DNA from: Bradyrhizobium sp. sBnM-33
GTDB taxonomy: Bacteria; Pseudomonadota; Alphaproteobacteria; Rhizobiales; Xanthobacteraceae
NCBI RefSeq assembly: GCF_032917945.1
Contig: NZ_CP136624.1
Location: 4,464,001-4,528,000, forward strand
Reading direction: 5' to 3'
DNA length: 64,000 bases
Of the stretch, positions 1 through 64,000 are shown piece by piece; position 1 is the stretch's first letter; each line of letters opens with the position of its first letter. Under the pieces are notes generated by a model. It saw only the letters and a list, made by a program, of their open reading frames with translations, made no database searches and had not been told where the DNA came from. The position numbers were made by a program, and so were the translations under genes.

Positions 1-721
1 CGGCGGCGCGACCGACAGTGTCGTCGGCGTCGCCCCAGATATAAAGCGTCGGCACGCGGATCGGACCGAGTGGGCCGCGGATCGCGCCGCGTGCGCGATA
101 CCAGGCGAGCGCTGCCTCCATCGCATCCTTGTTGCCGAGCAGGGCAAGATGTCTCTCGATCGCATCAGAGGGCACGCTATTGGCGGCGAGACGCTCGCGC
201 AGCCATTTGGCATCGTTCGCAAGCACGATATCGGCGGCATCCGGTTCCAAAAACGCCTTGTGATGCTCTGAGCGCTGCGCCTGCTCGCCGTCGGTTGCCA
301 GCGCGCGGTTGAACGCGTTCGGGTGCGGCCGCGAGAGAATGGTGAGCGACGCCAGCCGCTCGGGATGCCGGTCGGCGATGCCCCAGGCGATGCTGCCGCC
401 CCAGTCATGGCCGACCAGATGAAACCGCGCATGGCCATAGCCGGCAGCCGCCACGAACGCCATGGCGTCGTCCATCAGGCAGTCGATCAGGTAGTGCGAA
501 AATTCGCGCGGATCAGGTCGTGCGCCCGGCGAATAGCCGCGTTGGCTCGGCGCCACCGCGCGATAGCCCATGTCGCCAAGGGCCGTGACCTGCGCACGCC
601 AGCAATGCATCGATTCCGCAAAGCCGTGCAGCAGCAGCACCAGCGGTGCGCCGGGCGTGCCGGCGCTGATGGCATCGAAGGTGAGATGCGGGGCGATGGT
701 GATTTGCTCTGACGCCAGCAT
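1..721 (-). CDS. alpha/beta hydrolase, epoxide-hydrolase-like (3' end cut by window edge)
   Basis: This minus-strand frame starts at ATG 721 and runs without a stop to the window edge, so the C-terminus is missing. The visible ~240 residues form an alpha/beta hydrolase: an oxyanion-hole LLHGFAES near residue 32, the nucleophile elbow GHDWGG near residue 107, a cap region, and the start of the acid-bearing strand (IWGDADD) right at the edge. The GHDWGG elbow places the nucleophile on aspartate, as in soluble epoxide hydrolases and haloalkane dehalogenases, rather than on serine. The catalytic histidine would lie outside the window. The substrate cannot be deduced. It is transcribed away from plsC, with about 100 bp between the two starts. 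Confidence 0.85.
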   Translation of the reverse strand, partial: MLASEQITIAPHLTFDAISAGTPGAPLVLLLHGFAESMHCWRAQVTALGDMGYRAVAPSQRGYSPGARPDPREFSHYLIDCLMDDAMAFVAAAGYGHARFHLVGHDWGGSIAWGIADRHPERLASLTILSRPHPNAFNRALATDGEQAQRSEHHKAFLEPDAADIVLANDAKWLRERLAANSVPSDAIERHLALLGNKDAMEAALAWYRARGAIRGPLGPIRVPTLYIWGDADDTVGRAA

Positions 722-824
722 GCGGCGAACCTAACGAGGCAATTCCGGCCGGCCGATGGCGCAATTGTGCAACGGCGGGAAAGTGCTGTATTGGGTGGCC
801 ACAAAGTGCCCAAGGGGACAATCG

Positions 825-1562
825 TTGCACTATTTGAGATCGATCATATTCGATACGGCGGTGGTAATTCTGACGCTTGCCGTGTCGCTGACGGTGCCGT
901 TCATGTGGCTGTTCAATGCCAGCAGCCGGACTGTGCGCGCGGTCTCGCAAGTCTGGGTCAACGGCATCATGTTTCTGATGAAGCATGTCGTAGGTCTCGA
1001 CTACACGGTGCGAGGGCGCGAGAACGTGCCCGACGGTCCCTGCGTCATTGCCTGCAATCATCAGTCGCTGTGGGAAACCGCGGCGCTCTGCGCGCTTTTC
1101 CCGGACGCCAGCATCGTCGCCAAGAAAGAGCTGCGCAAGGTGCCGTTCGTCGGCTGGTTCCTGGAGCGCTATCCGATGATTTTGGTCGATCGCTCGGCGG
1201 GCCGCCATGCGCTGCGCCAGATGGTCGATGAAGCCAGGCGAGCGGCTAGCGAGGGCCGTCAGGTCTTGCTGTTTCCGCAAGGCACCCGCCAGGCGATCGA
1301 TGAGCAGATGAGATTCCAGTCCGCAGGCATCTCGGCGCTCTACACCAACCTCGACATATCAGTCGTTCCGGCGGCGTGCAATTCCGGACTGTTCTGGGGC
1401 AAGAAGACCCTGATCATGCACTCCGGCACCATCACGCTGTCCTTCCTGCCGCCGATCGCGCCGGGCCTGCCGCGCAAGGACTTTCAGGAAAAGATGGAGC
1501 GGATGATTGCGGAGGAGGCGAGCCGGCTGCTCACGCTGAGCGAGGCGAAGGTTTCGCGCTAG
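825..1562 (+). CDS. plsC: 1-acyl-sn-glycerol-3-phosphate acyltransferase (PlsC family)
   Basis: Membrane-bound acyltransferase that would convert lysophosphatidate to phosphatidate in phospholipid synthesis. The protein has an N-terminal hydrophobic segment (roughly residues 5-30), the acyltransferase motif I in the form NHQSLWET (the family's H-x4-D/E block with Glu), and motif III as FPQGTR. Both are typical of alphaproteobacterial members. I chose TTG 825 because AAGGGGAC lies about 8 bases upstream; an ATG at 756 in the same frame would add 23 residues that look unlike the family. The stop overlaps the 3' end of the convergent TMEM175-like gene by 4 bp. The exact substrate could also be another lysolipid. 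Confidence 0.88.
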   Translation: MHYLRSIIFDTAVVILTLAVSLTVPFMWLFNASSRTVRAVSQVWVNGIMFLMKHVVGLDYTVRGRENVPDGPCVIACNHQSLWETAALCALFPDASIVAKKELRKVPFVGWFLERYPMILVDRSAGRHALRQMVDEARRAASEGRQVLLFPQGTRQAIDEQMRFQSAGISALYTNLDISVVPAACNSGLFWGKKTLIMHSGTITLSFLPPIAPGLPRKDFQEKMERMIAEEASRLLTLSEAKVSR

Positions 1563-2158
1563 CCCGCGCGACGCGCAGCAAGCCAGCCAGCAAGGGGCGC
1601 CAGAAACGCCAGGCACCAGACAAACTGCGCAACCCCCGGCGCGGCGAAGGCAGCAATGACACCAAGCACAAACACGAACACCGGAAACAGCGCCGTCACC
1701 AGCAATTGCGGATCGTGGCGGCCCCGCAGCGCCAGAACCCACAACACCGCGTTCACCGCTGCGATCGCCAGCAGGTGAAAGCCGTAGATCACCGCGATCA
1801 CACCATCGAGCCGGTAGACACCGTAGAGGCCGTTGGTCACCGGCAGCATGATGATCGACAGCAAGAAAAGCAGATTGAGAAATACCACGCCGCGCCCGCC
1901 TTCCGGCGCCACCGCCAGCCGCCGGTGATGGCTGAACCAGAACACGCCGGCGACCACGAAGCTGATCGTCAGCGCAATGACGGGCTGGGCGTAGACGCGA
2001 AGCACGTCGTGCCAATCGGGCGCTTGCGTGAAACTAGAGGCCTTTGGCAGGTCATAGGCGAGCAGCGTCATGGCAACGCCGAAGATCGTGTTGCTCAGCA
2101 TCTCCAGCCGGCGCATTTCGAACAGATGGATTTGCGGCAACTTGGCCCCTTGCATCAT
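1559..2158 (-). CDS. TMEM175/DUF1211-family putative potassium channel
   Basis: The 199-residue protein is almost entirely hydrophobic, with about six predicted membrane spans. It opens with RRLEMLSNTIFGVAMTLL, a divergent form of the RxxxFSDxxFxxAxTLL signature of TMEM175 (DUF1211) channels: the FSD aspartate is replaced by Asn (LSN). A conserved FWFSHHR block follows in the third span. Bacterial members are weakly selective potassium leak channels of the inner membrane. The missing aspartate may matter for pore packing but is common in divergent members. The gene converges on plsC with a 4-bp overlap of their 3' ends. Nothing visible suggests regulation. Confidence 0.8.
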   Translation of the reverse strand: MMQGAKLPQIHLFEMRRLEMLSNTIFGVAMTLLAYDLPKASSFTQAPDWHDVLRVYAQPVIALTISFVVAGVFWFSHHRRLAVAPEGGRGVVFLNLLFLLSIIMLPVTNGLYGVYRLDGVIAVIYGFHLLAIAAVNAVLWVLALRGRHDPQLLVTALFPVFVFVLGVIAAFAAPGVAQFVWCLAFLAPLAGWLAARRAG

Positions 2159-2220
2159 CAGTCCGTCTTCGCTTTCGCCACACCCAAGCTACGCCGGACA
2201 CGCTTCGGCCTGGCGGCCTT

Positions 2221-2239
2221 CGCGTGGCTGCGCCACGCG
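2221..2239 (-). terminator. GC-rich hairpin just downstream of the tRNA-Leu gene
   Basis: CGCGTGGC and GCCACGCG form a perfect 8-bp stem with a 3-base loop about 20 bp after the encoded CCA end of the tRNA, on the tRNA's strand. No clear T-run follows, so it may be a processing or repeat-derived hairpin rather than a true intrinsic terminator. Confidence 0.4.
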
Positions 2240-2259
2240 TAGCCCGTCAGGGCGAAGCG

Positions 2260-2585
2260 TGGTGCGGGCGGCCGGACTCGAACCGGCACAGAGGTCACCC
2301 TCCGAGGGATTTTCTTACCAGCTACGGCTTTCGCCGCCTCGCCAGCGTGGACATCCGCGCTGGCTCGTTTGTGGTCTGGACTATACCTTCACCATTGGTG
2401 CGTTCGCGCCTTTAGGTGCTGCCCGTCTAGTCTCTACACCTTCGCACGAACCGTGAGGTCTGGGCGCTTGGCTCGGGATTGCCATGTGAAAGGTTTCCCC
2501 GACTTTGAGCAGTTCTACAGCTTGGGTTTCCCCAAGAGCACTCAAGCGTTTAAGTCCCTTGCGTCTACCATTTCGCCACGCCCGC
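2260..2585 (-). tRNA. tRNA-Leu(UAA), interrupted by a group I intron
   Basis: Read on the minus strand, exon 1 (2585-2552, 34 nt) gives acceptor strand GCGGGCG, a D arm and the 5' half of the anticodon stem AGGGA followed by C-T-T. Exon 2 (2313-2260, 54 nt) resumes with AAAA, the other stem half TCCCT, a long class II variable arm, the T arm GTTCGAGTC, acceptor strand CGCCCGC, discriminator A and an encoded CCA. Joined, they form an 88-nt tRNA with anticodon UAA and a full cloverleaf. The interruption falls between the first and second anticodon bases, the classical position of the tRNA-Leu(UAA) group I introns known in cyanobacteria and plastids. Programs that do not model introns would miss or mis-call this gene. 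Confidence 0.93.
2314..2551 (-). ncRNA. group I self-splicing intron (238 nt) in the tRNA-Leu(UAA) anticodon loop
   Basis: The intron carries the expected core. At the 5' splice site exon ACUU and intron AA pair with UUGAGU a few bases downstream, giving a 6-bp P1 helix with the conserved U-G wobble at the splice point. A Q-like block GGCAATCCCGAGCCAAG lies at 2483-2467, an R-like block GTAGAGACTAGACGG at 2437-2423, and an S-like block AAGGTATAGTCCAGACC at 2389-2373. R and S can form P7 through ACTA/TAGT. The last intron base is G (2314), the omega-G. It has no open frame for a homing endonuclease, so it depends on self-splicing or host help. The layout resembles the small IC3 introns of bacterial tRNA genes. 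Confidence 0.9.
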
Positions 2586-2772
2586 TTTCACTACCAAATC
2601 AGATACTTAGCGCGTTTTCCGGAGAGGTGGAATTGGGATAATCTCCGGCCCGAACGCTCCCCACCTTTAAGTGAGCGCGCGCGCAGAAGCAAAGCCTCAA
2701 TGCGGACACTTGGGGTGTTTACCTGCGGCAAGCTTTAGGCAATCTCAAGATAATCCGCTTAACGAAGGTCCG

Positions 2773-3213
2773 ATGCCCAACTCGCTGTCCCATCGCCGGT
2801 TATTCTCGCGCAGCCTCGCGGCGCTGGCGCTGGTTGCGCTCGGCGCCGGCCTGTCCGGTTGCGCCGGGATGAGCGACACCATTTCGCCGGCCTTTGCCGA
2901 TCCCGCCAAATACGATCTCTACGATTGCAAGCAGCTCGAGCCCGAGCGCAAGAACCTCGCGGCGCGCACCGCGGAGTTGCAGGGGCTGATGACCAAGGCC
3001 GAAACCGGCGTCGCCGGTCCCGTGGTGGCGGAGCTCGCCTACCGCAACGACTACATCGCGTTGCGCGGACAATCGAAGCTGGCCGATGAAGCCTGGCAGA
3101 AAAACCGGTGCCAGGAATCGAAACCGGAAGCCAGGCCGGCGCCGGTCCCGCCATCGATCGCACCGGCTCCCGCTGCCAAGAGCCGTACGAAGGCAAGCCC
3201 GGCGGCAAATTAG
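2773..3213 (+). CDS. small lipoprotein of unknown function
   Basis: A 146-residue exported protein. The N-terminus MPNSLSHRRLFSRSLAALAL continues into a hydrophobic stretch ending in the lipobox LSGC, so it is a predicted lipoprotein anchored by the cysteine near residue 31. The mature part has a short alpha-helical middle (the DLYDCKQLEPERKNLAARTAEL region), two further cysteines, and a Pro/Ala-rich tail. I placed the start at ATG 2773, which has GAAGG upstream and puts the signal peptide at the N-terminus; an in-frame ATG at 2671 would bury it. It resembles conserved bradyrhizobial twin-type lipoproteins, but I do not recognise a function. It stands alone between the tRNA and a convergent monooxygenase gene. 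Confidence 0.82.
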   Translation: MPNSLSHRRLFSRSLAALALVALGAGLSGCAGMSDTISPAFADPAKYDLYDCKQLEPERKNLAARTAELQGLMTKAETGVAGPVVAELAYRNDYIALRGQSKLADEAWQKNRCQESKPEARPAPVPPSIAPAPAAKSRTKASPAAN

Positions 3214-3244
3214 AATGCTATCGGTTGCGGCCTCGAACTTCGCT

Positions 3245-4447
3245 CTACACCCGCCAATTGTAAATCCAGTCCTGCCGCGCCAGCATGCGCTCCGGGCCCA
3301 TCGCCTTGATCGCGAGGTCGCGCGCCAGGGCCAGCGGTCCGGTGAGATGGTAGATGCGTCCCTGTTGTCGGGCCGCACGCCGCACCCGCAGCACGCGGCC
3401 GCGCCGCTGCCGGCCATAGCGCTTCAGTGCCGCCGGGGTGCCTGCAATAGGATCGCCCGGGTTTTCGCTTAAGCATTTGGCGAGCACGGCGGCGTCCTCG
3501 ATCGCCATTCCTGCGCCTTGCGCGGCAAACGGCAGCATCGCGTGCGCGGCGTCGCCGAGCAGCGCGATCGCGCCGTCGGTCCATTCGCGGATACCAGGCA
3601 GCGTGAACAACGCCCAGCGCCGCCACTCGTCGACGGCCCCAATCAGCATCCGCGCAGTCGCGGGCCAGCGCTGCGAGGCGAATGCGTTCTTCAGTTCGTT
3701 GGCATCGCCGGGCGCGCTCCAGCCCGGCCTGTTCCAGGTTCCCGGCACGATAGCGACCACGTTGATCTGGCGCGCCGCCGAGATCGGATAGGCGACCAGG
3801 TGCGCGTCCGGCCCCATCCAGAGCTGCACCCGGGCGGCGGTATATTCGCGCGGCAGCGCGGTCGCATCGAGGGTTCCGCGCCAGGCAATCAGGCCGGAAA
3901 ATTGCGGTTGCACGTCCGGGAACAGATGGTTCCGCACCGTGGACCAGATGCCGTCGGCACCAACCAGCGCACCTGCCAACTCCTGCTGACGTGCATTGCC
4001 GTGGCGTTGCACTACAGTCAGCCCTTTGGCGTGCGAGGTCACGTCTTCGAATTGGCAACCAAGTCGCAGGTCAATGTCCGGATGGTCGTTTACCGCCGCC
4101 TGCAGGGCGCGTTGCAGATCGGCGCGGTGCATCACCCAATAGGGTGCGCCGGCGCGCAGACCGGCGGCCTCGCCAAGCGGCAGGCGGGCGATCTCACCGC
4201 CCGCACGCGCGCTCACGATACTAATGGCTTCGGGTGTCACGGCGCTTGGCGCAAGCCGTGGCCGCAAGCCGAGGTCGATCAGGATCCGGCTGGCGTTGGG
4301 CGAAAGCTGCAGGCCGGCGCCGGCTTCCTCCAGCCGTTCGGCCTTTTCCAGAATGATGACGCGAAAGCCTTTGGCTGCGAGCGAAAGCGCTGCCGTCAGT
4401 CCCCCGATCCCGGCACCAGCAACGATGATGGTGCGCGCGGCGGCCAC
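3245..4447 (-). CDS. FAD-dependent aromatic monooxygenase (salicylate-hydroxylase-like)
   Basis: A 400-residue group A flavoprotein monooxygenase. Residues 11-16 (GAGIGG) form the dinucleotide-binding glycine motif, ILEKAERL ends the second beta strand with the ribose-binding Glu, and GDAAHAMLPFAAQGAGMAIEDA near residue 290 is the second FAD motif of the family. Such enzymes use NAD(P)H and O2 to hydroxylate aromatic acids; the overall pattern is closest to the salicylate hydroxylase/UbiH-like group. The substrate is not deducible. The GTG start at 4447 lies 7 bp after the stop of the upstream zinc-finger gene on the same strand, so the two are probably one transcript. Confidence 0.87.
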   Translation of the reverse strand: MAAARTIIVAGAGIGGLTAALSLAAKGFRVIILEKAERLEEAGAGLQLSPNASRILIDLGLRPRLAPSAVTPEAISIVSARAGGEIARLPLGEAAGLRAGAPYWVMHRADLQRALQAAVNDHPDIDLRLGCQFEDVTSHAKGLTVVQRHGNARQQELAGALVGADGIWSTVRNHLFPDVQPQFSGLIAWRGTLDATALPREYTAARVQLWMGPDAHLVAYPISAARQINVVAIVPGTWNRPGWSAPGDANELKNAFASQRWPATARMLIGAVDEWRRWALFTLPGIREWTDGAIALLGDAAHAMLPFAAQGAGMAIEDAAVLAKCLSENPGDPIAGTPAALKRYGRQRRGRVLRVRRAARQQGRIYHLTGPLALARDLAIKAMGPERMLARQDWIYNWRV

Positions 4448-4454
4448 CGAAACG

Positions 4455-4700
4455 TCAGGCGACCTTGTCCCTCAGGACGCATTCCGGCGGGCGGGCTTCG
4501 CCTGCGGCGAGGTCGGGGGCAAAGCGGTAAAGCGTCGAGCAGTAGGGGCAGATGATCTCGTTGTCGTTGCCAAGGTCGAGAAATACGTGCGGATGATCGA
4601 ACGGCGGATTGGCGCCCACGCACATGAATTCCTGCGAGCCGATCTCGATCACGGAGACTCCGGCGTCGTTATGGAAATGCGGGACGACATGGTCGGACAT
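4455..4700 (-). CDS. CHCC-type zinc-finger domain protein
   Basis: An 81-residue protein built around one small zinc-binding domain: a cysteine in EFMCVG, a histidine in FDHPH, and the pair CPYC followed by STLYRF. This is the zf-CHCC pattern, also seen in a mitochondrial complex I subunit. I placed the start at ATG 4700 because AAGGTGAAG precedes it; an in-frame extension to 4775 would add a basic stretch foreign to the family. It sits 7 bp upstream of the flavin monooxygenase gene on the same strand. In related genomes this small protein commonly neighbours FAD monooxygenases, but its role is not established. Confidence 0.85.
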   Translation of the reverse strand: MSDHVVPHFHNDAGVSVIEIGSQEFMCVGANPPFDHPHVFLDLGNDNEIICPYCSTLYRFAPDLAAGEARPPECVLRDKVA

Positions 4701-4949
4701 CAGCTTCACCTTGGATTTCAACGATGAGCGCACGCAATCAACGCGACGCGGCAGCTTCGAAATGCCGCGCACCATAGTGGGGGGTGCCGATGATTCCTAG
4801 AGCCGATTCGGGATGTCCCCGCCGCACATTTGCTCATGCAAATTCGACACAATCTTGTCGTCGGAGAAAAGCCCTTCTTTCGTCGGGGCAGTTGTGTCTT
4901 AAAAACGGCATACCATCTTGAGAAAGACGAAAACATTGGACTTTTTTGG

Positions 4950-6110
4950 ATGAGGCGGTTGCGGTTCGGTTCGGCTCTGGCAGGGGCGCTGGGATGCTTG
5001 GCGCTCAGCGTGGCGGTGTGCGCGGCGCTGTGGCCGCACGCCCGCGAGGCCGGCGCCATCCTGGCCGCGCAGGACGATCCCGCGACACTGTCCGACATCC
5101 AGATCAACTCCGCGTTGCGGGCTAACCACGCGCTGGTCGCCGAGAATATCGAGGCAGCGCTCGCGGCGGGGGATCCCGATCTCGCCCACAGCTTCGTCGA
5201 ACTCGCCCGCGACAAAGGCATTGCCGTGAGCGACGAACTATCGAAGCGGGTCAGCGATGCCGTTATCGACGCAGGTTCGGCGTCGCATTTTGCCAAACGC
5301 TTTGCCACGGGTTTCGTGGTCGGCAATGCCGATGATGTCGCAAGCCTGTCGGGTACGGTTGCCGGCGATCTCTTCGTCTACGGCGATATCAGGGACGTTG
5401 TTCGCGAAGGCAAGCACCTCGCGACGGGCGAGGACGTGGACCGGCTGGTGCTGGGCCTTGCGACGGTCGGCCTCGCAGTGACCGCCGCGACCTATGTATC
5501 GGTCGGCGGTGCTGGTCCGGTGCGCGCCGGCCTCAGCATGGTCAAGAGTGCCCGCAAGGTCGGACGTCTTGGCGAGGGGCTGACGCAATGGGCCGGCCGC
5601 TCGGCGCGCGAGGTCGTCGATGCGCCGGTGCTGCAGCAGGCGGTCGCGAAGGGCTCGGTGCTGCGGCCCGGCCAGACCATCAGCGCAATCAAGGCGGCCT
5701 TCCGGGCCGAGAAGGCCGGCGCGTTGGTGCGTCTGGCGAAAGATGTCGGACGCGTCGGCGAAAAGGCCGGCACGCGTGGCGCGCTCGACGCACTGCGCAT
5801 CGCGCAAGGTCCGAAGGATATCGCCCGCGCCGCGCGGCTTGCCGAATCCAAAGGCGGCCAGACCCGCGCGATTTTGAAAGTGCTCGGCCGCGGCGCGCTG
5901 CTGCTGGCTGCCGGCACGTTCAATCTGACGATGTGGGTATTCGGCGCGCTATTGGCGCTGTTCGGATTTCTGTCGTCAATCAAGGCGACCACCGAACGGG
6001 CGACCGAAGCGTGGCTTCGCCGCAAGAAAGTGCGGCGCTTGAGAAAGAAGGCGGCGGCAGCATGCTTGCCGGCCGCTCCGGCGCTGGCGGGCGCTGCCGC
6101 GCACGGCTAG
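4950..6110 (+). CDS. conserved membrane protein of unknown function
   Basis: About 386 residues. An N-terminal hydrophobic span (MRRLRFGSALAGALGCLALS onward) is followed by a soluble alpha-helical region, a weak membrane span near the middle (LATVGLAVTAATYVSV), a basic helical stretch with repeated RLAKDVGRVGEKAG-like segments, and a long C-terminal hydrophobic hairpin (GALLLAAGTFNLTMWVFGAL onward) before an Arg/Lys-rich tail. The topology suggests an inner-membrane protein with a large periplasmic middle. The start at ATG 4950 is chosen because it puts the signal/anchor first; the frame is open to 4830 with no good ribosome site. I recognise no catalytic motif. The downstream hydrolase follows after 47 bp. 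Confidence 0.72.
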   Translation: MRRLRFGSALAGALGCLALSVAVCAALWPHAREAGAILAAQDDPATLSDIQINSALRANHALVAENIEAALAAGDPDLAHSFVELARDKGIAVSDELSKRVSDAVIDAGSASHFAKRFATGFVVGNADDVASLSGTVAGDLFVYGDIRDVVREGKHLATGEDVDRLVLGLATVGLAVTAATYVSVGGAGPVRAGLSMVKSARKVGRLGEGLTQWAGRSAREVVDAPVLQQAVAKGSVLRPGQTISAIKAAFRAEKAGALVRLAKDVGRVGEKAGTRGALDALRIAQGPKDIARAARLAESKGGQTRAILKVLGRGALLLAAGTFNLTMWVFGALLALFGFLSSIKATTERATEAWLRRKKVRRLRKKAAAACLPAAPALAGAAAHG

Positions 6111-6157
6111 ACTTGCGGCCATTGCAAGGCCCCCGTCCATTTCCAATCCCCCGAAAA

Positions 6158-6922
6158 ATGGAACTGATGATGCCGAGTTTTCACAACGGCGCTGTCGAAA
6201 TTGCTTATCTCGACGAAGGCGAGGGCGATCCGATCGTCCTCGTGCATGGTTTTGCCTCCAGCAAGAACGTGAACTGGGTTTATCCGACCTGGGTTTCCGA
6301 TCTGAGGAAAGACGGCCGCCGCGTGATCGCGCTCGACAATCGCGGCCATGGCGATTCCGAAAAGCTCTACGATTCCGCTGCTTACGAAATTGCGATCATG
6401 GCGAGCGACGTCATTGCGCTGCTGGATCATCTGGGAATCGAGCGTGCCGACATCATGGGCTATTCGCTGGGATCGCGAATGACGGCGATCCTGGCGCGCG
6501 AGCAGCCGCAGCGGCTGCGCTCGGCGATTCTCGGCGGCATCGGGATCGGACTGATCGAGGGCGGCGGTCCCGGCGAGAACGTGGCCATCGCGCTGGAAGC
6601 GCCGTCGCTGGAGGACGTCACCGATCCGGTCGGCCGCACCTTTCGCGCCTTCGCCGATCAGACCCGATCCGACCGCCGCGCGCTTGCCGCCTGCCTGCGC
6701 GGCTCGCGGCGGCTGATGACATCGGATGAAGCCGCCGGGATCCGCGTGCCAGTCCTGATTGCGGTCGGCACCAGGGATGAAATTGCCGGCTCAGCCGCGG
6801 CGCTCGGAAGGATCATTCCGGGCGCGGAGGTGCTCGACATTCCGAACCGCGATCACATGCGCGCGGTGGGCGACAAGGTCTACAAGGTCGGTGTCATCGA
6901 TTTCCTGTCGCGACGGCAATGA
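6158..6922 (+). CDS. alpha/beta hydrolase
   Basis: A 254-residue single-domain alpha/beta hydrolase. It shows the oxyanion loop VLVHGFASS, the strand-4 turn ALDNRGHGDS, the nucleophile elbow GYSLGS (Ser), the acid strand VGTRDEIAGS and the catalytic histidine in NRDHM. No cap domain is obvious. The substrate is unknown; similar proteins are often annotated as non-heme chloroperoxidases or esterases without proof. Three in-frame ATGs (6158, 6167, 6170) are possible starts; the last has GGAACTG just upstream and may be the real one. The gene follows the membrane protein after 47 bp and may share its transcript. Confidence 0.83.
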   Translation: MELMMPSFHNGAVEIAYLDEGEGDPIVLVHGFASSKNVNWVYPTWVSDLRKDGRRVIALDNRGHGDSEKLYDSAAYEIAIMASDVIALLDHLGIERADIMGYSLGSRMTAILAREQPQRLRSAILGGIGIGLIEGGGPGENVAIALEAPSLEDVTDPVGRTFRAFADQTRSDRRALAACLRGSRRLMTSDEAAGIRVPVLIAVGTRDEIAGSAAALGRIIPGAEVLDIPNRDHMRAVGDKVYKVGVIDFLSRRQ

Positions 6923-6949
6923 GCGGTCGCGCGATGATCCTCAGCGGTG

Positions 6950-7340
6950 AAATGCCTGATCGCCGCGATCAGCGCCACCGTGGTTGCAAGCCCGGCGAAA
7001 ATGTCGGTCAGGAGCGTGCTGGCAAGAAAAGGCAGCGAGGTGGTCAGGGCCAGCACGAAGCTCATGGCCAGGAGCCGCAACGGCTCGGAGATACCGAGCA
7101 CGCGGAGCGTCAGCTGCAGGATCCACAGCGTCGCCAGCGCGTTGATCCCGAGGTTAATCCAGAAGCTCGAATCCTCGCCGAAATGAAGATAGAGGCCAAA
7201 AGTGGTGGAGCGGCTGGGGAGCAGGTGGCCCTCGTACCACCGGGCCAGATAGCCGCCGGTGTCCCACTGGAGCAGGGAATAGCCATTCCACAGGGCAGGG
7301 GCCAGCAACATCAATGGGATGGCGATGGCGGCGATCGAGG
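6950..7340 (-). pseudogene. remnant of a polytopic membrane protein gene
   Basis: On the minus strand a hydrophobic frame contains WNGYSLLQWDTGGYLARWYEG, then LLPSRSTTFGLYLHFGEDSSFWINLGINALATLWILQ, and further spans up to about 6955. This reads like the N-terminal part of a much longer conserved bradyrhizobial membrane protein, which I recognise only as a family. It is cut at both ends: a TAG stands in frame just upstream (near 7340), and after 6955 the frame runs into sequence antisense to the neighbouring hydrolase gene and stops at 6880. No normal start or ribosome site is present. I read it as a decayed fragment; a short functional membrane protein is a less likely alternative. Confidence 0.6.
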
Positions 7341-7550
7341 CCTAGCGCGAATTCGCAGCAGTACGCGCCCGCAATATCTGCGTGCTGATGTGGCTTCCCC
7401 CCATTTTGGGCCAGCATCCGCCGAATGGCAGGTCCGCCGAAATTCACCAATAGTCGCAGGCCCCGCCGGCTTGATTTCCTGCTATCGCTGACCACCTTGA
7501 ATTGACCCCACGGCATTCGGAGGCGGTTTACTTTGGCCTGCGCCTGCCCG

Positions 7551-7579
7551 GGACAGAAGTCCGCCCGCCGTGCTATAAT
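7551..7579 (+). promoter_or_regulatory. candidate sigma-70 promoter of cysE
   Basis: A perfect TATAAT (7574-7579) lies 17 bp after GGGACA (7551-7556, matching four of six bases of TTGACA). It is 33 bp before the cysE start, in a stretch otherwise free of genes. The transcription start would fall near 7586. Confidence 0.55.
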
Positions 7580-7612
7580 AGTAACGAAATCAGCGAATTT
7601 GCGAGAGCAACC

Positions 7613-8440
7613 ATGGCAGTGCATCAGGTCAATCCGCAAGCATCGAAGCTCGCCGCGCTCGATCCGATCTGGGACCGGGTGCGGGGCGAGGCGGAGGACA
7701 TCGTCCGCCGCGAGCCGGAGCTAGCTTCCTTCATCTATTCGACCGTCCTGCACCACGATCGCCTGGAGGAATCGGTCGTGCATCGTCTCGCCGAGCGGCT
7801 CGATCATTCGGCGCTATCGGGCGATTTGATCCGGCAGACCTATGATGAGGCGCTGCGCGACGAGCCCGATCTCGGCAATGCGTTCCGCGCCGATCTGGTC
7901 GCGGTCTACGACCGCGACCCCGCAACCTCGCGCTTTATTGATCCGTTGCTCTACTTCAAGGGTTTTCACGCGCTGCAGACCCATCGTCTGGCGCATTGGC
8001 TCTATCAAAAGGGCCGCAAGGATTTTGCCTATTATCTGCAGAGCCGCTCGTCGGCGGTGTTTCAGACCGATATCAACCCTGCCGCCAAAATCGGCCGCGG
8101 CATTTTCCTCGATCACGCGACCGGCTTCGTCTGCGGCGAGACCGCCGTGATCGACGACGACGTTTCGATCCTGCACGGCGTCACGCTGGGAGGCACCGGC
8201 AAGGAGAATGAGGATCGTCATCCCAAGATCCGCCGCGGCGTGCTGATCGGGGCAGGCGCCAAAATTCTCGGCAATATCGAGATCGGCCATTGCGCGCGCA
8301 TTGCCGCGGGCTCGGTGGTGGTCAAGCCGGTGCCGCACAACGTCACGGTCGCCGGCGTCCCCGCCAAGATCGTCGGCGAGGCGGGCTGTGCCGAGCCGTC
8401 GCGCACCATGGATCAGATGCTCGGCGCTATCGGGCTTTGA
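7613..8440 (+). CDS. cysE: serine O-acetyltransferase
   Basis: Catalyses acetyl transfer from acetyl-CoA to L-serine, the first step of cysteine synthesis in the cytoplasm. The 275-residue protein has the all-helical SATase N-terminal domain (to about residue 140) and a left-handed beta-helix of hexapeptide repeats (KIGRGIFLDHATGFVCGETAVI onward). The active-site block LDHATG and the acetyl-CoA-proximal RHPKI loop are present, and the chain ends in a short tail (MDQMLGAIGL) ending hydrophobic, as needed for docking to cysteine synthase and for feedback control. ATG 7613 is preceded by GAGAGCAACC. It stands alone between a candidate promoter and a hairpin. Confidence 0.95.
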   Translation: MAVHQVNPQASKLAALDPIWDRVRGEAEDIVRREPELASFIYSTVLHHDRLEESVVHRLAERLDHSALSGDLIRQTYDEALRDEPDLGNAFRADLVAVYDRDPATSRFIDPLLYFKGFHALQTHRLAHWLYQKGRKDFAYYLQSRSSAVFQTDINPAAKIGRGIFLDHATGFVCGETAVIDDDVSILHGVTLGGTGKENEDRHPKIRRGVLIGAGAKILGNIEIGHCARIAAGSVVVKPVPHNVTVAGVPAKIVGEAGCAEPSRTMDQMLGAIGL

Positions 8441-8456
8441 TTTTCCTCACTTTCTG

Positions 8457-8484
8457 CCAGCCGTATTTGTGAAGTTACGGCTGG
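8457..8484 (+). terminator. hairpin after cysE
   Basis: CCAGCCGTA (8457-8465) and TACGGCTGG (8476-8484) form a perfect 9-bp stem with a 10-base loop, 17 bp after the cysE stop. Only a weak T-rich tail follows, so termination is probable rather than certain. Confidence 0.6.
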
Positions 8485-8547
8485 TAGTCTGCGCCGTCTC
8501 GTCCTAAAAACCTCCCGGAAATTTAAAGAATCCGATTGGAGACCGCC

Positions 8548-8766
8548 GTGGACGTTCAGGAAGTCAGGAAGCTCGACGCCTATCTCAAGCGCGTATTCGG
8601 CAATCCAAAGATCCGCGTCGTGCCGCGGCCGAAAAAAGACGACTCCGCCGAAGTCTATATCGGCGAGGAATTCATCGGCGTGTTGTTCGTCGATGACGAG
8701 GACGACGATCGCTCGTTCCAGTTTCAGATGGCGATCCTCGAAGAAGATCTCGCCGACGTCGGATAG
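8548..8766 (+). CDS. DUF3126 family protein
   Basis: A 72-residue acidic protein matching the short alphaproteobacterial DUF3126 family: DVQEVRKLDAYLKRVFGNPK, then KKDDSAEVYIGEEFIGVLFVDDEDDD and a closing FQFQMAILEEDL. The function is unknown. GTG 8548 is the likely start because GGAG stands 7 bases upstream; an in-frame TTG at 8536 contains that ribosome site and is unlikely. The protein has no membrane segment or signal peptide. It follows cysE after 107 bp and a hairpin, so it is probably a separate unit. Its strong conservation in the group suggests a housekeeping role. Confidence 0.85.
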   Translation: MDVQEVRKLDAYLKRVFGNPKIRVVPRPKKDDSAEVYIGEEFIGVLFVDDEDDDRSFQFQMAILEEDLADVG

Positions 8767-8778
8767 AGTGCGTGCGGC

Positions 8779-8859
8779 GTAGGGTGGGCAAAGCGTAGCG
8801 TGCCCACCAACTTGTTTTCTTAGTCGTGAATTACGAAATTGCGCCTTTGCCCACCCTAC
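8779..8859. repeat. palindromic intergenic element with GTAGGGTGGGCAAAG arms
   Basis: GTAGGGTGGGCAAAG (8779-8793) is exactly inverted as CTTTGCCCACCCTAC (8845-8859), a 15-bp perfect inverted repeat with a 51-bp spacer that itself holds a partial inner copy (GCGTGCCCACC). Sequences of this kind are dispersed in many bradyrhizobial genomes. Here it lies between two convergent genes and may act as a shared terminator. Confidence 0.8.
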
Positions 8860-8877
8860 AAGGCTGCGAAATCGAGC

Positions 8878-9591
8878 CTAGTCCTTCGGACCGCGCATTT
8901 GCGCCGTCAGGCGGTCCATCGCATTCGCAACATCGCGCCATTGCGACAGCCAGCTCCGCGGAAAGCGGAACGTCAGGTCGGCGCCGTCGACGCGACGCTC
9001 GCTCAGGCACATGCCGGGCGTCAGGCCATCGCGCGTGCAGCGCGCGTTGAGGCTAGGAGCGCCGGCCGAGAACAGATCCTCGTTGGCGTAGGGCGAGCCG
9101 TCGCGGAAGGCGCGCATCGTCAATCCGTCGTCGATCGGTGTTGTCTTCTGTTCGAGGTAGCGCGGGTAGATCGTGCGCACCCGCGTATCCGGCGGCAGCG
9201 TGTCGTGGTGGGCCGATATCGAGACGAAGATCCGGTCGATCGGCTGCACCTTCTCCTCGATCGTATCGGCGCTGACGTGCTTCGGCGCATCCGGTGGTTC
9301 AAGCGACGGGAAGACGAAACTGAGATCGACCCGCTCCTGCGGCCCGGAGTGGCGCTGGATCTTGCGGCGGATTGCTGCTGTCGGCACATTGAAGAGCGTG
9401 GCGCCGACGCTGACCGGCAACCGGCCCGGAGCGCTGGCGGGCCGCGCTACCCAGGTTGGCCACAGCAAGTAAGCGACAAGTGCAGCGGCGCCCGCGGTGA
9501 TGGTTACGGCGACCATGATGAGCATCATGTGCGAGCGCGGATCCCTGCGGGTGTCGCGGGCGAGGTGCTGGGCCGTCGAAAGCAGGGTCAT
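8878..9591 (-). CDS. conserved membrane-anchored protein of unknown function
   Basis: A 237-residue protein with one membrane span (about residues 24-44: MLIMVAVTITAGAAALVAYL) after a short basic N-terminus, and a soluble, presumably periplasmic C-terminal domain. That domain has a few recognisable blocks (LPVSVGATLFNVPTAAIRRK; RVRTIYPRYLEQKTTPIDDG; MCLSERRVDGADLTFRFPRS) and two cysteines (ARCTRDG, GMCLSE) that could form a disulfide. I recognise it only as a conserved rhizobial hypothetical protein. The 3' end faces the DUF3126 gene across the palindromic element. No operon partner is visible. Confidence 0.75.
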   Translation of the reverse strand: MTLLSTAQHLARDTRRDPRSHMMLIMVAVTITAGAAALVAYLLWPTWVARPASAPGRLPVSVGATLFNVPTAAIRRKIQRHSGPQERVDLSFVFPSLEPPDAPKHVSADTIEEKVQPIDRIFVSISAHHDTLPPDTRVRTIYPRYLEQKTTPIDDGLTMRAFRDGSPYANEDLFSAGAPSLNARCTRDGLTPGMCLSERRVDGADLTFRFPRSWLSQWRDVANAMDRLTAQMRGPKD

Positions 9592-9829
9592 GAAGGAAGC
9601 ATCGGTGGGTTCGAGGCTCGGGCACGATCCCGAGAGCTAGGCGAATCATTCCGCGAATATGCCATGGGCAGCGCGATTTCCGCATGATTTCGCGGGAGTT
9701 CGGCTGCTGTAGCTATGCGCAAACGAGGTCCTGGCGGATCGTTGTTAACCCTTCCTTAAGGATGCTGTGGCGGCCGCCGCCCAATTTTGCGAAAGCAGGG
9801 GCGCGGTTTGTCGAGTACGGGAAGTTGTC

Positions 9830-10159
9830 ATGTCGCCCGATGCGTTGAATTCCCTGTTCTCCCTGTGCATCGGCTTTGCGCTCGCAGGCGCGCTCGCCAG
9901 CGGCTATCAGGCAATGGCGGCGCGGCCGGCGGGATTCGGGCTGCTTGAGGAAGGCGTGGCGCCGAAGACATTTGCGGCCGTGCCGTTTCTGGTTTTCGCC
10001 GCACCCTTCATCATCATGCGTAACACGCTGCGCGGCGCGAAGATCGAGCGCCGCCGCTTCGAATTCGTGATGATGGCGACCGTGCTTTCAGGTTTCTGGA
10101 GCATGATGTCCGGCACGTTCTTCCTGATGACGCTGCGAGCCGCGGGCGTGCTGGCCTGA
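9830..10159 (+). CDS. small integral membrane protein
   Basis: A 109-residue protein with three likely membrane spans: LNSLFSLCIGFALAGALASGYQ, a middle segment AVPFLVFAAPFIIMRNTL, and a C-terminal MMATVLSGFWSMMSGTFFLM. The start at ATG 9830 is supported by GGGAAG upstream; the frame is open to 9767 without ribosome site. A basic loop (RGAKIERRRFE) between spans two and three is probably cytoplasmic. I recognise no functional motif; it looks like a conserved small alphaproteobacterial membrane protein. It precedes the carbonic anhydrase homologue by 73 bp, but no functional link is evident. Confidence 0.78.
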   Translation: MSPDALNSLFSLCIGFALAGALASGYQAMAARPAGFGLLEEGVAPKTFAAVPFLVFAAPFIIMRNTLRGAKIERRRFEFVMMATVLSGFWSMMSGTFFLMTLRAAGVLA

Positions 10160-10232
10160 GGCTGGCGGCCTGTTCGCTTGATCCCGCGCCAGCGGCTGTG
10201 CCAAGGTCTCTGCCAACGGAGACCTTTTTGTT

Positions 10233-10763
10233 ATGGCGATCTACGAACTCGACGGACAGGGGCCTGAACTCCCCGCAAACGGAAACTATTTCATCGCAGA
10301 CACCGCCGTCGTGATCGGCAAGGTGCGCCTGCTGGATTCCGCCAGCGTGTGGTTCGGCGCAGTACTGCGCGGCGACAATGAGTGGATTGAAATCGGCGAA
10401 GGCTCCAACGTCCAGGACAATTCGACCTGCCATACCGACCGCGGCTTTCCGCTCACGATCGGCAAGAACTGCACCGTCGGCCACAATGTCATCCTGCACG
10501 GCTGCACGCTCGAAGACGACGCGCTGGTCGGCATGGGCTCGATCGTCATGAACGGCGCGAAGATACGCCGCGGCAGCATCGTCGGCGCGGGATCGGTTAT
10601 CACCGAAGGCAAGGAATATCCCGAATATTCCCTGATCATCGGCTCGCCCGCGCGCGTGATCCGCACTTTGTCACCCGAGCAGGTGACGGCGATGGGAAGT
10701 GCTGCGAAATTCTATGCGCTCAACGGGCCGCGGTTTAAAAACGGACTGAAGAAGATCGGGTGA
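10233..10763 (+). CDS. gamma-carbonic anhydrase family protein
   Basis: A 176-residue left-handed beta-helix protein of hexapeptide repeats (for example [33 protein letters not shown]). Three histidines, H67 (CHTD), H84 and H89 (VGHNVILHG), match the zinc ligands of the gamma class, and R46/D48 in LRGDNE match conserved structural residues. Family members range from true carbonic anhydrases to proteins without measured activity, so hydration of CO2 is possible but not certain. The C-terminal helix ([18 protein letters not shown]) caps the helix as in homologues. The gene starts at ATG 10233 with CGGAGACC upstream. Confidence 0.9.
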
Positions 10764-10996
10764 AGACAGTCCTCTTCGGTTCCGTCTCGGCGGTTTCGCG
10801 AGAACGGGGCCTCCGAGGAGTATCTCGCTGACGCTTCGCTAACCGTCATGCAGGGGAACCATCCATGGCCGTAGCCCGCGGTTGCAACCTTAAGCTTATG
10901 ATAGCGCAGGTGCCTTAGGCTCTATCGTTCGGGAGCGATGGCCGACGGATGCACCAACCCTGAAGCCCGACCTCGCAACTGCCGGAGGCCGGATCG

Positions 10997-12664
10997 ATGA
11001 AAAGAATGATGGCTGGGCTCGTCGGTTGGACGAGCGATCTCAGCGTTACCGAGAAAATCTATGGCATCGCCGCCGGGTTGATGGTCGTCACGACCGTCCT
11101 AATGGTGATGTCGATCCAGTCGGTACGGCTGCAAACCGGATATCGGCACCTGCAGGCATCGTCGGCCCAGGCCGCAGCCAACGTGAGCCAAGCCAATGGT
11201 CTCATCTACGCCATCGTCATGGAATCGCGCGGCATCTACATGTCCACCGACCGGGCGAAGGTGAAGCAGTACGGCGACGAGCTCTTAAAGCGCAACCGCG
11301 AACTGACCGGCGTGATGGAGCGGTGGAAGCAAACGGTCCGCGCTGACGACGTCGAGCAGTTCACGGCTTTCAAGCGACGCATTGACCAGTTTATCGAATT
11401 CCGCAAGGAGCTCGTACGACGCGCGGTCGACATCAGCCCGGCGGCTGGCCGCGAATGGGGCGACAACGACGCCAACCGTGCGCCGCGTACGCAGCTCAGC
11501 AACGACCTCGAGGCGCTGACGCGGATCTACAACGAACGCACCGTCGAGGCCGCGGCGCTCGGCGACCAGGGCCGCTATGCTGCCTTCTATCTGTTCGCGC
11601 TCGGACTTGGCGCTCTGATATTTGCCGCACTCAACGTACTCGTGATGCGACGCTCTGTCGTCCAGCCGTTGCAGGAAATTACCGAGGCGACCGACCGCAT
11701 CGCCGCCGGCAACGTCAATAGCTATATTCCGCATTACGCCCGTGCCGACGAGATCGGGCGTCTGGCCTACGCCGTTCAGAATTTTCGTGACGTCGTGAGC
11801 CGCAACTTCGAGCTCGAGGAGCTCAAAGCCGGTACCGCGAAGCAGCGCGATGCTGCCATCGATCAGCGCGACAGGTTCAACGACAAGTATCAAGCCACCA
11901 AATGGCAACTGACTGCGGCCATCAACAGCATGCCGCAGGGCCTGGTCATGCTCGACGGCAAGGCGCAGGTCCTGGCGCTGAACGACCAATATCGAAAACT
12001 CTACGGCCTGCCGGTGAAGATCAAGGCCGGATCGTCGCTGGAGGAGATCCTGCAGCATCGGGTCGACAGCGGATTGTTCAAAGGCGACATCAAGCAATAT
12101 CTCGCAGCGATCATTGATCGCATCGGAAAACGGCAGCCGACCTGCTACGAAATCAGCCTCACCGACGGCCGCGGGATCAAGATCCACGAGCGTCCGATGG
12201 ACGGCGGCGGCTGGGTGTCGGTGCAGGAAGACGTTACCGCACAAAGGAAAGGTCAAGCCATTCTGGAGCGGACGGAAGAGTTTCTGGCCGCGATCGTCGA
12301 AAACATACCCGAGGGGATTCTCGTCAAGGACGCGCGCAATCTGCGGTACCTGTTCGTCAACAAGGCAGCCGAGGAGATGATCGGCATGTCGCGTGCGGAG
12401 ATCATGGGGAAAACACCCCGCGAGCTGTTTCCGGAGTCGGCTGCCGAATTGATCGAACGGCGGGATCGGCAGTTGCTGGAGCGCAAACAGCAACTCGAAA
12501 CGATCGTCGATACCGTCGACAACCCCGTCAAGGGCCGGCGCACCATTGCGGTGCGGCGGCTTCAGATCGGCGGGCCCGAACGCGAGTCCCATTTGTTCGT
12601 GAGCATGGTCGAGGACCGGACCGGCCAGACCGATATTGCGGCCCCGACCGAAGCTGCGGCGTAG
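10997..12664 (+). CDS. HAMP/PAS sensor protein without a recognisable output domain
   Basis: A 555-residue membrane receptor. Order: cytoplasmic tip, first membrane span (about 22-42), periplasmic four-helix sensor (to about 190), second span (AAFYLFALGLGALIFAALNVLVM), HAMP domain (about 220-270), a coiled coil, a PAS domain starting with INSMPQGLVMLDGKAQVLALNDQYRKLYGLP, and a second PAS domain (IVENIPEGILVKDARNLRYLFVNKAAEE). The chain then ends in an Ala/Thr-rich tail. No histidine kinase, GGDEF, EAL or methyl-accepting domain follows and no frameshift is visible, so it probably works by protein-protein contact or is a truncated sensor. A GGAGG site precedes ATG 10997. Confidence 0.83.
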   Translation: MKRMMAGLVGWTSDLSVTEKIYGIAAGLMVVTTVLMVMSIQSVRLQTGYRHLQASSAQAAANVSQANGLIYAIVMESRGIYMSTDRAKVKQYGDELLKRNRELTGVMERWKQTVRADDVEQFTAFKRRIDQFIEFRKELVRRAVDISPAAGREWGDNDANRAPRTQLSNDLEALTRIYNERTVEAAALGDQGRYAAFYLFALGLGALIFAALNVLVMRRSVVQPLQEITEATDRIAAGNVNSYIPHYARADEIGRLAYAVQNFRDVVSRNFELEELKAGTAKQRDAAIDQRDRFNDKYQATKWQLTAAINSMPQGLVMLDGKAQVLALNDQYRKLYGLPVKIKAGSSLEEILQHRVDSGLFKGDIKQYLAAIIDRIGKRQPTCYEISLTDGRGIKIHERPMDGGGWVSVQEDVTAQRKGQAILERTEEFLAAIVENIPEGILVKDARNLRYLFVNKAAEEMIGMSRAEIMGKTPRELFPESAAELIERRDRQLLERKQQLETIVDTVDNPVKGRRTIAVRRLQIGGPERESHLFVSMVEDRTGQTDIAAPTEAAA

Positions 12665-12666
12665 AA

Positions 12667-12735
12667 GCTTTTCGGTTCTGATTGAATCAGAGCCGGGCTT
12701 TAGACTTTGTTTTGACGCGTTTTCTTGACGCGAAA
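12667..12735. repeat. dispersed-type intergenic repeat with a TGATTGAATCA core
   Basis: The segment GCTTTTCGGTTCTGATT..AATCAGAGCC (stem 12674-12683 with 12685-12694) followed by GTTTTGACGCGTTTTCTTGACGCGAA matches an intergenic repeat that I recognise as widespread in bradyrhizobial genomes. It separates the sensor gene from the convergent small-gene pair and could terminate both. Confidence 0.65.
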
Positions 12736-12766
12736 CGTTCTAACGATCGCAAACGTTCCAGGCGGC

Positions 12767-12934
12767 TCAGCCGCCTTCACTTTCGTTCGCCTCGCGAGGG
12801 CCGGCGACCTTTTCATGGCCCGCGGCCCAGAGCGCATGCTCCTCGCTGCCATTCTGATATGGATTGGCTTCGGCCGGAATGTTCAGGCGCGCGGCGCGCT
12901 GGCCTTGCTCGAAAGGGTCCGGGTCGGAATTCAT
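12767..12934 (-). CDS. Rmf/CrpP-like small protein
   Basis: A 55-residue protein. It begins MNSDPDPFEQGQRAARLNIP, then has ANPYQNGSEEHALWAAGHEK. The spacing QG-x2-A-x-NPY-x2-GS-x2-H-x2-W-x2-G resembles ribosome modulation factor (RGYQAG..CPYQ..SQWLGGW) and the CrpP family, so it may bind ribosomes or RNA during slow growth; that is inference from a short motif. Its ATG (12934) overlaps the stop of the upstream gene as ATGA, a classic translational-coupling arrangement. GGAAGG stands before the start. At 168 bp it is easily missed by gene callers. Confidence 0.75.
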   Translation of the reverse strand: MNSDPDPFEQGQRAARLNIPAEANPYQNGSEEHALWAAGHEKVAGPREANESEGG

Positions 12935-13158
12935 GATGGCGTCCTTCCGGTTTTCGATCTCGTCTTCCGCGCCGTCCCAGCCTTCGAGAGCCCGGCGCTT
13001 CTTTTCAGCGCATCCTTGAGGTCGATGGGGATGCCGTGCTTCTTGAGCAGATCCGCAAAGGCCTCGTCGGCCAATTCCTGAAACGTCGCCATCCGGTCGC
13101 GCGCAAGCTGCTTGAGCTTGTCGAGCGTGTCATCGTCGAAGGCAATCAATTTGCGCAA
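12931..13158 (-). CDS. small conserved protein, possible ribbon-helix-helix-like
   Basis: A 75-residue basic protein: a short beta-like start (RKLIAFDDDTLDKLKQLARD), a helix (MATFQELADEAFADLLKKHG) and a Lys/Arg-rich tail (KAGTARKTRSKTGR). The strand-helix-helix pattern with DDDTLDKLKQLA resembles ribbon-helix-helix DNA-binding proteins, but the match is weak. The start is uncertain: TTG 13158 begins the conserved part, without an obvious ribosome site. Its stop overlaps the start of the Rmf/CrpP-like gene by four bases, so both are probably made from one mRNA at linked levels. Confidence 0.65.
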   Translation of the reverse strand: MRKLIAFDDDTLDKLKQLARDRMATFQELADEAFADLLKKHGIPIDLKDALKRSAGLSKAGTARKTRSKTGRTPS

Positions 13159-13269
13159 ATCGTGGCCAGTCCGGCGTCGAGCGGATGTGAATGAATGATC
13201 GGGCAGGGGAATCGTTCCGGGAGGAACAAGGGTACGGGTGCGGTCGTTGCTTCGTAAAGGAGATTTCCG

Positions 13270-13764
13270 ATGAAGCTATCATCTGCGGCCGCCGCAGTTG
13301 CGGCCATCACAATCCTGATATCGCCGGTCACTTCGTTTGCACAGAGCAGCGGCGGCGCCGGCGGAGGTGCAAGCACCGGCGGCGCCAGTGCAGGCGGTGC
13401 GGCAAGTGGTCCTACCACTGGTAGCAGCACCGCCGCTGGTTCTCCGAACGCGGGCTCTGCGGGCGCGGGCTCGCAAAGTGTCACAGGCGTGCCGCCAGGT
13501 CCGGCCAGCCCCGGCGGGTTGAACAATGCGGGCGAAGATCCAAGCGGCGCGGCGAACCAGCCCAGGCTAGCGTCGCCGCCTGCACCGGGCACCAACAGTG
13601 CCGGGACCGCCCAGTCGTCAGGCAGCGGCGTAACGACGGGCACGGGAAGATCGGCAGGAAGGGGAACGGACGTAACGGGCCCGCAGACCGGCGATGACGC
13701 TGTGATCAACGAAGAAAACAAGACGATCGATCGCAAGATAAAGGGCATTTGCCGCGGCTGTTAA
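13270..13764 (+). CDS. secreted low-complexity Gly/Ser/Ala/Thr-rich protein
   Basis: A 164-residue exported protein. A clear signal peptide (MKLSSAAAAVAAITILISPV then TSFAQ, cleavage after FAQ) is followed by about 90 residues of Gly, Ser, Ala and Thr in loose repeats (GGASTGGASAGGAASGPTTG), a Pro-rich middle, and a short charged end (DDAVINEENKTIDRKIKGIC). Two cysteines close the chain. AAAGGAGAT gives a strong ribosome site before ATG 13270. Such disordered periplasmic or surface proteins are common in the group, but I know of no function. No neighbour on the same strand belongs to it. Confidence 0.8.
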   Translation: MKLSSAAAAVAAITILISPVTSFAQSSGGAGGGASTGGASAGGAASGPTTGSSTAAGSPNAGSAGAGSQSVTGVPPGPASPGGLNNAGEDPSGAANQPRLASPPAPGTNSAGTAQSSGSGVTTGTGRSAGRGTDVTGPQTGDDAVINEENKTIDRKIKGICRGC

Positions 13765-13993
13765 TCGGTGCCAGAGCGACGTCCGGTCGCAGGGCAACGA
13801 GCAAAATAGCACCAGCTATCTCCGAGAACCCGCTCTAGATTTGACCCGGGATCCGCGAGGATCCGACGCGGACAGCGTCGAGCACTTCAAGGGCAAATCG
13901 CGGGGGCGATACGCTCGGGCGTTTTCCAGAGCCGACGCCGTATTTCGATCCATCCGCTGATATGCCGCTGGCATCGCATCAGGGATGTTGAAC

Positions 13994-14146
13994 ATGCTCA
14001 CAGTCCCAGCATTGACGTTGTTATTCCTTTGTATCGTGGTTGGGCTGGGTGCGGCCTTCGTCTGGATGTTCTGGGAGTTCGAACAGAGGATGGCCAAGCC
14101 GCGCCAGATGTCCAAGCCGTATCGCAAGAGCGGTCGCGCCGGATAG
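13994..14146 (+). CDS. small single-span membrane protein
   Basis: A 50-residue protein: MLTVPALTLLFLCIVVGLGA continues into a Trp/Phe-rich AFVWMFWEFEQRM, then a basic cytoplasmic tail ending KPYRKSGRAG. One membrane span with the N-terminus outside fits the positive-inside rule. AGGGA lies at good distance before ATG 13994; an in-frame ATG at 13985 is too close to it. It is below the length most gene callers keep. No function is known. Confidence 0.6.
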   Translation: MLTVPALTLLFLCIVVGLGAAFVWMFWEFEQRMAKPRQMSKPYRKSGRAG

Positions 14147-14620
14147 CTGATTTTCGACAGGATCGCGCGCAGTCATGTTGCACGCGATCTCTGCGGCCTG
14201 CCATCACAGCGGGCTGCACAGCCAGGCCTGGATTCTGGCGCGTATCGGTGCGGGCGTCGGTGAGCTATTGGATTGCAGCGGCGGCCGTTGAAGGGGGCAC
14301 AAAAGAACAAGGCCGTCGACGCAGTATACCGTCAACGACCTTGCCAGCCCCGGATATTGAAATCGGCTCACGCCATCCGGTGAATTACAGGATGCCCGGG
14401 ATTTTTCCGGCCATGTGTGAACCAGTTCACAAAGGCGGAAAAAACTTGCGGCAGGACGGGCCGAAGCGATGGAAAATGTCCCGTCAGCCAGCCGCGCGGC
14501 GGAATGCGGTGGGGCTGGTCCCTATGCTTAAGGGCAATATCGTCGGATTGCCGGAAGCAAGCGGTGCGGATCGCGTTGGCATCGGCGGTCGCGCCAGCCG
14601 TCAAACGCCGACCAGACCGG
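14147..14620. other. gene-free stretch
   Basis: I see no convincing gene in these 474 bp. Long frames on the plus strand here have Arg-rich compositions typical of antisense noise. One imperfect hairpin, AAGGCCGTCGACG with CGTCAACGACCTT (about 14309-14342), lies midway and may end transcription of the small membrane gene. Confidence 0.5.
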
Positions 14621-15127
14621 TCAGCCCCGCGCCTTGGCGCGGCTGCGATTTGCGCTTCGGGCCGCGCGGGGCTTTGCCTTGGCTGACCGGTTGCGGGGCG
14701 CGGCAGCCGCGGCGGGTTCGGAGGCCTGCGCGCTGGCAAAGGATTGCCGCAAGCCATCGATCGCTTCTGTCAGCGTTCCGACCTGCTCGGAAAGCTTCCT
14801 GGTATCGGCCTGCTGCGCGGCGAGCAGGCGGCGCACGGTCTGCAACTGGTCCTGCACCACCTGCAACTGGTCGATCGATTCCTGCTGGGTCGCTTCCAAG
14901 CCCTTGGTCTTCTCGACCAGTTGCTCGGAGGCTTGCGCGGCGCGCGCCTGCAACAGGCGGGTCGCGGCCGCGCGATCGGTTTCGGGGGCGCTGCCCGTAT
15001 AGGCGCGCCACAGGGCGATAGAGCTTACGCCAAGCACGACAATGACGAGAGCCGCAGCAGCGATCGCAATCGGCTGGCCGCCGAAACGCGCGACGGGGCT
15101 GGCACTCCGGGGGGCGAGTTCGATCAT
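14621..15127 (-). CDS. membrane-anchored coiled-coil protein
   Basis: A 168-residue protein with a short cytoplasmic N-terminus, one membrane span (about residues 19-41: IAIAAAALVIVVLGVSSIAL), a long heptad-patterned coiled coil (LLQARAAQASEQLVEKTKGL through LRQSFASAQ) and a strongly basic Ala/Lys/Arg tail (RNRSAKAKPRAARSANRSR). The shape resembles bacterial envelope spacer or scaffold proteins, but I recognise no family. The basic tail is odd for a periplasmic domain and could bind nucleic acid if it faced the cytoplasm. The start at ATG 15127 fits the membrane anchor position. It stands alone. Confidence 0.75.
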   Translation of the reverse strand: MIELAPRSASPVARFGGQPIAIAAAALVIVVLGVSSIALWRAYTGSAPETDRAAATRLLQARAAQASEQLVEKTKGLEATQQESIDQLQVVQDQLQTVRRLLAAQQADTRKLSEQVGTLTEAIDGLRQSFASAQASEPAAAAAPRNRSAKAKPRAARSANRSRAKARG

Positions 15128-15281
15128 GCGACTGCAAATCCGGACGTGATTTCAATGTCCTCAAATAGCACAGCCGCGCGGCCGCACAAAACCGGGATTT
15201 GCCGGGCGGGTGAGGAATTCCGGTCAAGCCCTTGAGAATCAGGCTTTCCTGGCGGCGGCCATCGGAGCCGGATGTTCAGTG

Positions 15282-16169
15282 CTATCGGATATGCGACTTG
15301 ATGAATTGCCCGGCGCAGGCCAGCGCGCGGCGCCCGTCTTCGAGTTTGGCATTCCAGACCGGCCAGGCGTGGATCATGTGTGGCCAGATCTGCAGCGTCA
15401 CATCGACATCGGCCGCCCCCGCGGCCTCGGCAAGCTGCGTGGCGTCCGCCAGCAAGGTCTCGGCTGATCCGACCTGAATCAGGAACGGCGGAAAGCCGGT
15501 GAGATCGGCGAATAGCGGCGAGATCAGTGGATCGCGGCGGTCGATGGGTGGCGGCGCGTAGGCATTCGCGAGCTCGGCCAGATAGGCCTTGCGGATCAGC
15601 GGATCGATTGCGTCCTTGGTTAGAAGCGTCTTGCCTGACATCGTGAGGTCGGTCCAGGGCGAGACCAGCCAGATGCACGCCGGCAATTCCTCGCTGGCGG
15701 CGCGCAGCCGATCAAGCAGCCCGAGCGTCAGGTTGCCGCCGGCGCTGTCGCCGCCGACCGCGATGCTTGCCGCGGCGATGCCTTGCTTGCGCAGAAAATG
15801 CCACGCGGTCAGTGCGTCTTCGTGGGCGGCGGGGTAGGGGTGTTCGGGCGCGCGCCGGTAGTCGATCGCGAGGGTGCGGGTGCGTGCCGCGCGTCCGGCT
15901 TCCGTCACCAGGCGGCGGTGACTGACAATCGAGCCGGAGCAGTATCCGCCGCCATGGAAGTACAGCAGCACACGCGATGTGTCGCTGCCCGGCGCGATCG
16001 ACCACTCGCCGGCGACGCCGGCACAATCGACCGGCTCGCATTCCACGTCGGATGCCACCGGCCAGGTCGATCCGACTTCGTCGAGCCGCTGCCGCCGTTC
16101 CGCCCATCCGACCGGCCGCGGCTTCGAACCCAGCAATGCACGGATGGCGTCGATCTCGCTGTGAGCCAA
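15282..16169 (-). CDS. alpha/beta hydrolase of the hormone-sensitive lipase (HSL/acetyl esterase) family
   Basis: A 295-residue esterase. The HSL-family oxyanion motif HGGG (in YFHGGGYCSGS, near residue 72) and the nucleophile motif GDSAGG (Ser about 142) are intact. DYRRAPEHPYPA is the conserved strand-turn of the family, and the acid and histidine lie near the C-terminus (QVGSAETLLAD; HMIHAWPVW). It should hydrolyse short-chain acyl esters in the cytoplasm. The start at TTG 16169 gives the usual length, but an alternative downstream start cannot be excluded. It is transcribed away from the Hsp20 gene, sharing a 250-bp intergenic region with its heat-shock control elements. Confidence 0.87.
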   Translation of the reverse strand: MAHSEIDAIRALLGSKPRPVGWAERRQRLDEVGSTWPVASDVECEPVDCAGVAGEWSIAPGSDTSRVLLYFHGGGYCSGSIVSHRRLVTEAGRAARTRTLAIDYRRAPEHPYPAAHEDALTAWHFLRKQGIAAASIAVGGDSAGGNLTLGLLDRLRAASEELPACIWLVSPWTDLTMSGKTLLTKDAIDPLIRKAYLAELANAYAPPPIDRRDPLISPLFADLTGFPPFLIQVGSAETLLADATQLAEAAGAADVDVTLQIWPHMIHAWPVWNAKLEDGRRALACAGQFIKSHIR

Positions 16170-16279
16170 GGTACGTTCTCCGGCCGCGGCGGTCCATCAT
16201 TGCACATCGGTCGTGCGGTGCAAAAGATCGACAAGGCCGGCCAGGCCGCGCCGGTCCGCCAAAAATTTTTATCCGCACC

Positions 16280-16308
16280 CTTGAAACCAAATCGCGGTTT
16301 TCCAATTT
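16280..16308 (+). promoter_or_regulatory. candidate RpoH (sigma-32) promoter of the Hsp20 gene
   Basis: CTTGAAA (16280-16286) followed after 15 bp by CCAATTT (16302-16308) is close to the heat-shock sigma factor consensus CTTGAAA-N11-15-CCCATnT. It lies just upstream of the structured leader described next, so the leader would be transcribed from it. Confidence 0.5.
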
Positions 16309-16316
16309 TTTTGCTG

Positions 16317-16422
16317 CCGCCGATAGGCGGCGGTCCGGGCGCCTTTGGGGCCCGGTCCTGGGACGGGCACCGGTCGTGTCCGGTGCCGCTCGTATCCAAC
16401 TTGCTCCATGGAGGATTTGGCT
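16317..16422 (+). promoter_or_regulatory. ROSE-type RNA thermometer in the hsp20 5' leader
   Basis: Four consecutive stem-loops precede the start codon: CCGCC/GGCGG (16317-16333), CCGGGC/GCCCGG (16335-16355), GGCACCGG/CCGGTGCC (16366-16387, perfect 8 bp), and a short imperfect final hairpin in which TTGCTCC (16401-16407) pairs with the Shine-Dalgarno GGAGGA (16410-16415). The U-U/C-G-C-U element opposite the Shine-Dalgarno sequence is the hallmark of ROSE elements, which were first described for Bradyrhizobium small heat-shock genes. At normal temperature the ribosome site is masked; heat opens it. Confidence 0.85.
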
Positions 16423-16878
16423 ATGCGCACCTACGACTTTACGCCGCTTTGGCGTTCGACCATTGGCTTCGATCGCCTTTTCGACCTCGCTGAAACCGCG
16501 CAACGCATGGGCGAGGATAACTACCCTCCCTACAACATCGAACGTCTGGGCGAAGACCGCTACCAGATCTCGCTCGCGGTCGCCGGCTTCTCGACCGATG
16601 AGATTTCGGTCACCGCCGAGCAGAACACGGTGACGATCGAGGGCCGCAAGGCCGACAAGGGCCAGCGCGAATATCTCTACCAGGGCATCTCTGCGCGTCC
16701 CTTCAAGCGCCAGTTCAGCCTTGCCGATCATGTGCAGGTGAAGAGCGCGTCGTTCGAGGACGGTTTGCTGCGGATTGAGCTGTTCCGGGAGGTCCCGGAA
16801 GCGATGAAGCCACGCCGCATCGCCATCAATGGCGTGACGCCGAGCAACGTTCAGCAGATCGAGGCGAAGGCGGCCTAA
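16423..16878 (+). CDS. Hsp20 small heat-shock protein
   Basis: A 151-residue alpha-crystallin-type chaperone that binds unfolding proteins in the cytoplasm as large oligomers. The N-terminal arm MRTYDFTPLWRSTIGFDRLF is the class A form known from bradyrhizobia, the crystallin core spans about residues 35-125 (YQISLAVAGFSTDEISVTAE through SFEDGLLRIELFREVPE, with the GLLRIEL strand), and a short C-terminal extension follows. ATG 16423 is fixed by the GGAGG inside the thermometer hairpin. Control appears double: a candidate RpoH promoter and a ROSE leader. A strong terminator follows, so it is probably monocistronic. Confidence 0.94.
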   Translation: MRTYDFTPLWRSTIGFDRLFDLAETAQRMGEDNYPPYNIERLGEDRYQISLAVAGFSTDEISVTAEQNTVTIEGRKADKGQREYLYQGISARPFKRQFSLADHVQVKSASFEDGLLRIELFREVPEAMKPRRIAINGVTPSNVQQIEAKAA

Positions 16879-16910
16879 GGCCGGCTCGCACCGCGCGAAA
16901 GGACCGGAGG

Positions 16911-16946
16911 CTCCCGCCCGGGCATTGCGGGCGGGAGGCGATTTTT
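16911..16946 (+). terminator. intrinsic terminator after hsp20
   Basis: CTCCCGCCCG (16911-16920) and CGGGCGGGAG (16928-16937) form a perfect 10-bp stem with a 7-base loop, followed by GCGATTTTT. This is a strong rho-independent terminator. Confidence 0.9.
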
Positions 16947-16968
16947 ACCTTTTGGGGAGGATGAACCG

Positions 16969-17286
16969 ATGATCGATCAGGCGGACAATATTTTTGATCT
17001 GAATGCCGTTCTGCATCCGGCGACCGTGTTTGATCACCCGCGCGATGTGGTCGCCGACGCGACGCTGTCGCTGAGCGAAAAGCGCGCGATTCTGGCATCC
17101 TGGGCCTCGGATGCCGCGGCGGTGACGTCGAATCCCGCCCTGCGTGAACTGGCGGGCGCGAGGCGCGTCGTGACCATCGATGAGGTTCTCGAAGCGCTTT
17201 CGATGCTCGACCGCAAACCGCCGGGATCGCCAGGCGGCAAGCCGATGCGGCAAAAATCGACCTCGCGCGTGGCGCTGGCGGCGTAG
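16969..17286 (+). CDS. conserved small protein of unknown function
   Basis: A 105-residue soluble protein. The N-terminal half has a recognisable block (HPATVFDHPRDVVADATLSL then SEKRAILASWASDAAAV), followed by a helix (TIDEVLEALSMLD) and a basic tail (KPPGSPGGKPMRQKSTSR). GGGGAGG before ATG 16969 is a strong ribosome site. The FDHPRDVVAD..LS..EKRAILASWASDA pattern recurs in rhizobial hypothetical proteins; no function is known to me. It sits directly after the Hsp20 terminator, so read-through could couple it to heat shock, but independent expression is more likely. Confidence 0.8.
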   Translation: MIDQADNIFDLNAVLHPATVFDHPRDVVADATLSLSEKRAILASWASDAAAVTSNPALRELAGARRVVTIDEVLEALSMLDRKPPGSPGGKPMRQKSTSRVALAA

Positions 17287-17375
17287 TCGTCAGAAAAAAT
17301 CGTCAGAACAAAATATGACAGGGCGCGGCGGCCCCTAGGGCCGTCGCCCATCGCTTGCGCCCGTCGAAATCGCTG

Positions 17376-17588
17376 TCAGGCCGATTTGCGGTGGGCTATC
17401 TCCGTCAGGACTCGATCAGCCACAGCCTTCAGGCCGCCAAGAGTGGTATTTCCCTTCCTGGCAGCTTGAATGAGTTTCATGGCAATCTTTTTTCGGGTTT
17501 CGTGGTCGCCACCGTGTTTCAATCCCCTGCAGGCTTCTTCCAGAACCACATCCAGATTTGCTGCGGTACGGTCGTCCACATGGATCAT
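17376..17588 (-). CDS. conserved small helical protein
   Basis: A 70-residue protein starting MIHVDDRTAANLDVVLEEAC, then RGLKHGGDHETRKKIAMKLI and a helix ending in basic residues. The sequence pattern (LDVVLEEACR.L..GGDHE.R..IA..L..AA..G..TL) recurs among bradyrhizobial small proteins of unknown role. It is soluble, mainly alpha-helical, with one cysteine. The ATG at 17588 starts the conserved part. It converges with the plus-strand gene ending at 17286 and has no operon partner. Confidence 0.75.
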   Translation of the reverse strand: MIHVDDRTAANLDVVLEEACRGLKHGGDHETRKKIAMKLIQAARKGNTTLGGLKAVADRVLTEIAHRKSA

Positions 17589-17739
17589 CTTGGGCCTCCA
17601 AGCGGCGAAAATAGAGGACTAATTTGAGCGACAAGCCGACGGTCCTGTCTGTCTGCTAGTGGGCATATAAGCGATTTTAAATGCTCGCAACTTCCGGAGG
17701 CCTAAGGTCATCCATTATCAACATACCCACCGGCGCCGC

Positions 17740-17777
17740 AAAAAAGGTGCGGCCAGGCTTTGGGGGAAGCCTGGCCG
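17740..17777 (-). terminator. intrinsic terminator of the BTLCP peptidase gene
   Basis: On the minus strand CGGCCAGGCTT and AAGCCTGGCCG form a perfect 11-bp stem (17750-17777) with a 6-base loop, followed by CACC and six T. It lies about 75 bp past the stop of the gene at 17850. Confidence 0.9.
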
Positions 17778-17849
17778 CGCGCGAACCGGTCTGGGACGGG
17801 GAGGGGTGGGGATGTGACCGGGTCGCGGGTCCGTAAAATCCTTCTCTCG

Positions 17850-18479
17850 TTATCGATCGCGTGACGAGGCGGTGGCGACCGCCGGGCGACTGTCACCGAG
17901 CGAGACCCATATGTTCGGGTCGCTCTGCGACTGACGCTTGACAAAGCGGTAGCCGGTCTCGGTCCAGGCCAGGACGTTTTCGTTCTGGTTGTCGAGAACG
18001 AACTCGCCCTTGTCGGTCTTCACGGTCAGCACCGCGTGGCCTTCGCCCTTCTTGTCGCGCACCACCGTGATCAGCAGCGCCTCGCGCGGCCATCCGGCGT
18101 CGATCAGCATCTTGCGCTTCAGAAGCACATAGTCCTCGCAGTCACCGTAACCGTCCGCCGGCAACGACCACTTTTCGATCACACCCCAATGATCCATGTC
18201 GGTGATCGGCTTGATGGCCTCGTTGACCCATTTGTTGACCCGCAGCAGATCGCGCCACGCCGTCTGCGACATGACGATGTCGCGCGGCTGTGAAGCGCCG
18301 CCGCGGCACTCGCCCGCGTTCTCGGCGCAGAATTCGACCCAGCCGATCGGCGAGCGCGCGGTATCGCCAAGGCTGGCATAGACTGCGTCGCCGGCTTTCG
18401 CCGGGACGCACATTGAAGCGCTCATTCCCAACAGGACGGCGATCACCGCCAGTCCCTTCCCCTGTCCCCTGAACAACAT
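17850..18479 (-). CDS. transglutaminase-like cysteine peptidase (BTLCP family)
   Basis: A 209-residue exported protein of the bacterial transglutaminase-like cysteine proteinase family (LapG-like). An N-terminal signal peptide (GLAVIAVLLGMSASMCVPAKA) precedes a catalytic domain with C114 (GDCEDY), H148 (GEGHAVL) and D163 (VLDNQ), the intact triad. LapG-type members cleave surface adhesins under c-di-GMP control; whether this one does is unknown, and no adhesin or LapD gene is adjacent. ATG 18479 is preferred over the in-frame upstream start because the signal peptide then begins normally. A strong terminator follows. An AT-rich region with an inverted repeat lies upstream. Confidence 0.88.
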   Translation of the reverse strand: MLFRGQGKGLAVIAVLLGMSASMCVPAKAGDAVYASLGDTARSPIGWVEFCAENAGECRGGASQPRDIVMSQTAWRDLLRVNKWVNEAIKPITDMDHWGVIEKWSLPADGYGDCEDYVLLKRKMLIDAGWPREALLITVVRDKKGEGHAVLTVKTDKGEFVLDNQNENVLAWTETGYRFVKRQSQSDPNIWVSLGDSRPAVATASSRDR

Positions 18480-18809
18480 TGTGGCCCCCGTTTCTTGTTG
18501 GGACCACGTTTCGCACAAAGGATTTGCGCCGCCGCTAAGTCAGGCAAGTACATTTGACGCGAATACTAGTAAAGCTGGCGGCTAATTCGATCTATACTTG
18601 AATCTAATTCGAATAAAATTTGAAACAACTGCAATTGATTCAAATTTTATGGATTAACGCTTGTAACGCTACAGTAGTAGGGATGGCGCGGGCAAAAACC
18701 CCCCACATTAACCGACTTTGGCCGGTGCCGGACGGCGAAAAGGCGGCATCCGGCAACCCGGATACCGTCTCTTGAGGTTGAAAGTCGGGGATTTTTGGCG
18801 GCTGGTGCT
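18480..18809. other. AT-rich intergenic region
   Basis: This 330-bp stretch between the BTLCP gene start and the PilZ gene end holds no gene. From about 18540 to 18670 it is far richer in A and T than its surroundings and contains a 12-bp inverted repeat, described separately. It is the likely regulatory region of the BTLCP gene. Confidence 0.6.
18613..18650. promoter_or_regulatory. 12-bp perfect inverted repeat in AT-rich DNA
   Basis: ATAAAATTTGAA (18613-18624) is exactly inverted as TTCAAATTTTAT (18639-18650) with a 14-bp spacer. It lies 134 bp upstream of the BTLCP gene. It could be an operator for a dimeric regulator or an H-NS-like-protein site; no T-run pattern suggests a terminator. 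Confidence 0.45.
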
Positions 18810-19427
18810 TTACCGCGCGGTAACCGCGTCTTCGAGCGCCTCGGCGACTTGCTCGTGGACGAACTCGAGCGCAAAGCCTTCTTCGAGGTTTCGCACCACG
18901 CGGGACTGCACCTTGCCGAGCATGACCAGCGACTTCAGGGGCGGGCGGTTCTCCGCGGCGATCGCAGCGCCCGACAGCGACAGGTCGATGATGCGGCAGG
19001 TCATCTTGCTACCGTCCTCGAGGGTCAGCAGCGCAATCGGGTTGCGTGGCACGATGCGGTCGTGGCGGCGGTCTTCCGGCAGATTGAGGATATCGCGGTT
19101 GGCGAGCCAGGTGAGCTGGGCGGCGAGCTTGTCGCGCTTGCGCGCGGTGGCGCCGACCGTCATGGCAAAGCCGTTGTCGATGATGCGGGTGATCTTTCCC
19201 TCGACGCGGCCGATGTGGTCGAGATAGGCGATCACGCGGTCGCCGACATTGCCGATGCCAGGTGCCAGCAGCGCCAGTCCCCCCGGCGACATATTAATGA
19301 TCTGGCAAGGAAATTCGCGGCGATCCGGCAGCATGTAGCGGCCGAGCAAGTGAACCTTGACGCGCTGGAAGCGCCGCCGCTCCTCCGCGGACGGCACAAT
19401 GGTTGTTTTCTTTTGCGCAAACGACAT
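18810..19427 (-). CDS. tandem PilZ-domain protein
   Basis: A 205-residue cytoplasmic protein with two PilZ domains. The first starts at ERRRFQRVKVHLLGRYMLPD and continues CQIINMSPGGLALLAP; the second has RRHDRIVPRNPIALLTLEDG and CRIIDLSLSGAAIAAE. Each shows the Rxxx(Q/D)R and (D/N)xSxxG elements that bind cyclic di-GMP. In the first domain the motifs are RRFQR and NMSPGG, in the second RRHDR and DLSLSG, so both may bind the messenger. It would act as a c-di-GMP receptor. ATG 19427 is used; a GTG three codons earlier is possible. The gene stands alone. Confidence 0.87.
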   Translation of the reverse strand: MSFAQKKTTIVPSAEERRRFQRVKVHLLGRYMLPDRREFPCQIINMSPGGLALLAPGIGNVGDRVIAYLDHIGRVEGKITRIIDNGFAMTVGATARKRDKLAAQLTWLANRDILNLPEDRRHDRIVPRNPIALLTLEDGSKMTCRIIDLSLSGAAIAAENRPPLKSLVMLGKVQSRVVRNLEEGFALEFVHEQVAEALEDAVTAR

Positions 19428-19523
19428 CTTCGCCACCAGACAGCCGGTCCTTCGGCGTCAGGAAGACCCTACGGCCGACAGGGTTAACGATGTGTTAGCG
19501 GCGGTGGCATGAGGCGCAGGCAC

Positions 19524-20687
19524 TCACGCGGCCTGCGGTCGCGGCGAGGTAATCCGGTTGTATCCCCACAACAATACTGGACAGGCAAGCAGGGCCACCG
19601 TCCCGAAGTCGAATGCCGCCGCGGCGCTGCCGCTCCATTTGGCGATGGCGCCGGCAACCGCTGGGCCGAGCATCATTGCGGCGTAAAAGACGGTATAGAA
19701 AATGCCCATCCCGATCGCACGCGTCTGAGGCTGCAACACGCGTGCGGGCAGGCTCATGATCGGCCCTGCGGGCAGGGCGCTGATCAAGCCTATCATGATT
19801 ACGAGGGGAAGCACTGCCGTGCTGCGAGGCAGCACGAGCATCAAGAGCGCGAACACGACGCACCCGATGACAAGCACCGATTGCGGTCGCTTGGTCCAAT
19901 CGGCCAGAAATCCGCCGGCCGTTCCGCCGAGCGCCGCGAGCCACAGCACGATGCTGATGGCCGAGCCCGCCGCCGTGATCGTCCAGCCGCGTTCGACCAG
20001 CAGGGTAGGGCCGAAACTGAAAATCGTCGCGAACCCGATGTTGAAGAGGCCCCAGGTCAGACCGGCGATGATCACGGCAAAGAGGGTGTTGCGGTCGAGC
20101 CGTGAGGCGGCCGAAGGCGCGGCTGCAGCAGTTGACGGCGATCGATAGACCACAACAAGAAGCAGCATGCCGAGGCCGATCAGCGAGGCAATCGAAAGAT
20201 AGGCTGCGCCGACGCCATAGGCGGTGCCAATCGCGGGCAAGGTCAAGAGCGAGATGGCGATGCCGGCCGGCCACGAATTGACGAAGATGGCCATCGCGGT
20301 CGCGATTTCCCTGCCGGCGAACCAGTCGGTCACCATTTTCGTCAGCAAGACGTTGAGCAAGACGCCGCCACCGCCGGCGATCAGCCGTCCTGCGATCTGC
20401 CAGCCCCAGGACTCCGAGACCACCATGACCACCTGGCCGATCAACATCAGCACCAGCGCACCTGACACGGTGGCCTTGTCGCCAAGCCTTTTTCCGATCG
20501 CGCCGCCCGGCAGCGAAAGCGCGACTCCCGGCGTGAAATAGAGGCCGATCAGGAGTCCGATATCGGCAAGGGTGGCATCGAATTTGGTGCCGAGCAGCGG
20601 CGCAACCGCAGCGACGCTCTGAAACTGGAACGCCATGGTGAGCCGCACGGTGAACAGAACGGCCAGAATGCCCCAGCGATTGCTCAA
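19524..20687 (-). CDS. MFS transporter
   Basis: A 387-residue inner-membrane carrier with about twelve hydrophobic spans in two six-span halves. The loop between spans 2 and 3 carries GGAIGKRLGDKATVSGALVL, a variant of the MFS signature GxxxDxxGRRxxL. The family is that of cyanate/nitrate-like or organic anion carriers, and the substrate cannot be inferred. TTG 20687 is selected because GAGGAG lies 6-7 bases before it; a GTG at 20717 would include the ribosome site in the coding part. No regulator or enzyme gene adjoins it. Confidence 0.85.
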   Translation of the reverse strand: MSNRWGILAVLFTVRLTMAFQFQSVAAVAPLLGTKFDATLADIGLLIGLYFTPGVALSLPGGAIGKRLGDKATVSGALVLMLIGQVVMVVSESWGWQIAGRLIAGGGGVLLNVLLTKMVTDWFAGREIATAMAIFVNSWPAGIAISLLTLPAIGTAYGVGAAYLSIASLIGLGMLLLVVVYRSPSTAAAAPSAASRLDRNTLFAVIIAGLTWGLFNIGFATIFSFGPTLLVERGWTITAAGSAISIVLWLAALGGTAGGFLADWTKRPQSVLVIGCVVFALLMLVLPRSTAVLPLVIMIGLISALPAGPIMSLPARVLQPQTRAIGMGIFYTVFYAAMMLGPAVAGAIAKWSGSAAAAFDFGTVALLACPVLLWGYNRITSPRPQAA

Positions 20688-20750
20688 CGCTCGCTCCTCG
20701 ACCGGGTAGACCGACACTGCGTCGATGCTGGCGCAGTTATTGCGGGTCGC

Positions 20751-21038
20751 CTATTTCCGTACCAGTTGATTAAGGTCCTGCTTGATTGTGTTCAGCAGCG
20801 ACTCCAACCGTTTTTGCCGGAATGCAAGTTGCTCCGGAGCAACTTCAACCGGACGCGCACGCATAGCGGTTCGAACCTGCGGACGCCTCGGAACTACAGA
20901 ACGCACAGGTTCTTCAGCGTGCGGCTCGCTTTTGACGAACTCGCCATGCAACACGTCATTGCGCCGTCCCATCAGCCAGAGGATCGCCCAATAGGATAGT
21001 GCGAGAAAAATTACGCAGAAAATACCGATCTCAAACAT
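20751..21038 (-). CDS. small single-span membrane protein
   Basis: A 95-residue protein with an N-terminal membrane span (MFEIGIFCVIFLALSYWAIL), a basic middle (RSVVPRRPQVRTAMRARPVE) and a C-terminal amphipathic helix with heptad character (LAFRQKRLESLLNTIKQDLN). The N-terminus would be outside or buried, with the tail in the cytoplasm where the helix could dimerise. I do not recognise a family. It lies between the MFS gene and the divergent enoyl-CoA hydratase gene, with no sign of operon structure. Confidence 0.7.
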   Translation of the reverse strand: MFEIGIFCVIFLALSYWAILWLMGRRNDVLHGEFVKSEPHAEEPVRSVVPRRPQVRTAMRARPVEVAPEQLAFRQKRLESLLNTIKQDLNQLVRK

Positions 21039-21193
21039 AGCTCACATCCAATGGGCCAAGTATCTCTGGCAACAGGGATTTCGGTCAAGTCTGCGAGAGG
21101 CCATTGTGCTTCGCATCGCTGCTTCGGTACGATCAGGGTTACCTGTCGCGCCCGGCCGGGCCGGCCCAAAACGTCAGCAGACGGAGGAACCGA

Positions 21194-21967
21194 ATGCCGG
21201 GAGTGAAGCGGGAACGCGACGGCAACGTCAGCGTGCTGACGTTGGATGAACCCGAGACCCTGAACGCGATGACGCCCGATTTGCTGGGCGATCTCGCGAC
21301 AGCCATCGGCGAGATTAACGATGATCCGCAGGTGAGGGCGTTGGTGCTGACGGGCGCCGGGCGTGGCTTCTGCTCGGGCCAGAACCTCAAGGCGGCGCAA
21401 ATCCTGGGCGACGACATCGCAGCCGGCGTGATGAAGTACTACTGGCCGGCGTTCAAAGCGCTACGCGAATGCCGCGTGCCGGTCGTGGTCGCGGTTAACG
21501 GCGTGGCGGCGGGCGGCGGATTCAGCCTTGCGATGGCGGGCGACATGATTGTTGCCGCACGTTCGGCGCGCTTCATTCAGGTGTTCAGCCGCATCGCGCT
21601 GGTCCCCGATCTTGGCTCGACCTGGCTGTTGCCACGCCTCATCGGCCGGCAGCGAGCGCTCGAATTGATGATGACCAACGAGCCGCTGTCTGCCGATCTC
21701 GCGAAGGAGTGGGGATTGGTCCGCGAAGTGTTCGACGATGCGGCGCTTCGGGACGGGGCGCTTGGGCTGGCGCGCCGGCTCGCTGATGGCCCGACGCGCG
21801 CGCTGGTCGCGACGCGCCGCCTGATCGACGAGAGCGAACACGCCAGCTATGCCGATCAATTCCGCCGCGAGATCGAGACGCAGGCAGAGATCCGCCAGAG
21901 TGCGGACGCGGTGGAAGGGCGCAACGCTTTCCTCGAGAAACGCGCGGCGGTGTTCACCGGACGCTGA
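21194..21967 (+). CDS. enoyl-CoA hydratase/isomerase (PaaG-like)
   Basis: A 257-residue crotonase-fold enzyme. The first oxyanion-hole block is GAGRGFCSGQNLK, the second NGVAAGGGFSLAMAGDMIVA, and the family region FSRIALVPDLGSTWLLPRLIG carries an Asp typical of PaaG-type ring 1,2-epoxyphenylacetyl-CoA isomerases rather than the paired Glu residues of classical hydratases. It would act on a CoA ester in the cytoplasm. ATG 21194 follows GGAGGAACCGA. No phenylacetate or beta-oxidation genes adjoin it, so the substrate stays open. Its end abuts, without overlap, the end of the ABC importer operon. Confidence 0.87.
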   Translation: MPGVKRERDGNVSVLTLDEPETLNAMTPDLLGDLATAIGEINDDPQVRALVLTGAGRGFCSGQNLKAAQILGDDIAAGVMKYYWPAFKALRECRVPVVVAVNGVAAGGGFSLAMAGDMIVAARSARFIQVFSRIALVPDLGSTWLLPRLIGRQRALELMMTNEPLSADLAKEWGLVREVFDDAALRDGALGLARRLADGPTRALVATRRLIDESEHASYADQFRREIETQAEIRQSADAVEGRNAFLEKRAAVFTGR

Positions 21968-21975
21968 GCAGAAGC

Positions 21976-22704
21976 TCAACCAACCTGGCCGACAAACTGC
22001 TGCAGTTCCGGCGTTCGCGGGGCGGCGAAGACGTCTTTCGGCACGCCTTCCTCATGCACCTTGCCGTGGTGCATGAAGACGAGCTTGGTGCCGACGTCGC
22101 GGGCGAAGCGCATTTCGTGCGTCACCAGAATGAGCGTCATACCCTCGCGCGCCAATTGCTCGACCACGCGCAGCACCTCGTTGACCAGTTCGGGGTCGAG
22201 GGCTGACGTGATCTCATCGCACAGCAACACCTTCGGCCGCATCGCCAGCGATCGCGCGATGGCGACACGCTGCTGCTGGCCGCCGGAAAGCTCGCTCGGA
22301 TAGGCGTCCATCTTTTCCGAAAGCCCCACCTTGGCCAGCACTTCGGCGGCGGTGGCGCGGGCTTCGGCCTTCGATACCTTGTTGACGACGGTGGGCGCCA
22401 GCATAACGTTCTCGGCAGCGGTCAGATGCGGAAACAGGTTGAACTGCTGGAATACCATGCCGACATGGCGGCGCAGTTCGCGCAAATTGGTGTTGGCGCC
22501 GGCGACCTCGATGCCATCAGCGACGATGCTGCCGGATTGATAAGTCTCCAGCCCATTGATACAGCGGAGCAGGGTGCTCTTGCCGGAGCCGGAGCGGCCG
22601 ATGATCGCCACCACGTCGCCCTTGGCGATGTCGAGCGAGACGCCTTTCAGCACCTCATTCGGGCCAAAACTCTTCCTGACGTCACGGATGCTAACGAGCG
22701 ACAT
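21976..22704 (-). CDS. polar amino acid ABC transporter, ATP-binding protein
   Basis: A 242-residue ATPase that powers the importer encoded upstream. Walker A is GRSGSGKST, the Q-loop lies in VFQQFNLFPHLTAAENV, the ABC signature is LSGGQQQR, Walker B is VLLCDEITSALDP, and the switch histidine is in VTHEM. The sequence is of the GlnQ/HisP type that serves polar amino acid uptake. Its start overlaps the preceding permease gene by 14 bp, so it is translated from the same mRNA as the last gene of a four-gene operon. Confidence 0.95.
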   Translation of the reverse strand: MSLVSIRDVRKSFGPNEVLKGVSLDIAKGDVVAIIGRSGSGKSTLLRCINGLETYQSGSIVADGIEVAGANTNLRELRRHVGMVFQQFNLFPHLTAAENVMLAPTVVNKVSKAEARATAAEVLAKVGLSEKMDAYPSELSGGQQQRVAIARSLAMRPKVLLCDEITSALDPELVNEVLRVVEQLAREGMTLILVTHEMRFARDVGTKLVFMHHGKVHEEGVPKDVFAAPRTPELQQFVGQVG

Positions 22705-23341
22705 TGAGGCGGCCCTCGATTTTCTTCGCCCACCACGACAGCGGGAAACACAGACAGAAATAGATCAGCGCGACCAGCGAGTAGACCAGGAACGGCCGGA
22801 AGGTCGCGTTGTTGAGCATGGTGCCGGCCTTGGTCAGCTCGACAAAGCCGATGATCGAGGCGAGCGCGGTGCCCTTGATCACCTGCACCGAAAACCCGAC
22901 GGTCGGCGCCACCGCGATGCGCGAGGCCTGTGGCAGGATGACGTAGCGCATCTGTTCGATGTAGCTAAGGGCGAGGCTGGACGAGGCCTCCCACTGGCCC
23001 TTCGGGATCGCTTCGACGCAGCCGCGCCAGATCTCGGTCAGGAACGCGCTCGTCCAGAACGTCAGCGCCAGCGTCGCGGCCATCCACGGCGAGACCTCGA
23101 CGCCGAACAGCGCGATGCCGAAGAAGAACAGGAACAACTGCATCAATAGCGGCGTGCCCTGGAAGAACTCGATGTAGATCTTGGTGAACCATTCCAGCGG
23201 CGCGATCCGCGAGGTGCGCATGAACAGCAGGACCAGTCCGACGATGCCGCCGCAAACGAACGCAATCAGCGACAGCACGATGGTCCACTGCGTGGCGATC
23301 AAGAGGTTGGAGAGGATGTCCCAAAAGCTGAACTGCAGCAT
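22691..23341 (-). CDS. polar amino acid ABC transporter, permease 2
   Basis: A 216-residue inner-membrane protein of the HisM/GlnP type with about five spans. The family segment IYIEFFQGTPLLMQLFLFFFG and the EAA loop that contacts the ATPase (EIWRGCVEAIPKGQWEASSS) are both present. It pairs with permease 1, whose stop lies 3 bp before this gene's ATG, to form a heterodimeric channel. The ligand is not deducible from the permease. Overlap with the ATPase gene shows operon coupling. Confidence 0.93.
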   Translation of the reverse strand: MLQFSFWDILSNLLIATQWTIVLSLIAFVCGGIVGLVLLFMRTSRIAPLEWFTKIYIEFFQGTPLLMQLFLFFFGIALFGVEVSPWMAATLALTFWTSAFLTEIWRGCVEAIPKGQWEASSSLALSYIEQMRYVILPQASRIAVAPTVGFSVQVIKGTALASIIGFVELTKAGTMLNNATFRPFLVYSLVALIYFCLCFPLSWWAKKIEGRLNVAR

Positions 23342-23344
23342 GGT

Positions 23345-24007
23345 TCACCTCGCCTTGAAGATGACGCGGCCGAGCGCCCGCAAGAGCGAACGCGTCAGCA
23401 TCGCCAGCAGGAGGTAGGCCAGCGCGACCAGTAGGTAGACCTCGAAGTTGCGAAAATTTCGCGACGCCACATAGTTCGCGGCATAGGTGAGGTCTTCCGC
23501 CGAGATCTGCGACACCACTGCCGAGCCGAGCATCACAATGATGATCTGCGACGAAAGCGCCGGGTAGATTTTTCGAAATGCCTGGTTGAGCACGATATGG
23601 CGCAGCACCTCCCATTTGCTCATCGCGAGGCTGAGGCCGGCCTCGATATGGCCTTTCGGAACCGCTTCGATGCCGGCGCGGATGATCTCGGTCGAGTAGG
23701 CGCCGAGATTGATCACCATGGCGAGGAAGGCGGCGGTGGTCTCGCTGAGTTTCAGCCCGAGCGCCGGCAGGCCGAAGAAGATGAAGAACAACTGCACGAT
23801 GAACGGCGTGTTGCGGATCAATTCGACGTACACCGCGACGATGCGGCCCAGCCAGCCGGGGCCGAAGGTGCGCGCTGCGGCGCCCGCGGTGCCGACCGCG
23901 ATGCCAACGACCGTCGACACGATCGTCAGCACGATCGTGAAGACCAGCCCGTACAGCAGCACGTTCCAGTAGGGCAGCAGTTCGGCGAATTGCAGCTTAT
24001 AGGACAC
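23345..24007 (-). CDS. polar amino acid ABC transporter, permease 1
   Basis: A 220-residue inner-membrane protein of the HisQ/GlnP type. It shows VYVELIRNTPFIVQLFFIFFG in the second span region and an EAA loop (EIIRAGIEAVPKGHIEAGLS). GTG 24007 begins the frame, 16 bp after the stop of the substrate-binding protein gene. With permease 2 it forms the membrane channel. The two permeases share the usual moderate similarity of such pairs, which suggests an old duplication. Confidence 0.93.
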   Translation of the reverse strand: MSYKLQFAELLPYWNVLLYGLVFTIVLTIVSTVVGIAVGTAGAAARTFGPGWLGRIVAVYVELIRNTPFIVQLFFIFFGLPALGLKLSETTAAFLAMVINLGAYSTEIIRAGIEAVPKGHIEAGLSLAMSKWEVLRHIVLNQAFRKIYPALSSQIIIVMLGSAVVSQISAEDLTYAANYVASRNFRNFEVYLLVALAYLLLAMLTRSLLRALGRVIFKAR

Positions 24008-24023
24008 TGCCCCAGCCTTGCGC

Positions 24024-24800
24024 TTAGAAGCCGGGCGGTAGCGGTGCTTTCAGCCACTTCTCCGACAGTTTTCCGATCTCGCCAGATGCCTTCGCCTTGG
24101 TGATGATCTCGTTGACCTTGGCGAGCAGCGCCGGCTCGTTCTTGTTGAGCCCGACATAGCAGGGGCTGTCTTTGATCACGAATTTCAGCGCCGGTGCGCG
24201 GGCAGGGACCTTCTCGGCGATCGCAGCCGCAACTGTGTTGCCGGTGGCAATCAGGTCGACCTGGCCGGACACGAAGGCGGCGATGGTCGCGTTGTTGTCC
24301 TCGAAGCGCTTGACGGTGGCGTCCGGGGCCGAGGCGGTCAGCGCCTGCTCCTCGATCGCGCCGCGGGTGGCGCCGATGGTCTTGCCCTTGAGGTCGGCCG
24401 CGCTCGCAACCGCGATTGCCTTGGTGCCGAACACGCCGGAGAAGAACGGCGCATAGGCGATCGAGAAGTCGATGACCTTTTCGCGCTCCTCGTTCTTGCC
24501 GAGGCTGGAAATCACCAGGTCGGCCTTGTTGGTCTGGAGATAGGGAATGCGGTTGGCGCTGGTCACCGGAATGATCTCGGTCTTCACCCCGAGTTCCTTT
24601 CCGATCAGGTTGGCCATGTCGATGTCGTAGCCCTGCGGCTTGAGATCGAGCCCGGCGGAGCCGAACGGCGCAAAATCCTGTGGCACCGCGATCTTGATCA
24701 CCTTGGACTTCATGATCGAATCGAGGGCGTCGGCATGGGCCTGCGTCGCCACCGCGGCAGTGGCCAGTGCGGCGGCAAGCATCAATCTCTTCAACAGCAT
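24024..24800 (-). CDS. polar amino acid ABC transporter, substrate-binding protein
   Basis: A 258-residue periplasmic protein and first gene of the importer operon. The signal peptide is MLLKRLMLAAALATAAVATQ followed by AHA, and the mature part has the SBP_bac_3 fold: IKIAVPQDFAPFGSAGLDLK, QGYDIDMANLIGKELGV, TKAIAVASAADLKGKTIGATRG. The DxD-type Asp in GYDIDMAN is the expected ligand-side residue, which fits amino acid binding; the exact amino acid is unknown. GGAGAT before ATG 24800 is a good ribosome site. Likely promoter elements lie in the 230 bp upstream, but I cannot fix them. Confidence 0.93.
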   Translation of the reverse strand: MLLKRLMLAAALATAAVATQAHADALDSIMKSKVIKIAVPQDFAPFGSAGLDLKPQGYDIDMANLIGKELGVKTEIIPVTSANRIPYLQTNKADLVISSLGKNEEREKVIDFSIAYAPFFSGVFGTKAIAVASAADLKGKTIGATRGAIEEQALTASAPDATVKRFEDNNATIAAFVSGQVDLIATGNTVAAAIAEKVPARAPALKFVIKDSPCYVGLNKNEPALLAKVNEIITKAKASGEIGKLSEKWLKAPLPPGF

Positions 24801-25030
24801 TCTTGGATCTCCGAGGTTACGGCGAATACGCGCGTCCGAGATTTGTCTCGGTGCGTCTCATTCAGCTGATGTGGCCCGGCTCCACGTCGCGGTTCGACCC
24901 TGCCTGACGCCTCGCATTTAGGCAATGCTTGGCCGTGCTTTTTTTGAAGGCTCTTTGTGGGTGTTTTCGAGCATGATCACGCGACCATGCGTTGTGCTGC
25001 AGCGTTCGATATATACCCGGTGGTTCGTGA

Positions 25031-25585
25031 CTACCGCAGGCCCTCATACACCATGAAGCCGCGCGCGATCGCGAGCTTGCGCAAGGCGCGCGGGACGAGC
25101 TTTTGCGGCCGGTGCAGATAGCGCCATGAGGTCACTCTGAAGTCCCTGATCGTGCCGAGGTCGCTTTCGAACGGCGCCAGCAATCCGGTCAGGCTGATCG
25201 GCGCATGCGCACGGTGGTTGAATGGCAGCAGCAGCAACTCCAGATGCGCCGTTACGCCATCTTGCGAAGTCGCGGTGATGCCTGCAATCGCCGCCAGCAT
25301 TTCTTCGGCGACATAGCTGATGATGTCCTCGACCTCGTGGCGGCTCTCCGGAGCGAACAGCGCCGAGAAACTCGTGTCCTTCAGATCGCGGCCGAGCAGG
25401 GCGCAGACCCGCGTCCCCGCGACACGAAACGGATAGCCGGCCCCGTTGTCGTAGGACAGCACGAAGATGTCGCCGAGCAGTTCGCGCACCGCATCGGGTT
25501 CGATCTCGCTACGGTCCGGCGCCCGCGCGTCGCCGCGTTTCGCGTCCCAATAGGCGAAGAACTCGCGGCTCGATGGGTGTTTCAT
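25031..25585 (-). CDS. PAS_5 domain protein
   Basis: A 184-residue soluble protein that is almost entirely one alphaproteobacterial PAS_5 domain. Recognisable blocks are SREFFAYWDAKRGDARAPDR, SEIEPDAVRELLGDIFVLSY, YPFRVAGTRVCALLGRDLKD, SFSALFAPESR and LLLLPFNHRAHAPISLTGLL. The family occurs in many copies in bradyrhizobia as stand-alone proteins of unknown role; a signalling or sensing function is inferred from the fold only. No kinase or cyclase domain is attached. It stands alone between the ABC operon and a repeat-rich region. Confidence 0.85.
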   Translation of the reverse strand: MKHPSSREFFAYWDAKRGDARAPDRSEIEPDAVRELLGDIFVLSYDNGAGYPFRVAGTRVCALLGRDLKDTSFSALFAPESRHEVEDIISYVAEEMLAAIAGITATSQDGVTAHLELLLLPFNHRAHAPISLTGLLAPFESDLGTIRDFRVTSWRYLHRPQKLVPRALRKLAIARGFMVYEGLR

Positions 25586-25917
25586 GCCTACCTTTTCCCG
25601 GCTTGCCTAGGCGGGACACATCTGTCCCGCTTTTGCGCAACACGCCTTCCCTTGTTCGTTGTGCAGGACAGGCTGTGCAGCGTCCATGCCGGGGACGCGA
25701 TTTGGCCGCGTGGGGCGCGGCTTTGCGTTGTTAACGTTAAATTAACTATGAGGTTGGCCTTGGCGCTGCGGCGTGCGTAATGTGGAACGCATCAGGCGGC
25801 TCCGGCTTATCTGTCCGGCGCGGTTGGTACACAGGTGGCATCAAACAGTTTGGTCATCGCGCGGGGAGGGGCGGGGATGTGGTCCCGGCTCCGGGGCGCG
25901 AAAAGGCCAGCAAGACG
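25586..25917 (+). other. intergenic region with a possible small RNA
   Basis: No convincing protein gene is visible here. From about 25750 (TTAACGTTAAATTAACT, then a 10-codon frame MRLALALRRA) to the strong terminator at 25918 the plus strand could encode a small RNA of roughly 150-200 nt, because the terminator has no gene before it on that strand. The start of such an RNA cannot be fixed. Confidence 0.4.
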
Positions 25918-25947
25918 GGGGAGGATGTTCTCAGCATCCTCCCTTTT
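25918..25947 (+). terminator. strong intrinsic terminator with no upstream gene
   Basis: GGGAGGATG (25918-25926) and CATCCTCCC (25934-25942) form a perfect 9-bp stem with a 7-base loop and are followed at once by five T. On the plus strand no annotated gene ends before it. Confidence 0.85.
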
Positions 25948-25960
25948 TCGTTGGGCCTCG

Positions 25961-26078
25961 TGTCCCGGACGCGGCGCAGCGCCCCTTGGCGGTGCGCCGC
26001 AGAGCCGGGACCCAAACAGACTGCGTGGTGGGTCCCGCTCTGCGTCGCGTCACTTCGTGCCGCGCCGCGTCCGGGACA
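25961..26078. repeat. palindromic intergenic element, copy 1 (TGTCCCGGACGCGGCG)
   Basis: Bounded by TGTCCCGGACGCGGC and GCCGCGTCCGGGACA as inverted ends, with an inner pair AGAGCCGGGACCCA / TGGGTCCCGCTCT. The same element recurs at 26449-26564. Elements with these ends are widespread in bradyrhizobial intergenic regions. Confidence 0.85.
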
Positions 26079-26094
26079 CGAGCATCCCTCGGCG

Positions 26095-26388
26095 TCACGA
26101 ATTCAGTTTGGCGGTCAAATCATCCCAATCTGGATTGAACTCCTCGATGAGCTTGACCTTCCAGGCTCGCCGCCAGCGCTTCATCGAGTGTTCCCGTGCA
26201 CGCGCTTCAAGAATCGAATCGAACATCTCAAAGTATACGAGCAGATCGACGCCATATTTTCGGGTGAACCCCGGGACGAGCTTGCCTTTGTGCTCCAGCA
26301 TCCGACGCCCGAGATTATTGGTGACGCCGACGTAGAGCGTCCCCCTCCGTTTGCTTGCGAGGATGTAGACGAAAAACGGGCCGTCCAT
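26095..26388 (-). CDS. GIY-YIG nuclease family protein
   Basis: A 97-residue single-domain GIY-YIG protein. The first strand carries VYILASKRRGTLYVGVT (VYI..LYVG, the GIY-YIG pair), followed by LGRRMLEHKGKLVPGFTRKY with the catalytic Arg region, and a helix with EARAREHSMKRWRRAWKVKL in which the conserved Glu and basic residues lie. ATG 26388 starts the domain; a frame extension to 26433 is unlikely. Such stand-alone domains are frequent in bradyrhizobia and other proteobacteria, with unclear function, possibly DNA repair or remnants of selfish nucleases. Here the gene is enclosed by two copies of one palindromic element. Confidence 0.88.
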   Translation of the reverse strand: MDGPFFVYILASKRRGTLYVGVTNNLGRRMLEHKGKLVPGFTRKYGVDLLVYFEMFDSILEARAREHSMKRWRRAWKVKLIEEFNPDWDDLTAKLNS

Positions 26389-26448
26389 GTGGTAATCAGA
26401 CCTGATCGTAAGCAACCTAGGGTATAGTACCATAGAGGTGACATTTCA

Positions 26449-26564
26449 TGTCCCGGACGCGGTGTAGCGTTCTTCGCTGCTCCGCAGAGCCGGGACCCAA
26501 GTGGCTGCAGTGGGTCCCGGCTCTGCGTCGCACCGCCGAGGGGCGCTGCGCCGCGTCCGGGACA
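26449..26564. repeat. palindromic intergenic element, copy 2
   Basis: Same family as 25961-26078: TGTCCCGGACGCGG at the left, CCGCGTCCGGGACA at the right, and the inner AGAGCCGGGACCCA / TGGGTCCCGGCTCT pair, which is perfect here. The two copies flank the GIY-YIG gene. Because each copy is itself palindromic, orientation is not meaningful. Confidence 0.85.
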
Positions 26565-26657
26565 CGGATAGCTGCGATTGTGCACTTGCACAGGGCGGGC
26601 AAAGCCGCCTATCTGGGCCCATAAGCCTCGAAGCCACCAGCTAAGGTCCTGGACCCC

Positions 26658-27455
26658 TTGGAATCCCAGTCTTACTCATCCCCGGTCGAGCCGCCGGACG
26701 CCCCGCACGAGCCAATCTTGACGCTACCGGGCGCGCTCACGGCCTATATCGTGCTGATCGCTGCGATTCATGTGCGGATGCTGCTGCCGGTTGAGCTGGA
26801 GAACTGGACGATCGACGTCTTCGGCTTCATTCCGAAGCGCTACGACTCCACCTTGCTCAGTATCACCTTTCCCGGCGGAGCCGGCGCCAAGGTATGGACC
26901 TTCGTCACCTATTCGCTGCTGCATGCCAATCTCAGCCATATCGGCTTCAACGTGTTGTGGCTGTTGCCGTTCGGCAGCGCGCTGGCGCGCCGGTTTGGTC
27001 CTGCCAGATTCTTCGTCTTTATGGCGGTGACGGCCGCGGCGGGCGCACTGGCGCATCTCGTTACCCATGAGCACGCCATCGCGCCGATGATCGGCGCCTC
27101 GGCCTCGGTATCCGGCGCCATGGCCGCCGCCATTCGCTTTGCCTTCGTGCGGGGAAGTTTTCTTTCGTTCAGACGGGGCGATGCGGATGCTGCCGCGAAG
27201 GTTCCGGCGCTGTCGCTTGCCCGGGCGCTGCGCAACCCTCGCGTGGTCGGATTTCTCGCCGTGTGGTTCGGCGTCAACATCATCTTCGGCCTCGGGGCGA
27301 TTTCGATTGGCACCGAGGGTGCCAGCGTTGCCTGGCAGGCGCATATCGGCGGATTTCTCGCCGGCCTGATGTTGTTTTCGCTGTTCGATCCGGTGCCGCG
27401 TGCGACGCCGCATGCTGCGGATGCTTCATCGCCGGACGAATCTAGCCGCGTCTGA
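26658..27455 (+). CDS. rhomboid family intramembrane serine protease
   Basis: A 265-residue polytopic membrane protein with about six spans. The rhomboid elements are present: SLLHANLSHIGFNVLWLLPF (the HxxxN-like region of span 2), the serine motif GASASVSG (Ser 148) and the histidine in QAHIGGFLAG (H229), which form the catalytic dyad. It would cleave membrane proteins within or near the bilayer; its substrates are unknown. The start is taken at TTG 26658, with AAGGTCC upstream. The hydrophilic tail (PHAADASSPDESSRV) faces the cytoplasm or periplasm depending on topology. It stands alone. Confidence 0.9.
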   Translation: MESQSYSSPVEPPDAPHEPILTLPGALTAYIVLIAAIHVRMLLPVELENWTIDVFGFIPKRYDSTLLSITFPGGAGAKVWTFVTYSLLHANLSHIGFNVLWLLPFGSALARRFGPARFFVFMAVTAAAGALAHLVTHEHAIAPMIGASASVSGAMAAAIRFAFVRGSFLSFRRGDADAAAKVPALSLARALRNPRVVGFLAVWFGVNIIFGLGAISIGTEGASVAWQAHIGGFLAGLMLFSLFDPVPRATPHAADASSPDESSRV

Positions 27456-27634
27456 TCGCCGCTTGCGGGTCAGGGCGATTTCATTCATCATCATCGCGAA
27501 CTGCAAGCCGAGGCACGTGCATCACCACTTTGCTTGCTGACCGCGCCCCGAGAAGAAACCGGCGCGGAACTGTTGATTGAAGACTCGCGAACAAGTCGGG
27601 CCCTTGCGGGCGCGAACCGATTCAGGAGGCGACA

Positions 27635-28063
27635 ATGACGGTACGTGCAATTCTCGACACCAAAGGTCATGACGTTTTGAGCGTCGAGCCCGACGCCAAG
27701 CTTTCGGCTGCGATCAAGCTGCTGGGCGAGAAAAAGATCGGCGCGGTACTGGTGATGAACCAGGGACGCCTCGAGGGCATTCTTTCCGAGCGCGACATTG
27801 TCCGCGTGCTGGGGGAGCGCGGAGCCCGGGTGTGTGAGGAGCCGGTCAGCGAGGTCATGACGCGCAAGGTCGTGAGTTGCCGGGAGTCCGACACCGTCGC
27901 CGGCATCATGGAAATGATGACGCTCGGTAAGTTCAGGCATCTGCCGGTGATTGAGGACGGCAAGGTGGTTGGCCTGATATCGATCGGCGACGTCGTCAAG
28001 CGCCGTGTCCAGGAATATGAGGCCGAGCAGGAAGCGCTGCGCGACTACATCAAGACGGCATGA
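27635..28063 (+). CDS. tandem CBS-domain protein
   Basis: A 142-residue cytoplasmic protein made of two CBS repeats. The first holds VSILDTKGHDVLSVEPDAKL-like and GAVLVMNQGRLEGILSERDI segments, the second VMTRKVVSCRESDTVAGIME and KFRHLPVIEDGKVVGLISIG. The pair (a Bateman module) usually binds adenosyl nucleotides such as AMP, ATP or NADH and regulates a partner; no partner domain is attached. Stand-alone CBS pairs of this kind are common near stress genes in alphaproteobacteria. CAGGAGGCGAC is a strong ribosome site before ATG 27635. Confidence 0.92.
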   Translation: MTVRAILDTKGHDVLSVEPDAKLSAAIKLLGEKKIGAVLVMNQGRLEGILSERDIVRVLGERGARVCEEPVSEVMTRKVVSCRESDTVAGIMEMMTLGKFRHLPVIEDGKVVGLISIGDVVKRRVQEYEAEQEALRDYIKTA

Positions 28064-28072
28064 GCTTGTTTT

Positions 28073-28146
28073 GATGCATTTCCTTAGCGTGAACCGGTGA
28101 CGACCCTCGGATCAAGTCCGAGGGCATGCTTTGCTTGAAAACGCTA
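28073..28146. repeat. palindromic repeat with CCCTCGGATC core, copy A
   Basis: The segment TGCATTTCCTTAGCGTGAACC ... CCCTCGGATCAAGTCCGAGGG ... GCTTGAAAACGC holds a hairpin (CCCTCGGA/TCCGAGGG). Its reverse complement recurs at 30518-30588 with the same outer parts. Such elements are common in bradyrhizobial genomes. Confidence 0.8.
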
Positions 28147-28148
28147 CG

Positions 28149-29204
28149 CTATTCCTTGTCAGGCTTTTCGAGCGCCTTCTCGGCTTCGATCTGCGGCGGC
28201 GCCAGGATATGGATCGCCTCCTGGATCGAGTCGATCGCCCGCTCGGCCGCTCTCACGCCGTGGGCGATCAGATCGTCAGCGCGATGAAAATCGAACCAGC
28301 CGATCTTGCCGACGCGGGGCGAGATCAGGAGGTCCGGAGGATCGCCGGCAAGCCGAGCACGGGTGATGCGGTCCTGCATGATGTTGAAGGCATCAACCAT
28401 GACCGAGGAGATGCCCGGCCGTCCGCCGCCACCGAAGAATTCACGCTTCATCGTGCGCTCGGCGGAGAAGAATTTTCCGATGCCGCGTTTGCGCGGTTCG
28501 GGTTCGGGCAGCGCTTCCGGCATTACCGATACCGAAATGCCGGCCGTGGGACCGTGGGAATAGATCGTTGTGGCGTGCGCGAAGACGTCGCTGGAGAGAT
28601 TGGCAGCGATCACGATTTCCGCCCCGAGCGCGCGCGCCGCCGATACCGGCACCGGATTGACCAGGGCGCCGTCGACCAGCCAGCGGTCGCCAACCAGGAT
28701 CGGCGAGAAGATTCCCGGCAGCGCGTAGGAGGCGCGCATCGCGTCCACCATCGGGCCATGGGTCAGCCAGATTTCGTGGCCGGTGCGCACTTCGGTCGCG
28801 ACGGTGGCAAATTTCACCGGCAGATCCTCGATCAGGCTTTGGCCGAGCGCCGCCTCCAGTTGGGCCGCCAACTTGGCGCCGCCGATCAGGCCGGAGCCGT
28901 TCAGGCGGATATCGAGATAGGAGAGGACCGTCCGCGGCTGCAGGCTGCGCGCCCATTCCTCCAGCGTGTCGAGATGTCCGGCAGCATAGGCGCCGCCGAC
29001 CACGGCGCCGATCGACGTTCCCACCACGACGTTGGGCATGATTCCGTGAGCCACCAGCGTCCGGACGATGCCGATATGGGCAAAGCCGCGTGCGGCGCCG
29101 CCACCCAACGCCAATCCGATCACCGGCCGGCGGATGCTGCCGAGCCCTACCTTGTCCTGGGCATCGGAGCTTTTTTGGCCACGGCCCATCCAGCTATCCA
29201 ACAC
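28149..29204 (-). CDS. patatin-like phospholipase (NTE family, RssA-like)
   Basis: A 351-residue patatin-fold hydrolase. The oxyanion loop GGGAARG (residues 34-40), the nucleophile elbow GTSIGA (Ser 64) and the catalytic Asp in VDGALVNP are all intact, forming the Ser-Asp dyad. It should deacylate phospholipids or lysophospholipids, at the membrane face. GTG 29204 is selected because AGGAGAG lies 6 bases before it; a longer frame to 29270 would add unlike sequence. A charged C-terminal tail (AEKALEKPDKE) follows. The upstream gene runs the other way, so it has its own promoter. Confidence 0.9.
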   Translation of the reverse strand: MLDSWMGRGQKSSDAQDKVGLGSIRRPVIGLALGGGAARGFAHIGIVRTLVAHGIMPNVVVGTSIGAVVGGAYAAGHLDTLEEWARSLQPRTVLSYLDIRLNGSGLIGGAKLAAQLEAALGQSLIEDLPVKFATVATEVRTGHEIWLTHGPMVDAMRASYALPGIFSPILVGDRWLVDGALVNPVPVSAARALGAEIVIAANLSSDVFAHATTIYSHGPTAGISVSVMPEALPEPEPRKRGIGKFFSAERTMKREFFGGGGRPGISSVMVDAFNIMQDRITRARLAGDPPDLLISPRVGKIGWFDFHRADDLIAHGVRAAERAIDSIQEAIHILAPPQIEAEKALEKPDKE

Positions 29205-29433
29205 GCAAACTCTCCTGCGGCTGCAACGATATTCGCCGCGGCGCGGCCGCGCCAGAATTGTCCATTCCAATCCGGATGCATGGTTTATGCCCGGCGAATG
29301 GCCGGCGTAGGCAGGGAATGTGACTGGACCACGACCGCAGCATTAACACTGGGTGCCGGTGCGGGTTCCTCCAGCGCCGCTGGCCAAACTTCGGCCACGA
29401 AGGCTTGAATTTGCCGCGTTTTCAGTGAAAAGC

Positions 29434-30513
29434 ATGGCGATGATTTCGGGCGGTAACGGTATCGGTAGATTCGGGCGGGGCGGATGGCCCTTCCCGGCGC
29501 TGGCGGTTGCCTTCACGCTGGTTGCTTTGCTTCTTCCAGCCCCGGTCTCGGCCCAGTGGTTCTCGGATCGCCCGCCACCGGTGCCGCCCGCCGTGGTTCC
29601 GGACACCCAGACCGGGCCTGCCATGAACCTGGCGCCGCCGTCGGGGACGGGGGCGATTCCACCGCTTGCCGCGCCGCTGAACCAGCCGACCATCGTTCAG
29701 CCACAAGTCACCGCCGTGCCGCCGGTGGTACCGCCGCCGGGTGCGGCGACTGCAGGCCAGGCAGTGCTGTCGCTCACGGCGCGCTACGGCAAGGATCTGC
29801 CGGTTATCAACGGCGGGCTGGTGTGGCGGGTATTTGCCGACAAGCCCGACGATACCGGCACGTTCAAGCTGATCCGTGAGGAGCGCGGCGCGACGCCGAA
29901 CATCGTGCTGCCGCCCGGTAATTACGTCGTCCATGTGGCCCTCGGCCTGGTCAGCGCGGTGCGGGCGGTGAGCCTGAAAGCGGAGACAGACCGCGTGGGT
30001 TTCGTGCTTCCGGCCGGCGGACTGCGCATCGAAGGCCGCGTCGGCACCAGCAAGATTCCCCCGAACCAGATCTCGTTCGCGATCTACAAGGGCAGCCAGT
30101 TCGAAGGCTCCGAACGCAGCCCGCTGCTTCCGAACGTCGCCGCGGGCGACGTCGCGCTGCTGCCGGAGGGCACCTACTACATCATCTCCAACTATGGCGA
30201 CGCCAACTCGGTGGTGCGCTCCGACATCCGCGTCCAGGCCGGCAAGCTGACCGACGTGACCGTCTCCCACCGTGCGGCGGTGATTACGCTAAAACTCGTC
30301 AGCGACAGGGGCGGGGAGGCGCTCGCCAACACCGCATGGTCGGTGATTACGCCGGGCGGCGACGTCATCAAGGAATCGATCGGCGCGTTTCCGCGCGTGG
30401 TGCTGTCCGAAGGCGAATACCGGGCGATTGCCAAGAACGAAGGCAAGGTGTTCGAGCGCCCCTTCAACGTCGTCAACGGCGTCGACGGCGAGGTCGAGGT
30501 CGTGGCGCGCTAG
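29434..30513 (+). CDS. exported protein of unknown function with beta-sandwich-like repeats
   Basis: A 359-residue exported protein. The signal peptide (WPFPALAVAFTLVALLLPAP then VSAQ) is followed by a Pro-rich linker (PPPVPPAVVPDTQTGPAMNL) and a C-terminal half of repeated short domains with blocks such as LPPGNYVVHVALGLVSAVRA, LPEGTYYIISNYGDANSVVR and LSEGEYRAIAKNEGKVFERP. The LP/SEG-x-Y pattern suggests two or three carbohydrate-binding-like or CARDB-like beta folds. The protein belongs to a conserved rhizobial hypothetical family. ATG 29434 is chosen to put the signal peptide near the start; a longer frame to 29353 exists. Confidence 0.75.
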   Translation: MAMISGGNGIGRFGRGGWPFPALAVAFTLVALLLPAPVSAQWFSDRPPPVPPAVVPDTQTGPAMNLAPPSGTGAIPPLAAPLNQPTIVQPQVTAVPPVVPPPGAATAGQAVLSLTARYGKDLPVINGGLVWRVFADKPDDTGTFKLIREERGATPNIVLPPGNYVVHVALGLVSAVRAVSLKAETDRVGFVLPAGGLRIEGRVGTSKIPPNQISFAIYKGSQFEGSERSPLLPNVAAGDVALLPEGTYYIISNYGDANSVVRSDIRVQAGKLTDVTVSHRAAVITLKLVSDRGGEALANTAWSVITPGGDVIKESIGAFPRVVLSEGEYRAIAKNEGKVFERPFNVVNGVDGEVEVVAR

Positions 30514-30517
30514 ACCA

Positions 30518-30588
30518 TAGCGTTTTCGAGCGAAGCATGCCCTCGGACTTGATCCGGGGGTGGCCTCCGGTTCGCGTAAAGAAAACGC
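30518..30588. repeat. palindromic repeat with CCCTCGGATC core, copy B (inverted)
   Basis: TAGCGTTTTCGAGCGAAGCATG followed by CCCTCGGACTTGATCCGGGGG and GGTTCGCGTAAAGAAAACGC is the reverse complement of copy A at 28073-28146, with a few differences. The two inverted copies bracket the patatin gene and the exported-protein gene. Confidence 0.8.
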
Positions 30589-30759
30589 GGCAAATAAGGT
30601 CGGCCCTCGACTGTCATAGTCTCTAATGCCCACTAACCATCGCACAACTTAAAACTGTCATAATCACCGCATCGGCGTACGGCTGCCGCAATTTTCACAC
30701 GGCCTTAAACCCGGCTGCATTGGATGCCCCGGGATCAAGTGCGCGTAGCGGGGCAGGGC

Positions 30760-33243
30760 ATGGTTGCGGCCAACAGATCATCGAAAAAATCGTCGCAGAA
30801 GTTCGATACCGAGATGTTCGCCGACCTCCCGGTTCTGAGGCGCAAATGGCAGGCTGCACTGCGGCCGGGCCAGAAGCTTCCGCGCTATGAAGACGTCATG
30901 CTGGGCAGCCTCGGCCGGTTGGCGGATCACGTCGTGCTGCTTCGGGACGACGACGGCGCGCTCGCTCTCTCGTATAGCGGCCGGTACGTCCAGCAATGGC
31001 TGAACGAAGATCGATGGGACGTTCCCTTGAGCGTTTTGCCGCCGGATTGCGCGACCGCGCTGGGGGAGGCGGCATCACACGCGCTGCAGAACGGTCGCCC
31101 GTACCTTGCTGCGGCGCATTGCGTGCGCGACGGGCTGGTGCGCACCTATGACGTGCTGGCACTGCCGACGTCGTCGCATTGGGGCGGCACACTGATCGGC
31201 GTCTACGTCAACGAGCGCGCCGCGCAATTCAACCTGCTGGACACGATCTTCTCGGCGACCGACGAAGGCATGCTCTCGCTGGCTGCAATTCGCGATGCGA
31301 ATGGCTGCCCGTCCGATTTTCAGATCGTTCACCTCAATCAGGGAGCGGCGCGGCTATTGCGGCAGCCGTCGACGGAATTGCTGTGGCGACGGCTCGCCAC
31401 GGGCGGAAACCTTTTGGGCACACCGGAGGTGATCCGTCGCTTGCGCGACATCGTCGTCAGCGGCAGTGGCGATCAGATCGAAATCGACAGCGAGGACCGC
31501 TGCCTGCGACTGGGCGTGACGGCGTTCGGCGACATGCTCTCGTTGACGGTTTCCGACGTCACGGCGCTGAAGCGACGCGAGGTTTCGTTCCGCCTGCTGT
31601 TCGACAACAATCCAATGCCGATGTGGGTGTTCGATGCCGAAACGACCCAATTCCTGAACGTCAACGACGCGGCCGTGCGCCATTACGGCTACCCCCGCGA
31701 AACATTCCTGCAGATGCAGCTTCGCCAGATCTGGCCGGAGGATGAATGGGCCAGTCACAGCCAGGCGCTGCGGCAGGTGGGCGAGGTCTACAATTCGAGT
31801 CGCGACTGGCGGCATCTCAAGGCCGACGGCAGCGAAATCCACGTGCTGACGTTCGGACGGCGCGTCGCCTTCGACGGGCGCGACGGCTATCTGGTGGCGG
31901 TCGTCGATATCTCCGAGCGCCGCGCGGCGGAAGCGCGGATTGCTCACATGGCCCATCACGACGGCCTGACCAACCTGCCGAACCGCGAGTTCTACCAGGA
32001 ACGCCTCCGCCAGGCGCTCGAACGGGCACAGCCCGGCAACAGGCGCGTGGCGGTGCTGTGCGTCGATCTCGACCTGTTCAAGCACGTCAACGATTCATTC
32101 GGCCACCCGATGGGAGACCGTCTGCTGAAGCAGGTAGCCGAGCGGTTGAAGTCAGAGGTTCGCGGCGACAATCTCGTCGCGCGGCTGGGTGGCGACGAAT
32201 TCGCTATCGTATTGGTCTCTGAAGTGTCGCCGAACGAGGTGAGCGACTTTGCCGACCGGTTGATCGGGGTCTTGAGCGCGCGCTACGAACTCGACGGCAT
32301 CGACGTCGTCGTCGGCGCCAGCGTCGGCATCGCGCTATCGCCCGGCGATGGTGCAAGCTGTGAGGAATTGATGCGCAACGCCGACATGGCGCTCTATCGG
32401 GCCAAGTCGGATGGCGGCAACGTTCATCGCTTCTTCGAGCGCGAGATGGACCGCCAGGCACAGAAGCGCCGCGATATGGAACGCGACCTGCGTCGTGCCT
32501 TCGCGAGCGGCGAATTCGAATTGCATTTTCAGCCGCTGGTGGATATTGCCGCCAACCGCATTAGCGGGTTCGAATCGCTGTTGCGCTGGCGCAGTCCGGA
32601 AAAGGGCATGATCTCTCCGGCCGATTTCATTCCCGTCGCCGAGGATATCGGATTGATCGTGGCGCTGGGCGAGTGGGTGCTGCGCGAGGCCTGTTTGGAA
32701 GCTGTGAACTGGCCGGATGACATCAAGGTCGCGGTCAACCTGTCGCCGGTCCAGTTCCGCAGCCGCAATCTGGTTCAAGCGGTGATTTCGGCGCTGGCGC
32801 ATTCCGGCCTCTCGCCGCGGCGGCTCGAGCTTGAAATCACCGAGTCGGTCTTCCTGGCCGAGACGGAAGCCAACCTTGCGATCCTGCATCAGCTTCGCGA
32901 GCTCGGCGTCAGCATATCCATGGACGATTTCGGTACCGGCTATTCGAGCCTGAGCTATCTCAGGAGCTTTCCGTTCGACAAGATCAAGATCGACCGATCA
33001 TTCGTGAAGGACCTCGCCGAGCGTACCGATTGCGTTGCGATCGTACGCGCCATCTCCGGCCTCGGGCGGAGCCTGAATATCACGACGACGGCTGAAGGCG
33101 TCGAGACCATGGACCAGCTCGACTGGCTGCGCGCCGAAGGCTGTAACGAGGTGCAGGGTTTTCTGTTCAGCGCGGCGAAGCCGGCATCCGAACTCGAGGC
33201 GTTGCTGTCCGGCTTTGGCGCCCGCGCATCGAAGGCGGCGTGA
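30760..33243 (+). CDS. PAS-GGDEF-EAL protein (c-di-GMP turnover)
   Basis: An 827-residue cytoplasmic signalling protein. An N-terminal region of about 260 residues contains a PAS-like part (LLRDDDGALALSYSGRYVQQ), a PAS domain follows (LLFDNNPMPMWVFDAETTQF), then GGDEF (RLGGDEFAIVL, intact, about residues 395-555) and EAL (from about 570: ESLLRW, EITESVF, DDFGTGYSSL, KIDRSFV). The EAL motif reads ESL, which keeps the metal-binding Glu, so both diguanylate cyclase and phosphodiesterase activities are possible. ATG 30760 is used because GGGCAGGG precedes it. No membrane span is seen. Confidence 0.92.
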   Translation: MVAANRSSKKSSQKFDTEMFADLPVLRRKWQAALRPGQKLPRYEDVMLGSLGRLADHVVLLRDDDGALALSYSGRYVQQWLNEDRWDVPLSVLPPDCATALGEAASHALQNGRPYLAAAHCVRDGLVRTYDVLALPTSSHWGGTLIGVYVNERAAQFNLLDTIFSATDEGMLSLAAIRDANGCPSDFQIVHLNQGAARLLRQPSTELLWRRLATGGNLLGTPEVIRRLRDIVVSGSGDQIEIDSEDRCLRLGVTAFGDMLSLTVSDVTALKRREVSFRLLFDNNPMPMWVFDAETTQFLNVNDAAVRHYGYPRETFLQMQLRQIWPEDEWASHSQALRQVGEVYNSSRDWRHLKADGSEIHVLTFGRRVAFDGRDGYLVAVVDISERRAAEARIAHMAHHDGLTNLPNREFYQERLRQALERAQPGNRRVAVLCVDLDLFKHVNDSFGHPMGDRLLKQVAERLKSEVRGDNLVARLGGDEFAIVLVSEVSPNEVSDFADRLIGVLSARYELDGIDVVVGASVGIALSPGDGASCEELMRNADMALYRAKSDGGNVHRFFEREMDRQAQKRRDMERDLRRAFASGEFELHFQPLVDIAANRISGFESLLRWRSPEKGMISPADFIPVAEDIGLIVALGEWVLREACLEAVNWPDDIKVAVNLSPVQFRSRNLVQAVISALAHSGLSPRRLELEITESVFLAETEANLAILHQLRELGVSISMDDFGTGYSSLSYLRSFPFDKIKIDRSFVKDLAERTDCVAIVRAISGLGRSLNITTTAEGVETMDQLDWLRAEGCNEVQGFLFSAAKPASELEALLSGFGARASKAA

Positions 33244-33271
33244 GTTGGCTGAGGGCAATCCCGATCGAACC

Positions 33272-33388
33272 CCCTCATGGTGAGGAGGAGCGCTAGCGCC
33301 GTCTCCGGACGATGCTTCGCACCATGAGGGGCACAGCCGGGCCTGCATCCTTCGAGACGCGGCGAAGACGCCGTTCCTCAGGATGAGG
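33272..33388. repeat. large imperfect palindrome with CCTCATnnTGAGGAG ends, copy 1
   Basis: It starts CCTCATGGTGAGGAG and ends CCTCAGGATGAGG, with an inner TCCTTCGAGACGC block. The same element lies at 54730-54829. Such elements are numerous in bradyrhizobial genomes. It separates two convergent genes. Confidence 0.85.
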
Positions 33389-33395
33389 TGTTGGT

Positions 33396-33959
33396 TCAAA
33401 ACCGCGTCACGATATCCGACAGCGCCGGGCGCGGGCGGTCCTCGGCAGGCTTGGCCGGCGTGCCGATATGGATGAAGCCGGCGAGTTTTTCATCTGCTTT
33501 CAATCCGAGCCCGTCGAGCACATCGCGGTCGAAGGCGAACCAGCCGGTCAGCCAGCACGCGCCGTAACCAAGCGCGGTGGCTGCGTTGACGATGTTCATC
33601 GCGCTGGCGCCGGCGGACAGTTCCTGCTCCAAGGGCGGTACTTTTGGATGCGGCCTGGTGAAACTGACGACACCGATCACCAGCGGCGCGTCCATTAGCC
33701 GGCGCTTCTCGATCTCGATATCGGCGGCCGGCGCCGACGGATTTTTACGTGCAAACACCTTGGCGATGACCTCGCCGGCGCGAAGGCGCCCGTCGCCCTC
33801 GAACACGATGAAGCGCCACGGCGTCAGCTTGCCGTGATCGGGCACCCGCGCGCCGATGGTCAGAATGGTCTCAAGTTCGGCCGCCGTCGGGCCGGGCCCG
33901 CTCATCTCGCGCGGTTTGACCGAACGGCGGATTTTCAGGAGTTCAATGGCGTCGGGCAC
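33396..33959 (-). CDS. nitroreductase family protein (YdjA-like)
   Basis: A 187-residue FMN-dependent oxidoreductase. The N-terminus IELLKIRRSVKPREM carries the conserved RRSVK phosphate-binding segment, PDHGKLTPWRFIVF the flavin-contacting block, and GYGACWLTGWFAFDRDVLDG the family's C-terminal part. The short length and PDHGKL block place it in the YdjA-like subgroup. Its natural substrate is unknown; nitro compounds, quinones or enones are candidates. GTG 33959 is the start, with GAGAGACC upstream. The 3' end faces the repeat at 33272 and the GGDEF-EAL gene. Confidence 0.9.
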   Translation of the reverse strand: MPDAIELLKIRRSVKPREMSGPGPTAAELETILTIGARVPDHGKLTPWRFIVFEGDGRLRAGEVIAKVFARKNPSAPAADIEIEKRRLMDAPLVIGVVSFTRPHPKVPPLEQELSAGASAMNIVNAATALGYGACWLTGWFAFDRDVLDGLGLKADEKLAGFIHIGTPAKPAEDRPRPALSDIVTRF

Positions 33960-34098
33960 AAGGGTCTCTCATTGGATAAGGTGTGGGATTGCCTAACACG
34001 AAGATAGGTTGCCGACGAAGCCAGCAAAAGCCGGTTTAGATGGATTATGATGAGGCGTCTGCCCGACTTCATGCTTGTTACGTTTGGGGGCGCTCCGC

Positions 34099-34164
34099 GT
34101 GGTCTATATCAGGTTTATCGGGACGCATCGGCAATACGATGCAATCGATGCACAGAGCGTCTGA
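34099..34164 (+). pseudogene. higB toxin remnant (last 21 codons)
   Basis: The frame from 34099 reads VVYIRFIGTHRQYDAIDAQS then V and stop. This matches the C-terminus of HigB-type mRNA interferases (VxFIGTHxxYDxIDA), including the residues usually found just before the stop. It ends 9 bp before higA, where a toxin gene would be expected. Upstream of 34099 the toxin core is absent in any frame I can see. The toxin gene has been lost by deletion. Confidence 0.7.
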
Positions 34165-34173
34165 GGTTCAGTC

Positions 34174-34545
34174 ATGAATATCGCACCGATCAAATCCAAT
34201 CGTGACTATCGCCGGGTTCTCAGGGAGATCGAGGGACTGATGTATGCCCGGCGCAACTCGCCCGAAGGAGATCGGCTCGATGTATTGGTCACGCTGGTGG
34301 AAGCGTGGGAGCGCAAACATTACAGGCTCGATCTGCCGGATCCGGTGGAAGCGATTAGGTACCACATGGAGCAGAGCGGATTGCAACCGCGCGATCTCAT
34401 ACCCTCTATAGGCAGCCGAAACCGAGTACACGAGGTGCTCAATCGGCGGCGCGAGTTGACTCTCAATATGATCCGAAGACTGCATGAGGGGCTCGACATT
34501 CCAGCCGAGTCCCTCATCAAGATCGGGCAAAATAAGGCCGCCTAG
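34174..34545 (+). CDS. higA: HigA-type antitoxin / XRE-like regulator (orphan)
   Basis: A 123-residue DNA-binding protein of the HigA family. The N-terminal part ([40 protein letters not shown], then [16 protein letters not shown]) is the antitoxin's toxin-contact and linker region, and the helix-turn-helix follows ([40 protein letters not shown]). It is complete, but the neighbouring toxin gene is only a remnant, so it may now act as a solitary repressor or an anti-toxin against another HigB. Its stop overlaps the end of thrS by 4 bp. The start ATG 34174 follows GAGGTTCAG. Confidence 0.88.
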
Positions 34546-36587
34546 ACCGCCGCCTGCGCCCGCTTCACGTCCGGCGGCGTCGCTTCCTCGACGAGGGCGG
34601 CCAGCGCCTCGTCGGTCGGCATCACCTTCTGCCCGTCGCTGCCGAGCCGGCGGATCGAGACCGAATGGGTCTCGGCTTCCTTCTTGCCGACGACGAGCAG
34701 GGCAGGGATTTTCGCCAGCGAGTGCTCGCGGACCTTGTAGTTGATCTTCTCGTTGCGGAGGTCGATCTCGACACGCAGGCCGGCCCGTCGCGCGGCAGCC
34801 GCGACCACCTTGGCGTATTCGTCGCCTTCGGAGGTGATGGTCGTGACCACGACCTGGATCGGCGCCAGCCAGAGCGGGAAATTGCCGGCAAAGTGCTCGA
34901 TCAGGATGCCGATGAAGCGTTCCATCGAGCCGCAGATCGCGCGATGCACCATCACCGGCGCTTTCTTCGAGCCATCGGCATCGATATAGAACGCACCGAA
35001 GCGCTCCGGCAGGTTGAAGTCGACCTGCGTGGTGCCGCATTGCCAATCGCGGCCGATGGCGTCGCGCAGCACATATTCGAACTTTGGCCCGTAGAACGCG
35101 CCTTCCCCCGGATTGATCTCGGTCTTGATGCGGTTACTGCCGCTGGCCTGAATTTCCGCCAGCACGGTCGCCATCACGCGCTCGGCATGATCCCACATCT
35201 CGTCGGTGCCGACGCGCTTCTCCGGCCGGGTCGAGAGCTTGACCGTGAGTTCGCCCTCGAAGCCAAAATCGGCGTAGGTCGACAGGATCAGGTCGTTGAT
35301 CTTGAGGCACTCCTCGGCGAGTTGCGCCTCAGTACAGAAGACATGTGCGTCGTCTTGCGTAAAACCGCGCACGCGCATCAGGCCGTGCATCGCGCCCGAG
35401 GGCTCATAGCGATGCACCACACCAAACTCCGCAAGGCGTAGCGGCAGGTCGCGGTAGCTCTTCAGGCCGTGCTTGAAGATCTGCACATGGCCGGGGCAGT
35501 TCATCGGCTTCAGCGCAAACCAGCGCTTATCCTCCGCCTCGTCGCCGGCCGATTGCGCCGCGAACATATTCTCGCGGTACCAGTCCCAATGGCCCGAGGT
35601 TTCCCACAGCGCCTTGTCGAGGATCTGCGGCGCGTTGACCTCGTCATAGTCGCCGGTCAGGCGGCGGCGCATATAGGCAATCAGCGCCTGGAAAATGGTC
35701 CAGCCCTTCGGGTGCCAGAACACCACGCCGGGGCCTTCCTCCTGGAAGTGGAAGAGATCGAGCTCGCGGCCGAGCTTGCGATGGTCGCGCTTCTCGGCTT
35801 CCTCGATCTGCTTGAGGTAAGCATCGAGCTCTTCCTGCTTGGCGAACGCCGTGCCGTAGATGCGCGTCAGCATCGGGTTGTTGGCATCGCCGCGCCAGTA
35901 GGCGCCCGCCACCTTCATCAGCTTGAAGGCGTTGCCGACCTTGCCGGTCGAACTCATGTGCGGGCCGCGGCACAGGTCGAACCAGTCGCCCTGGAAGTAG
36001 ATCTTGATCGGCTCGTCGCCGGGAATGGCGTCGACCAGCTCGACCTTGAAGGCCTCGCCCTTGTCGCGGAACACCTGCTTGGTTTTCTCGCGATCCCACA
36101 CTTCCTTGGTGAAGGGCTTGTCGCGCGCGATGATCTCGCGCATCCGCTTTTCGATCGCCGCGAAATCTTCCGGCGTGAACGGCTCGTTGCGGAAGAAGTC
36201 GTAGTAGAAGCCGTTCTCGATCACCGGGCCGATCGTCACCTGCGTGCCCGGCCACAGCGATTGCACCGCTTCCGCCAGCACATGCGCGCAGTCATGCCGG
36301 ATCAGTTCCAGCGCGCGGGGGTCCTCGCGGCTGATGAGCTCGATCTTCGCATCGTGCGAAATCGGATCGTTGAGATCGGTGACCATGCCGTCCAGCGCCA
36401 TCGCCACCGTGCGCTTGGCGAGCGAGGGCGATATGCCCTTGGCGACGTCGAGCCCGGTGATGTCCTTGGCGAATTCGCGTTTCGCGCCGTCGGGGAAGGT
36501 GAGGGTGATTTTGTGCACGGGTTCGGCCGGTTTCAAATTCGCAAGGCCAAATTGGAATCCCGATGCGGGGGCATTGCTGTCAGGCAT
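34542..36587 (-). CDS. thrS: threonyl-tRNA synthetase
   Basis: Class II aminoacyl-tRNA synthetase that charges tRNA-Thr, essential. The 681-residue protein has the N-terminal TGS domain (about 20-85), the editing domain with its zinc-type site ([14 protein letters not shown]; the HxxxH in SAD), and the catalytic core with motif 1 ([12 protein letters not shown]), motif 2 (the [17 protein letters not shown] block; [10 protein letters not shown]) and motif 3 near the end (the [11 protein letters not shown] block), plus the C-terminal anticodon-binding domain ([10 protein letters not shown]). Zinc ligands include C in [10 protein letters not shown] and later His residues. I used ATG 36587, which AAGGAGATGCCA precedes. 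Confidence 0.96.
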
Positions 36588-36817
36588 TGGCATCTCCTTG
36601 AGCTCACTCCTGCGAACGAGCGCAGGTAAGCGGGAAGCAGCGGTATAGCAGGGGATTCGGCTCCCGCAATCGGTCAATTTGCCAAAACAAGGGCGCGATA
36701 AACCGCGGCCGACAGGAGCCCTGGCGCCGTCAAATCAATAAATCTCATGCAGCGAATGCCAAATAGTCCGGTATCGCGTCCTTTTTTTGGCGCGCGGAGC
36801 GGCCTACATGCATCTGC

Positions 36818-38008
36818 ATGAAACATGTGCCGGTGCCCGCCCTCATCGAACGCCGCTTTGCGCCCACCGCATTGATGCTCGGCAATGTTGTTACCGGCTG
36901 CTCGGTATTGGCGCCGGCGGGCATGCTGGTAGAGTTGTCTTCCGGTCTCGACATCAGTATCCGCACCGCGGGGCTATTGATCACTTTTGGCGCGATCATG
37001 CTCTGCATCGGCTCGCCGGTTACGGCGTGGCTGACCTCCAGGATCGATCGTCGCAACCTGCTAGTGGCGACGCTCGCGGTGCTGGCGCTCTCCAACATTG
37101 CTTCCGCCTTTGCGCCTGACTACGCGAGCCTGCTCGTCATTCGCCTGCTGATGCTGGCAATCGGCGCGCTCTACACGCCGCAGGCGGCGGGAACGGCCGC
37201 GCTGATCGTGCCTGAAGAAAGGCGCGGCAGCACCATCGCCTATATCTTTCTCGGCTGGTCTCTGGCTGCGGCCGTCGGCCTGCCGGCGATCACCTTCATC
37301 GCTAGCCGCTATAGTTGGCAGGCAGTCTATGGCGCCATCGGTGCAATGAGCTGCCTGAGTTTCCTCCTGCTGGCGTGGCGCCTGCCCCGCGGGCTGATGG
37401 GTGCGCCGGTCGACCTCAAGACCTGGGCAGCAATCGGCCGCAACCGGATGATCCTGCTGCTGCTGTTGATCACGACCGCGCAGATGTCCGGCCAGTTCGT
37501 GGTGTTCACCTATATGGGCCCGTTGTTGGCGCGGCTCACGGGCGCAGGCCCGGACCCAATCGCCGTGGTATTCGCGGTCTACGGCGTCTGCGGCGTCATC
37601 GGCACTGCCATCGGGACCCACATCGTGGATTCCTGGGGCGCCTGGAAGACCTCGATGCTGTTCACGTCGGTGTTGCTGGCAGGCATGGGCGGATGGGCGC
37701 TCAGCGCCGGCATCTATTCCCTGATGGCTGTCTCGGTCGCGATCTGGGGTATTGGATTTGCTTCCACCAATTCGATGCAGCAGGTGAGGTTGGTCGGCGC
37801 AGCGCCCGCGCTTGCGTCCGCGTCGGTATCGCTCAACACATCCGTGCTCTACGTCGGACAGGCCATTGGTTCGGCCATCGGCGGTTTTCTGTACGCGCGC
37901 GATTTGCTTTTCGCCAGTGGCTACGTCGGAGCGGCCTTTGTCGCGTTGGCGCTGGTGACGGTGATTCTAACCAAGCCGAAAAAAGTCCAGGGAAGCGCAC
38001 CGCACTGA
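36818..38008 (+). CDS. MFS transporter (AraJ/YdeA-like)
   Basis: A 396-residue carrier with twelve predicted spans. The loop after span 2 has VTAWLTSRIDRRNLLVATLA (family motif AxxxxDRxGRR variant), and the second half repeats the pattern near VGLPAITFIASRYSWQAVYG. The subfamily is that of sugar-efflux and arabinose-efflux carriers (DHA1 group); drugs or sugars are plausible substrates. ATG 36818 begins directly. It ends 46 bp before the predicted Zur site that belongs to the next gene, so it is probably not part of the zinc regulon, although read-through is possible. Confidence 0.87.
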   Translation: MKHVPVPALIERRFAPTALMLGNVVTGCSVLAPAGMLVELSSGLDISIRTAGLLITFGAIMLCIGSPVTAWLTSRIDRRNLLVATLAVLALSNIASAFAPDYASLLVIRLLMLAIGALYTPQAAGTAALIVPEERRGSTIAYIFLGWSLAAAVGLPAITFIASRYSWQAVYGAIGAMSCLSFLLLAWRLPRGLMGAPVDLKTWAAIGRNRMILLLLLITTAQMSGQFVVFTYMGPLLARLTGAGPDPIAVVFAVYGVCGVIGTAIGTHIVDSWGAWKTSMLFTSVLLAGMGGWALSAGIYSLMAVSVAIWGIGFASTNSMQQVRLVGAAPALASASVSLNTSVLYVGQAIGSAIGGFLYARDLLFASGYVGAAFVALALVTVILTKPKKVQGSAPH

Positions 38009-38053
38009 TGCCGGCCCGAGGCTTTTGACATCCTTACGCGAGTTCCATAAATA

Positions 38054-38073
38054 CGTAATGTTATAACATTACG
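38054..38073 (+). promoter_or_regulatory. candidate Zur operator of the TonB-dependent receptor gene
   Basis: A perfect 20-bp palindrome, CGTAATGTTATAACATTACG, centred 27 bp before ATG 38091. It matches the alphaproteobacterial Zur box GTAATGTTATAACATTAC. A second, related palindrome stands before the AztD-like gene at 41823. Confidence 0.75.
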
Positions 38074-38090
38074 CATGGGGGCTGTAAGCG

Positions 38091-40427
38091 ATGGAAAAGA
38101 TTGGCAATTGGCATGAAGTCAGGAGGCGGATCGGACGCCGAACGCGGTTCTTGGCAGTTCTGGCCGCAGCATCCTTTGCCGCGGACGGTGCGCGGCCCGC
38201 GATTGCTCAAGCCGTCCCTCAGGCTGTCCTGCCTGCGATTACGGTGGAAGGACGGCCAGCCACCAAGCAAAAGCAGCGAACCAGCAAGCGCTCGCAGATG
38301 CGGGCTGCGTCCGTCGCGCGCCAGGCGCAGACCGGCGCGGATCGAGCACCGCAAGGCCCAATCGACGGATGGCCAGGAGGCTTGCCGCGCGACCACATCC
38401 GTTCGACGACCGATCTCAACGTACCCAATGCGACCGGATCGCGACTGCCGGGCAGGGCTCGCGACATCCCCGCCAGCGTGGAGAGCATCAATCAGGCGAC
38501 GATGCAGGAGCGAGGCAAGACTAGTTGGGTGGACGCCGTTCAAGGCCTGACCGGCTTCACGTCCGCCGTCCGGCCAGGAGCTGCCGGCGTCGCATCGACG
38601 CGCGGGTTCGTCGAGAACGGCATCGCGGTGCTCTATGACGGAATCCGTGTCACCAACACCACGATCAGCACGCGCAACTACGACAGCTTCATTTTCGATA
38701 GAGTAGACGTGCTGCGCGGACCGGCGTCGGTCCTTTACGGTGAAGGCGCCATCGGCGGTGCCGTCAATCTCGTTCGCAAGCAACCGAGCGGGGTCAACGA
38801 GCCGTGGGAAACAATCTCCTCGCTCACCACTCGCGAAGGCGTCCGTCAGGCCGCAGGAAAGGGAGGTCCGCTGGGGAACGGCTTCTCCTATCGGCTCGAC
38901 GGCGTCGTCAACGGATACAACGGCCCGGTCGACGACAACCAGGTTAAATACGGCAACGTCGCAGGCGCCTTGCGCTGGGACGTGACGCCGCAATTGTCAT
39001 CGACCGTCGATTTTGACTACATGAAATCGAAAATCGAGAACGCGTATTGGGGCACGCCCCTGGTGCGAGGGCAAATCCGCTCCGATCTCCGCGAGGTCAA
39101 CTACAACAACCTGCCGAACAATAAATACGACGACAGTGTGCTGTGGCTGCGCTGGAACACGACGTATGACACCGAGGAGCTAAAGATCCGCAATCGCTTC
39201 TGGTCTTATCAATCCGATCGCGATTGGATCAACACGTACCGCTTTGCCTATATTCCCGCAGGCGGCACCTGCTCTTTCCGCGGGCAGAGCCTCCTCAACA
39301 ACACCGGTACGGACCAAGTCTGCCGGCAAACGTGGGAGAATCTCGGCTACGACCATCGCTTCATTGGCGATCGTTTCGACGTGAACTGGAACGGCAGCTT
39401 GGGAGCGATGCCGCTGTCGACGGTCATCGGCGTTGAGGTTGCAAGCACGCGATGGGACAGTCCGCGCAACGAGGTGACATCGCTTCAACTCGTCGATCCC
39501 TATAATCCCGCACCGACGGATTTCTTCACGCGAGGCACTGCACGGACACAAAACGTGCGCGCGGATCTGACGCAGAAGGCGGTTTTCGGCGAGGCGCGCC
39601 TGGAGGTGCTCAAAGGAGTCAAAATTGTTGGCGGGTTTCGGGTCGATCAAATGGAGGTGGACTACAATCGGCAGCCGACGAACCAGCTCTACAGCAAAAC
39701 GTTCGAACCCAGCACCTACCGCATGGGTGCACTGTGGGACATTCGCGCCGACACGACGCTCTACGCGCAATATGCAACTGCGGTTGAACCGCGCTTCGCT
39801 CTGTTCACATTGGGCGTCAGCGATACTCCCTTCAGCCTCACCAATGCGCGCCAGGTGGAAGGCGGTATCAAACACGCCTTCGCGAACGGACGAGGTGAGC
39901 TGTTGGCGGCCGTCTATCACATCGAAAAGACCGATATCCCCTCGACCGATCCTCTGACGGGATTCACGGTTCAGGTGGGCAAGCAGTCATCCCGCGGCTT
40001 TGAGATTTCCGGCAGTTATCGCCCGATGGAGACTTTGCGCCTTGAGGCGAACTTTGCCTACGTGAATGCCCGGTATGACGAATATCGAACCAGTGCGACC
40101 GCGAACTACACGGGCAATACGCCGCCGAATGTGCCGCAGGTCGTGGCGAACTTTGGAGCCACATGGCAGCCGTTCACAAACTGGGCGGTTGGCGGGTGGA
40201 TCAATCACAAGGCCTCCATCAAGGCTGACGATACCAACCTCGTGACGTTGCCGTCTGCCACCACCGCGGATGTTTTTGCCACCTACCGCTTTGCGCAAAA
40301 CGCCGACCTGACGTTCCGCGTTCGCAATATCACCGACGCGGTCTATGCAGCGTGGGCCACGGACGCGAACTACGTCATTCTTGGCGCGCCGCGGACCTTC
40401 GAACTTTCTCTCCGTACGCGCTGGTAG
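38091..40427 (+). CDS. TonB-dependent outer-membrane receptor, predicted Zur-controlled
   Basis: A 778-residue outer-membrane receptor. The signal peptide ends near residue 40 (ARPAIAQA), a short basic linker follows, then the plug domain (RDIPASVESINQATMQERGK, VDVLRGPASVLYGEGAIGGA) and a beta-barrel ending in Trp after a hydrophobic alternation (TFELSLRTRW), the usual C-terminal signal. The sequence is of the FhuA/FecA-type siderophore receptor family. A Zur-like palindrome in front suggests zinc-linked expression, so the ligand may be a zinc complex rather than an iron siderophore. GGGGGCTG precedes ATG 38091. Confidence 0.92.
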   Translation: MEKIGNWHEVRRRIGRRTRFLAVLAAASFAADGARPAIAQAVPQAVLPAITVEGRPATKQKQRTSKRSQMRAASVARQAQTGADRAPQGPIDGWPGGLPRDHIRSTTDLNVPNATGSRLPGRARDIPASVESINQATMQERGKTSWVDAVQGLTGFTSAVRPGAAGVASTRGFVENGIAVLYDGIRVTNTTISTRNYDSFIFDRVDVLRGPASVLYGEGAIGGAVNLVRKQPSGVNEPWETISSLTTREGVRQAAGKGGPLGNGFSYRLDGVVNGYNGPVDDNQVKYGNVAGALRWDVTPQLSSTVDFDYMKSKIENAYWGTPLVRGQIRSDLREVNYNNLPNNKYDDSVLWLRWNTTYDTEELKIRNRFWSYQSDRDWINTYRFAYIPAGGTCSFRGQSLLNNTGTDQVCRQTWENLGYDHRFIGDRFDVNWNGSLGAMPLSTVIGVEVASTRWDSPRNEVTSLQLVDPYNPAPTDFFTRGTARTQNVRADLTQKAVFGEARLEVLKGVKIVGGFRVDQMEVDYNRQPTNQLYSKTFEPSTYRMGALWDIRADTTLYAQYATAVEPRFALFTLGVSDTPFSLTNARQVEGGIKHAFANGRGELLAAVYHIEKTDIPSTDPLTGFTVQVGKQSSRGFEISGSYRPMETLRLEANFAYVNARYDEYRTSATANYTGNTPPNVPQVVANFGATWQPFTNWAVGGWINHKASIKADDTNLVTLPSATTADVFATYRFAQNADLTFRVRNITDAVYAAWATDANYVILGAPRTFELSLRTRW

Positions 40428-40576
40428 GCAGGCCCAGGAATGCTCGTTTGCAGCAGGCGTCGTGCTGCGCCAGCTGCGACGCGGACGGTTTCCGAGGCCG
40501 GCAAAGCGTTCGTGCCCGGAACACGGGGACGCCGGCGATCCGAACGCACGGCGCCAATCATTCACGGCGCCATCAT

Positions 40577-41797
40577 TCAATGGCTCACGCCATCCCCTCC
40601 GATCGCAAGCAGGTCCGAGGGGACGCCCTCTACCTTGATACGCTGTCGCTCGGCCAGGGTTGTTGCGTCGAGAATTGCCACTTCGCCGGTACGCGGGTCG
40701 GAGACGGCGACATACGGGCCGATGGAAGCGATCCGCGGGCGGACGGTGCTCTGATCCATCGCATAGCGCTCGGTAACGCGTGTTTGGGCTTCGGTCGTGC
40801 CGGTCAACGGGTTGATGCCGAGAAGGGTACCGTCCTCAATGATGACAAAGAGCCGGTCTCCCGACTCCGGATGGAGATTGAAGTCCATCCTGCGCGCCGG
40901 CAGAGCGATGAAGCGGAAGTCCCCATCCGCAGCAGAAGGATCGACGATGACCACGCCGTCGACACCGAAATCACCGGCAACGAATGTAAATCCGGTTGCG
41001 CCGGTCATGCGGCGGATCATGCGTCCAGGCGGTAGCGAAGCTGGATAGGGGAGTTGGCGACTGACGACGCCGTTGCGTGCCATCTCGAGGATCGCAACAC
41101 CATCCGCACATGCGAACACGACGAAGCGGCTGGTCGCCGCTTCGCCGTGCAAGCTTGGGCATTCAACCCGGTGCGGCTTTGGCGTGTCCTTGCTGCGGAG
41201 CTCGATCGCATCCGGAAGGCCTTCGCCTGCGGGTGGAATGGTGACGGCCAAACGCCTTGCCACCGGAACAGCCACGCCGTGATGCTTGATGCCGGTTTCG
41301 GCACGCTGAATGCGTTCCATGCGGCCCGCGACGAAATCTTGCTCGTTGAAAATCTGGGCTGTTCCGTCGCTATCGAAAAACACGGCAACGCGGACGTTGT
41401 CGTGCGCGAGGTGCGAAGGCCGCAAGCCGCGAAGCCGGGAAGACAAAAGCGCGGGAGCAGAAATCTTTATGTCGGCATGATCGCCGTGGCTCCCCCGTTC
41501 AATGCCGGTGTCGATGACAGCGACTTCATCCGCGTCGGGCTGCACGGCATACGCATAACGGCCAGAGGCTCCCGCGTGGAGGCGCGCCGGACTGGCCAGG
41601 GGCAGTGCGGCAAGCAATTGGCCGTTTTCGAGATCAAAGATCTTGAGCGCCGCCGCCTTGGCATCGGCAACCACGAGCCGGAAAGCCTGCGCGGTGCCCC
41701 CAGCGTGGGTGCGATGTTCGACGGCGGGGCCGTGCGCATCGCTGGTTGCGCTGGACATTCCGCAAAGAACCACCGCGATAGCAAGAAGTCGGCGCAT
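40577..41797 (-). CDS. aztD: AztD-like periplasmic zinc-binding beta-propeller protein
   Basis: A 406-residue exported protein. A signal peptide (MRRLLAIAVVLCGMSSATSD) precedes a beta-propeller built of short strands such as QLLAALPLASPARLHAGASG and YVAVSDPRTGEVAILDATTL. It carries many histidines in flexible parts (HGPAVEHRTHAGG near the N-terminus, then SHGDHADIKISA, IKHHGVAV), which fits the metallochaperone AztD that supplies zinc to an ABC receptor in Paracoccus. A Zur-like palindrome lies 26 bp before ATG 41797. Its own AztABC importer is not in this window. The gene faces the receptor gene tail-to-tail. Confidence 0.85.
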   Translation of the reverse strand: MRRLLAIAVVLCGMSSATSDAHGPAVEHRTHAGGTAQAFRLVVADAKAAALKIFDLENGQLLAALPLASPARLHAGASGRYAYAVQPDADEVAVIDTGIERGSHGDHADIKISAPALLSSRLRGLRPSHLAHDNVRVAVFFDSDGTAQIFNEQDFVAGRMERIQRAETGIKHHGVAVPVARRLAVTIPPAGEGLPDAIELRSKDTPKPHRVECPSLHGEAATSRFVVFACADGVAILEMARNGVVSRQLPYPASLPPGRMIRRMTGATGFTFVAGDFGVDGVVIVDPSAADGDFRFIALPARRMDFNLHPESGDRLFVIIEDGTLLGINPLTGTTEAQTRVTERYAMDQSTVRPRIASIGPYVAVSDPRTGEVAILDATTLAERQRIKVEGVPSDLLAIGGDGVSH

Positions 41798-41822
41798 CGC
41801 TGTCCTGTAAGATGGAGGATAT

Positions 41823-41840
41823 GCAACGTTATAACGTAAC
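41823..41840 (-). promoter_or_regulatory. candidate Zur operator of the AztD-like gene
   Basis: GCAACGTTATAACGTAAC contains a perfect 12-bp core ACGTTATAACGT and shares GTTATAAC with the palindrome at 38054. It lies 26-43 bp upstream of the start on the gene's strand, overlapping the likely promoter. Confidence 0.7.
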
Positions 41841-41928
41841 AGGTGCAAGCGGCAAGATGCTTGGCACAGGTCACGCGTGATCAAGATGGGGATGATGGCC
41901 GGCACGCCGCGACATCGCGCCGAGGCCG

Positions 41929-43188
41929 TTACCGATTGGCGTAAGGCGCACCGGCGAGGCGGGTCAAGGCGGGCGTTGCGGCCATCTTGACCAGTACGTC
42001 CTTGACCGGATGCTCGGTCCAGGCCTGCGTCACGTAATCGCGATGGGTGACGCCATCAGGCGTCTGCACGAACACGACGCTGCCGGGCTTCAACGGCCCG
42101 TCCATGCTCTCGGTGACAGTGATGCCCCTGTCGCGGAGCATCTGCATCAGCTCCAGATCGTGCCGCTTGGTGTAGCGGGTGTATGCGCTGACAAAGAAGC
42201 CGGTCCGGTTTTTCTCGATCCACGACGCGAACTTGTCGAGTTCGCCATAGACGGCGTCGAGCAGGAACACGCCGCGGACCCGGTTGGGAAGGCCGCCGAC
42301 TTCGAGGCTCCACGCCGTCGGCAGGAAGCCGCCGCTATAGCCGACGATCACGATCGGCATATTGGCGAACGCCTGCGCCGACTTCGGATCGCCGTAGAGG
42401 CGGGCGAGGTGGCTTGCTGACTCCTCAATGAAGCGCTTGAAGCCGCCCGGCTGCCAGAATTTGCCGGCCGAGGAGTCGGCGGCATTGACCGCCATTTGCG
42501 GGGCGAGCAGCACGGCGTTGACGCCTGAATCGGAGATCTGCTGCGGCACCAATTGCCGGTCGCGGACGTCGCGTTCCAGCGTCGCGCCGTTGCCGTGGAA
42601 GAACACCACGATCACACCCGGCTTCCTGACATCGAACGTCTCGGGGACATGCACCAGCACACGGCTATCGTTGTAGGTCTCGTCCTGCCAGTAGACCTTG
42701 CCGCTATAGCTGCGATGGCCCTTGCGGTCGCCTTTTACGATGTTGAGGAACGGTTCTTCAGAGCGCGGATTGGTGCCGAAATAGGGGAAGGCGGAGGATT
42801 TCATGCTGACCAGCGTGGTCAGTTCTTCACGCTCATTGCGGGGTAGCGTCAGCGTTGGCGTTAGCGAGGCGACCCGCACCGGCTCGGTACGCACCGCGCG
42901 CGGCTGCGGCGCGAGTGCGACCTGGCGCTGGACTTGCGGCAGGCTTTCACCCGCTCTCGGAAAACGGTCGACGAATTGCGGCTGGGGGAAACGGTCGTCG
43001 AACGTGTCGACGGAAGCCTGCGGCTTGGCGGCCCGGGATTTGGCGCCATCCGTGTTCGCCGCCAGCATTTCCGGGTTCGGCGCCTTACCGCATTGAACCA
43101 GGACGAAGGATAGCGGCACGACCAGCGCGGCCATCGCAGCCCAGTGGCATCGAAGCGGCAGCACACGGCGCGGCATGGCCGAAGACAT
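41929..43188 (-). CDS. exported alpha/beta-hydrolase-like protein
   Basis: About 419 residues. The N-terminus (RVLPLRCHWAAMAALVVPLS then FVLVQCG) is a signal sequence, possibly with a lipobox-like end at C; a long Pro/Gln-rich linker follows (DDRFPQPQFVDRFPRAGESL). The C-terminal ~250 residues look like an alpha/beta hydrolase: VIVVFFHGNGATLERDVRDR (oxyanion loop), IVIVGYSGGFLPTAWSLEVG (nucleophile Ser) and FLLDAVYGELDKF. The catalytic histidine may be in DGVTHRDYVTQA. Function unknown, perhaps an extracellular or periplasmic esterase. I chose ATG 43188; the frame is open to 43269 but would move the signal inward. Confidence 0.72.
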   Translation of the reverse strand: MSSAMPRRVLPLRCHWAAMAALVVPLSFVLVQCGKAPNPEMLAANTDGAKSRAAKPQASVDTFDDRFPQPQFVDRFPRAGESLPQVQRQVALAPQPRAVRTEPVRVASLTPTLTLPRNEREELTTLVSMKSSAFPYFGTNPRSEEPFLNIVKGDRKGHRSYSGKVYWQDETYNDSRVLVHVPETFDVRKPGVIVVFFHGNGATLERDVRDRQLVPQQISDSGVNAVLLAPQMAVNAADSSAGKFWQPGGFKRFIEESASHLARLYGDPKSAQAFANMPIVIVGYSGGFLPTAWSLEVGGLPNRVRGVFLLDAVYGELDKFASWIEKNRTGFFVSAYTRYTKRHDLELMQMLRDRGITVTESMDGPLKPGSVVFVQTPDGVTHRDYVTQAWTEHPVKDVLVKMAATPALTRLAGAPYANR

Positions 43189-43533
43189 CGCCCGGCTGGC
43201 GCGATCAACTATTGGGAATTTCGGATTAGCTCCGACCATCCACCTCAATGCCCCAAGATCCACCGTCAACCGGCGTATGCTCGCACGCGTTTAGGCGACG
43301 TTAAGCGTCCGGAAAAACTCCCCGCATCCGGAAGCCTGAAGAGACCATGCAATCGTGTCGCGATTGTGGGAACGCCACGATGTTTTCGCAATCGAGTAGT
43401 GGCACGGTGGCGTTGGCAGGTATTATAGGACCTATTTTGAGTCTCAATTTAAACCCTTGTTAACATTGCTTGAATTGAGGGGCGTCAGCCTGCACGATGA
43501 GCTCGTGGCTGGGCGCTGAAGGTATGGTCCGAG

Positions 43534-44904
43534 ATGGCGGCATCAGAAACGGGAAGCCCGGCCTGGCCTGGCTCGCGCTCCGGCAGCGGCTCCACCGTTT
43601 CGGTCCTGGTGGCGGTTGCCATCGTAGTTGCCGACATGGTCGGTGTCGGCGTCTTCACCAGCCTCGGCTTTCAGGTCAAGGACATCCCCTCGGGCTTTTC
43701 CATCCTGCTGCTGTGGACGGTCGGCGGCATCGTCGCCTTGTGCGGGGTGTTTTCCTACGGCGAGCTCGGCGCGATGTTTCCGCGCTCGAGCGGTGAGTAC
43801 AACTTCCTCGGCCGGGCCTATCACCCGGCCTTCGGTTTTGTGGCGGGCTGGGTGTCGGCGACGGTCGGCTTTGCAGCGCCAGTGGCGCTCGCCGCCATGG
43901 CGTTTGGCGAGTACGGCAAGTCGGTGCTGCCCAACACGCCGCCGCTGGCACTTGCGATCGGCGTGGTCTGGCTGGTGTCGCTGGTGCAACTCGCCGGCAT
44001 CAGGCACTCCTCGACCTTTCAACTGGTCGCGACCATCCTGAAGGTAGTGCTGATCGTAGCCTTCCTGGTTTGCGGCTTCGTGATCGGCACCGCGCAGCCG
44101 GTGTCGTTCGCGCCGTCAGCTTCCGACTTCACCCATATCGTCAGCGCACCGTTCGCGATCAGCCTTGTATTTGTGATGTATTCGTTCTCAGGGTGGAACG
44201 CGGCAACCTACATCATCGGCGAGGTGAGGCTGCCGGAGCGCAACGTGCCGCGGGCGATGCTGGTCGGAACACTGATCGTGCTCGTGCTGTATGTCGCGCT
44301 CAACGCCGTGTTTCTGCACACCGCGCCGATCGACAAGCTTGCGGGCCAGCTCGATGTCGCCCGCATCTCCGGCAGCTACATCTTCGGCGAGTTCGGCGGC
44401 CGCATCGTCGGCGCGATGATCTGCTTCGGGCTGATCTCCTCGATCAGCGCCATGATGTGGATCGGGCCGCGCGTCATGATGACTATGGGCGAGGATATTC
44501 CGGTGCTGCGGCCGTTCGCCAGCCGGTCGGCCAGCGGTGCGCCGGCCTACGCCATTCTGTTTCAGCTTACGGTCGCGAGCCTGATGCTGCTCACGCGCAG
44601 CTTCGAGGCGGTGCTCGACTTCATTCAGTTCGCGCTGCTGTTCTGCTCATTCTTTACCGTGCTCGGGGTGATCAAGCTGCGCATCATGCAGCCGGATCTG
44701 CCGCGGCCCTACCGTGCCTGGGGATACCCGGTAACCCCTGTGGTTTTCCTGCTCGTGACCGGGTTCATGATGTACTACCTTCTGACCGAACGGCCGTTGC
44801 AGTCGCTGCTGGGTCTTTTGATCATGTTTTCAGGTCTCTTGATTTACGCCGTCTTCGGCACGCGGGCAGATCAAGTCCCTGTGGCGGCAGCGGGGCGCGA
44901 ATGA
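43534..44904 (+). CDS. APC-superfamily amino acid permease
   Basis: A 456-residue polytopic permease with about twelve spans. The first span contains the substrate-site block VADMVGVGVFTSLGFQVKDI (the APC G-[VI]-G-x-F pattern), and VMYSFSGWNAATYIIGEVRL is the conserved sixth-span region. It would import amino acids or related amines with protons or sodium. The stop overlaps the start of the next gene as ATGA, so the two are translationally coupled. The start at ATG 43534 gives a normal N-terminus. Confidence 0.9.
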   Translation: MAASETGSPAWPGSRSGSGSTVSVLVAVAIVVADMVGVGVFTSLGFQVKDIPSGFSILLLWTVGGIVALCGVFSYGELGAMFPRSSGEYNFLGRAYHPAFGFVAGWVSATVGFAAPVALAAMAFGEYGKSVLPNTPPLALAIGVVWLVSLVQLAGIRHSSTFQLVATILKVVLIVAFLVCGFVIGTAQPVSFAPSASDFTHIVSAPFAISLVFVMYSFSGWNAATYIIGEVRLPERNVPRAMLVGTLIVLVLYVALNAVFLHTAPIDKLAGQLDVARISGSYIFGEFGGRIVGAMICFGLISSISAMMWIGPRVMMTMGEDIPVLRPFASRSASGAPAYAILFQLTVASLMLLTRSFEAVLDFIQFALLFCSFFTVLGVIKLRIMQPDLPRPYRAWGYPVTPVVFLLVTGFMMYYLLTERPLQSLLGLLIMFSGLLIYAVFGTRADQVPVAAAGRE

Positions 44905-46121
44905 GCATGCTGCACTGTCTGAGAACGGCGGCGGTTGCTGCTTTCATGCTGCTGGCGGCCGTGGCTGCCGTCCATGCCCAAACCGCAACGGAGGACGACA
45001 CAGCGAAATTTCTCGCGGGCATGATGCCGTCGGCGGACTCGCCGCTGGCGCCGCTCACCAAAGATCCTGCCTGGCAACGCCACGCCAAATTCTTCGACAC
45101 CGCGTTCGGCCAACTCGAGCAGCGCCAGATATCGCGAATCCGCGCCTGGGCGGATACCAATCTGGCGGCGCCGAAGCCGACCATGTTCTACATGTTCTCA
45201 GGCCCGGACTTTCTCTACGCGAACGCCTTTTATTCGAAGGCATCGACGTACGTATTGAGTGCGCTCGAGCCGGTCGGCTCGGTGCCCGACCTGACTCGAT
45301 TGCCGCGCGGCGGCATCGCGTCCGCGCTCTACAATGTCGAACGTTCGCTCAGTTCGATTCTGAGCTTCAGCTTCTTCATCACCAAGCAGATGAAGACCGA
45401 TCTGCAGGCGGGCCAGATCAGCGGCACCTTGCCGATCCTTTACGTGTTCCTGGCGCGCTCGGGCATGACGGTGAAGAGCGTTAGTCCGATCTCGCTGGAC
45501 GACAAGGGCGCGGCGTATTTCGCACGCGAAAATCCCGGGCCGAATGCCGTGCGCGGCGTGCGCATCATCTTCGTGGACCCCGACGGTCAGGACAAGACGC
45601 TGTATTATTTCTCGACCGATCTATCCAACTCCGGCGTCAAGGCGAGCGGTTTTCTGAAATTCTGTGCGACGCTCGCGCCCGGCAACAGCCTGATCAAAAG
45701 CGCGTCCTATCTGCTGCACTCCGCTAACTTCACCGCCGTGCGCGACTTCCTGCTCGCCAACAGCGCCACCATCATTCAGGACGATTCTGGAATTCCGCTC
45801 GCTTTTTACAATCAGAAGAAGTGGCGCTTCTTCCCGTTCGGCCGTTATCTGGGACCGATCGACGAGTTCCCCGAGCGCTACCAGGAATCCTACGCCGCAC
45901 TGTTCCGCCGCGCTCAGCCGATCGATTTCGGCATCGGCTATCGCTGGCGCACGGCTGAATCCAATGTGCTGCTGTCGGTGAGATTGCCCGATGACGGCAC
46001 GGCCACCTCCGAAGTCACGCCGTCAGCCGAGACGCCGCCACCGCCGCCGCGTCCGCGCCGGCCGCGACCGCCGGCGGATGTCGGACCGCAGCCGAGAGCC
46101 GGATTTTTCTTCTGGCGTTGA
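44901..46121 (+). CDS. exported protein of unknown function, coupled to the permease gene
   Basis: A 406-residue protein with a clear signal peptide (TAAVAAFMLLAAVAAVHAQ). The mature part contains conserved-looking blocks (TMFYMFSGPDFLYANAFYSK, TYVLSALEPVGSVPDLTRLP, GVRIIFVDPDGQDKTLYYFS, RFFPFGRYLGPIDEFPERYQ) and ends in a Pro/Arg-rich tail (PPPPPRPRRPRPPADVGPQP). I recognise it only as a bradyrhizobial conserved hypothetical protein. The ATG overlaps the permease stop (ATGA), which ties its synthesis to that gene. A periplasmic or surface role linked to transport is possible but not shown. Confidence 0.78.
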   Translation: MSMLHCLRTAAVAAFMLLAAVAAVHAQTATEDDTAKFLAGMMPSADSPLAPLTKDPAWQRHAKFFDTAFGQLEQRQISRIRAWADTNLAAPKPTMFYMFSGPDFLYANAFYSKASTYVLSALEPVGSVPDLTRLPRGGIASALYNVERSLSSILSFSFFITKQMKTDLQAGQISGTLPILYVFLARSGMTVKSVSPISLDDKGAAYFARENPGPNAVRGVRIIFVDPDGQDKTLYYFSTDLSNSGVKASGFLKFCATLAPGNSLIKSASYLLHSANFTAVRDFLLANSATIIQDDSGIPLAFYNQKKWRFFPFGRYLGPIDEFPERYQESYAALFRRAQPIDFGIGYRWRTAESNVLLSVRLPDDGTATSEVTPSAETPPPPPRPRRPRPPADVGPQPRAGFFFWR

Positions 46122-46155
46122 GCGGCGGAATCCAGGCTTGCCGCGAGCGTCGCAT

Positions 46156-46452
46156 TCACGAGGGATTGACGCCGCGCCAACGTCCGTAGCGCCACGGCAG
46201 ATACCATCGTGCCCCCGGCGGGGTGGTGAGCGGCACGTTATCGATGCCGGAGGTGCCCCACGGATGGCAGCGTAATAGCCTCGCCAACGTCATCCAGCCG
46301 CCGCCCCACAAACCGAAACGTTCGATCGCCTCATCGCCATACACCGAGCAGGTCGGCAGATGCCGGCAATTGTAACCGACCAGCAATGACAGCGAGTGCC
46401 GATAGATCCAGATCAGTGCGCGTCCTGCATTTCGCGGCAGACGACGGACCAT
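46156..46452 (-). CDS. yidD: YidD-type membrane protein insertion efficiency factor
   Basis: A 98-residue protein of the YidD family, which assists YidC in inserting inner-membrane proteins. The signature is present: IWIYRHSLSLLVGYNCRHLP, TCSVYGDEAIERFGLWGGGW, then RLLRCHPWGTSGIDNVP, with the three conserved cysteines (C in YNCRH, TCSVY, RCHP). An N-terminal amphipathic helix docks it to the membrane. I used ATG 46452; the frame is open to 46509. In many genomes yidD lies near rnpA and yidC, but here no such neighbour is visible. Confidence 0.92.
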   Translation of the reverse strand: MVRRLPRNAGRALIWIYRHSLSLLVGYNCRHLPTCSVYGDEAIERFGLWGGGWMTLARLLRCHPWGTSGIDNVPLTTPPGARWYLPWRYGRWRGVNPS

Positions 46453-46744
46453 GCTGGCACAATCTGTGCATTGTTTTCGCTGTGACGCTGAATGATCTGC
46501 CGGAGCCATGCGGGACTATGTACGTAGTTTCGCGGGAGTTCCCAAGCAAGGAACTCAATTCGTGCAGATATTTAGCCACAGTTCGCAATTATCGCACTGC
46601 AAACTGACGCAACAAGCCAAGGTATTATGGACGACACACGTCAGCACAGTTACCGTTTTCATACGGATCGATGACAGAATCATCTCGCGTTAAAACGGGG
46701 CCATTGCCGCCCGTCGTAGACGGGGCTTGGGGGAAGGATCCAAA

Positions 46745-47686
46745 TTGAGGTTTGTGACTTCGCTGAAATTTCGCGGCCTGGCGCTTCTCGGTGCCACTGC
46801 CTTCTGTCTCGCACTGCCTGGCGCGATCACGATGCTGGGCAATTCGGCTCATGCCGGCGGCACCCTCGAAGAACGCAAACAGCCGATGCATTTCAAGTGG
46901 AATGCATGCCAGCCGGATTGCAGGGGCTGGGTGTCGGCGGTCGGCATCGTCACAGCGGATAGTCCGCGGGAGTTCGATGAATTCGCCAAGGGTCGCCAGC
47001 TCGCCGGCGCGACCATCGTGCTGGATTCCAGCGGCGGCTCGGTCAACGATTCCATCGCGCTTGGCCGGCGGTTCCGCAGTCTCGGCGCGCTGACGACCGT
47101 CGGCTCAACTGTGCGCACCAAGACCCCGCTCGGCGAACGCGTGAGCGTCGTGCCGGAAGCCTATTGCGAGTCGATGTGCGTGTTCCTGCTGCTGTCGGGC
47201 AAGACACGTTACGTGCCGCCCGCCGCACATGTCCGGGTGCACCAGATCTGGATGGGCGATCGCGCCGACGACGCCAAGGCCGCAAGCTACAGCGCGCAGG
47301 ACCTGATGATCGTGGAGCGCGACATCGGTCGGCTTGCGAAATTCACCTTCGACATGGGCGGCACCGGCGATTTGCTGTCGCTCGCGCTCAGCGTGCCGCC
47401 GTGGGAAGATCTGCACAAATTGTCACACGGCGAATTGCGCCTGACCAATCTCGTGACGACCGATGCAGCCGCCGACGTGTTCCCGCAGGACAATGCGTCG
47501 GTACCGATGGCCGAGGCGAAGCCTTCCAAGCCGCAGGATCGCTTCGTCAGTTCCGCGATGGAGGGCGACGCGCAACAGCAGACCGGTAAATCGACCAAGA
47601 CTGCCGAAGCCGCGGTTCCGACCGGCTCTGCGACCACGCCGGCGCAGCCGGCTCAGCCGGCTCAGCCGGCTCAGCCGCAGAAGTAG
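46745..47686 (+). CDS. exported ClpP/crotonase-like protein (COG3904 type)
   Basis: A 313-residue exported protein. The signal peptide (FRGLALLGATAFCLALPGAI) is followed by a ClpP-like domain with IVLDSSGGSVNDSIALGRRF, the active-site-like block EAYCESMCVFLLLSGKTRYV, and AHVRVHQIWMGDR with a conserved His. The Ser expected from ClpP may be the S in CESMC; an Asp/His complement is not certain. A low-complexity tail with TPAQPAQPAQPAQPQK repeats ends it. TTG 46745 is chosen because GAAGGATCC stands at normal distance; TTG 46727 is the frame limit. Function in the periplasm is unknown. Confidence 0.8.
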   Translation: MRFVTSLKFRGLALLGATAFCLALPGAITMLGNSAHAGGTLEERKQPMHFKWNACQPDCRGWVSAVGIVTADSPREFDEFAKGRQLAGATIVLDSSGGSVNDSIALGRRFRSLGALTTVGSTVRTKTPLGERVSVVPEAYCESMCVFLLLSGKTRYVPPAAHVRVHQIWMGDRADDAKAASYSAQDLMIVERDIGRLAKFTFDMGGTGDLLSLALSVPPWEDLHKLSHGELRLTNLVTTDAAADVFPQDNASVPMAEAKPSKPQDRFVSSAMEGDAQQQTGKSTKTAEAAVPTGSATTPAQPAQPAQPAQPQK

Positions 47687-47705
47687 GCTTTATCCGCTTA
47701 AAGAG

Positions 47706-47804
47706 TGTCATCATCCGCGAAGGCGGATGATCCAGTACGCCGCGGCATCTGTAATTGATCGAGAATTCCCGGCGTACTGGATGCCCGCCTTCGCGGGCAT
47801 GACA
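47706..47804. repeat. palindromic intergenic element with TGTCATC/GACA ends
   Basis: TGTCATCATCCGCGAAGGCGGATGATCCAGTACGCCG on the left is mirrored by CGGCGTACTGGATGCCCGCCTTCGCGGGCATGACA on the right, with an AT-rich centre. The inner CCAGTACGCCG/CGGCGTACTGG arms are perfect. Such elements are common in the group and lie here between convergent genes. Confidence 0.85.
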
Positions 47805-47830
47805 GGATACGGTTGGGCGGGAAGTTCCCC

Positions 47831-48280
47831 TTACGCCTGCGCCGGCTGCTTTGCCCTGGCTTCGATCTGGCCGATGGCGTCGACCACGGCGTCGAATGTC
47901 AGCATGGTCGAGGCGTGGCGGGCCTTGTAGTCGCGCACCGGCTCGAGCAGGGCGATGTCGGCCCATTTGCCCTGCGGGGGACTGCCATTTTCCTTCAACA
48001 TCTTGCGCACGATTTCTCGCAATTCACGTAACTCGCTAGCCGTCGAGCCGACCACATGGCTTGCCATGATCGAGGAGGAGGCTTGTCCGAGCGCGCAGGC
48101 CTTCACGTCATGGGCGAAGTCGCTGACCACAGGCCCGTCCATCTTGAGGTCGACCTTGACGGTCGAGCCACACAGTTTGGAGTGGGCGGTGGCGCTGGCG
48201 TGGGGGTCGGGGAGGCGGCCGAGGCGGGGGATATTGCCCGCTAGTTCAATGATCCGCTTGTTGTAGATGTCGTTCAGCAT
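47831..48280 (-). CDS. Fe-S cluster scaffold protein, SufU/IscU-like, with a missing third cysteine
   Basis: A 149-residue NifU_N-domain protein. C37 (KLCGS) and C62 ([12 protein letters not shown]) match the first two cluster or zinc ligands. At the third ligand position, where the family has a cysteine in RHxC, the sequence reads RHASTML, so the third cysteine is absent. It resembles alphaproteobacterial proteins annotated as iron-sulfur assembly scaffolds. It may bind clusters weakly or serve another role. The ATG at 48280 is a plain start. It is transcribed away from folE. Confidence 0.87.
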
Positions 48281-48524
48281 GAGAATCAGTGTCCCGGGCG
48301 GCGATCCAAGCGCCCTTGGCGGCTGGGTTTCATCGTCCTATATATGGACAGGAACGGCGGAAAAACAGCCCGGCCGTTTGCCTTGGGCGGACGGACATGG
48401 ACCAGACATGGAAACCAGTTCGGCCGTCCGCGTGTTGTGGATGGGACTCAGGCGCCCGGCGGCAAAACCGCCCCGTCTGCCCGGTGACACTCCGGTCTCT
48501 GCAGGCCGGTCGAACGGAGAAGAC

Positions 48525-49262
48525 ATGGACGCATTGATCAAATCCCTCCGCCCTGGCAAGCCTTCCGAAGTCAAGCCTTCCGATTTGAAGCCTTCCGAAG
48601 TGAAATCGCCCGACGTGGCCCCGGAAACCCGCTCAGCCGAGCTCGATCCGGCCGAGTTTCTGGCCGCTGCCGTCCGCGCCGACCTGCCGCGCCCGTCACG
48701 CGCCGAGGCCGAACACGCCGTGCACACGCTGCTAAGCTATATCGGCGAAAACCCCGATCGCGAGGGTTTGCTGGATACGCCCCGCCGCGTGGTCGAAGCC
48801 TTCGACGAGCTCTATCAGGGCTATCATCAGTGCCCGGCCGAGGTGCTGGACCGCACCTTTGGCGAAACCGCCGGCTATGACGATTTTGTCCTGGTCCGCG
48901 ACATCGAATTCACCTCGCAATGCGAGCATCACATGATGCCGTTCTACGGTAGGGCGCATATCGCCTATACGCCGGTCGAGCGGGTGGTGGGGCTGTCGAA
49001 GCTGGCGCGGCTCACCGATATCTTCGCCCGCCGCCTGCAGACCCAGGAGCACCTGACGGCCCAAATCGCAGCCGCGATCGACGAGGTGTTGAAACCCCGC
49101 GGCGTTGCCGTGCTGATCGAGGCGGAGCATACCTGCATGTCGGTGCGCGGCGTCGCCAAGCATGGCGCGATAACGTTCACCAGCCGGTTCACCGGCATGT
49201 TCCGCGACAATCCGGCGGAGCAGCAGCGTTTCCTGTCCCTGGTGCGAGGGCCGAACCGGTAG
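48525..49262 (+). CDS. folE: GTP cyclohydrolase I
   Basis: Converts GTP to dihydroneopterin triphosphate, the first step of folate synthesis, as a decamer with zinc. The catalytic domain (about residues 55-245) shows [20 protein letters not shown], the zinc Cys/His in [12 protein letters not shown], and the second Cys in [10 protein letters not shown]. Before it lies a 50-residue extension with near-repeats [20 protein letters not shown], longer than in most homologues and probably disordered. ATG 48525 with CGGAGAAGAC upstream is used; the frame extends to 48267. hisI follows 30 bp later on the same strand. Confidence 0.95.
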
Positions 49263-49292
49263 CCTCGCCGAAATTCTCCGCGAGGCCCTGCC

Positions 49293-49721
49293 GTGTCCAC
49301 ATCCGCAACGACCGATGAACGCGAAGAGGGGCTGACCTTCCAGCCCAAGTTCGACGCGTCCGGTCTCGTAACCTGTGTGGCGACCGATGCCGCGACCGGC
49401 GACGTGCTGATGGTCGCGCACATGAACGAGGAAGCGCTGCGCAAGACGATCGCAAGCGGCGATGCCTGGTACTTCAGCCGGTCGCGCAACGCGTTGTGGC
49501 GAAAAGGTGAGACGTCAGGTCAGACCCAGCGCGTGGTCGAGCTGCGCATTGATTGCGATCAGGATGCCATCTGGATTCGCGTCGAGCAGCAGGGCGCTGC
49601 GTGTCACACCGGGCGGCATTCCTGCTTCTACCGCAAGATCGACGCCGCCGGGGGCGGTGCGCTGCTGACGTTCGTCGATGCCGACCGGCAGTTCGATCCG
49701 AACAATGTTTATCGGAAATAG
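49293..49721 (+). CDS. hisI: phosphoribosyl-AMP cyclohydrolase
   Basis: Catalyses the third step of histidine synthesis. The 142-residue single-domain form is usual in alphaproteobacteria. It contains [40 protein letters not shown], the DCDQDA metal block and [12 protein letters not shown] with the zinc cysteines. GTG 49293 is used, 30 bp after folE, so the two genes may be co-transcribed. No other histidine gene is nearby. No PRA-PH domain is fused. Confidence 0.95.
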
Positions 49722-49742
49722 CTGGCGTTGATGCCGGGCTGG

Positions 49743-51860
49743 TCACGCCAACAGCTCACCGATCATAGCGGCTGCGCGTCTCGCACCATCGGCTTCGACC
49801 GGTTTCGGTCTATCCGGCCTCGACATAGCCAACATCATGGCGTCGGCGATCATATCGGGGGTCGACGAAGCGAAGTCCATTTGGATGCCTGCGCCATAGC
49901 GGCGGAGCCGGTGGGCGACGTGAAAGTTCTGCTCGAAATGGTTTCGCAGTGGAAAATAGACAAACGGCGTCCCGGCGGCAGTGAGCTCCATGCATGTGGT
50001 GAGCCCGCCCTGAACCAGCGCCATGTCACACGCTGCGAGATGCCGGTCGAGATTGGCGACGAACGACCGTATCTCGACGCTCTCCGGCGCCGGCAGCGAC
50101 GCTGGATTAATGCGGGGACCGGCGACCACCACCATGCGCAACGCCGGCAGCTTGGCCTTCACAATGGGATAGGCCTGCAGGACGCGCTTGATCAGGTGAG
50201 CCCCGATCCCCGAGCCGCCGACGGTGACGATGCAAATCTGCTCGGCGTTCCGGTAGCCCAGCGCTTCGCGAAGAAATTGGCGGCTGCCGAAGCTTTGGGG
50301 GTGCTCGCCGATAACGTAGCCGGCGAAATCGAAGTGCCTCGGTACCCAATCGCGCATCAGCGGCAGATCCGCCCCGAACGATAGCGGCACCACGTCTTCA
50401 GGGTGGCCTACGAAAATCGCTCGATCGCGCACGCCAGGATGCTGCTCGACATGTTCGATCATCTCGGCATTGTAGTCGGCCGTTAGCAGCGCCTCATGTT
50501 TGCCGCCGGACGGCATCGGCACGTAGCCGACAAAGTCGGTCAACCAAACGAGTTTTGCCTTTTTCAGCTCGGGGTGCTCGTGCCAGTAGTGGTCGATATC
50601 CCAGGCCTCGTCCGCAATCACGATGTCGTAAGCGCCTTGCTGGACGGCGTCCTGGAAGATCATGAAGTTCTTGATCAGCACCTCGTCCATGCGGCGGAGC
50701 GCCTGAAAGCAGTGCAATTCGTGTTCGCCGCTTTCGAGCTCGATATGCTGCGTTTCGCTCGCCAACCTCGCACTTAGTGGATGAACATGCTCGTTGCCGG
50801 CCTCGAGCAGACGCGTGACCGGATCTTGCGCCAGCCAGTCAACCGTGAGGTCAGGATGAAGCTGGCGCAGCTCGCGGGCGATGGCGATGTCGCGGCGGCC
50901 ATGGCCGAGACCGATCGGCGAGGAGAGATAGAGGGCGCGCTTTTGCCGTGCACTGTGCGGCAAGGTCTCACGTGCAGGCGGGCGGATGGCAAGACGGCGA
51001 TCGATGAAGTCGTTGATCAGCGCGTTTGATTTTGCCGGATACCGCCCGAGTGGGTTATGACCGCCGTCTCTGATCGTTACGAACTCCGAGCCGCTCACCG
51101 CGGCGTGCGCCGCCCTGGCGCGCTCGTAGGGCTGAATCTGGTCGTTGTCGCCGTGGATGAACAGAACCGGGCAGCGGATGCTGCGGTACATTTCCGCGCT
51201 GACGTCGAATTGGGGAGGAATGTTTCGGGCTTCGACCGTTTTGATCAGGGTTGGTCCATCCGTCTCGGCAGCCCAACCGACCCCGTCCTCGATCTGTTTG
51301 GTCGAATGCGGCTCGTTGCAGATATTGCGAACGAAGAACTCCGCGAAATCGGGGTAATTCTTCAGCCAATAGTCACGGTTGAACTTGTCCCAGCCGTCGT
51401 AACTGTCTCTCTCGGCGAGAAAATGCGAGGCCGCAAATCTCGCCTGGTGCGCGGGTCCGATGGTCGAGACCGTGCCGGCGAGGATGGCTGCCCGCACACG
51501 CGTCGGGTGATAGGCCGCGACAATGGAAGCGAGCAACCCGCCAAACGAAAGTCCGACCAGGATAGCTTGCTCCACCTCGAGGCCGTCCATCACGGCAAGC
51601 ACGTCGGCGAGGTAGTTGTCGAGCGTGTAGGCAGTGACGTCTTCCGGTCGATCGGATTTGCCGTTGCCGCGACCATCATAGGCGATGCAGCGGAAACGTT
51701 CGCTGAAGTAGGGAAGCTGCGCCTTGTAGATCCGCGAGTGGACGATGCTCCATGGCGGGATAAACAGAATAGTTTCTGCGCCGGTGCCGTAGATTTCGTA
51801 GGCGAGTTTGACGCCGTCGCGGGCGATGAAACCCTCGCTGTCGGGCAATTTTGCGCGCAT
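49743..51860 (-). CDS. alpha/beta hydrolase-glycosyltransferase fusion protein
   Basis: A 705-residue two-domain enzyme. Residues 1-285 are an alpha/beta hydrolase: ETILFIPPWSIVHSRIYKAQ, the strand-turn AYDGRGNGKSDRPED, nucleophile elbow GLSFGG (Ser 105), acid in FIHGDNDQIQ and His in RDGGHNPLG. After a linker, residues 303-700 are a GT-B-fold glycosyltransferase: RALYLSSPIGLGHGRRDIAI at its start, TVGGSGIG, and the nucleotide-sugar region VQGGLTTCMELTAAGTPFVY then FPLRNHFEQNFHVAHRL, as in MurG/UGT-like enzymes. Both halves look catalytically intact. AGAGGTGATGCC precedes ATG 51860, 4 bp after the TetR gene. The substrates are unknown. Confidence 0.85.
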   Translation of the reverse strand: MRAKLPDSEGFIARDGVKLAYEIYGTGAETILFIPPWSIVHSRIYKAQLPYFSERFRCIAYDGRGNGKSDRPEDVTAYTLDNYLADVLAVMDGLEVEQAILVGLSFGGLLASIVAAYHPTRVRAAILAGTVSTIGPAHQARFAASHFLAERDSYDGWDKFNRDYWLKNYPDFAEFFVRNICNEPHSTKQIEDGVGWAAETDGPTLIKTVEARNIPPQFDVSAEMYRSIRCPVLFIHGDNDQIQPYERARAAHAAVSGSEFVTIRDGGHNPLGRYPAKSNALINDFIDRRLAIRPPARETLPHSARQKRALYLSSPIGLGHGRRDIAIARELRQLHPDLTVDWLAQDPVTRLLEAGNEHVHPLSARLASETQHIELESGEHELHCFQALRRMDEVLIKNFMIFQDAVQQGAYDIVIADEAWDIDHYWHEHPELKKAKLVWLTDFVGYVPMPSGGKHEALLTADYNAEMIEHVEQHPGVRDRAIFVGHPEDVVPLSFGADLPLMRDWVPRHFDFAGYVIGEHPQSFGSRQFLREALGYRNAEQICIVTVGGSGIGAHLIKRVLQAYPIVKAKLPALRMVVVAGPRINPASLPAPESVEIRSFVANLDRHLAACDMALVQGGLTTCMELTAAGTPFVYFPLRNHFEQNFHVAHRLRRYGAGIQMDFASSTPDMIADAMMLAMSRPDRPKPVEADGARRAAAMIGELLA

Positions 51861-51864
51861 GGCA

Positions 51865-52482
51865 TCACCTCTTTTTTGGTGAAGATCCTTCCGCAATCCG
51901 GATGAGGTCTCCGACGCGCCGCAGCGACGCCCTTATCGGAGCGCCTTTTTTTTCCAGTCCCAGCAGGAACAGGCTTTCGCCGCCGATGAAACTGGAGGCG
52001 GCGATCGCGCCGACCTCTTCCGCCGAGAACGGCCCGAGCGGCCCGATCATCTGTTCGGTCCTCCGTACCACGCCTACGATCAGGTCGATCCAGCCCATGA
52101 GGCCGGCTCGGATCACCTTTGCTACTTCCGGGTCATGCCAGCTCACCGCGATCAGCTCCTGCAGCACCCGCACATAACCGGAGGCGATATCCTCATCGAG
52201 GTAATCACAGGCGCGGTCCCATTGCTCGGACAGTTTTAGCGATGGATCTTCGAACAGCCTGTTCTGCCGGTCGAGCAGTTGAGCATTGAGATATTCGAAC
52301 AGCTCCAGAACCATGTTCTGCTTGGAGCCAAAATGGTAGTGGATCTGGCTTAAGGGCACGGCCGCTTCTGCAGCGACTTCGCGAGTGGAAAGTCCGGCAT
52401 AGCCGGCGCGGCGCAACACCTTCTTGGCAGCTTCGAGCAAGCTCGTGCTGGTTTCGATCTTCTTCACTGCCGCGCGCGCCAT
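51865..52482 (-). CDS. TetR family transcriptional regulator
   Basis: A 205-residue regulator. The N-terminal helix-turn-helix is typical: SLLEAAKKVLRRAGYAGLST, then REVAAEAAVPLSQIHYHFGS and KQNMVLELF. The C-terminal ligand domain is helical and contains GYVRVLQELIAVSWHDPEVA. The stop is only 4 bp before the start of the hydrolase-glycosyltransferase gene on the same strand, so it probably co-expresses with, and regulates, that gene, perhaps in response to the enzyme's substrate or product. ATG 52482 has GAGGTACC upstream. Confidence 0.92.
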   Translation of the reverse strand: MARAAVKKIETSTSLLEAAKKVLRRAGYAGLSTREVAAEAAVPLSQIHYHFGSKQNMVLELFEYLNAQLLDRQNRLFEDPSLKLSEQWDRACDYLDEDIASGYVRVLQELIAVSWHDPEVAKVIRAGLMGWIDLIVGVVRRTEQMIGPLGPFSAEEVGAIAASSFIGGESLFLLGLEKKGAPIRASLRRVGDLIRIAEGSSPKKR

Positions 52483-52573
52483 GGTACCTCATGATGTGAT
52501 GGAAGCGTCAAAGACGCTACATGCATTCCGGCCGAGAAGGCCAGCCTTGCCGTTTCAACCCTCTACTGGTCGC

Positions 52574-52604
52574 AAAACCGGTGCCCGGAGCTGGGCCGGG
52601 CACC
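52574..52604 (-). terminator. intrinsic terminator after the methyltransferase gene
   Basis: On the minus strand GGTGCCCGG and CCGGGCACC (52580-52604) form a perfect 9-bp stem with a 7-base loop, followed by GG and four T. It lies 12 bp after the stop at 52617 and isolates the tetR pair downstream. Confidence 0.75.
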
Positions 52605-52616
52605 GTGAAACAGATG

Positions 52617-53402
52617 TCATCCAACCTTCGCCTTGTGTCGCGGCAGCGGGATCAGCATCGAGACCTGCTGCCGGTAGCGGCGGTACTGGTCGCCGAACAG
52701 CGCTATCAGGTCGCGCTCCTCGAGCCAGATGCCGATCAGGATGTAGCCGGTAGTGGCGATGGCGAATAGCAGATGACCGAACGTCATCACTGGCGTCGCC
52801 CAGAACGCAAGCAGGAAGCCGAGATAGATCGGATGCCGGACCACCTTGTAGAACATCGGCGTTTTGAACTCGGCCGGGGGCAACTCGCGCCCGAGAAGCC
52901 GCGCCAGCACCTGGCGCAGGCCGAACAACTCGAAATGGTTGATCATGAAGGTGCTGGCGAGCACCACCACCCAGCCGATCCAGAAGATCGTCTCAATCAC
53001 AATTGCCGCAACTGGATCGGTCACCGACCAGATGACGCCGGTCATTGGCCGCCATTGCCAGTAGAGCAGCAGCAACGAGAGGCTGGCCAACAGCACGAAG
53101 GTCGTGCGCTCAACGGATTGCGGCACGATTCTCGTCCACCAGCGTTTGAAGGCGGGACGCGCCATTACGCTGTGCTGGATTGCAAACAAGCCAAGCAGGA
53201 CGACATTGATGAGCAGCGAGGGAACGAGCGGCCCGGGGGTGCCGCTATCGATGGTCTTCGGTACCGGCAAGTTGCCGACAAAGGCAATCGCATAAAGAAA
53301 TGTACCGAGAAACAGCAAGTACGTGAGCGTGCCGTACAGCATAGCCGTCAAGCCGCCGGTTAGGGTCTTTGCGGGAGGGGAGTGGAGTGCATGGTCTGTC
53401 AT
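52617..53402 (-). CDS. mddA: methanethiol S-methyltransferase-like protein (MddA family)
   Basis: A 261-residue inner-membrane protein with about six spans. It resembles the MddA enzymes that methylate methanethiol to dimethyl sulfide with S-adenosylmethionine, known from Pseudomonas and Bradyrhizobium. Blocks that support this are YLLFLGTFLYAIAFVGNLPV, KTIDSGTPGPLVPSLLINVV, VRHPIYLGFLLAFWATPVMT and the C-terminal EERDLIALFGDQYRRYRQQV, the methyltransferase region shared with isoprenylcysteine methyltransferases. A more general ICMT/NnrU-family enzyme is the alternative. ATG 53402 is used. It is single, with a terminator downstream. Confidence 0.78.
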   Translation of the reverse strand: MTDHALHSPPAKTLTGGLTAMLYGTLTYLLFLGTFLYAIAFVGNLPVPKTIDSGTPGPLVPSLLINVVLLGLFAIQHSVMARPAFKRWWTRIVPQSVERTTFVLLASLSLLLLYWQWRPMTGVIWSVTDPVAAIVIETIFWIGWVVVLASTFMINHFELFGLRQVLARLLGRELPPAEFKTPMFYKVVRHPIYLGFLLAFWATPVMTFGHLLFAIATTGYILIGIWLEERDLIALFGDQYRRYRQQVSMLIPLPRHKAKVG

Positions 53403-53676
53403 GATCTTGATCCTCTCTGGGAACACTGCGGAAGCCTTGCTTTCAGTGCGGACGGTCGTGATTGCCCGGAACTTCTCCTCGTTTGCGAGCCGGTCAGATC
53501 CAACGTCAAATATTCAGTCGGTCGAACGACCGAAAAGTTCATTCCGCTTTATGTTGGAAATGCGGCATTTTAACCCGGCATTAACCATAAATGGCTCAGG
53601 CTGGGTCGGTGAGGCGCCGGATTGGCGGCGTTCACGAGCTCGCGCGAGGTTTCGCGAGGAGCGGGGCACCACAGAT

Positions 53677-54702
53677 ATGGCGGTCGACACATCAAACGCC
53701 ACGGCTGCGGCAGGTGTCGATCCCGCGCGCGCGAGGATCGCGGGCTCGATCAAGCAGGCCGCATCCACCACCGGTGCCAGCTTCGAATATCTGCTCGCCA
53801 CCGCAAAGATGGAATCCAATTTCAACCCGAAGGCCGCCGCAACCACCTCGTCGGCGCGCGGGCTGTTTCAGTTCATCGACCAGACCTGGCTCGGCACGGT
53901 GAAGGAGGCGGGTGCCCATCTCGGCTACGGTAAATATGCCGACGCCATCACCAAGAATCCGTCCGGCAGCTATTCGGTCGACGATCCCGCGGCACGCGCC
54001 GCGATCATGCGGCTGCGCGACGATCCCGAGGCCGCCTCATCGATGGCGGCGGTGCTGACGCAATCCAACAGTTTCAAACTGACCGGCAAGATCGGCCGCC
54101 GCCCGACCGATGCCGAACTCTACATGGCGCATTTCATGGGCGTCGGCGGCGCCGGCAAGCTGATCCAGAACGCCGAGGACAATCCGAACGCGTCTGCGGC
54201 GCGAATGTTTCCAGCGGCAGCCGCGGCCAACCAGTCGATCTTCTATGACCGCTCCGGGCAGCCGCGCAGCGTCTCGCAGGTCTATTCGGTGCTGAGCACG
54301 CGCTATGCGGCTGCCGCCAGTTCGCCGGTGACGCGCACGGCGATGGCGGCGGCCGGCGGCGATCTGCCACGGCGCGTCACGGTCGCGAGCGCCGCGCCGG
54401 CAGCGATGGCGATCGACAACGCCTCCTATCTCTCGAGCTTCCCGGATTCGCGCGCCGTGACGCCGACAGGCCCGACGTCGCAGGCTGCTTCGGCGTCAAC
54501 GGAGCCGATCTTCCGCTCGTTGTTTCAGGCGGGTGAACGCACGCAGCCGATTTCGCTGGCCGTGCAGGAATTGTGGGGCGGCAATTCGTCGTCGGCGTCA
54601 GTTGCCTCCGCGAGCACCGTATTGTCGGGACATAAGCCCGAAGTCCGCGCACCGGGAAGGCTCGATCTTTTCAGCGACCGCAGCGGCACGTTCAGTAGCT
54701 GA
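53677..54702 (+). CDS. SLT-domain lytic transglycosylase without signal peptide
   Basis: A 341-residue protein. The SLT fold spans about residues 20-130: IKQAASTTGASFEYLLATAK then MESNFNPKAAATTSSARGLF with the catalytic Glu 46, then QFIDQTWLGTVKEAGAHLGY. MAHFMGVGGAGKLIQ follows as in flagellar or Rpf-like members, and the C-terminal half is low-complexity Ala/Ser/Thr. No hydrophobic N-terminus precedes the domain, so the route to the periplasm is unclear; export through the flagellar apparatus is conceivable. ATG 53677 is the first sensible start; the frame is open to 53323. Confidence 0.85.
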   Translation: MAVDTSNATAAAGVDPARARIAGSIKQAASTTGASFEYLLATAKMESNFNPKAAATTSSARGLFQFIDQTWLGTVKEAGAHLGYGKYADAITKNPSGSYSVDDPAARAAIMRLRDDPEAASSMAAVLTQSNSFKLTGKIGRRPTDAELYMAHFMGVGGAGKLIQNAEDNPNASAARMFPAAAAANQSIFYDRSGQPRSVSQVYSVLSTRYAAAASSPVTRTAMAAAGGDLPRRVTVASAAPAAMAIDNASYLSSFPDSRAVTPTGPTSQAASASTEPIFRSLFQAGERTQPISLAVQELWGGNSSSASVASASTVLSGHKPEVRAPGRLDLFSDRSGTFSS

Positions 54703-54729
54703 GATTGCAGCGGCATGTTCGACGGCTGA

Positions 54730-54829
54730 CCCTCATGGTGAGGAGGCGCGTTAGCGCCGTCTCGAACCATGCGGCCCCAGTCGGGCCTTCATCCTTCGAG
54801 ACGCGCGTTCCGCGCTCCTCAGGATGAGG
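54730..54829. repeat. large imperfect palindrome with CCTCATnnTGAGGAG ends, copy 2
   Basis: CCTCATGGTGAGGAGGCGCG at the left and GCGCTCCTCAGGATGAGG at the right, with the internal ATCCTTCGAGACGC block, match the element at 33272-33388. It sits between two genes of the same strand. Confidence 0.85.
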
Positions 54830-54975
54830 ACGACGCAGTAGGCCGTCCTCGCACCCTTAACAAAACGTCAATAAAACCAGCCGTTTATGGTGAACCCTTT
54901 GTTAAGCGTCATGGTTTATTTTTTCTAATAGTGGCACCGCGTCACGGTGTCGTCTCAGGTTGCGTAGCCAGGACC

Positions 54976-56151
54976 ATGATCGTTCGGCAGTTCATCAGTT
55001 GGATTCGTACCGCCCCGGCAGGCGAGCGGGCAGAGGCGACGCGGGCACTGGCGCGGGCCTGGTTGATTTCAGATCTCAGCGAGGACGATCGCAGCGCCGC
55101 TGAAGGCGCGCTGTTGATGCTGCTCGATGATCCGTCGCCACTGGTGCGCCAGGCGATGTCGGAAGTCTTCGCGCGCAGCTCGGATGCGCCGGCTGCGATC
55201 GTGCAGGCGCTCTCGCTCGACCAGCCCTCGATCGCGCTTCCCATCCTCGAACATTCGCCGCTTCTGATCGACGCCGACCTCGTCGACATCGTCGCCACCG
55301 GCAACAGCGACATGCAATGCGCAATCGCCCGCCGCATCAACCTGCCGCCCTCGGTTTCCGCTGCGATTGCCGAAGTCGGCTCGGCGGCCGCGGCGCTCGA
55401 ACTGATCGAGAATGCCTACGCGGAATTGGCGCCGTTTTCCTGGGACCGTATCGTCGAACGCCACGGCCATCTCGCCGCAATCAGGGAATCGATGCTGGTG
55501 CTGGAAGGCCTGCCCGCCGCCACCCGCGTGGCGCTGGTCGCGAAACTCTCCGAGACGCTGGCGCAATTCGTCGTCGCCCGTAACTGGCTGAGCGCCGACC
55601 GGGCAGGCCGGCTGGCGAACGAGGCGCGCGAGCGCTCGGCCGTGAACATCGCGGCGCGTTCGCGCGGCGACGACATGCTGGGCCTGGTGCGGCACCTGCG
55701 TGCCACCGGGCAACTGACCGCAGGCCTGATCCTGCGCGCGCTGTTGTCGGGCAATCTCGAACTGTTCGATGCGGCGCTTGCCGAACTCGCCGACCTGCCG
55801 CTGGCCCGCGTCACCGCGCTGCTGCACGACCGCGGTGGCGCCAGCCTGCAGGCGCTCCTGATCCGCGCGGGCCTTCCCGAATCCACGTTCGGCGCGTTCC
55901 GTATCGCGCTCGAGGTCAGCCATGAGACCGGCTTTGTCGACACGATCGGCGGCGCCGCGAGACTGCGTCGCCGCATGGTCGAGCGTGTGCTGACCCATTG
56001 CGAGACCGACCGCAAGTCTGCCGAGCCGCTGTTGATCCTGCTGCGGCGCTTCGCAACCGAGTCCGCGCGCGAGGAAGCCCGCCTGTTCTGCGAGGAACTG
56101 GTCGCCGACGAAGCGTTCGTGCCGGCCGTGCGCGATCTGATCGCGGCGTAG
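54976..56151 (+). CDS. DUF2336 domain protein
   Basis: A 391-residue protein built mainly of helical repeats. The DUF2336 pattern is visible: LISDLSEDDRSAAEGALLML, LDDPSPLVRQAMSEVFARSS, AIVQALSLDQPSIALPILEH, DIVATGNSDMQCAIARRINL. The arrangement is HEAT-like and suggests a protein-binding platform. The family is frequent in rhizobia and often accompanies chemotaxis or flagellar genes, which fits the transglycosylase upstream and the receiver/Hpt genes downstream, but no function is established. ATG 54976 is used; a longer frame reaches 54769 through the repeat. Confidence 0.87.
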   Translation: MIVRQFISWIRTAPAGERAEATRALARAWLISDLSEDDRSAAEGALLMLLDDPSPLVRQAMSEVFARSSDAPAAIVQALSLDQPSIALPILEHSPLLIDADLVDIVATGNSDMQCAIARRINLPPSVSAAIAEVGSAAAALELIENAYAELAPFSWDRIVERHGHLAAIRESMLVLEGLPAATRVALVAKLSETLAQFVVARNWLSADRAGRLANEARERSAVNIAARSRGDDMLGLVRHLRATGQLTAGLILRALLSGNLELFDAALAELADLPLARVTALLHDRGGASLQALLIRAGLPESTFGAFRIALEVSHETGFVDTIGGAARLRRRMVERVLTHCETDRKSAEPLLILLRRFATESAREEARLFCEELVADEAFVPAVRDLIAA

Positions 56152-56164
56152 CTCTCGATCTCAC

Positions 56165-56285
56165 CGTCATTGCGAGGAGTGTAAGCGACGAAGCAATCCA
56201 TCGTCCACATATGCGGCGCGATGCATTGCTTCGCGGAGCCTGTCATCGGGCGCGCATTAGCGCGACCCGTTGGCTCGCAATGACG
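56165..56285. repeat. palindromic repeat with CGTCATTGCGAG ends, copy 1
   Basis: CGTCATTGCGAGGAGTGTAAGCGACGAAGCAATCCA at the left and GGCTCGCAATGACG at the right, with an inner GCATTGCTTCG, match the element at 63217-63301. This family is abundant in bradyrhizobial genomes. Confidence 0.85.
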
Positions 56286-56292
56286 GGAGGAC

Positions 56293-56871
56293 TTACTCCG
56301 CCGGCACGATGCTCGGCGCCAGGATCGCTTCGAGATGCTCGGGGCGGTCGCGGTTGACCTTGAGCAGGAATTCATCCGCGACGCCGCGGAGCTGCTTACT
56401 CAGCGCGCTCGCCATCACGGCGGTGTCGAGCTTGGTGCGTTCGCGCACGATCGCCTGAATGGCGTTGATGTGATGGGTAATCAGCTCGGATGGGACCTGG
56501 TCGAGATCAGGCGCATGTTCGATGATGCGGCACAGGCTTTCGGCGGCGGCGCCGGCGGAAGGGAAGCCGAACGTGGCGGCGTCGCCCTTGATGTCATGGG
56601 CGGCGCGAAACAGCTCTTCACGGCTATCGATGGTGAAACCGTCGCGGAGAATCGTTGCGTGCGCGGCCGAGAGCCGGTCCGCCTCGATCGCCATCCAGTT
56701 CTTGAATTCGCCGGATAGTCCCGCAAGCGCCTTTTCCGCGCGCCCGACAGGATCGTCGAGATCGGATTCGGGAACGCGCAGCAATACCTTGCGCAACGGA
56801 TTGGGCTGCGTGATCACGTGATGATCGGCAAACGATTTGACCTGTATCGTGCCGGGTTTTTCTTTCGCCAT
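56293..56871 (-). CDS. Hpt-domain phosphotransfer protein
   Basis: A 192-residue soluble protein with a histidine phosphotransfer domain. H92 in FRAAHDIKGDAATFGFP is the expected phospho-accepting histidine, and the surrounding helices (GFTIDSREELF; AESLCRIIEHA) fit the four-helix Hpt bundle. The N-terminal ~60 residues add an unrelated helical part. It lies 20 bp after the response regulator gene on the same strand, so the two probably form one operon and a phosphorelay pair. No cognate kinase lies in the window. Confidence 0.9.
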   Translation of the reverse strand: MAKEKPGTIQVKSFADHHVITQPNPLRKVLLRVPESDLDDPVGRAEKALAGLSGEFKNWMAIEADRLSAAHATILRDGFTIDSREELFRAAHDIKGDAATFGFPSAGAAAESLCRIIEHAPDLDQVPSELITHHINAIQAIVRERTKLDTAVMASALSKQLRGVADEFLLKVNRDRPEHLEAILAPSIVPAE

Positions 56872-56891
56872 GATGGTCTCTCCAGGCCGCG

Positions 56892-57437
56892 CTAGATGTT
56901 CGTCCGCGCCTTGTCGAGCAGCGACGGCTGTTGCATGACTTCCACCTCGCCACCGACCCTGCGCTCGGGGCCGATATAGGCATTGTTGGTGTTGCGCCGC
57001 CGGTCGGGGCCGAAATAGGTCTTGGTCTTGATGAAGGGGCGCGGATTGGCGACCACGTTGAGGATGCGCTGATAGAGTCCCTTGGCCGAGATCGGCTTGG
57101 CCAGAAATTCAGTGACGCCGGCGTCGCGCGCGACCGTGACGCGCCGCTTCTCCGAATGTCCGGTCAGCATGATGATCGGCGCGTAAGGGTTACCCTTCGA
57201 TTCCGGCTGCCGGATCATCTGCGCCAGTTCGAGGCCATCGAAGATCGGCATCGCCCAGTCGGTGATGACGATGTCGGGCACATAGTGGCTGTACATTTCG
57301 AGCGCGGTGGCGCCGTCCTCGGCTTCATAGGCTTCGCGCGCGCCGAACGAATGCAGCAGCGTCCGCAGGATGCGGCGCATATGCGGATTGTCGTCGCAAA
57401 TCAGGAACCGCAGCTTGTTGAAGTCAATGCGATACAT
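56892..57437 (-). CDS. single-domain response regulator with a C-terminal extension
   Basis: A 181-residue protein. The receiver domain (about residues 8-125) has the acidic pocket D15/D16 (ICDDNPHM), phospho-acceptor D60 (IVITDWAMP), T92 and K114 (EFLAKPIS), all intact. No DNA-binding or enzymatic domain follows; instead about 55 residues carry the tandem TYFGPDRRRN and AYIGPERRVG motifs, found as a short tail in several alphaproteobacterial receivers. The tail may bind a partner. The gene is followed at once by the Hpt gene. The role may be chemotaxis-like or a general stress relay. Confidence 0.92.
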   Translation of the reverse strand: MYRIDFNKLRFLICDDNPHMRRILRTLLHSFGAREAYEAEDGATALEMYSHYVPDIVITDWAMPIFDGLELAQMIRQPESKGNPYAPIIMLTGHSEKRRVTVARDAGVTEFLAKPISAKGLYQRILNVVANPRPFIKTKTYFGPDRRRNTNNAYIGPERRVGGEVEVMQQPSLLDKARTNI

Positions 57438-57537
57438 GGTCCGGCCCGGCCAAACGGTATACTGGCGTTAACCATATCGCGGCGCGGGTTAAGGAATGGT
57501 TGCAAGCCGGCGTGAGGAGGGCTCCGGTGAATCCGAA

Positions 57538-58332
57538 TTAGTACCCGAACTGCTCGCGCAGGATGCGTTCCTCGAGGCTGTGGCCGGGGTCGAATAGCAT
57601 CCGCATCGAAATCGTCTTGTCGGACAACACCTCGACACGGCGGACATCGCGCACGTCGTCATGGTCGGCGGCGGCCGCGACCGGACGCTTTTCACCCTCG
57701 AGCACCTCGATCACAACAAAGGCGGAGTTCGGGAGGAGGGCGCCGCGCCAGCGGCGCGGGCGGAATGCGCTGATCGGGGTCAGCGCCAGAAGCGCGGCAT
57801 TGATGGGCAAAATCGGTCCCTGCGCCGACAGATTATAGGCGGTGGAGCCAGCCGGCGTCGCCACCAGGATGCCGTCGGCGATCAATTCCGCCATCCGCTC
57901 GTGCTCGTCGATCAGGATGCGCAAGTGTGCGGCCTGGTTGGTCTGGCGAAACAGCGCGACTTCGTTGATGGCGTGATGCAGATGCACTACGCCGTGCACG
58001 TCGGTCGCACGCATCAAGAGCGGATTGATCAGGGATTCCCGCGCCGCCGCCAGTCTTGTATGCAAATCGTGCGTGGTGAATTCGTTCATCAGGAAGCCGA
58101 CGGTGCCGCGATGCATGCCGTAGATCGGCTTGCCCGAGCGCATATGGGCGTGCAGCGTCTGCAGCATCAATCCATCGCCGCCGAGCGCCACCACGACGTC
58201 GGCGTCGTCGGCGTCATGATTGCCGTAGAGCTTGACGAGCTGCGCCAGCGCGGCCTGCGCCTCGGCACCGGCGCTCGCGACGAAGGCGATCCGGTCGTAT
58301 CGCTTGGGGGTGGCCATCGACGACGAACTCAT
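57538..58332 (-). CDS. nadK: NAD kinase
   Basis: Phosphorylates NAD to NADP with ATP or polyphosphate. The 264-residue protein has the two family signatures: [20 protein letters not shown] (GGDG, the NAD-binding glycine motif) and [20 protein letters not shown]. The inorganic polyphosphate-binding and dimer regions follow. ATG 58332 is preferred; the frame runs to 58368 without a good ribosome site. It is single-standing; the response regulator gene is about 100 bp downstream on the same strand. The enzyme is essential in most bacteria. Confidence 0.95.
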
Positions 58333-58440
58333 ACCTGGCGCCGGATTGCGCCGCGCTCGTCTATACACCTTGGACAGGCTTGTCGAGATGGCCGTCAGGC
58401 ACTTTCGCGCCGGTAACGTAAACCGGCGGTCATAGGGACG

Positions 58441-60600
58441 TCATTTTGCCTGCAACGTCCGGATCGGATCCCAGTCCTCGCCCGGCGGGTTTTGGGCCAA
58501 TTCCCGGGCCCGCGCGGCAAACAGCGATGCCGGCCGGTCGATATCGGCCGAACGGCCGAAACACTCTGCGGCGCGCGCGAACTCGCGGGCCCGCCAGTGC
58601 GCCAGCCCGTCGGCGTAGTTGGCGATCACGGTCTGCTGCGAGGGCGTCAGCCCCGCCGACAGCGCCAGCAATTGGTAGATTTTCAGCGCCTGGGTTCGTC
58701 CCTTCACTCTGATGGCGTCGAGTTCGCGCCAGGCGAAGGCTTGGCCTGCAAGCGCAACCGTCGTCTCGGAAGCGATCACGGTGGTGCCGTAGAATTTGTT
58801 GGCGCCCTCCAGCCGCGAGGCCAGGTTCACCGCGTCGCTCATCACGGAGTAGTTGAACCGCCGCCGCGATCCGAAATTGCCGACCAGCGCCTCGCCGGAA
58901 TTGATGCCGATCCGCTGTGCCAGCTTGTAGTCGCGAAACACGGCGGAGGAGGCGTTGAGTTCCGCCAGTTGCGTGCAGCAGTCCAGCGCGGCGCGCGCTG
59001 CGTTAGCGGCATGGTCGGGGTCGTCGGCCGGCGCGCCGAACACCGCCACGATGGAGTCGCCGATATATTTATCGACATATCCGCCGTGGCGCTCGATAAC
59101 GTCGGTCATCGCCGAAAGATATTCGTTCATCAGCTCCATCAGGCTATCTGGCGACATCTTCTCCGCAATCAGCGAAAAGCCCTCTATGTCCGAGAAGAAC
59201 ACCGTCACGTCGCGGGTTTCGCCGCCGAGCTCCGGCAGTTTGCTCGACGACAGCATGCGGTTGATGACGTGCGGGGCGAGGTAGAGCGCGAAGCTCTTCT
59301 GCAGCAGGCGGCGGTCCTTGTCGGCGACGACGAAGCGGAAGCCGATGGTTGCGGCCAGCGCAGTCAGGCTGGCCAGGAACGGCTCGACGATCGGAAGCGC
59401 CAATGCGTGGTTGAATGCGACCGTTGCGCCGGCCACGCCGAGCACGATCATTCCCGTCCAGGCGGCGAACGCGATGACGGGCCTGAACAGCCAGGCGGCG
59501 GCCGCGGCGAGCGCAGCAATCAAAGTCGCGATAAGCAAGCGTGGAAGCGCCCCGGGTTCGACCACGCCATCGCGCGCGATCAGGTTGTTGACTGCGGTGG
59601 CATGGATATAGACGCCTGCAATCGTGCTCTTCTTGAAACCCGCGGTGATCGGCGTGCTCTCGGTTGTGCAGCGCGGGGTGCGCGCGCCTTCGATGCCGGT
59701 TGCGAAGCGCTTGGACGTGAAGCGGCGGTCCTCGATGTCGAGCACGGTGCCGAAGATCACGACCTTGCCGCCGAACCAGCGCCGGAAATACTCCTTGTCG
59801 TTCTTGACGGCGCAGGCGCGCAGATCGGCAAAGGAGAAGGTCGGAATGTCGTCGCTGCCGCCTTCGAAGTTCAGGGTCATCGTGTTCGGCACCCGGCCGG
59901 GAACCCGGTAGCCGGCGAGCGTCAGCCTGCCGCGCTCGTCGAACTCGGGCGCGGCGCCGAGCGCCCGCGAGGCCAGCTCGACCGCCATCGAGGGTACCCT
60001 TGTCCCGTTGACGGTGAAGCTCAGCGGCAGGCGCCGCAATACATCATCGCTGTCGATATGAACGTTGAGCGGGCGGATGTTCAACTGCTGGCGTACCGCG
60101 ACGCGCTGTCCCGGCGACGGCCTGACCGGTTGGTTGCCGCCCAGGACTTCTCCCAGAACCACCTTGCCGTTCGCCGCCGCGCCGGCAAGCGCGCGAAGGA
60201 AATCGCGGTCAAATCCGCGGACTTTCTCGCCGAGCGTGCCCTCGCCGAACGGTATCTCCGATTGCTCCATGGATTTGGGAATCACCATGTCGAAGCCGGC
60301 GACCTTGGCGCCGCCTTCGAGCGTCGCTGACAGCACGCGGCCGATCTCGCCGGTCCAGGTCAGCATCGGCGCGTCCTTGAAAGGGGCGGTGCGCAGGCTC
60401 TCCTCGTCCATCGCGACGACCACCGCCGCCGAAGCGGCGGGATCCTGCCTGCGGCCAAACACCTCCCAGCGCAGCGCTGTAAGAATATCGATGGAGAGCC
60501 CGCGGATCGGTCGGGCCGCAGGCGAAACCGAGGCCGCCGCGCAAACCAGCGCGATGGCGGCGATCGCCACCCTGTCGCGCGTGCTGCGTCTCACTCTCAA
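58441..60600 (-). CDS. CHASE2-domain adenylate/guanylate cyclase
   Basis: About 719 residues. A membrane span near the N-terminus (VAIAAIALVCAAASVSPAAR) is followed by a large periplasmic CHASE2 sensor (to about residue 370), a three-span membrane module (LLIATLIAALAAAAAWLFRP, AWTGMIVLGVAGATVAFNHA, FLASLTALAATIGFRFVV) and a class III catalytic domain (from about 480). The metal-binding residues (VFFSDIEGFS; KYIGDSIVAVFG) and the transition-state Asn/Arg (SDAVNLASRLEG) are intact. It should make cAMP or cGMP. The start is uncertain: TTG 60600 avoids overlap with fecR-like gene, and GTG 60594 is near. Confidence 0.9.
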   Translation of the reverse strand: MRVRRSTRDRVAIAAIALVCAAASVSPAARPIRGLSIDILTALRWEVFGRRQDPAASAAVVVAMDEESLRTAPFKDAPMLTWTGEIGRVLSATLEGGAKVAGFDMVIPKSMEQSEIPFGEGTLGEKVRGFDRDFLRALAGAAANGKVVLGEVLGGNQPVRPSPGQRVAVRQQLNIRPLNVHIDSDDVLRRLPLSFTVNGTRVPSMAVELASRALGAAPEFDERGRLTLAGYRVPGRVPNTMTLNFEGGSDDIPTFSFADLRACAVKNDKEYFRRWFGGKVVIFGTVLDIEDRRFTSKRFATGIEGARTPRCTTESTPITAGFKKSTIAGVYIHATAVNNLIARDGVVEPGALPRLLIATLIAALAAAAAWLFRPVIAFAAWTGMIVLGVAGATVAFNHALALPIVEPFLASLTALAATIGFRFVVADKDRRLLQKSFALYLAPHVINRMLSSSKLPELGGETRDVTVFFSDIEGFSLIAEKMSPDSLMELMNEYLSAMTDVIERHGGYVDKYIGDSIVAVFGAPADDPDHAANAARAALDCCTQLAELNASSAVFRDYKLAQRIGINSGEALVGNFGSRRRFNYSVMSDAVNLASRLEGANKFYGTTVIASETTVALAGQAFAWRELDAIRVKGRTQALKIYQLLALSAGLTPSQQTVIANYADGLAHWRAREFARAAECFGRSADIDRPASLFAARARELAQNPPGEDWDPIRTLQAK

Positions 60601-60619
60601 GCTGGGCGGTCCGGCACGC

Positions 60620-61291
60620 CTATTCCATCCGCAGCAGACGGCCGACGATCGGCGTCGCGCCGGGCTTGGCTTGCTCATCAACCCGGAACACGATCTGCGA
60701 TGACTTGAATGAAGCGGCGTAGAGGCCGCCGGGGGCCAGCGCGACGTTCTCGCTGGCGAAATCGAGGAACCGTCCCTTGAGCTGGGTGCCGCCGAGACTA
60801 ATCTCCTGACGCTCGCCCGCCGCGTCGAGACGCCGAATGATCAACTTGCCGCGTCCCTTAGCTTCCACCAGCGGGGAGGCGCCGTAAAGCGTGAGCTGCG
60901 GCTGCGGCAAGGAAGCCGCCTTCTTGCTGTCGACGCTGCGCAGCACGGTTGCGGCGACGCCGCTGGTCTCCCGCGTGGTCACGTTGGCCTGGTTGGCATC
61001 GCAATTCGTCTTCTCGGCCTTGACCTCGGCGAGGTGAACGGCGCTCTCCTCGGTGCCGACGACAACGGTGCCGGTGCCGCTGATCGTCTCGCGCCGGCAT
61101 GACTTCAGGTAGCTCAGAATGACAGAGCCGCCGTCGCCGATCTTGATCACAGCCTTGGGCGTCACATAGTCCATGAATTCCGCGCCGGTGACCTTGCCCT
61201 TGATTTCTTCGACCACCGCGGCCGGCGAATCTGCGGCCGCCGGAGAAGCCAGCGCCAGCAGGCCGAGACAAACAGCAATCGAACGTTTCAT
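60620..61291 (-). CDS. FecR-domain exported protein paired with the cyclase
   Basis: A 223-residue exported protein. The signal peptide (MKRSIAVCLGLLALASPAAA) precedes a FecR-like domain (VVEEIKGKVTGAEFMDYVTP, IKIGDGGSVILSYLKSCRRE, then RGKLIIRRLDAAGERQEISL). This fold in the periplasm is often found next to CHASE2 cyclases in proteobacteria, where it probably contacts the sensor or peptidoglycan. The stop is about 20 bp before the cyclase start, so both are one operon. Two cysteines (KSCRR, TNCDAN) could form a disulfide. ATG 61291 is a clear start. Confidence 0.87.
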   Translation of the reverse strand: MKRSIAVCLGLLALASPAAADSPAAVVEEIKGKVTGAEFMDYVTPKAVIKIGDGGSVILSYLKSCRRETISGTGTVVVGTEESAVHLAEVKAEKTNCDANQANVTTRETSGVAATVLRSVDSKKAASLPQPQLTLYGASPLVEAKGRGKLIIRRLDAAGERQEISLGGTQLKGRFLDFASENVALAPGGLYAASFKSSQIVFRVDEQAKPGATPIVGRLLRME

Positions 61292-61513
61292 TCTAACACC
61301 CCATAAAAAAGCGCAGGTTCGTTAGTCGCGCCAGCGCCCGAATGGTTTCATGGATAGATCAAAATATCTGGCCCGTAGGCCAGCGGAACCGACCGATATC
61401 ACCTAACGGCCGCCGAGGACAACCATCGGGCGCAGCGTCGTAGGGCATCCCGATCCTCTCACGCGATACTGTCGGGATTGTGATTTCCGCGGGTTTCCTG
61501 CCCTTGTGTACCA

Positions 61514-61533
61514 ACACTGCGCTGTCGCAGTGT
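61514..61533 (+). promoter_or_regulatory. short hairpin upstream of the S10 peptidase gene
   Basis: ACACTGCG and CGCAGTGT form a perfect 8-bp stem with a 4-base loop about 50 bp before the start at 61584. It may be an operator or a leader structure; no T-run follows. Confidence 0.35.
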
Positions 61534-61583
61534 CCGGGCAGATTGGCAGGCCCTGACTGATCGCGAGCGCAGGAGTAAACGGC

Positions 61584-63170
61584 ATGACTTTTCGTTTTAT
61601 GCCAACGCGTCCCATGCGTCTGGCCGCCGCGATTCTGGTCCTCTGTTGCGCGACCGGCGTACGTGCCGAGGAGGCGAGTTCGCCGACTTCGCAGCAGCCC
61701 GCCGCAGCGACGCCATCGTCGTCTCCGCCGGGCCAGAAGGGCGGAGCAGGGCGGGGCCCCGCCGCGACGCCATCGCCGACAGCCGAACAGCGTCACCTGC
61801 CGCCGGATTCCACTACCCAGCAAGCGCTGACACTGCCCGGCCGCACGCTCAACTTCACCGCCACCGCCGGCTCGATCCGCATATTCGACGACAAGCGCGA
61901 GCCGCAGGCCGATATCGCCTATACCTCCTACCAGCTCGACGGCGCCGATCGCGCAAGCCGGCCGGTGACGTTTCTGTTCAACGGCGGGCCAGGCGCGTCC
62001 TCGGCCTGGCTGCAATTGGGCGCTGCCGGGCCGTGGCGACTGCAGATCGGCGGCGATGGCGCGGTCTCGTCAGCCACTCCCGATCTGTTGCCCAATGCCG
62101 AGACCTGGCTCGACTTCACCGATCTCGTCTTCATCGATCCCGTTGGCACTGGCTACAGCCGCTTCGTCGCGTCAGGCGACGACGTGCGGAAGCGATTCCT
62201 TTCCGTTGATGGCGATGTCAGTTCGATTGCGCTCGTGATCCGGCGCTGGCTGGAGAAGTACGACCGTCTATCGTCGCCGAAATTCGTCGCCGGCGAGAGC
62301 TATGGCGGCATTCGCGGGCCGAAGATCGTCCGCAATCTGCAGACGCAGCAGGGCGTCGGTGTGCGCGGGCTGATTCTGGTTTCACCCTTGCTCGACTTCC
62401 GCGATTTTTCCGGCTCTAGCCTGCTGAAATACAGTTATACGCTGCCGAGCATGGCGGCGGTGGCGCGTGAGGTGAGGGAAGCCAGAGGGGCGCCGCTGAC
62501 GCGCGCCGATCTCGCCGACGTCGAACGCTACGCGCAGGGCGAATTTCTCACCGACCTCATCAAGGGGCAGGCGGACACACAAGCCGCCACGCGGCTCGCC
62601 GACAAGGTGGCGGCGCTGACCGGCATCGATCAGGCCGTGAGCCGCAGGCTCGCGGGTCGTTTCGAAGTCGGAGAATTCCGCAGGGAATTCGACCGCCGCA
62701 ACGGCAGGGTGACCGGGCGCTACGACGGCTCGGTCATGGGCTTCGATCCCTATCCGGATTCGAATTCAGCGCATTTCGGCGATCCATCCGGCGATTCGCT
62801 GATGGCACCGTTGACCAGCGCCGCGGTTGAACTCACTACCCGCAAACTCAACTGGCGGCCGGATGGTTCGTACCAGCTACTCAGCGAGAGCGTGAACCGC
62901 TCTTGGGATTTCGGCCGTGGGCCGGCCGAGTCGATTTCACAGCTACGCCAGATTCTCGCGCTCGACCCGAAGATGAGACTGCTGGTCGGTCACGGACTGT
63001 TCGATCTCGCCACGCCCTATTTCGCGTCCAAGGTCCTTCTCGACCAGTTGCCGGCCTATGTCAGCCCCGATCGCGTCAAGCTCGTCGTCTATCCTGGGGG
63101 CCACATGTTCTACTCGCGCGACGGCGCGCGCCAGGCATTCCGCGCAGAAGTTGAGAAGGTGATGAAGTAG
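61584..63170 (+). CDS. exported S10 family serine carboxypeptidase
   Basis: A 528-residue exported peptidase. The signal peptide (RLAAAILVLCCATGVRAEEA) is followed by a Pro/Ala/Ser-rich linker and an alpha/beta-hydrolase-fold S10 domain: FLFNGGPGASSAWLQLG (GGPGASS oxyanion region), FVAGESYGGIRGPK (nucleophile Ser about 239), and GHGLFDLATPYF with the acid, then YPGGHMFYSR with the catalytic His. All three triad residues appear present. It should remove C-terminal residues in the periplasm at acid pH, as in similar bacterial enzymes. ATG 61584 is used; a short perfect hairpin lies upstream. Confidence 0.92.
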   Translation: MTFRFMPTRPMRLAAAILVLCCATGVRAEEASSPTSQQPAAATPSSSPPGQKGGAGRGPAATPSPTAEQRHLPPDSTTQQALTLPGRTLNFTATAGSIRIFDDKREPQADIAYTSYQLDGADRASRPVTFLFNGGPGASSAWLQLGAAGPWRLQIGGDGAVSSATPDLLPNAETWLDFTDLVFIDPVGTGYSRFVASGDDVRKRFLSVDGDVSSIALVIRRWLEKYDRLSSPKFVAGESYGGIRGPKIVRNLQTQQGVGVRGLILVSPLLDFRDFSGSSLLKYSYTLPSMAAVAREVREARGAPLTRADLADVERYAQGEFLTDLIKGQADTQAATRLADKVAALTGIDQAVSRRLAGRFEVGEFRREFDRRNGRVTGRYDGSVMGFDPYPDSNSAHFGDPSGDSLMAPLTSAAVELTTRKLNWRPDGSYQLLSESVNRSWDFGRGPAESISQLRQILALDPKMRLLVGHGLFDLATPYFASKVLLDQLPAYVSPDRVKLVVYPGGHMFYSRDGARQAFRAEVEKVMK

Positions 63171-63181
63171 CGCTCAAACAA

Positions 63182-63210
63182 AACCGGCGCAGTGGTGAGC
63201 CGCGCCGGTT
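63182..63210 (+). terminator. hairpin after the S10 peptidase gene
   Basis: AACCGGCGC (63182-63190) and GCGCCGGTT (63202-63210) form a perfect 9-bp stem with an 11-base loop, 12 bp after the stop. The AAACAAAACC before it gives a T-run for the opposite strand, so it may end transcription from both sides. Confidence 0.7.
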
Positions 63211-63216
63211 GCCATT

Positions 63217-63301
63217 CGTCATTGCGAGCGAAGCGAAGCAATCCATATCGCGGCATAACGGATAGATGGATTGCTTCGTCGCTACGCTCCTCGCAATGAC
63301 G
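63217..63301. repeat. palindromic repeat with CGTCATTGCGAG ends, copy 2
   Basis: CGTCATTGCGAGCGAAGCGAAGCAATCCA is mirrored by TGGATTGCTTCGTCGCTACGCTCCTCGCAATGACG. It is the same element as at 56165-56285 and almost perfectly palindromic here. Confidence 0.9.
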
Positions 63302-63317
63302 TGGAGAGACTAACGCC

Positions 63318-63851
63318 TCAGTACACCAATCCCGTCCCCGGCGGCTTTTCAAGCGCGGCGGCGAGCGAGCGATATTCCTCGCTTGAGGTGCCGGTGAGCT
63401 GCGCAATCCGGTTCAGGTGATATTGCGCCTGATCGCGGTTGCCCTGTTCGACCTGCCACAGGCCGTAATACTGCCAGGTCTTGACGTGGTTCGGATCGGC
63501 TTTCAGCGCGCGCTCGTACCAGATCTGCGAGACCTTGTAGTCGCCGAGCTTGCGATAGGAATAGCCGATCAGATTGGCGACGGCGGCCGAGTCGTCACGG
63601 CCGAGCGCCTTCAACTGCTCGATCGCCGACGCATAGTCGTGGCGCTCGTAGATCGCGGCGTAAGCAGCGCGATAGCCGTCGGCGAATGCAGTTCGTTCGC
63701 TGCCCGGACGGGCTTCGCTGGATTTCTTCTTCTTCGGCGGCGGCGGCGGATCGTTGTCGGGTGCTGCGTAGACGACGGAAACGACAGGGGCTGCTGCGAG
63801 CGTGAGCGACAATATTGCGAGAGTCAAAAGCCTGATCGCTAATTTATTCAT
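63318..63851 (-). CDS. exported tetratricopeptide repeat protein
   Basis: A 177-residue exported protein. The signal peptide (RLLTLAILSLTLAAAPVVSV then VYA) is followed by a Pro/Lys-rich linker (DPPPPPKKKKSSEARPGSER) and three TPR-like helical pairs: AAYAAIYERHDYASAIEQLK, ANLIGYSYRKLGDYKVSQIW and HVKTWQYYGLWQVEQGNRDQ. It would act as a protein-binding scaffold in the periplasm. ATG 63851 is the start; upstream sequence to the window edge shows no further gene. The 3' end faces the palindromic repeat and the S10 peptidase gene. Confidence 0.85.
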   Translation of the reverse strand: MNKLAIRLLTLAILSLTLAAAPVVSVVYAAPDNDPPPPPKKKKSSEARPGSERTAFADGYRAAYAAIYERHDYASAIEQLKALGRDDSAAVANLIGYSYRKLGDYKVSQIWYERALKADPNHVKTWQYYGLWQVEQGNRDQAQYHLNRIAQLTGTSSEEYRSLAAALEKPPGTGLVY

Positions 63852-64000
63852 GCATCTCTCCTGATGGCCGGTTCGGCGATCCTACACTGAAGGTCGCTGA
63901 TGTGAACACCCGGCAGCCGCGAACATTCCGGTCCGTGCACCTCGATTTTCTCAATTTTGCTTTGCCACGAAGATGTCATTCAGATGAATGGAGTCGAAAA

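Follow-up and report, generated by a model that had tools for sequence, protein, structure and literature searches.

A group I intron in tRNA-Leu(UAA) of Bradyrhizobium sp. sBnM-33 and probable intron-bearing replacement tRNAs on integrative elements

Results

The tRNA-Leu(UAA) gene of Bradyrhizobium sp. sBnM-33 is split by a group I intron. It lies in the 64,000-nucleotide stretch of contig NZ_CP136624.1 (positions 4,464,001 to 4,528,000) analysed here, which we call the window, and its presence there is confirmed. Our reading, which we consider probable, is that this is a spliced, essential tRNA gene drawn from a pool of mobile replacement tRNAs on integrative elements and that the window holds a settled replacement. 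The features are collected in Table 1; G and L numbers are our own handles for genomes and loci.

Table 1 Features of the split tRNA-Leu(UAA) gene, its intron and its neighbours (window positions)
Feature	Position	Strand	Remarks	Basis
tRNA-Leu(UAA) 5' exon	2585-2552	minus	34 nt, ends with U34	sequence, ARAGORN intron mode
ACTT part of anticodon-loop core	2555-2552	minus	within 5' exon	
Group I intron	2551-2314	minus	238 nt, terminal G at 2314	RF00028, covariation, lengths
Guide GAGU	2540..2543	minus	can pair with exon ACUU (P1, U.G at splice site)	sequence
P3, 5' strand CUGCUC	2507..2512	minus	partner GGGCAG at 2424-2419	one pair double-changed in 18/55
P4 UCGGG/CCCGA with P5 inside	2473..2502	minus	P4 invariant	one P5 pair double-changed in 14/55
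P7 GACUA (2432-2428) with UAGUC (2383-2379)	2379..2432	minus	encloses P3' and P8	
P8 CACC/GGUG	2390..2418	minus		double changes in 2/4 pairs
P9-region hairpin CGGC-GAAA-GCCG	2325..2336	minus		double changes in 2/4 pairs
tRNA-Leu(UAA) 3' exon	2313-2260	minus	54 nt, CCA encoded	sequence
AAAAT part of core	2313-2309	minus	within 3' exon	
ORF 3' of tRNA	1559..2158	minus	counterpart on 3' side of split trnL in G024 (L095 8699-9279, 81%)	
Small ORF, divergent from tRNA	2773..3213	plus	marker of native trnL locus in genus	synteny, distance table

The intron separates U34 from A35, that is, anticodon bases 1 and 2. Joining the exons without it gives an 88-nt cloverleaf with a long variable arm and a UAA anticodon. 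A preliminary description made from the letters of the window had given these coordinates, the 88-nt tRNA, the 238-nt insert and its site, all of which are correct; the strand is minus. Its identification of the insert as a group I intron in an alphaproteobacterial tRNA-Leu(UAA) is supported by sequence and structure. It had also expected automatic tRNA callers to miss the gene, and ARAGORN at default settings indeed reports no tRNA in the 64-kb window. With introns allowed, ARAGORN folds the gene with its cloverleaf intact but places the junction two bases away and reports Phe(AAA). tRNAscan-SE 2.0 was not designed to detect bacterial tRNA introns, according to the cited part of its own paper (PMC8450103).

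The start of the divergent ORF is lipoprotein-like by our own reading. A long palindrome (2206-2254) with a sub-threshold match to a microRNA model directly follows the CCA of the tRNA; it is perhaps a terminator or a repeat. The sequence 3' of the tRNA is similar in G020 and G038. The sole match in the window at the Rfam gathering level is a ROSE RNA thermometer (16335-16429, plus strand, 81.9 bits, E 7.9e-11).

The Rfam group I model RF00028 scores 46.9 bits on the intron (E 7.6e-11 in a local search, 2.9e-10 over the whole genome), and this is its only match at E<=1 in the 9,184,954-base (9.18-Mb) genome. The score lies under the 50-bit gathering score of Rfam, and a standard Rfam scan reports nothing here because of that cut-off. 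The U.G wobble at the 5' splice site in P1 and the terminal G are both present. The core pairings P3, P4, P6, P7 and P8 are found as well, P6 being counted by its P6a pairs alone.

Pairings were drawn on the window intron and then counted over 55 aligned tRNA-Leu(UAA) introns, the window copy included, picked for diversity from 83 with readable ends; they come from the genus, from alphaproteobacteria outside it and from a small number of further groups. For the named pairs, 98.3% of cells hold a standard pair, against 89.5% in shuffles, and pairing falls to 26-46% when partners are slid by 1-3 columns. Double-sided changes occur in 15 of 36 pairs (10.5 in shuffles). The covariation score is 0.271 versus 0.107, with 0 of 500 shuffles as high; structure and alignment were drawn from one family, so part of this excess is built in. 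At least one double change is seen in each of P2, P3, P5, P6a, P7, P8 and the P9 hairpin, and P4 never varies. One P7 pair changes from A-U to G-C in 4 of the 55 introns, the other four being invariant. In the guide region G9 and G11 are invariant, A10 and T12 nearly so.

Sole copy and distribution

A tRNA search of the organism's own genome gave 51 matches. All were fetched, and ARAGORN could read the anticodon of 46. UAA is absent among these 46, and the leucine anticodons CAA, UAG, CAG and GAG are present. The other five matches have low scores (49 to 31 bits), two with an anticodon that is unreadable and three without an ARAGORN call. An intronless trnL of a relative, used as query, matches both split exons in this genome and, more weakly, one other place. 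The preliminary description had named a second intact tRNA-Leu(UAA) elsewhere as evidence against its reading; none is found among the 46 matches with a readable anticodon. Splicing is therefore needed if UUA is read by the organism's own tRNA, and the window tRNA is presumably spliced in vivo.

With the intron as query, matches are found in 51 of 265 genomes of the genus Bradyrhizobium, the window's own included, several of them in part only. The intron-tRNA of G024 is that of B. lablabi CCBAU 23086 (L148), and the one of G146 is identical to its counterpart in Bradyrhizobium sp. LMTR 3 (L182). Thirty of these 51 genomes are without an intact intronless trnL-UAA and 21 have one. The intron-bearing gene is complete in 29/30 of the former versus 6/21 of the latter (Fisher p 2.3e-7, a value that ignores kinship), judged by one fixed pattern of our own applied equally to both groups; the thirtieth genome fails it through ten masked bases. 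Weak full-length matches of the intronless query in G235, G161, G151 and G176 are other leucine tRNAs.

The window intron is not unique. Among the matches listed for named bacterial genomes, 28 of 80 loci are called Leu(UAA) by ARAGORN, and these span alphaproteobacteria, other proteobacteria, acidobacteria, cyanobacteria and Eremiobacterota; other listed loci, for instance that of B. lablabi, are the same gene with a shifted junction. Bacterial tRNA introns have been listed for cyanobacteria and a few alpha- and betaproteobacteria (PMC4033280, in the part cited). Searches of open-licence papers gave no report of this intron from Bradyrhizobium, nor of bacterial elements that bring intron-bearing spare tRNAs. 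A cyanobacterial origin was considered and set aside as not interpretable: the four cyanobacterial introns sit on a branch of length 1.65 and their position is unreliable.

Several further occurrences were seen. An alphaproteobacterial MAG (L211) has a tRNA-Leu(CAA) with a group I intron. Many viral contigs carry group I cores in tRNA genes, mostly called Leu(UAA) among the matches listed; examples are L249-L368 (IMG/VR) and L495 (a 735-kb uncultured phage). The cited part of a 2014 review states that all phage introns seen up to that time interrupted protein-coding genes (PMC3984707). Two intron-tRNA copies lie on Bradyrhizobium plasmids typed as conjugative (L371, L372); by pattern the copy in ISRA435 is complete, and that in pUSDA76 is incomplete and accompanied by a truncated integrase. 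Among plasmids from outside Bradyrhizobium, 31 of 31 listed rows have a partial copy (query 13-235, the 5' exon and part of the intron), with 1,270 matching records in all. In the three regions opened (L369, L370, L373) an aac(3) resistance gene is close to this copy, and in two of them an AAA ATPase gene separates the two.

Integrative elements that split trnL-UAA

The first scan of the genus located an intron-bearing trnL 1.8 kb from half an intronless trnL in G017 and G024. Both ends of such an insertion are readable in five genomes (G017, G024, G120, G216 and G224). The native 5' half is followed by an integrase and an intron-bearing tRNA-Leu(UAA), and the native 3' half stands at the far end. 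The intronless native trnL-UAA is cut inside its anticodon loop, and ACTTAAAAT is common to both ends in all five. The intron sits exactly within this shared core: crossover core and intron site are the same. These five insertions combine a short att core, a target tRNA that is not rebuilt and an element tRNA of the same isotype. Joining the exons of the G224 spare would restore AAGGGACTTAAAATCCCT, as in the intronless genes of the genus. In G017 the 3' half lies 14.6 kb from the other end of the element; in G024, G216 and G224 the two ends are on different contigs; in G120 a distance of about 69 kb separates them, a second intron-tRNA lies in this interval, and ten bases of the first are masked.

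Cargo was typed from the proteins of five loci. Known defence types are among the cargo beside the intron-tRNA: G017 has IetA/IetS-like proteins and G024 has a type IIG restriction enzyme, and a copy with an integrase remnant in G027 stands next to a Pycsar cyclase with TIR effector, JAB and E1-E2 proteins. A 1501-aa ORF in L087 has no match in Pfam or PADLOC. In G208 and G134 an integrase with an intron-tRNA lies outside trnL-UAA; G134 (L420, L456) also has an intron gene at the native locus.

The integrase family and its targets

One element integrase, itself from an intron-bearing element, served as query. Matches were obtained in 26 of 257 genomes of the genus (E<=1e-40), 13 of 385 of the class (E<=1e-60), 18 of 397 of the order (E<=1e-80) and 5 of 398 of the phylum (E<=1e-80). 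An intron-tRNA follows in all of the genus's seven best integrases. Altogether 14 integrases are followed by an intron-bearing tRNA-Leu(UAA): these seven, five more from the class and two from the order. A split Leu(UAA)-type half lies upstream in 11 of the 14, and all 11 integrases with such a half carry the intron-bearing tRNA; among the full-length integrases classified, none has the half without the intron-tRNA.

By contrast, twenty-eight related integrases stand beside an intact tRNA called by ARAGORN as Met (17), Phe (3), Arg-ACG (3), Arg-UCU (2), Gln (2) or Trp (1), and no group I core is found in their fetched flanks of about 1.5 kb. Two elements (G026, G1233) split tRNA-Leu(CAA) and bring an intronless spare of that isotype, in which stem or loop bases are changed. 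The G1233 integrases mix with the Leu(UAA) ones in a quick integrase tree with many weak branches. The spare tRNA thus seems to change along with the target, which supports the idea that the spare replaces the broken tRNA. A further split target, tRNA-Leu(UAG) (L411), was dropped: its upstream sequence is unclear and its branch has a length of 1.98.

Six integrases with both features (L132, L147, L185, L231, L233, L241) were found through the intron pattern and are left out of the 11 of 14; they document spread, not association, and come from Phenylobacterium, Sphingobium, Caulobacterales, Acidobacteria and an unclassified proteobacterium. L404, with its intron-tRNA about 2 kb from the integrase and an odd 5' half, is among the 14 and not the 11; L377 and L380 have the intron-tRNA and lack the half. 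In L406 and L460 a tRNA-like 3' half without an ARAGORN call comes after the half, and the contig of L412 ends within its intron-tRNA. The counts leave aside truncated or target-less integrase rows (e.g. L381, L383-L385, L387-L393, L396-L399, L402, L403, L472, L473) and broken integrases beside an intron-tRNA (L394, L395, L400).

The element integrase contains the motif SLRHTYI, which may be the catalytic motif of a tyrosine recombinase. For one of two integrases tested in Pfam, PF00589 matches with E 2.7e-4, under its cut-off, and none of four tested in NCBIfam has a match.

The native locus

By synteny the window gene stands at the native trnL locus, in the same place as the intronless trnL of G009, G047, G005 and G027. 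An intron gene at this locus without an integrase is found in 22 genomes. Scars are visible in some of them. An integrase frame ends before the tRNA in G155 (translated) and G263 (aligned), the G155 frame closing with ELESLR and a stop, compared with ELETLR and a stop in the G024 element. The promoter region of the element is present at G021, G134, G155, G263 and G090, and G090 retains a decayed native 5' half. The window locus has no integrase scar and its promoter is native; no integrase lies near the gene or is found at E<=1e-40 in the genome, and the combination of att halves with an integrase is absent.

In the intron tree the window copy falls in a clade of 17 (support 100/96) made up of 14 native-locus copies and three integrase-linked ones (G123, G055, G224), the latter nested among the former. 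Other native copies are scattered among element copies. Deep branches have weak support in the intron tree and in the integrase tree. For the native flanks, a tree built from the 48 usable loci among 54 chosen, in which three genomes appear twice, requires eight changes of the intron allele at the native locus, at least seven of them forced by well-supported branches. The window belongs there to a clade of eight genomes (100/100), all with the intron. G094 and G038 have exons identical to the window's. With the intronless gene of G019 and G023, the next neighbours by flank, only 76 of 88 bases agree. The whole gene was therefore exchanged, not the intron alone. Among the intronless and split genes compared, no intronless relative has window-identical exons at the same locus. 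The preliminary description had asked whether the intron reflects vertical descent or transfer. This is answered in part: the native locus has been replaced repeatedly and elements carry the same type of gene.

A possible role as an integrase shield

By inserting into the anticodon loop of a tRNA gene an element destroys that gene, and it would then have to bring a spare immune to its own integrase. The group I intron may be such a shield, a ribozyme in the att core that hides the site in DNA and restores the sequence in RNA; we rate this idea somewhat below an even chance. For phages with spare tRNAs, the cited part of one study speculates on tandem integration into a plasmid-borne tRNA (PMC10865867), and tandem integration into the spare is a problem that an intron would solve. 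A protective role of an intron at attB has been proposed for archaea in the cited part of another (PMC3293823).

Gordonia phage Daredevil (NC_048021.1) offers a comparison. A tRNA-Lys(TTT)/(UUU) beside its integrase (L494 2379-2690) is split by a 238-nt group I-like intron and has no annotated feature. An attP-like CGGACTTTTAATCCG lies about 155 nt away, and the joined anticodon arm would match this core. The 40 bases at the 3' end match Fionnbharth-type phages at 87.5%, annotated as tRNA-Lys in many rows. The intron was found by blastn and ARAGORN; RF00028 gives no match to it at E<=0.1, and the T loop of the tRNA is unusual by our reading. In the cited part of PMC10865867 Daredevil is described as not rebuilding its target, as lacking a tRNA of its own and as forming clear plaques; its target is tRNA-Lys-TTT in the text and tRNA-Ile2-CAT in a figure legend. 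From its sequence Daredevil is a possible convergent, independent case. In addition, an IMG/VR contig (L265) carries a tRNA-Lys(CTT) with a 211-nt intron; an integrase-like ORF, recognised by motif only, lies on the other strand and ends about 240 nt from the intron core.

Against a shield stand the intronless spares of the two Leu(CAA)-splitting elements. The spare tRNAs tabled in the cited part of PMC10865867 are annotated and, as annotated, presumably intronless, which also counts against it, as do the missing RF00028 match, the unusual T loop and the clear plaques of Daredevil. Further trnL halves at intron and intronless loci are few, too few for a count of immunity. If the shield is real, a settled intron such as that of the window would make the host tRNA locus immune to that element family.

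Discussion

The observations fit the following course of events. Integrative elements would carry a pool of intron-bearing tRNA-Leu(UAA) genes as replacement tRNAs. The element integrase would recombine at the core in the anticodon loop of the ordinary gene and split it, and the element-borne copy would take over. If integrase and cargo were then lost, or if exons recombined, the replacement would stay at the native locus. Its transcript would be spliced by its own intron through guanosine attack at U34 and ligation to A35, after which UUA could be read. In the window we most likely see such a settled replacement, now inherited within its eight-genome group. For its own lineage the direction was probably from element to host, and the intron may bring a benefit; elements could also have picked up the host gene, since element copies are nested among native ones in the window's clade.

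That nesting also suits an account which we consider unlikely, in which an old intron pre-dates the group, was lost in most lineages and was later captured from hosts by elements, so that the window holds an ordinary inherited tRNA intron. All members of the eight-genome clade have the intron at the native locus, with a native promoter where examined, as this account expects. It is opposed by the repeated, largely forced changes at the locus, by the integrase and element-promoter scars in other native copies and by the tRNA bodies of the nearest intronless neighbours, which differ from the window's in a way that precise intron loss would not give. Group I introns are able to move horizontally, and the same anticodon loop is occupied in cyanobacteria and alphaproteobacteria, so reverse splicing or homing into the native tRNA with no element involved deserves mention. 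We regard it as very improbable: at 238 nt the intron is too short for the usual homing endonuclease, and intron insertion would keep the exons, whereas about 12 of their 88 positions are different in the intronless gene of the neighbours. The Rfam score below cut-off is what might point to a pseudogene, with UUA read in some other way. This we find scarcely credible given the lack of another copy among those found, the covariation, the difference in preservation between genomes with and without an intronless gene and the intact cloverleaf.

The split gene and the elements have partial counterparts among known systems, each described here from the cited part of its source. The tRNA-Leu(UAA) introns of cyanobacteria and plastids occupy the same tRNA and anticodon-loop site and have a group I core (family: PMC4033280); the present intron differs in its alphaproteobacterial host and its tie to integrative elements, and a phylogenetic link between them is not reliable here. 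The alphaproteobacterial tRNA-Arg(CCU) introns (Agrobacterium, and BbgpI of Bartonella) are likewise group I introns in an unannotated tRNA gene, and BbgpI splices in vivo and in vitro; they differ in the tRNA, and the cited part of the source does not mention an element (PMC7717549). In tRNA-dependent lysogeny of actinobacteriophages a core of about 10 bp, a tRNA that is not rebuilt and a phage tRNA of the same isotype recur (PMC10865867); there the spares are annotated, whereas here elements of Bradyrhizobium and others have a group I intron across the att core. In the model for disruption of tRNA-Thr in the archaeon Caldiarchaeum, an insert that codes for a recombinase likewise separates a 5' fragment of a tRNA from a tRNA with an intron (PMC3293823). 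That case involves archaeal introns at one locus; the present one involves many genomes with group I introns, and in five of them both junctions could be read. As a tRNA intron it belongs to a class already known; what sets it apart is its probable place within a replacement-tRNA system on integrative elements.

The finding joins two known phenomena, tRNA introns and tRNA-dependent integration, and gives bacterial tRNA introns a concrete setting for their travel and a possible use. An essential tRNA, together with some element-borne spares, is invisible to default annotation. Introns or split tRNAs as guards against integration have been proposed for archaea (PMC4033280, PMC3293823, in the parts cited), and with these elements the guard idea becomes testable in bacteria.
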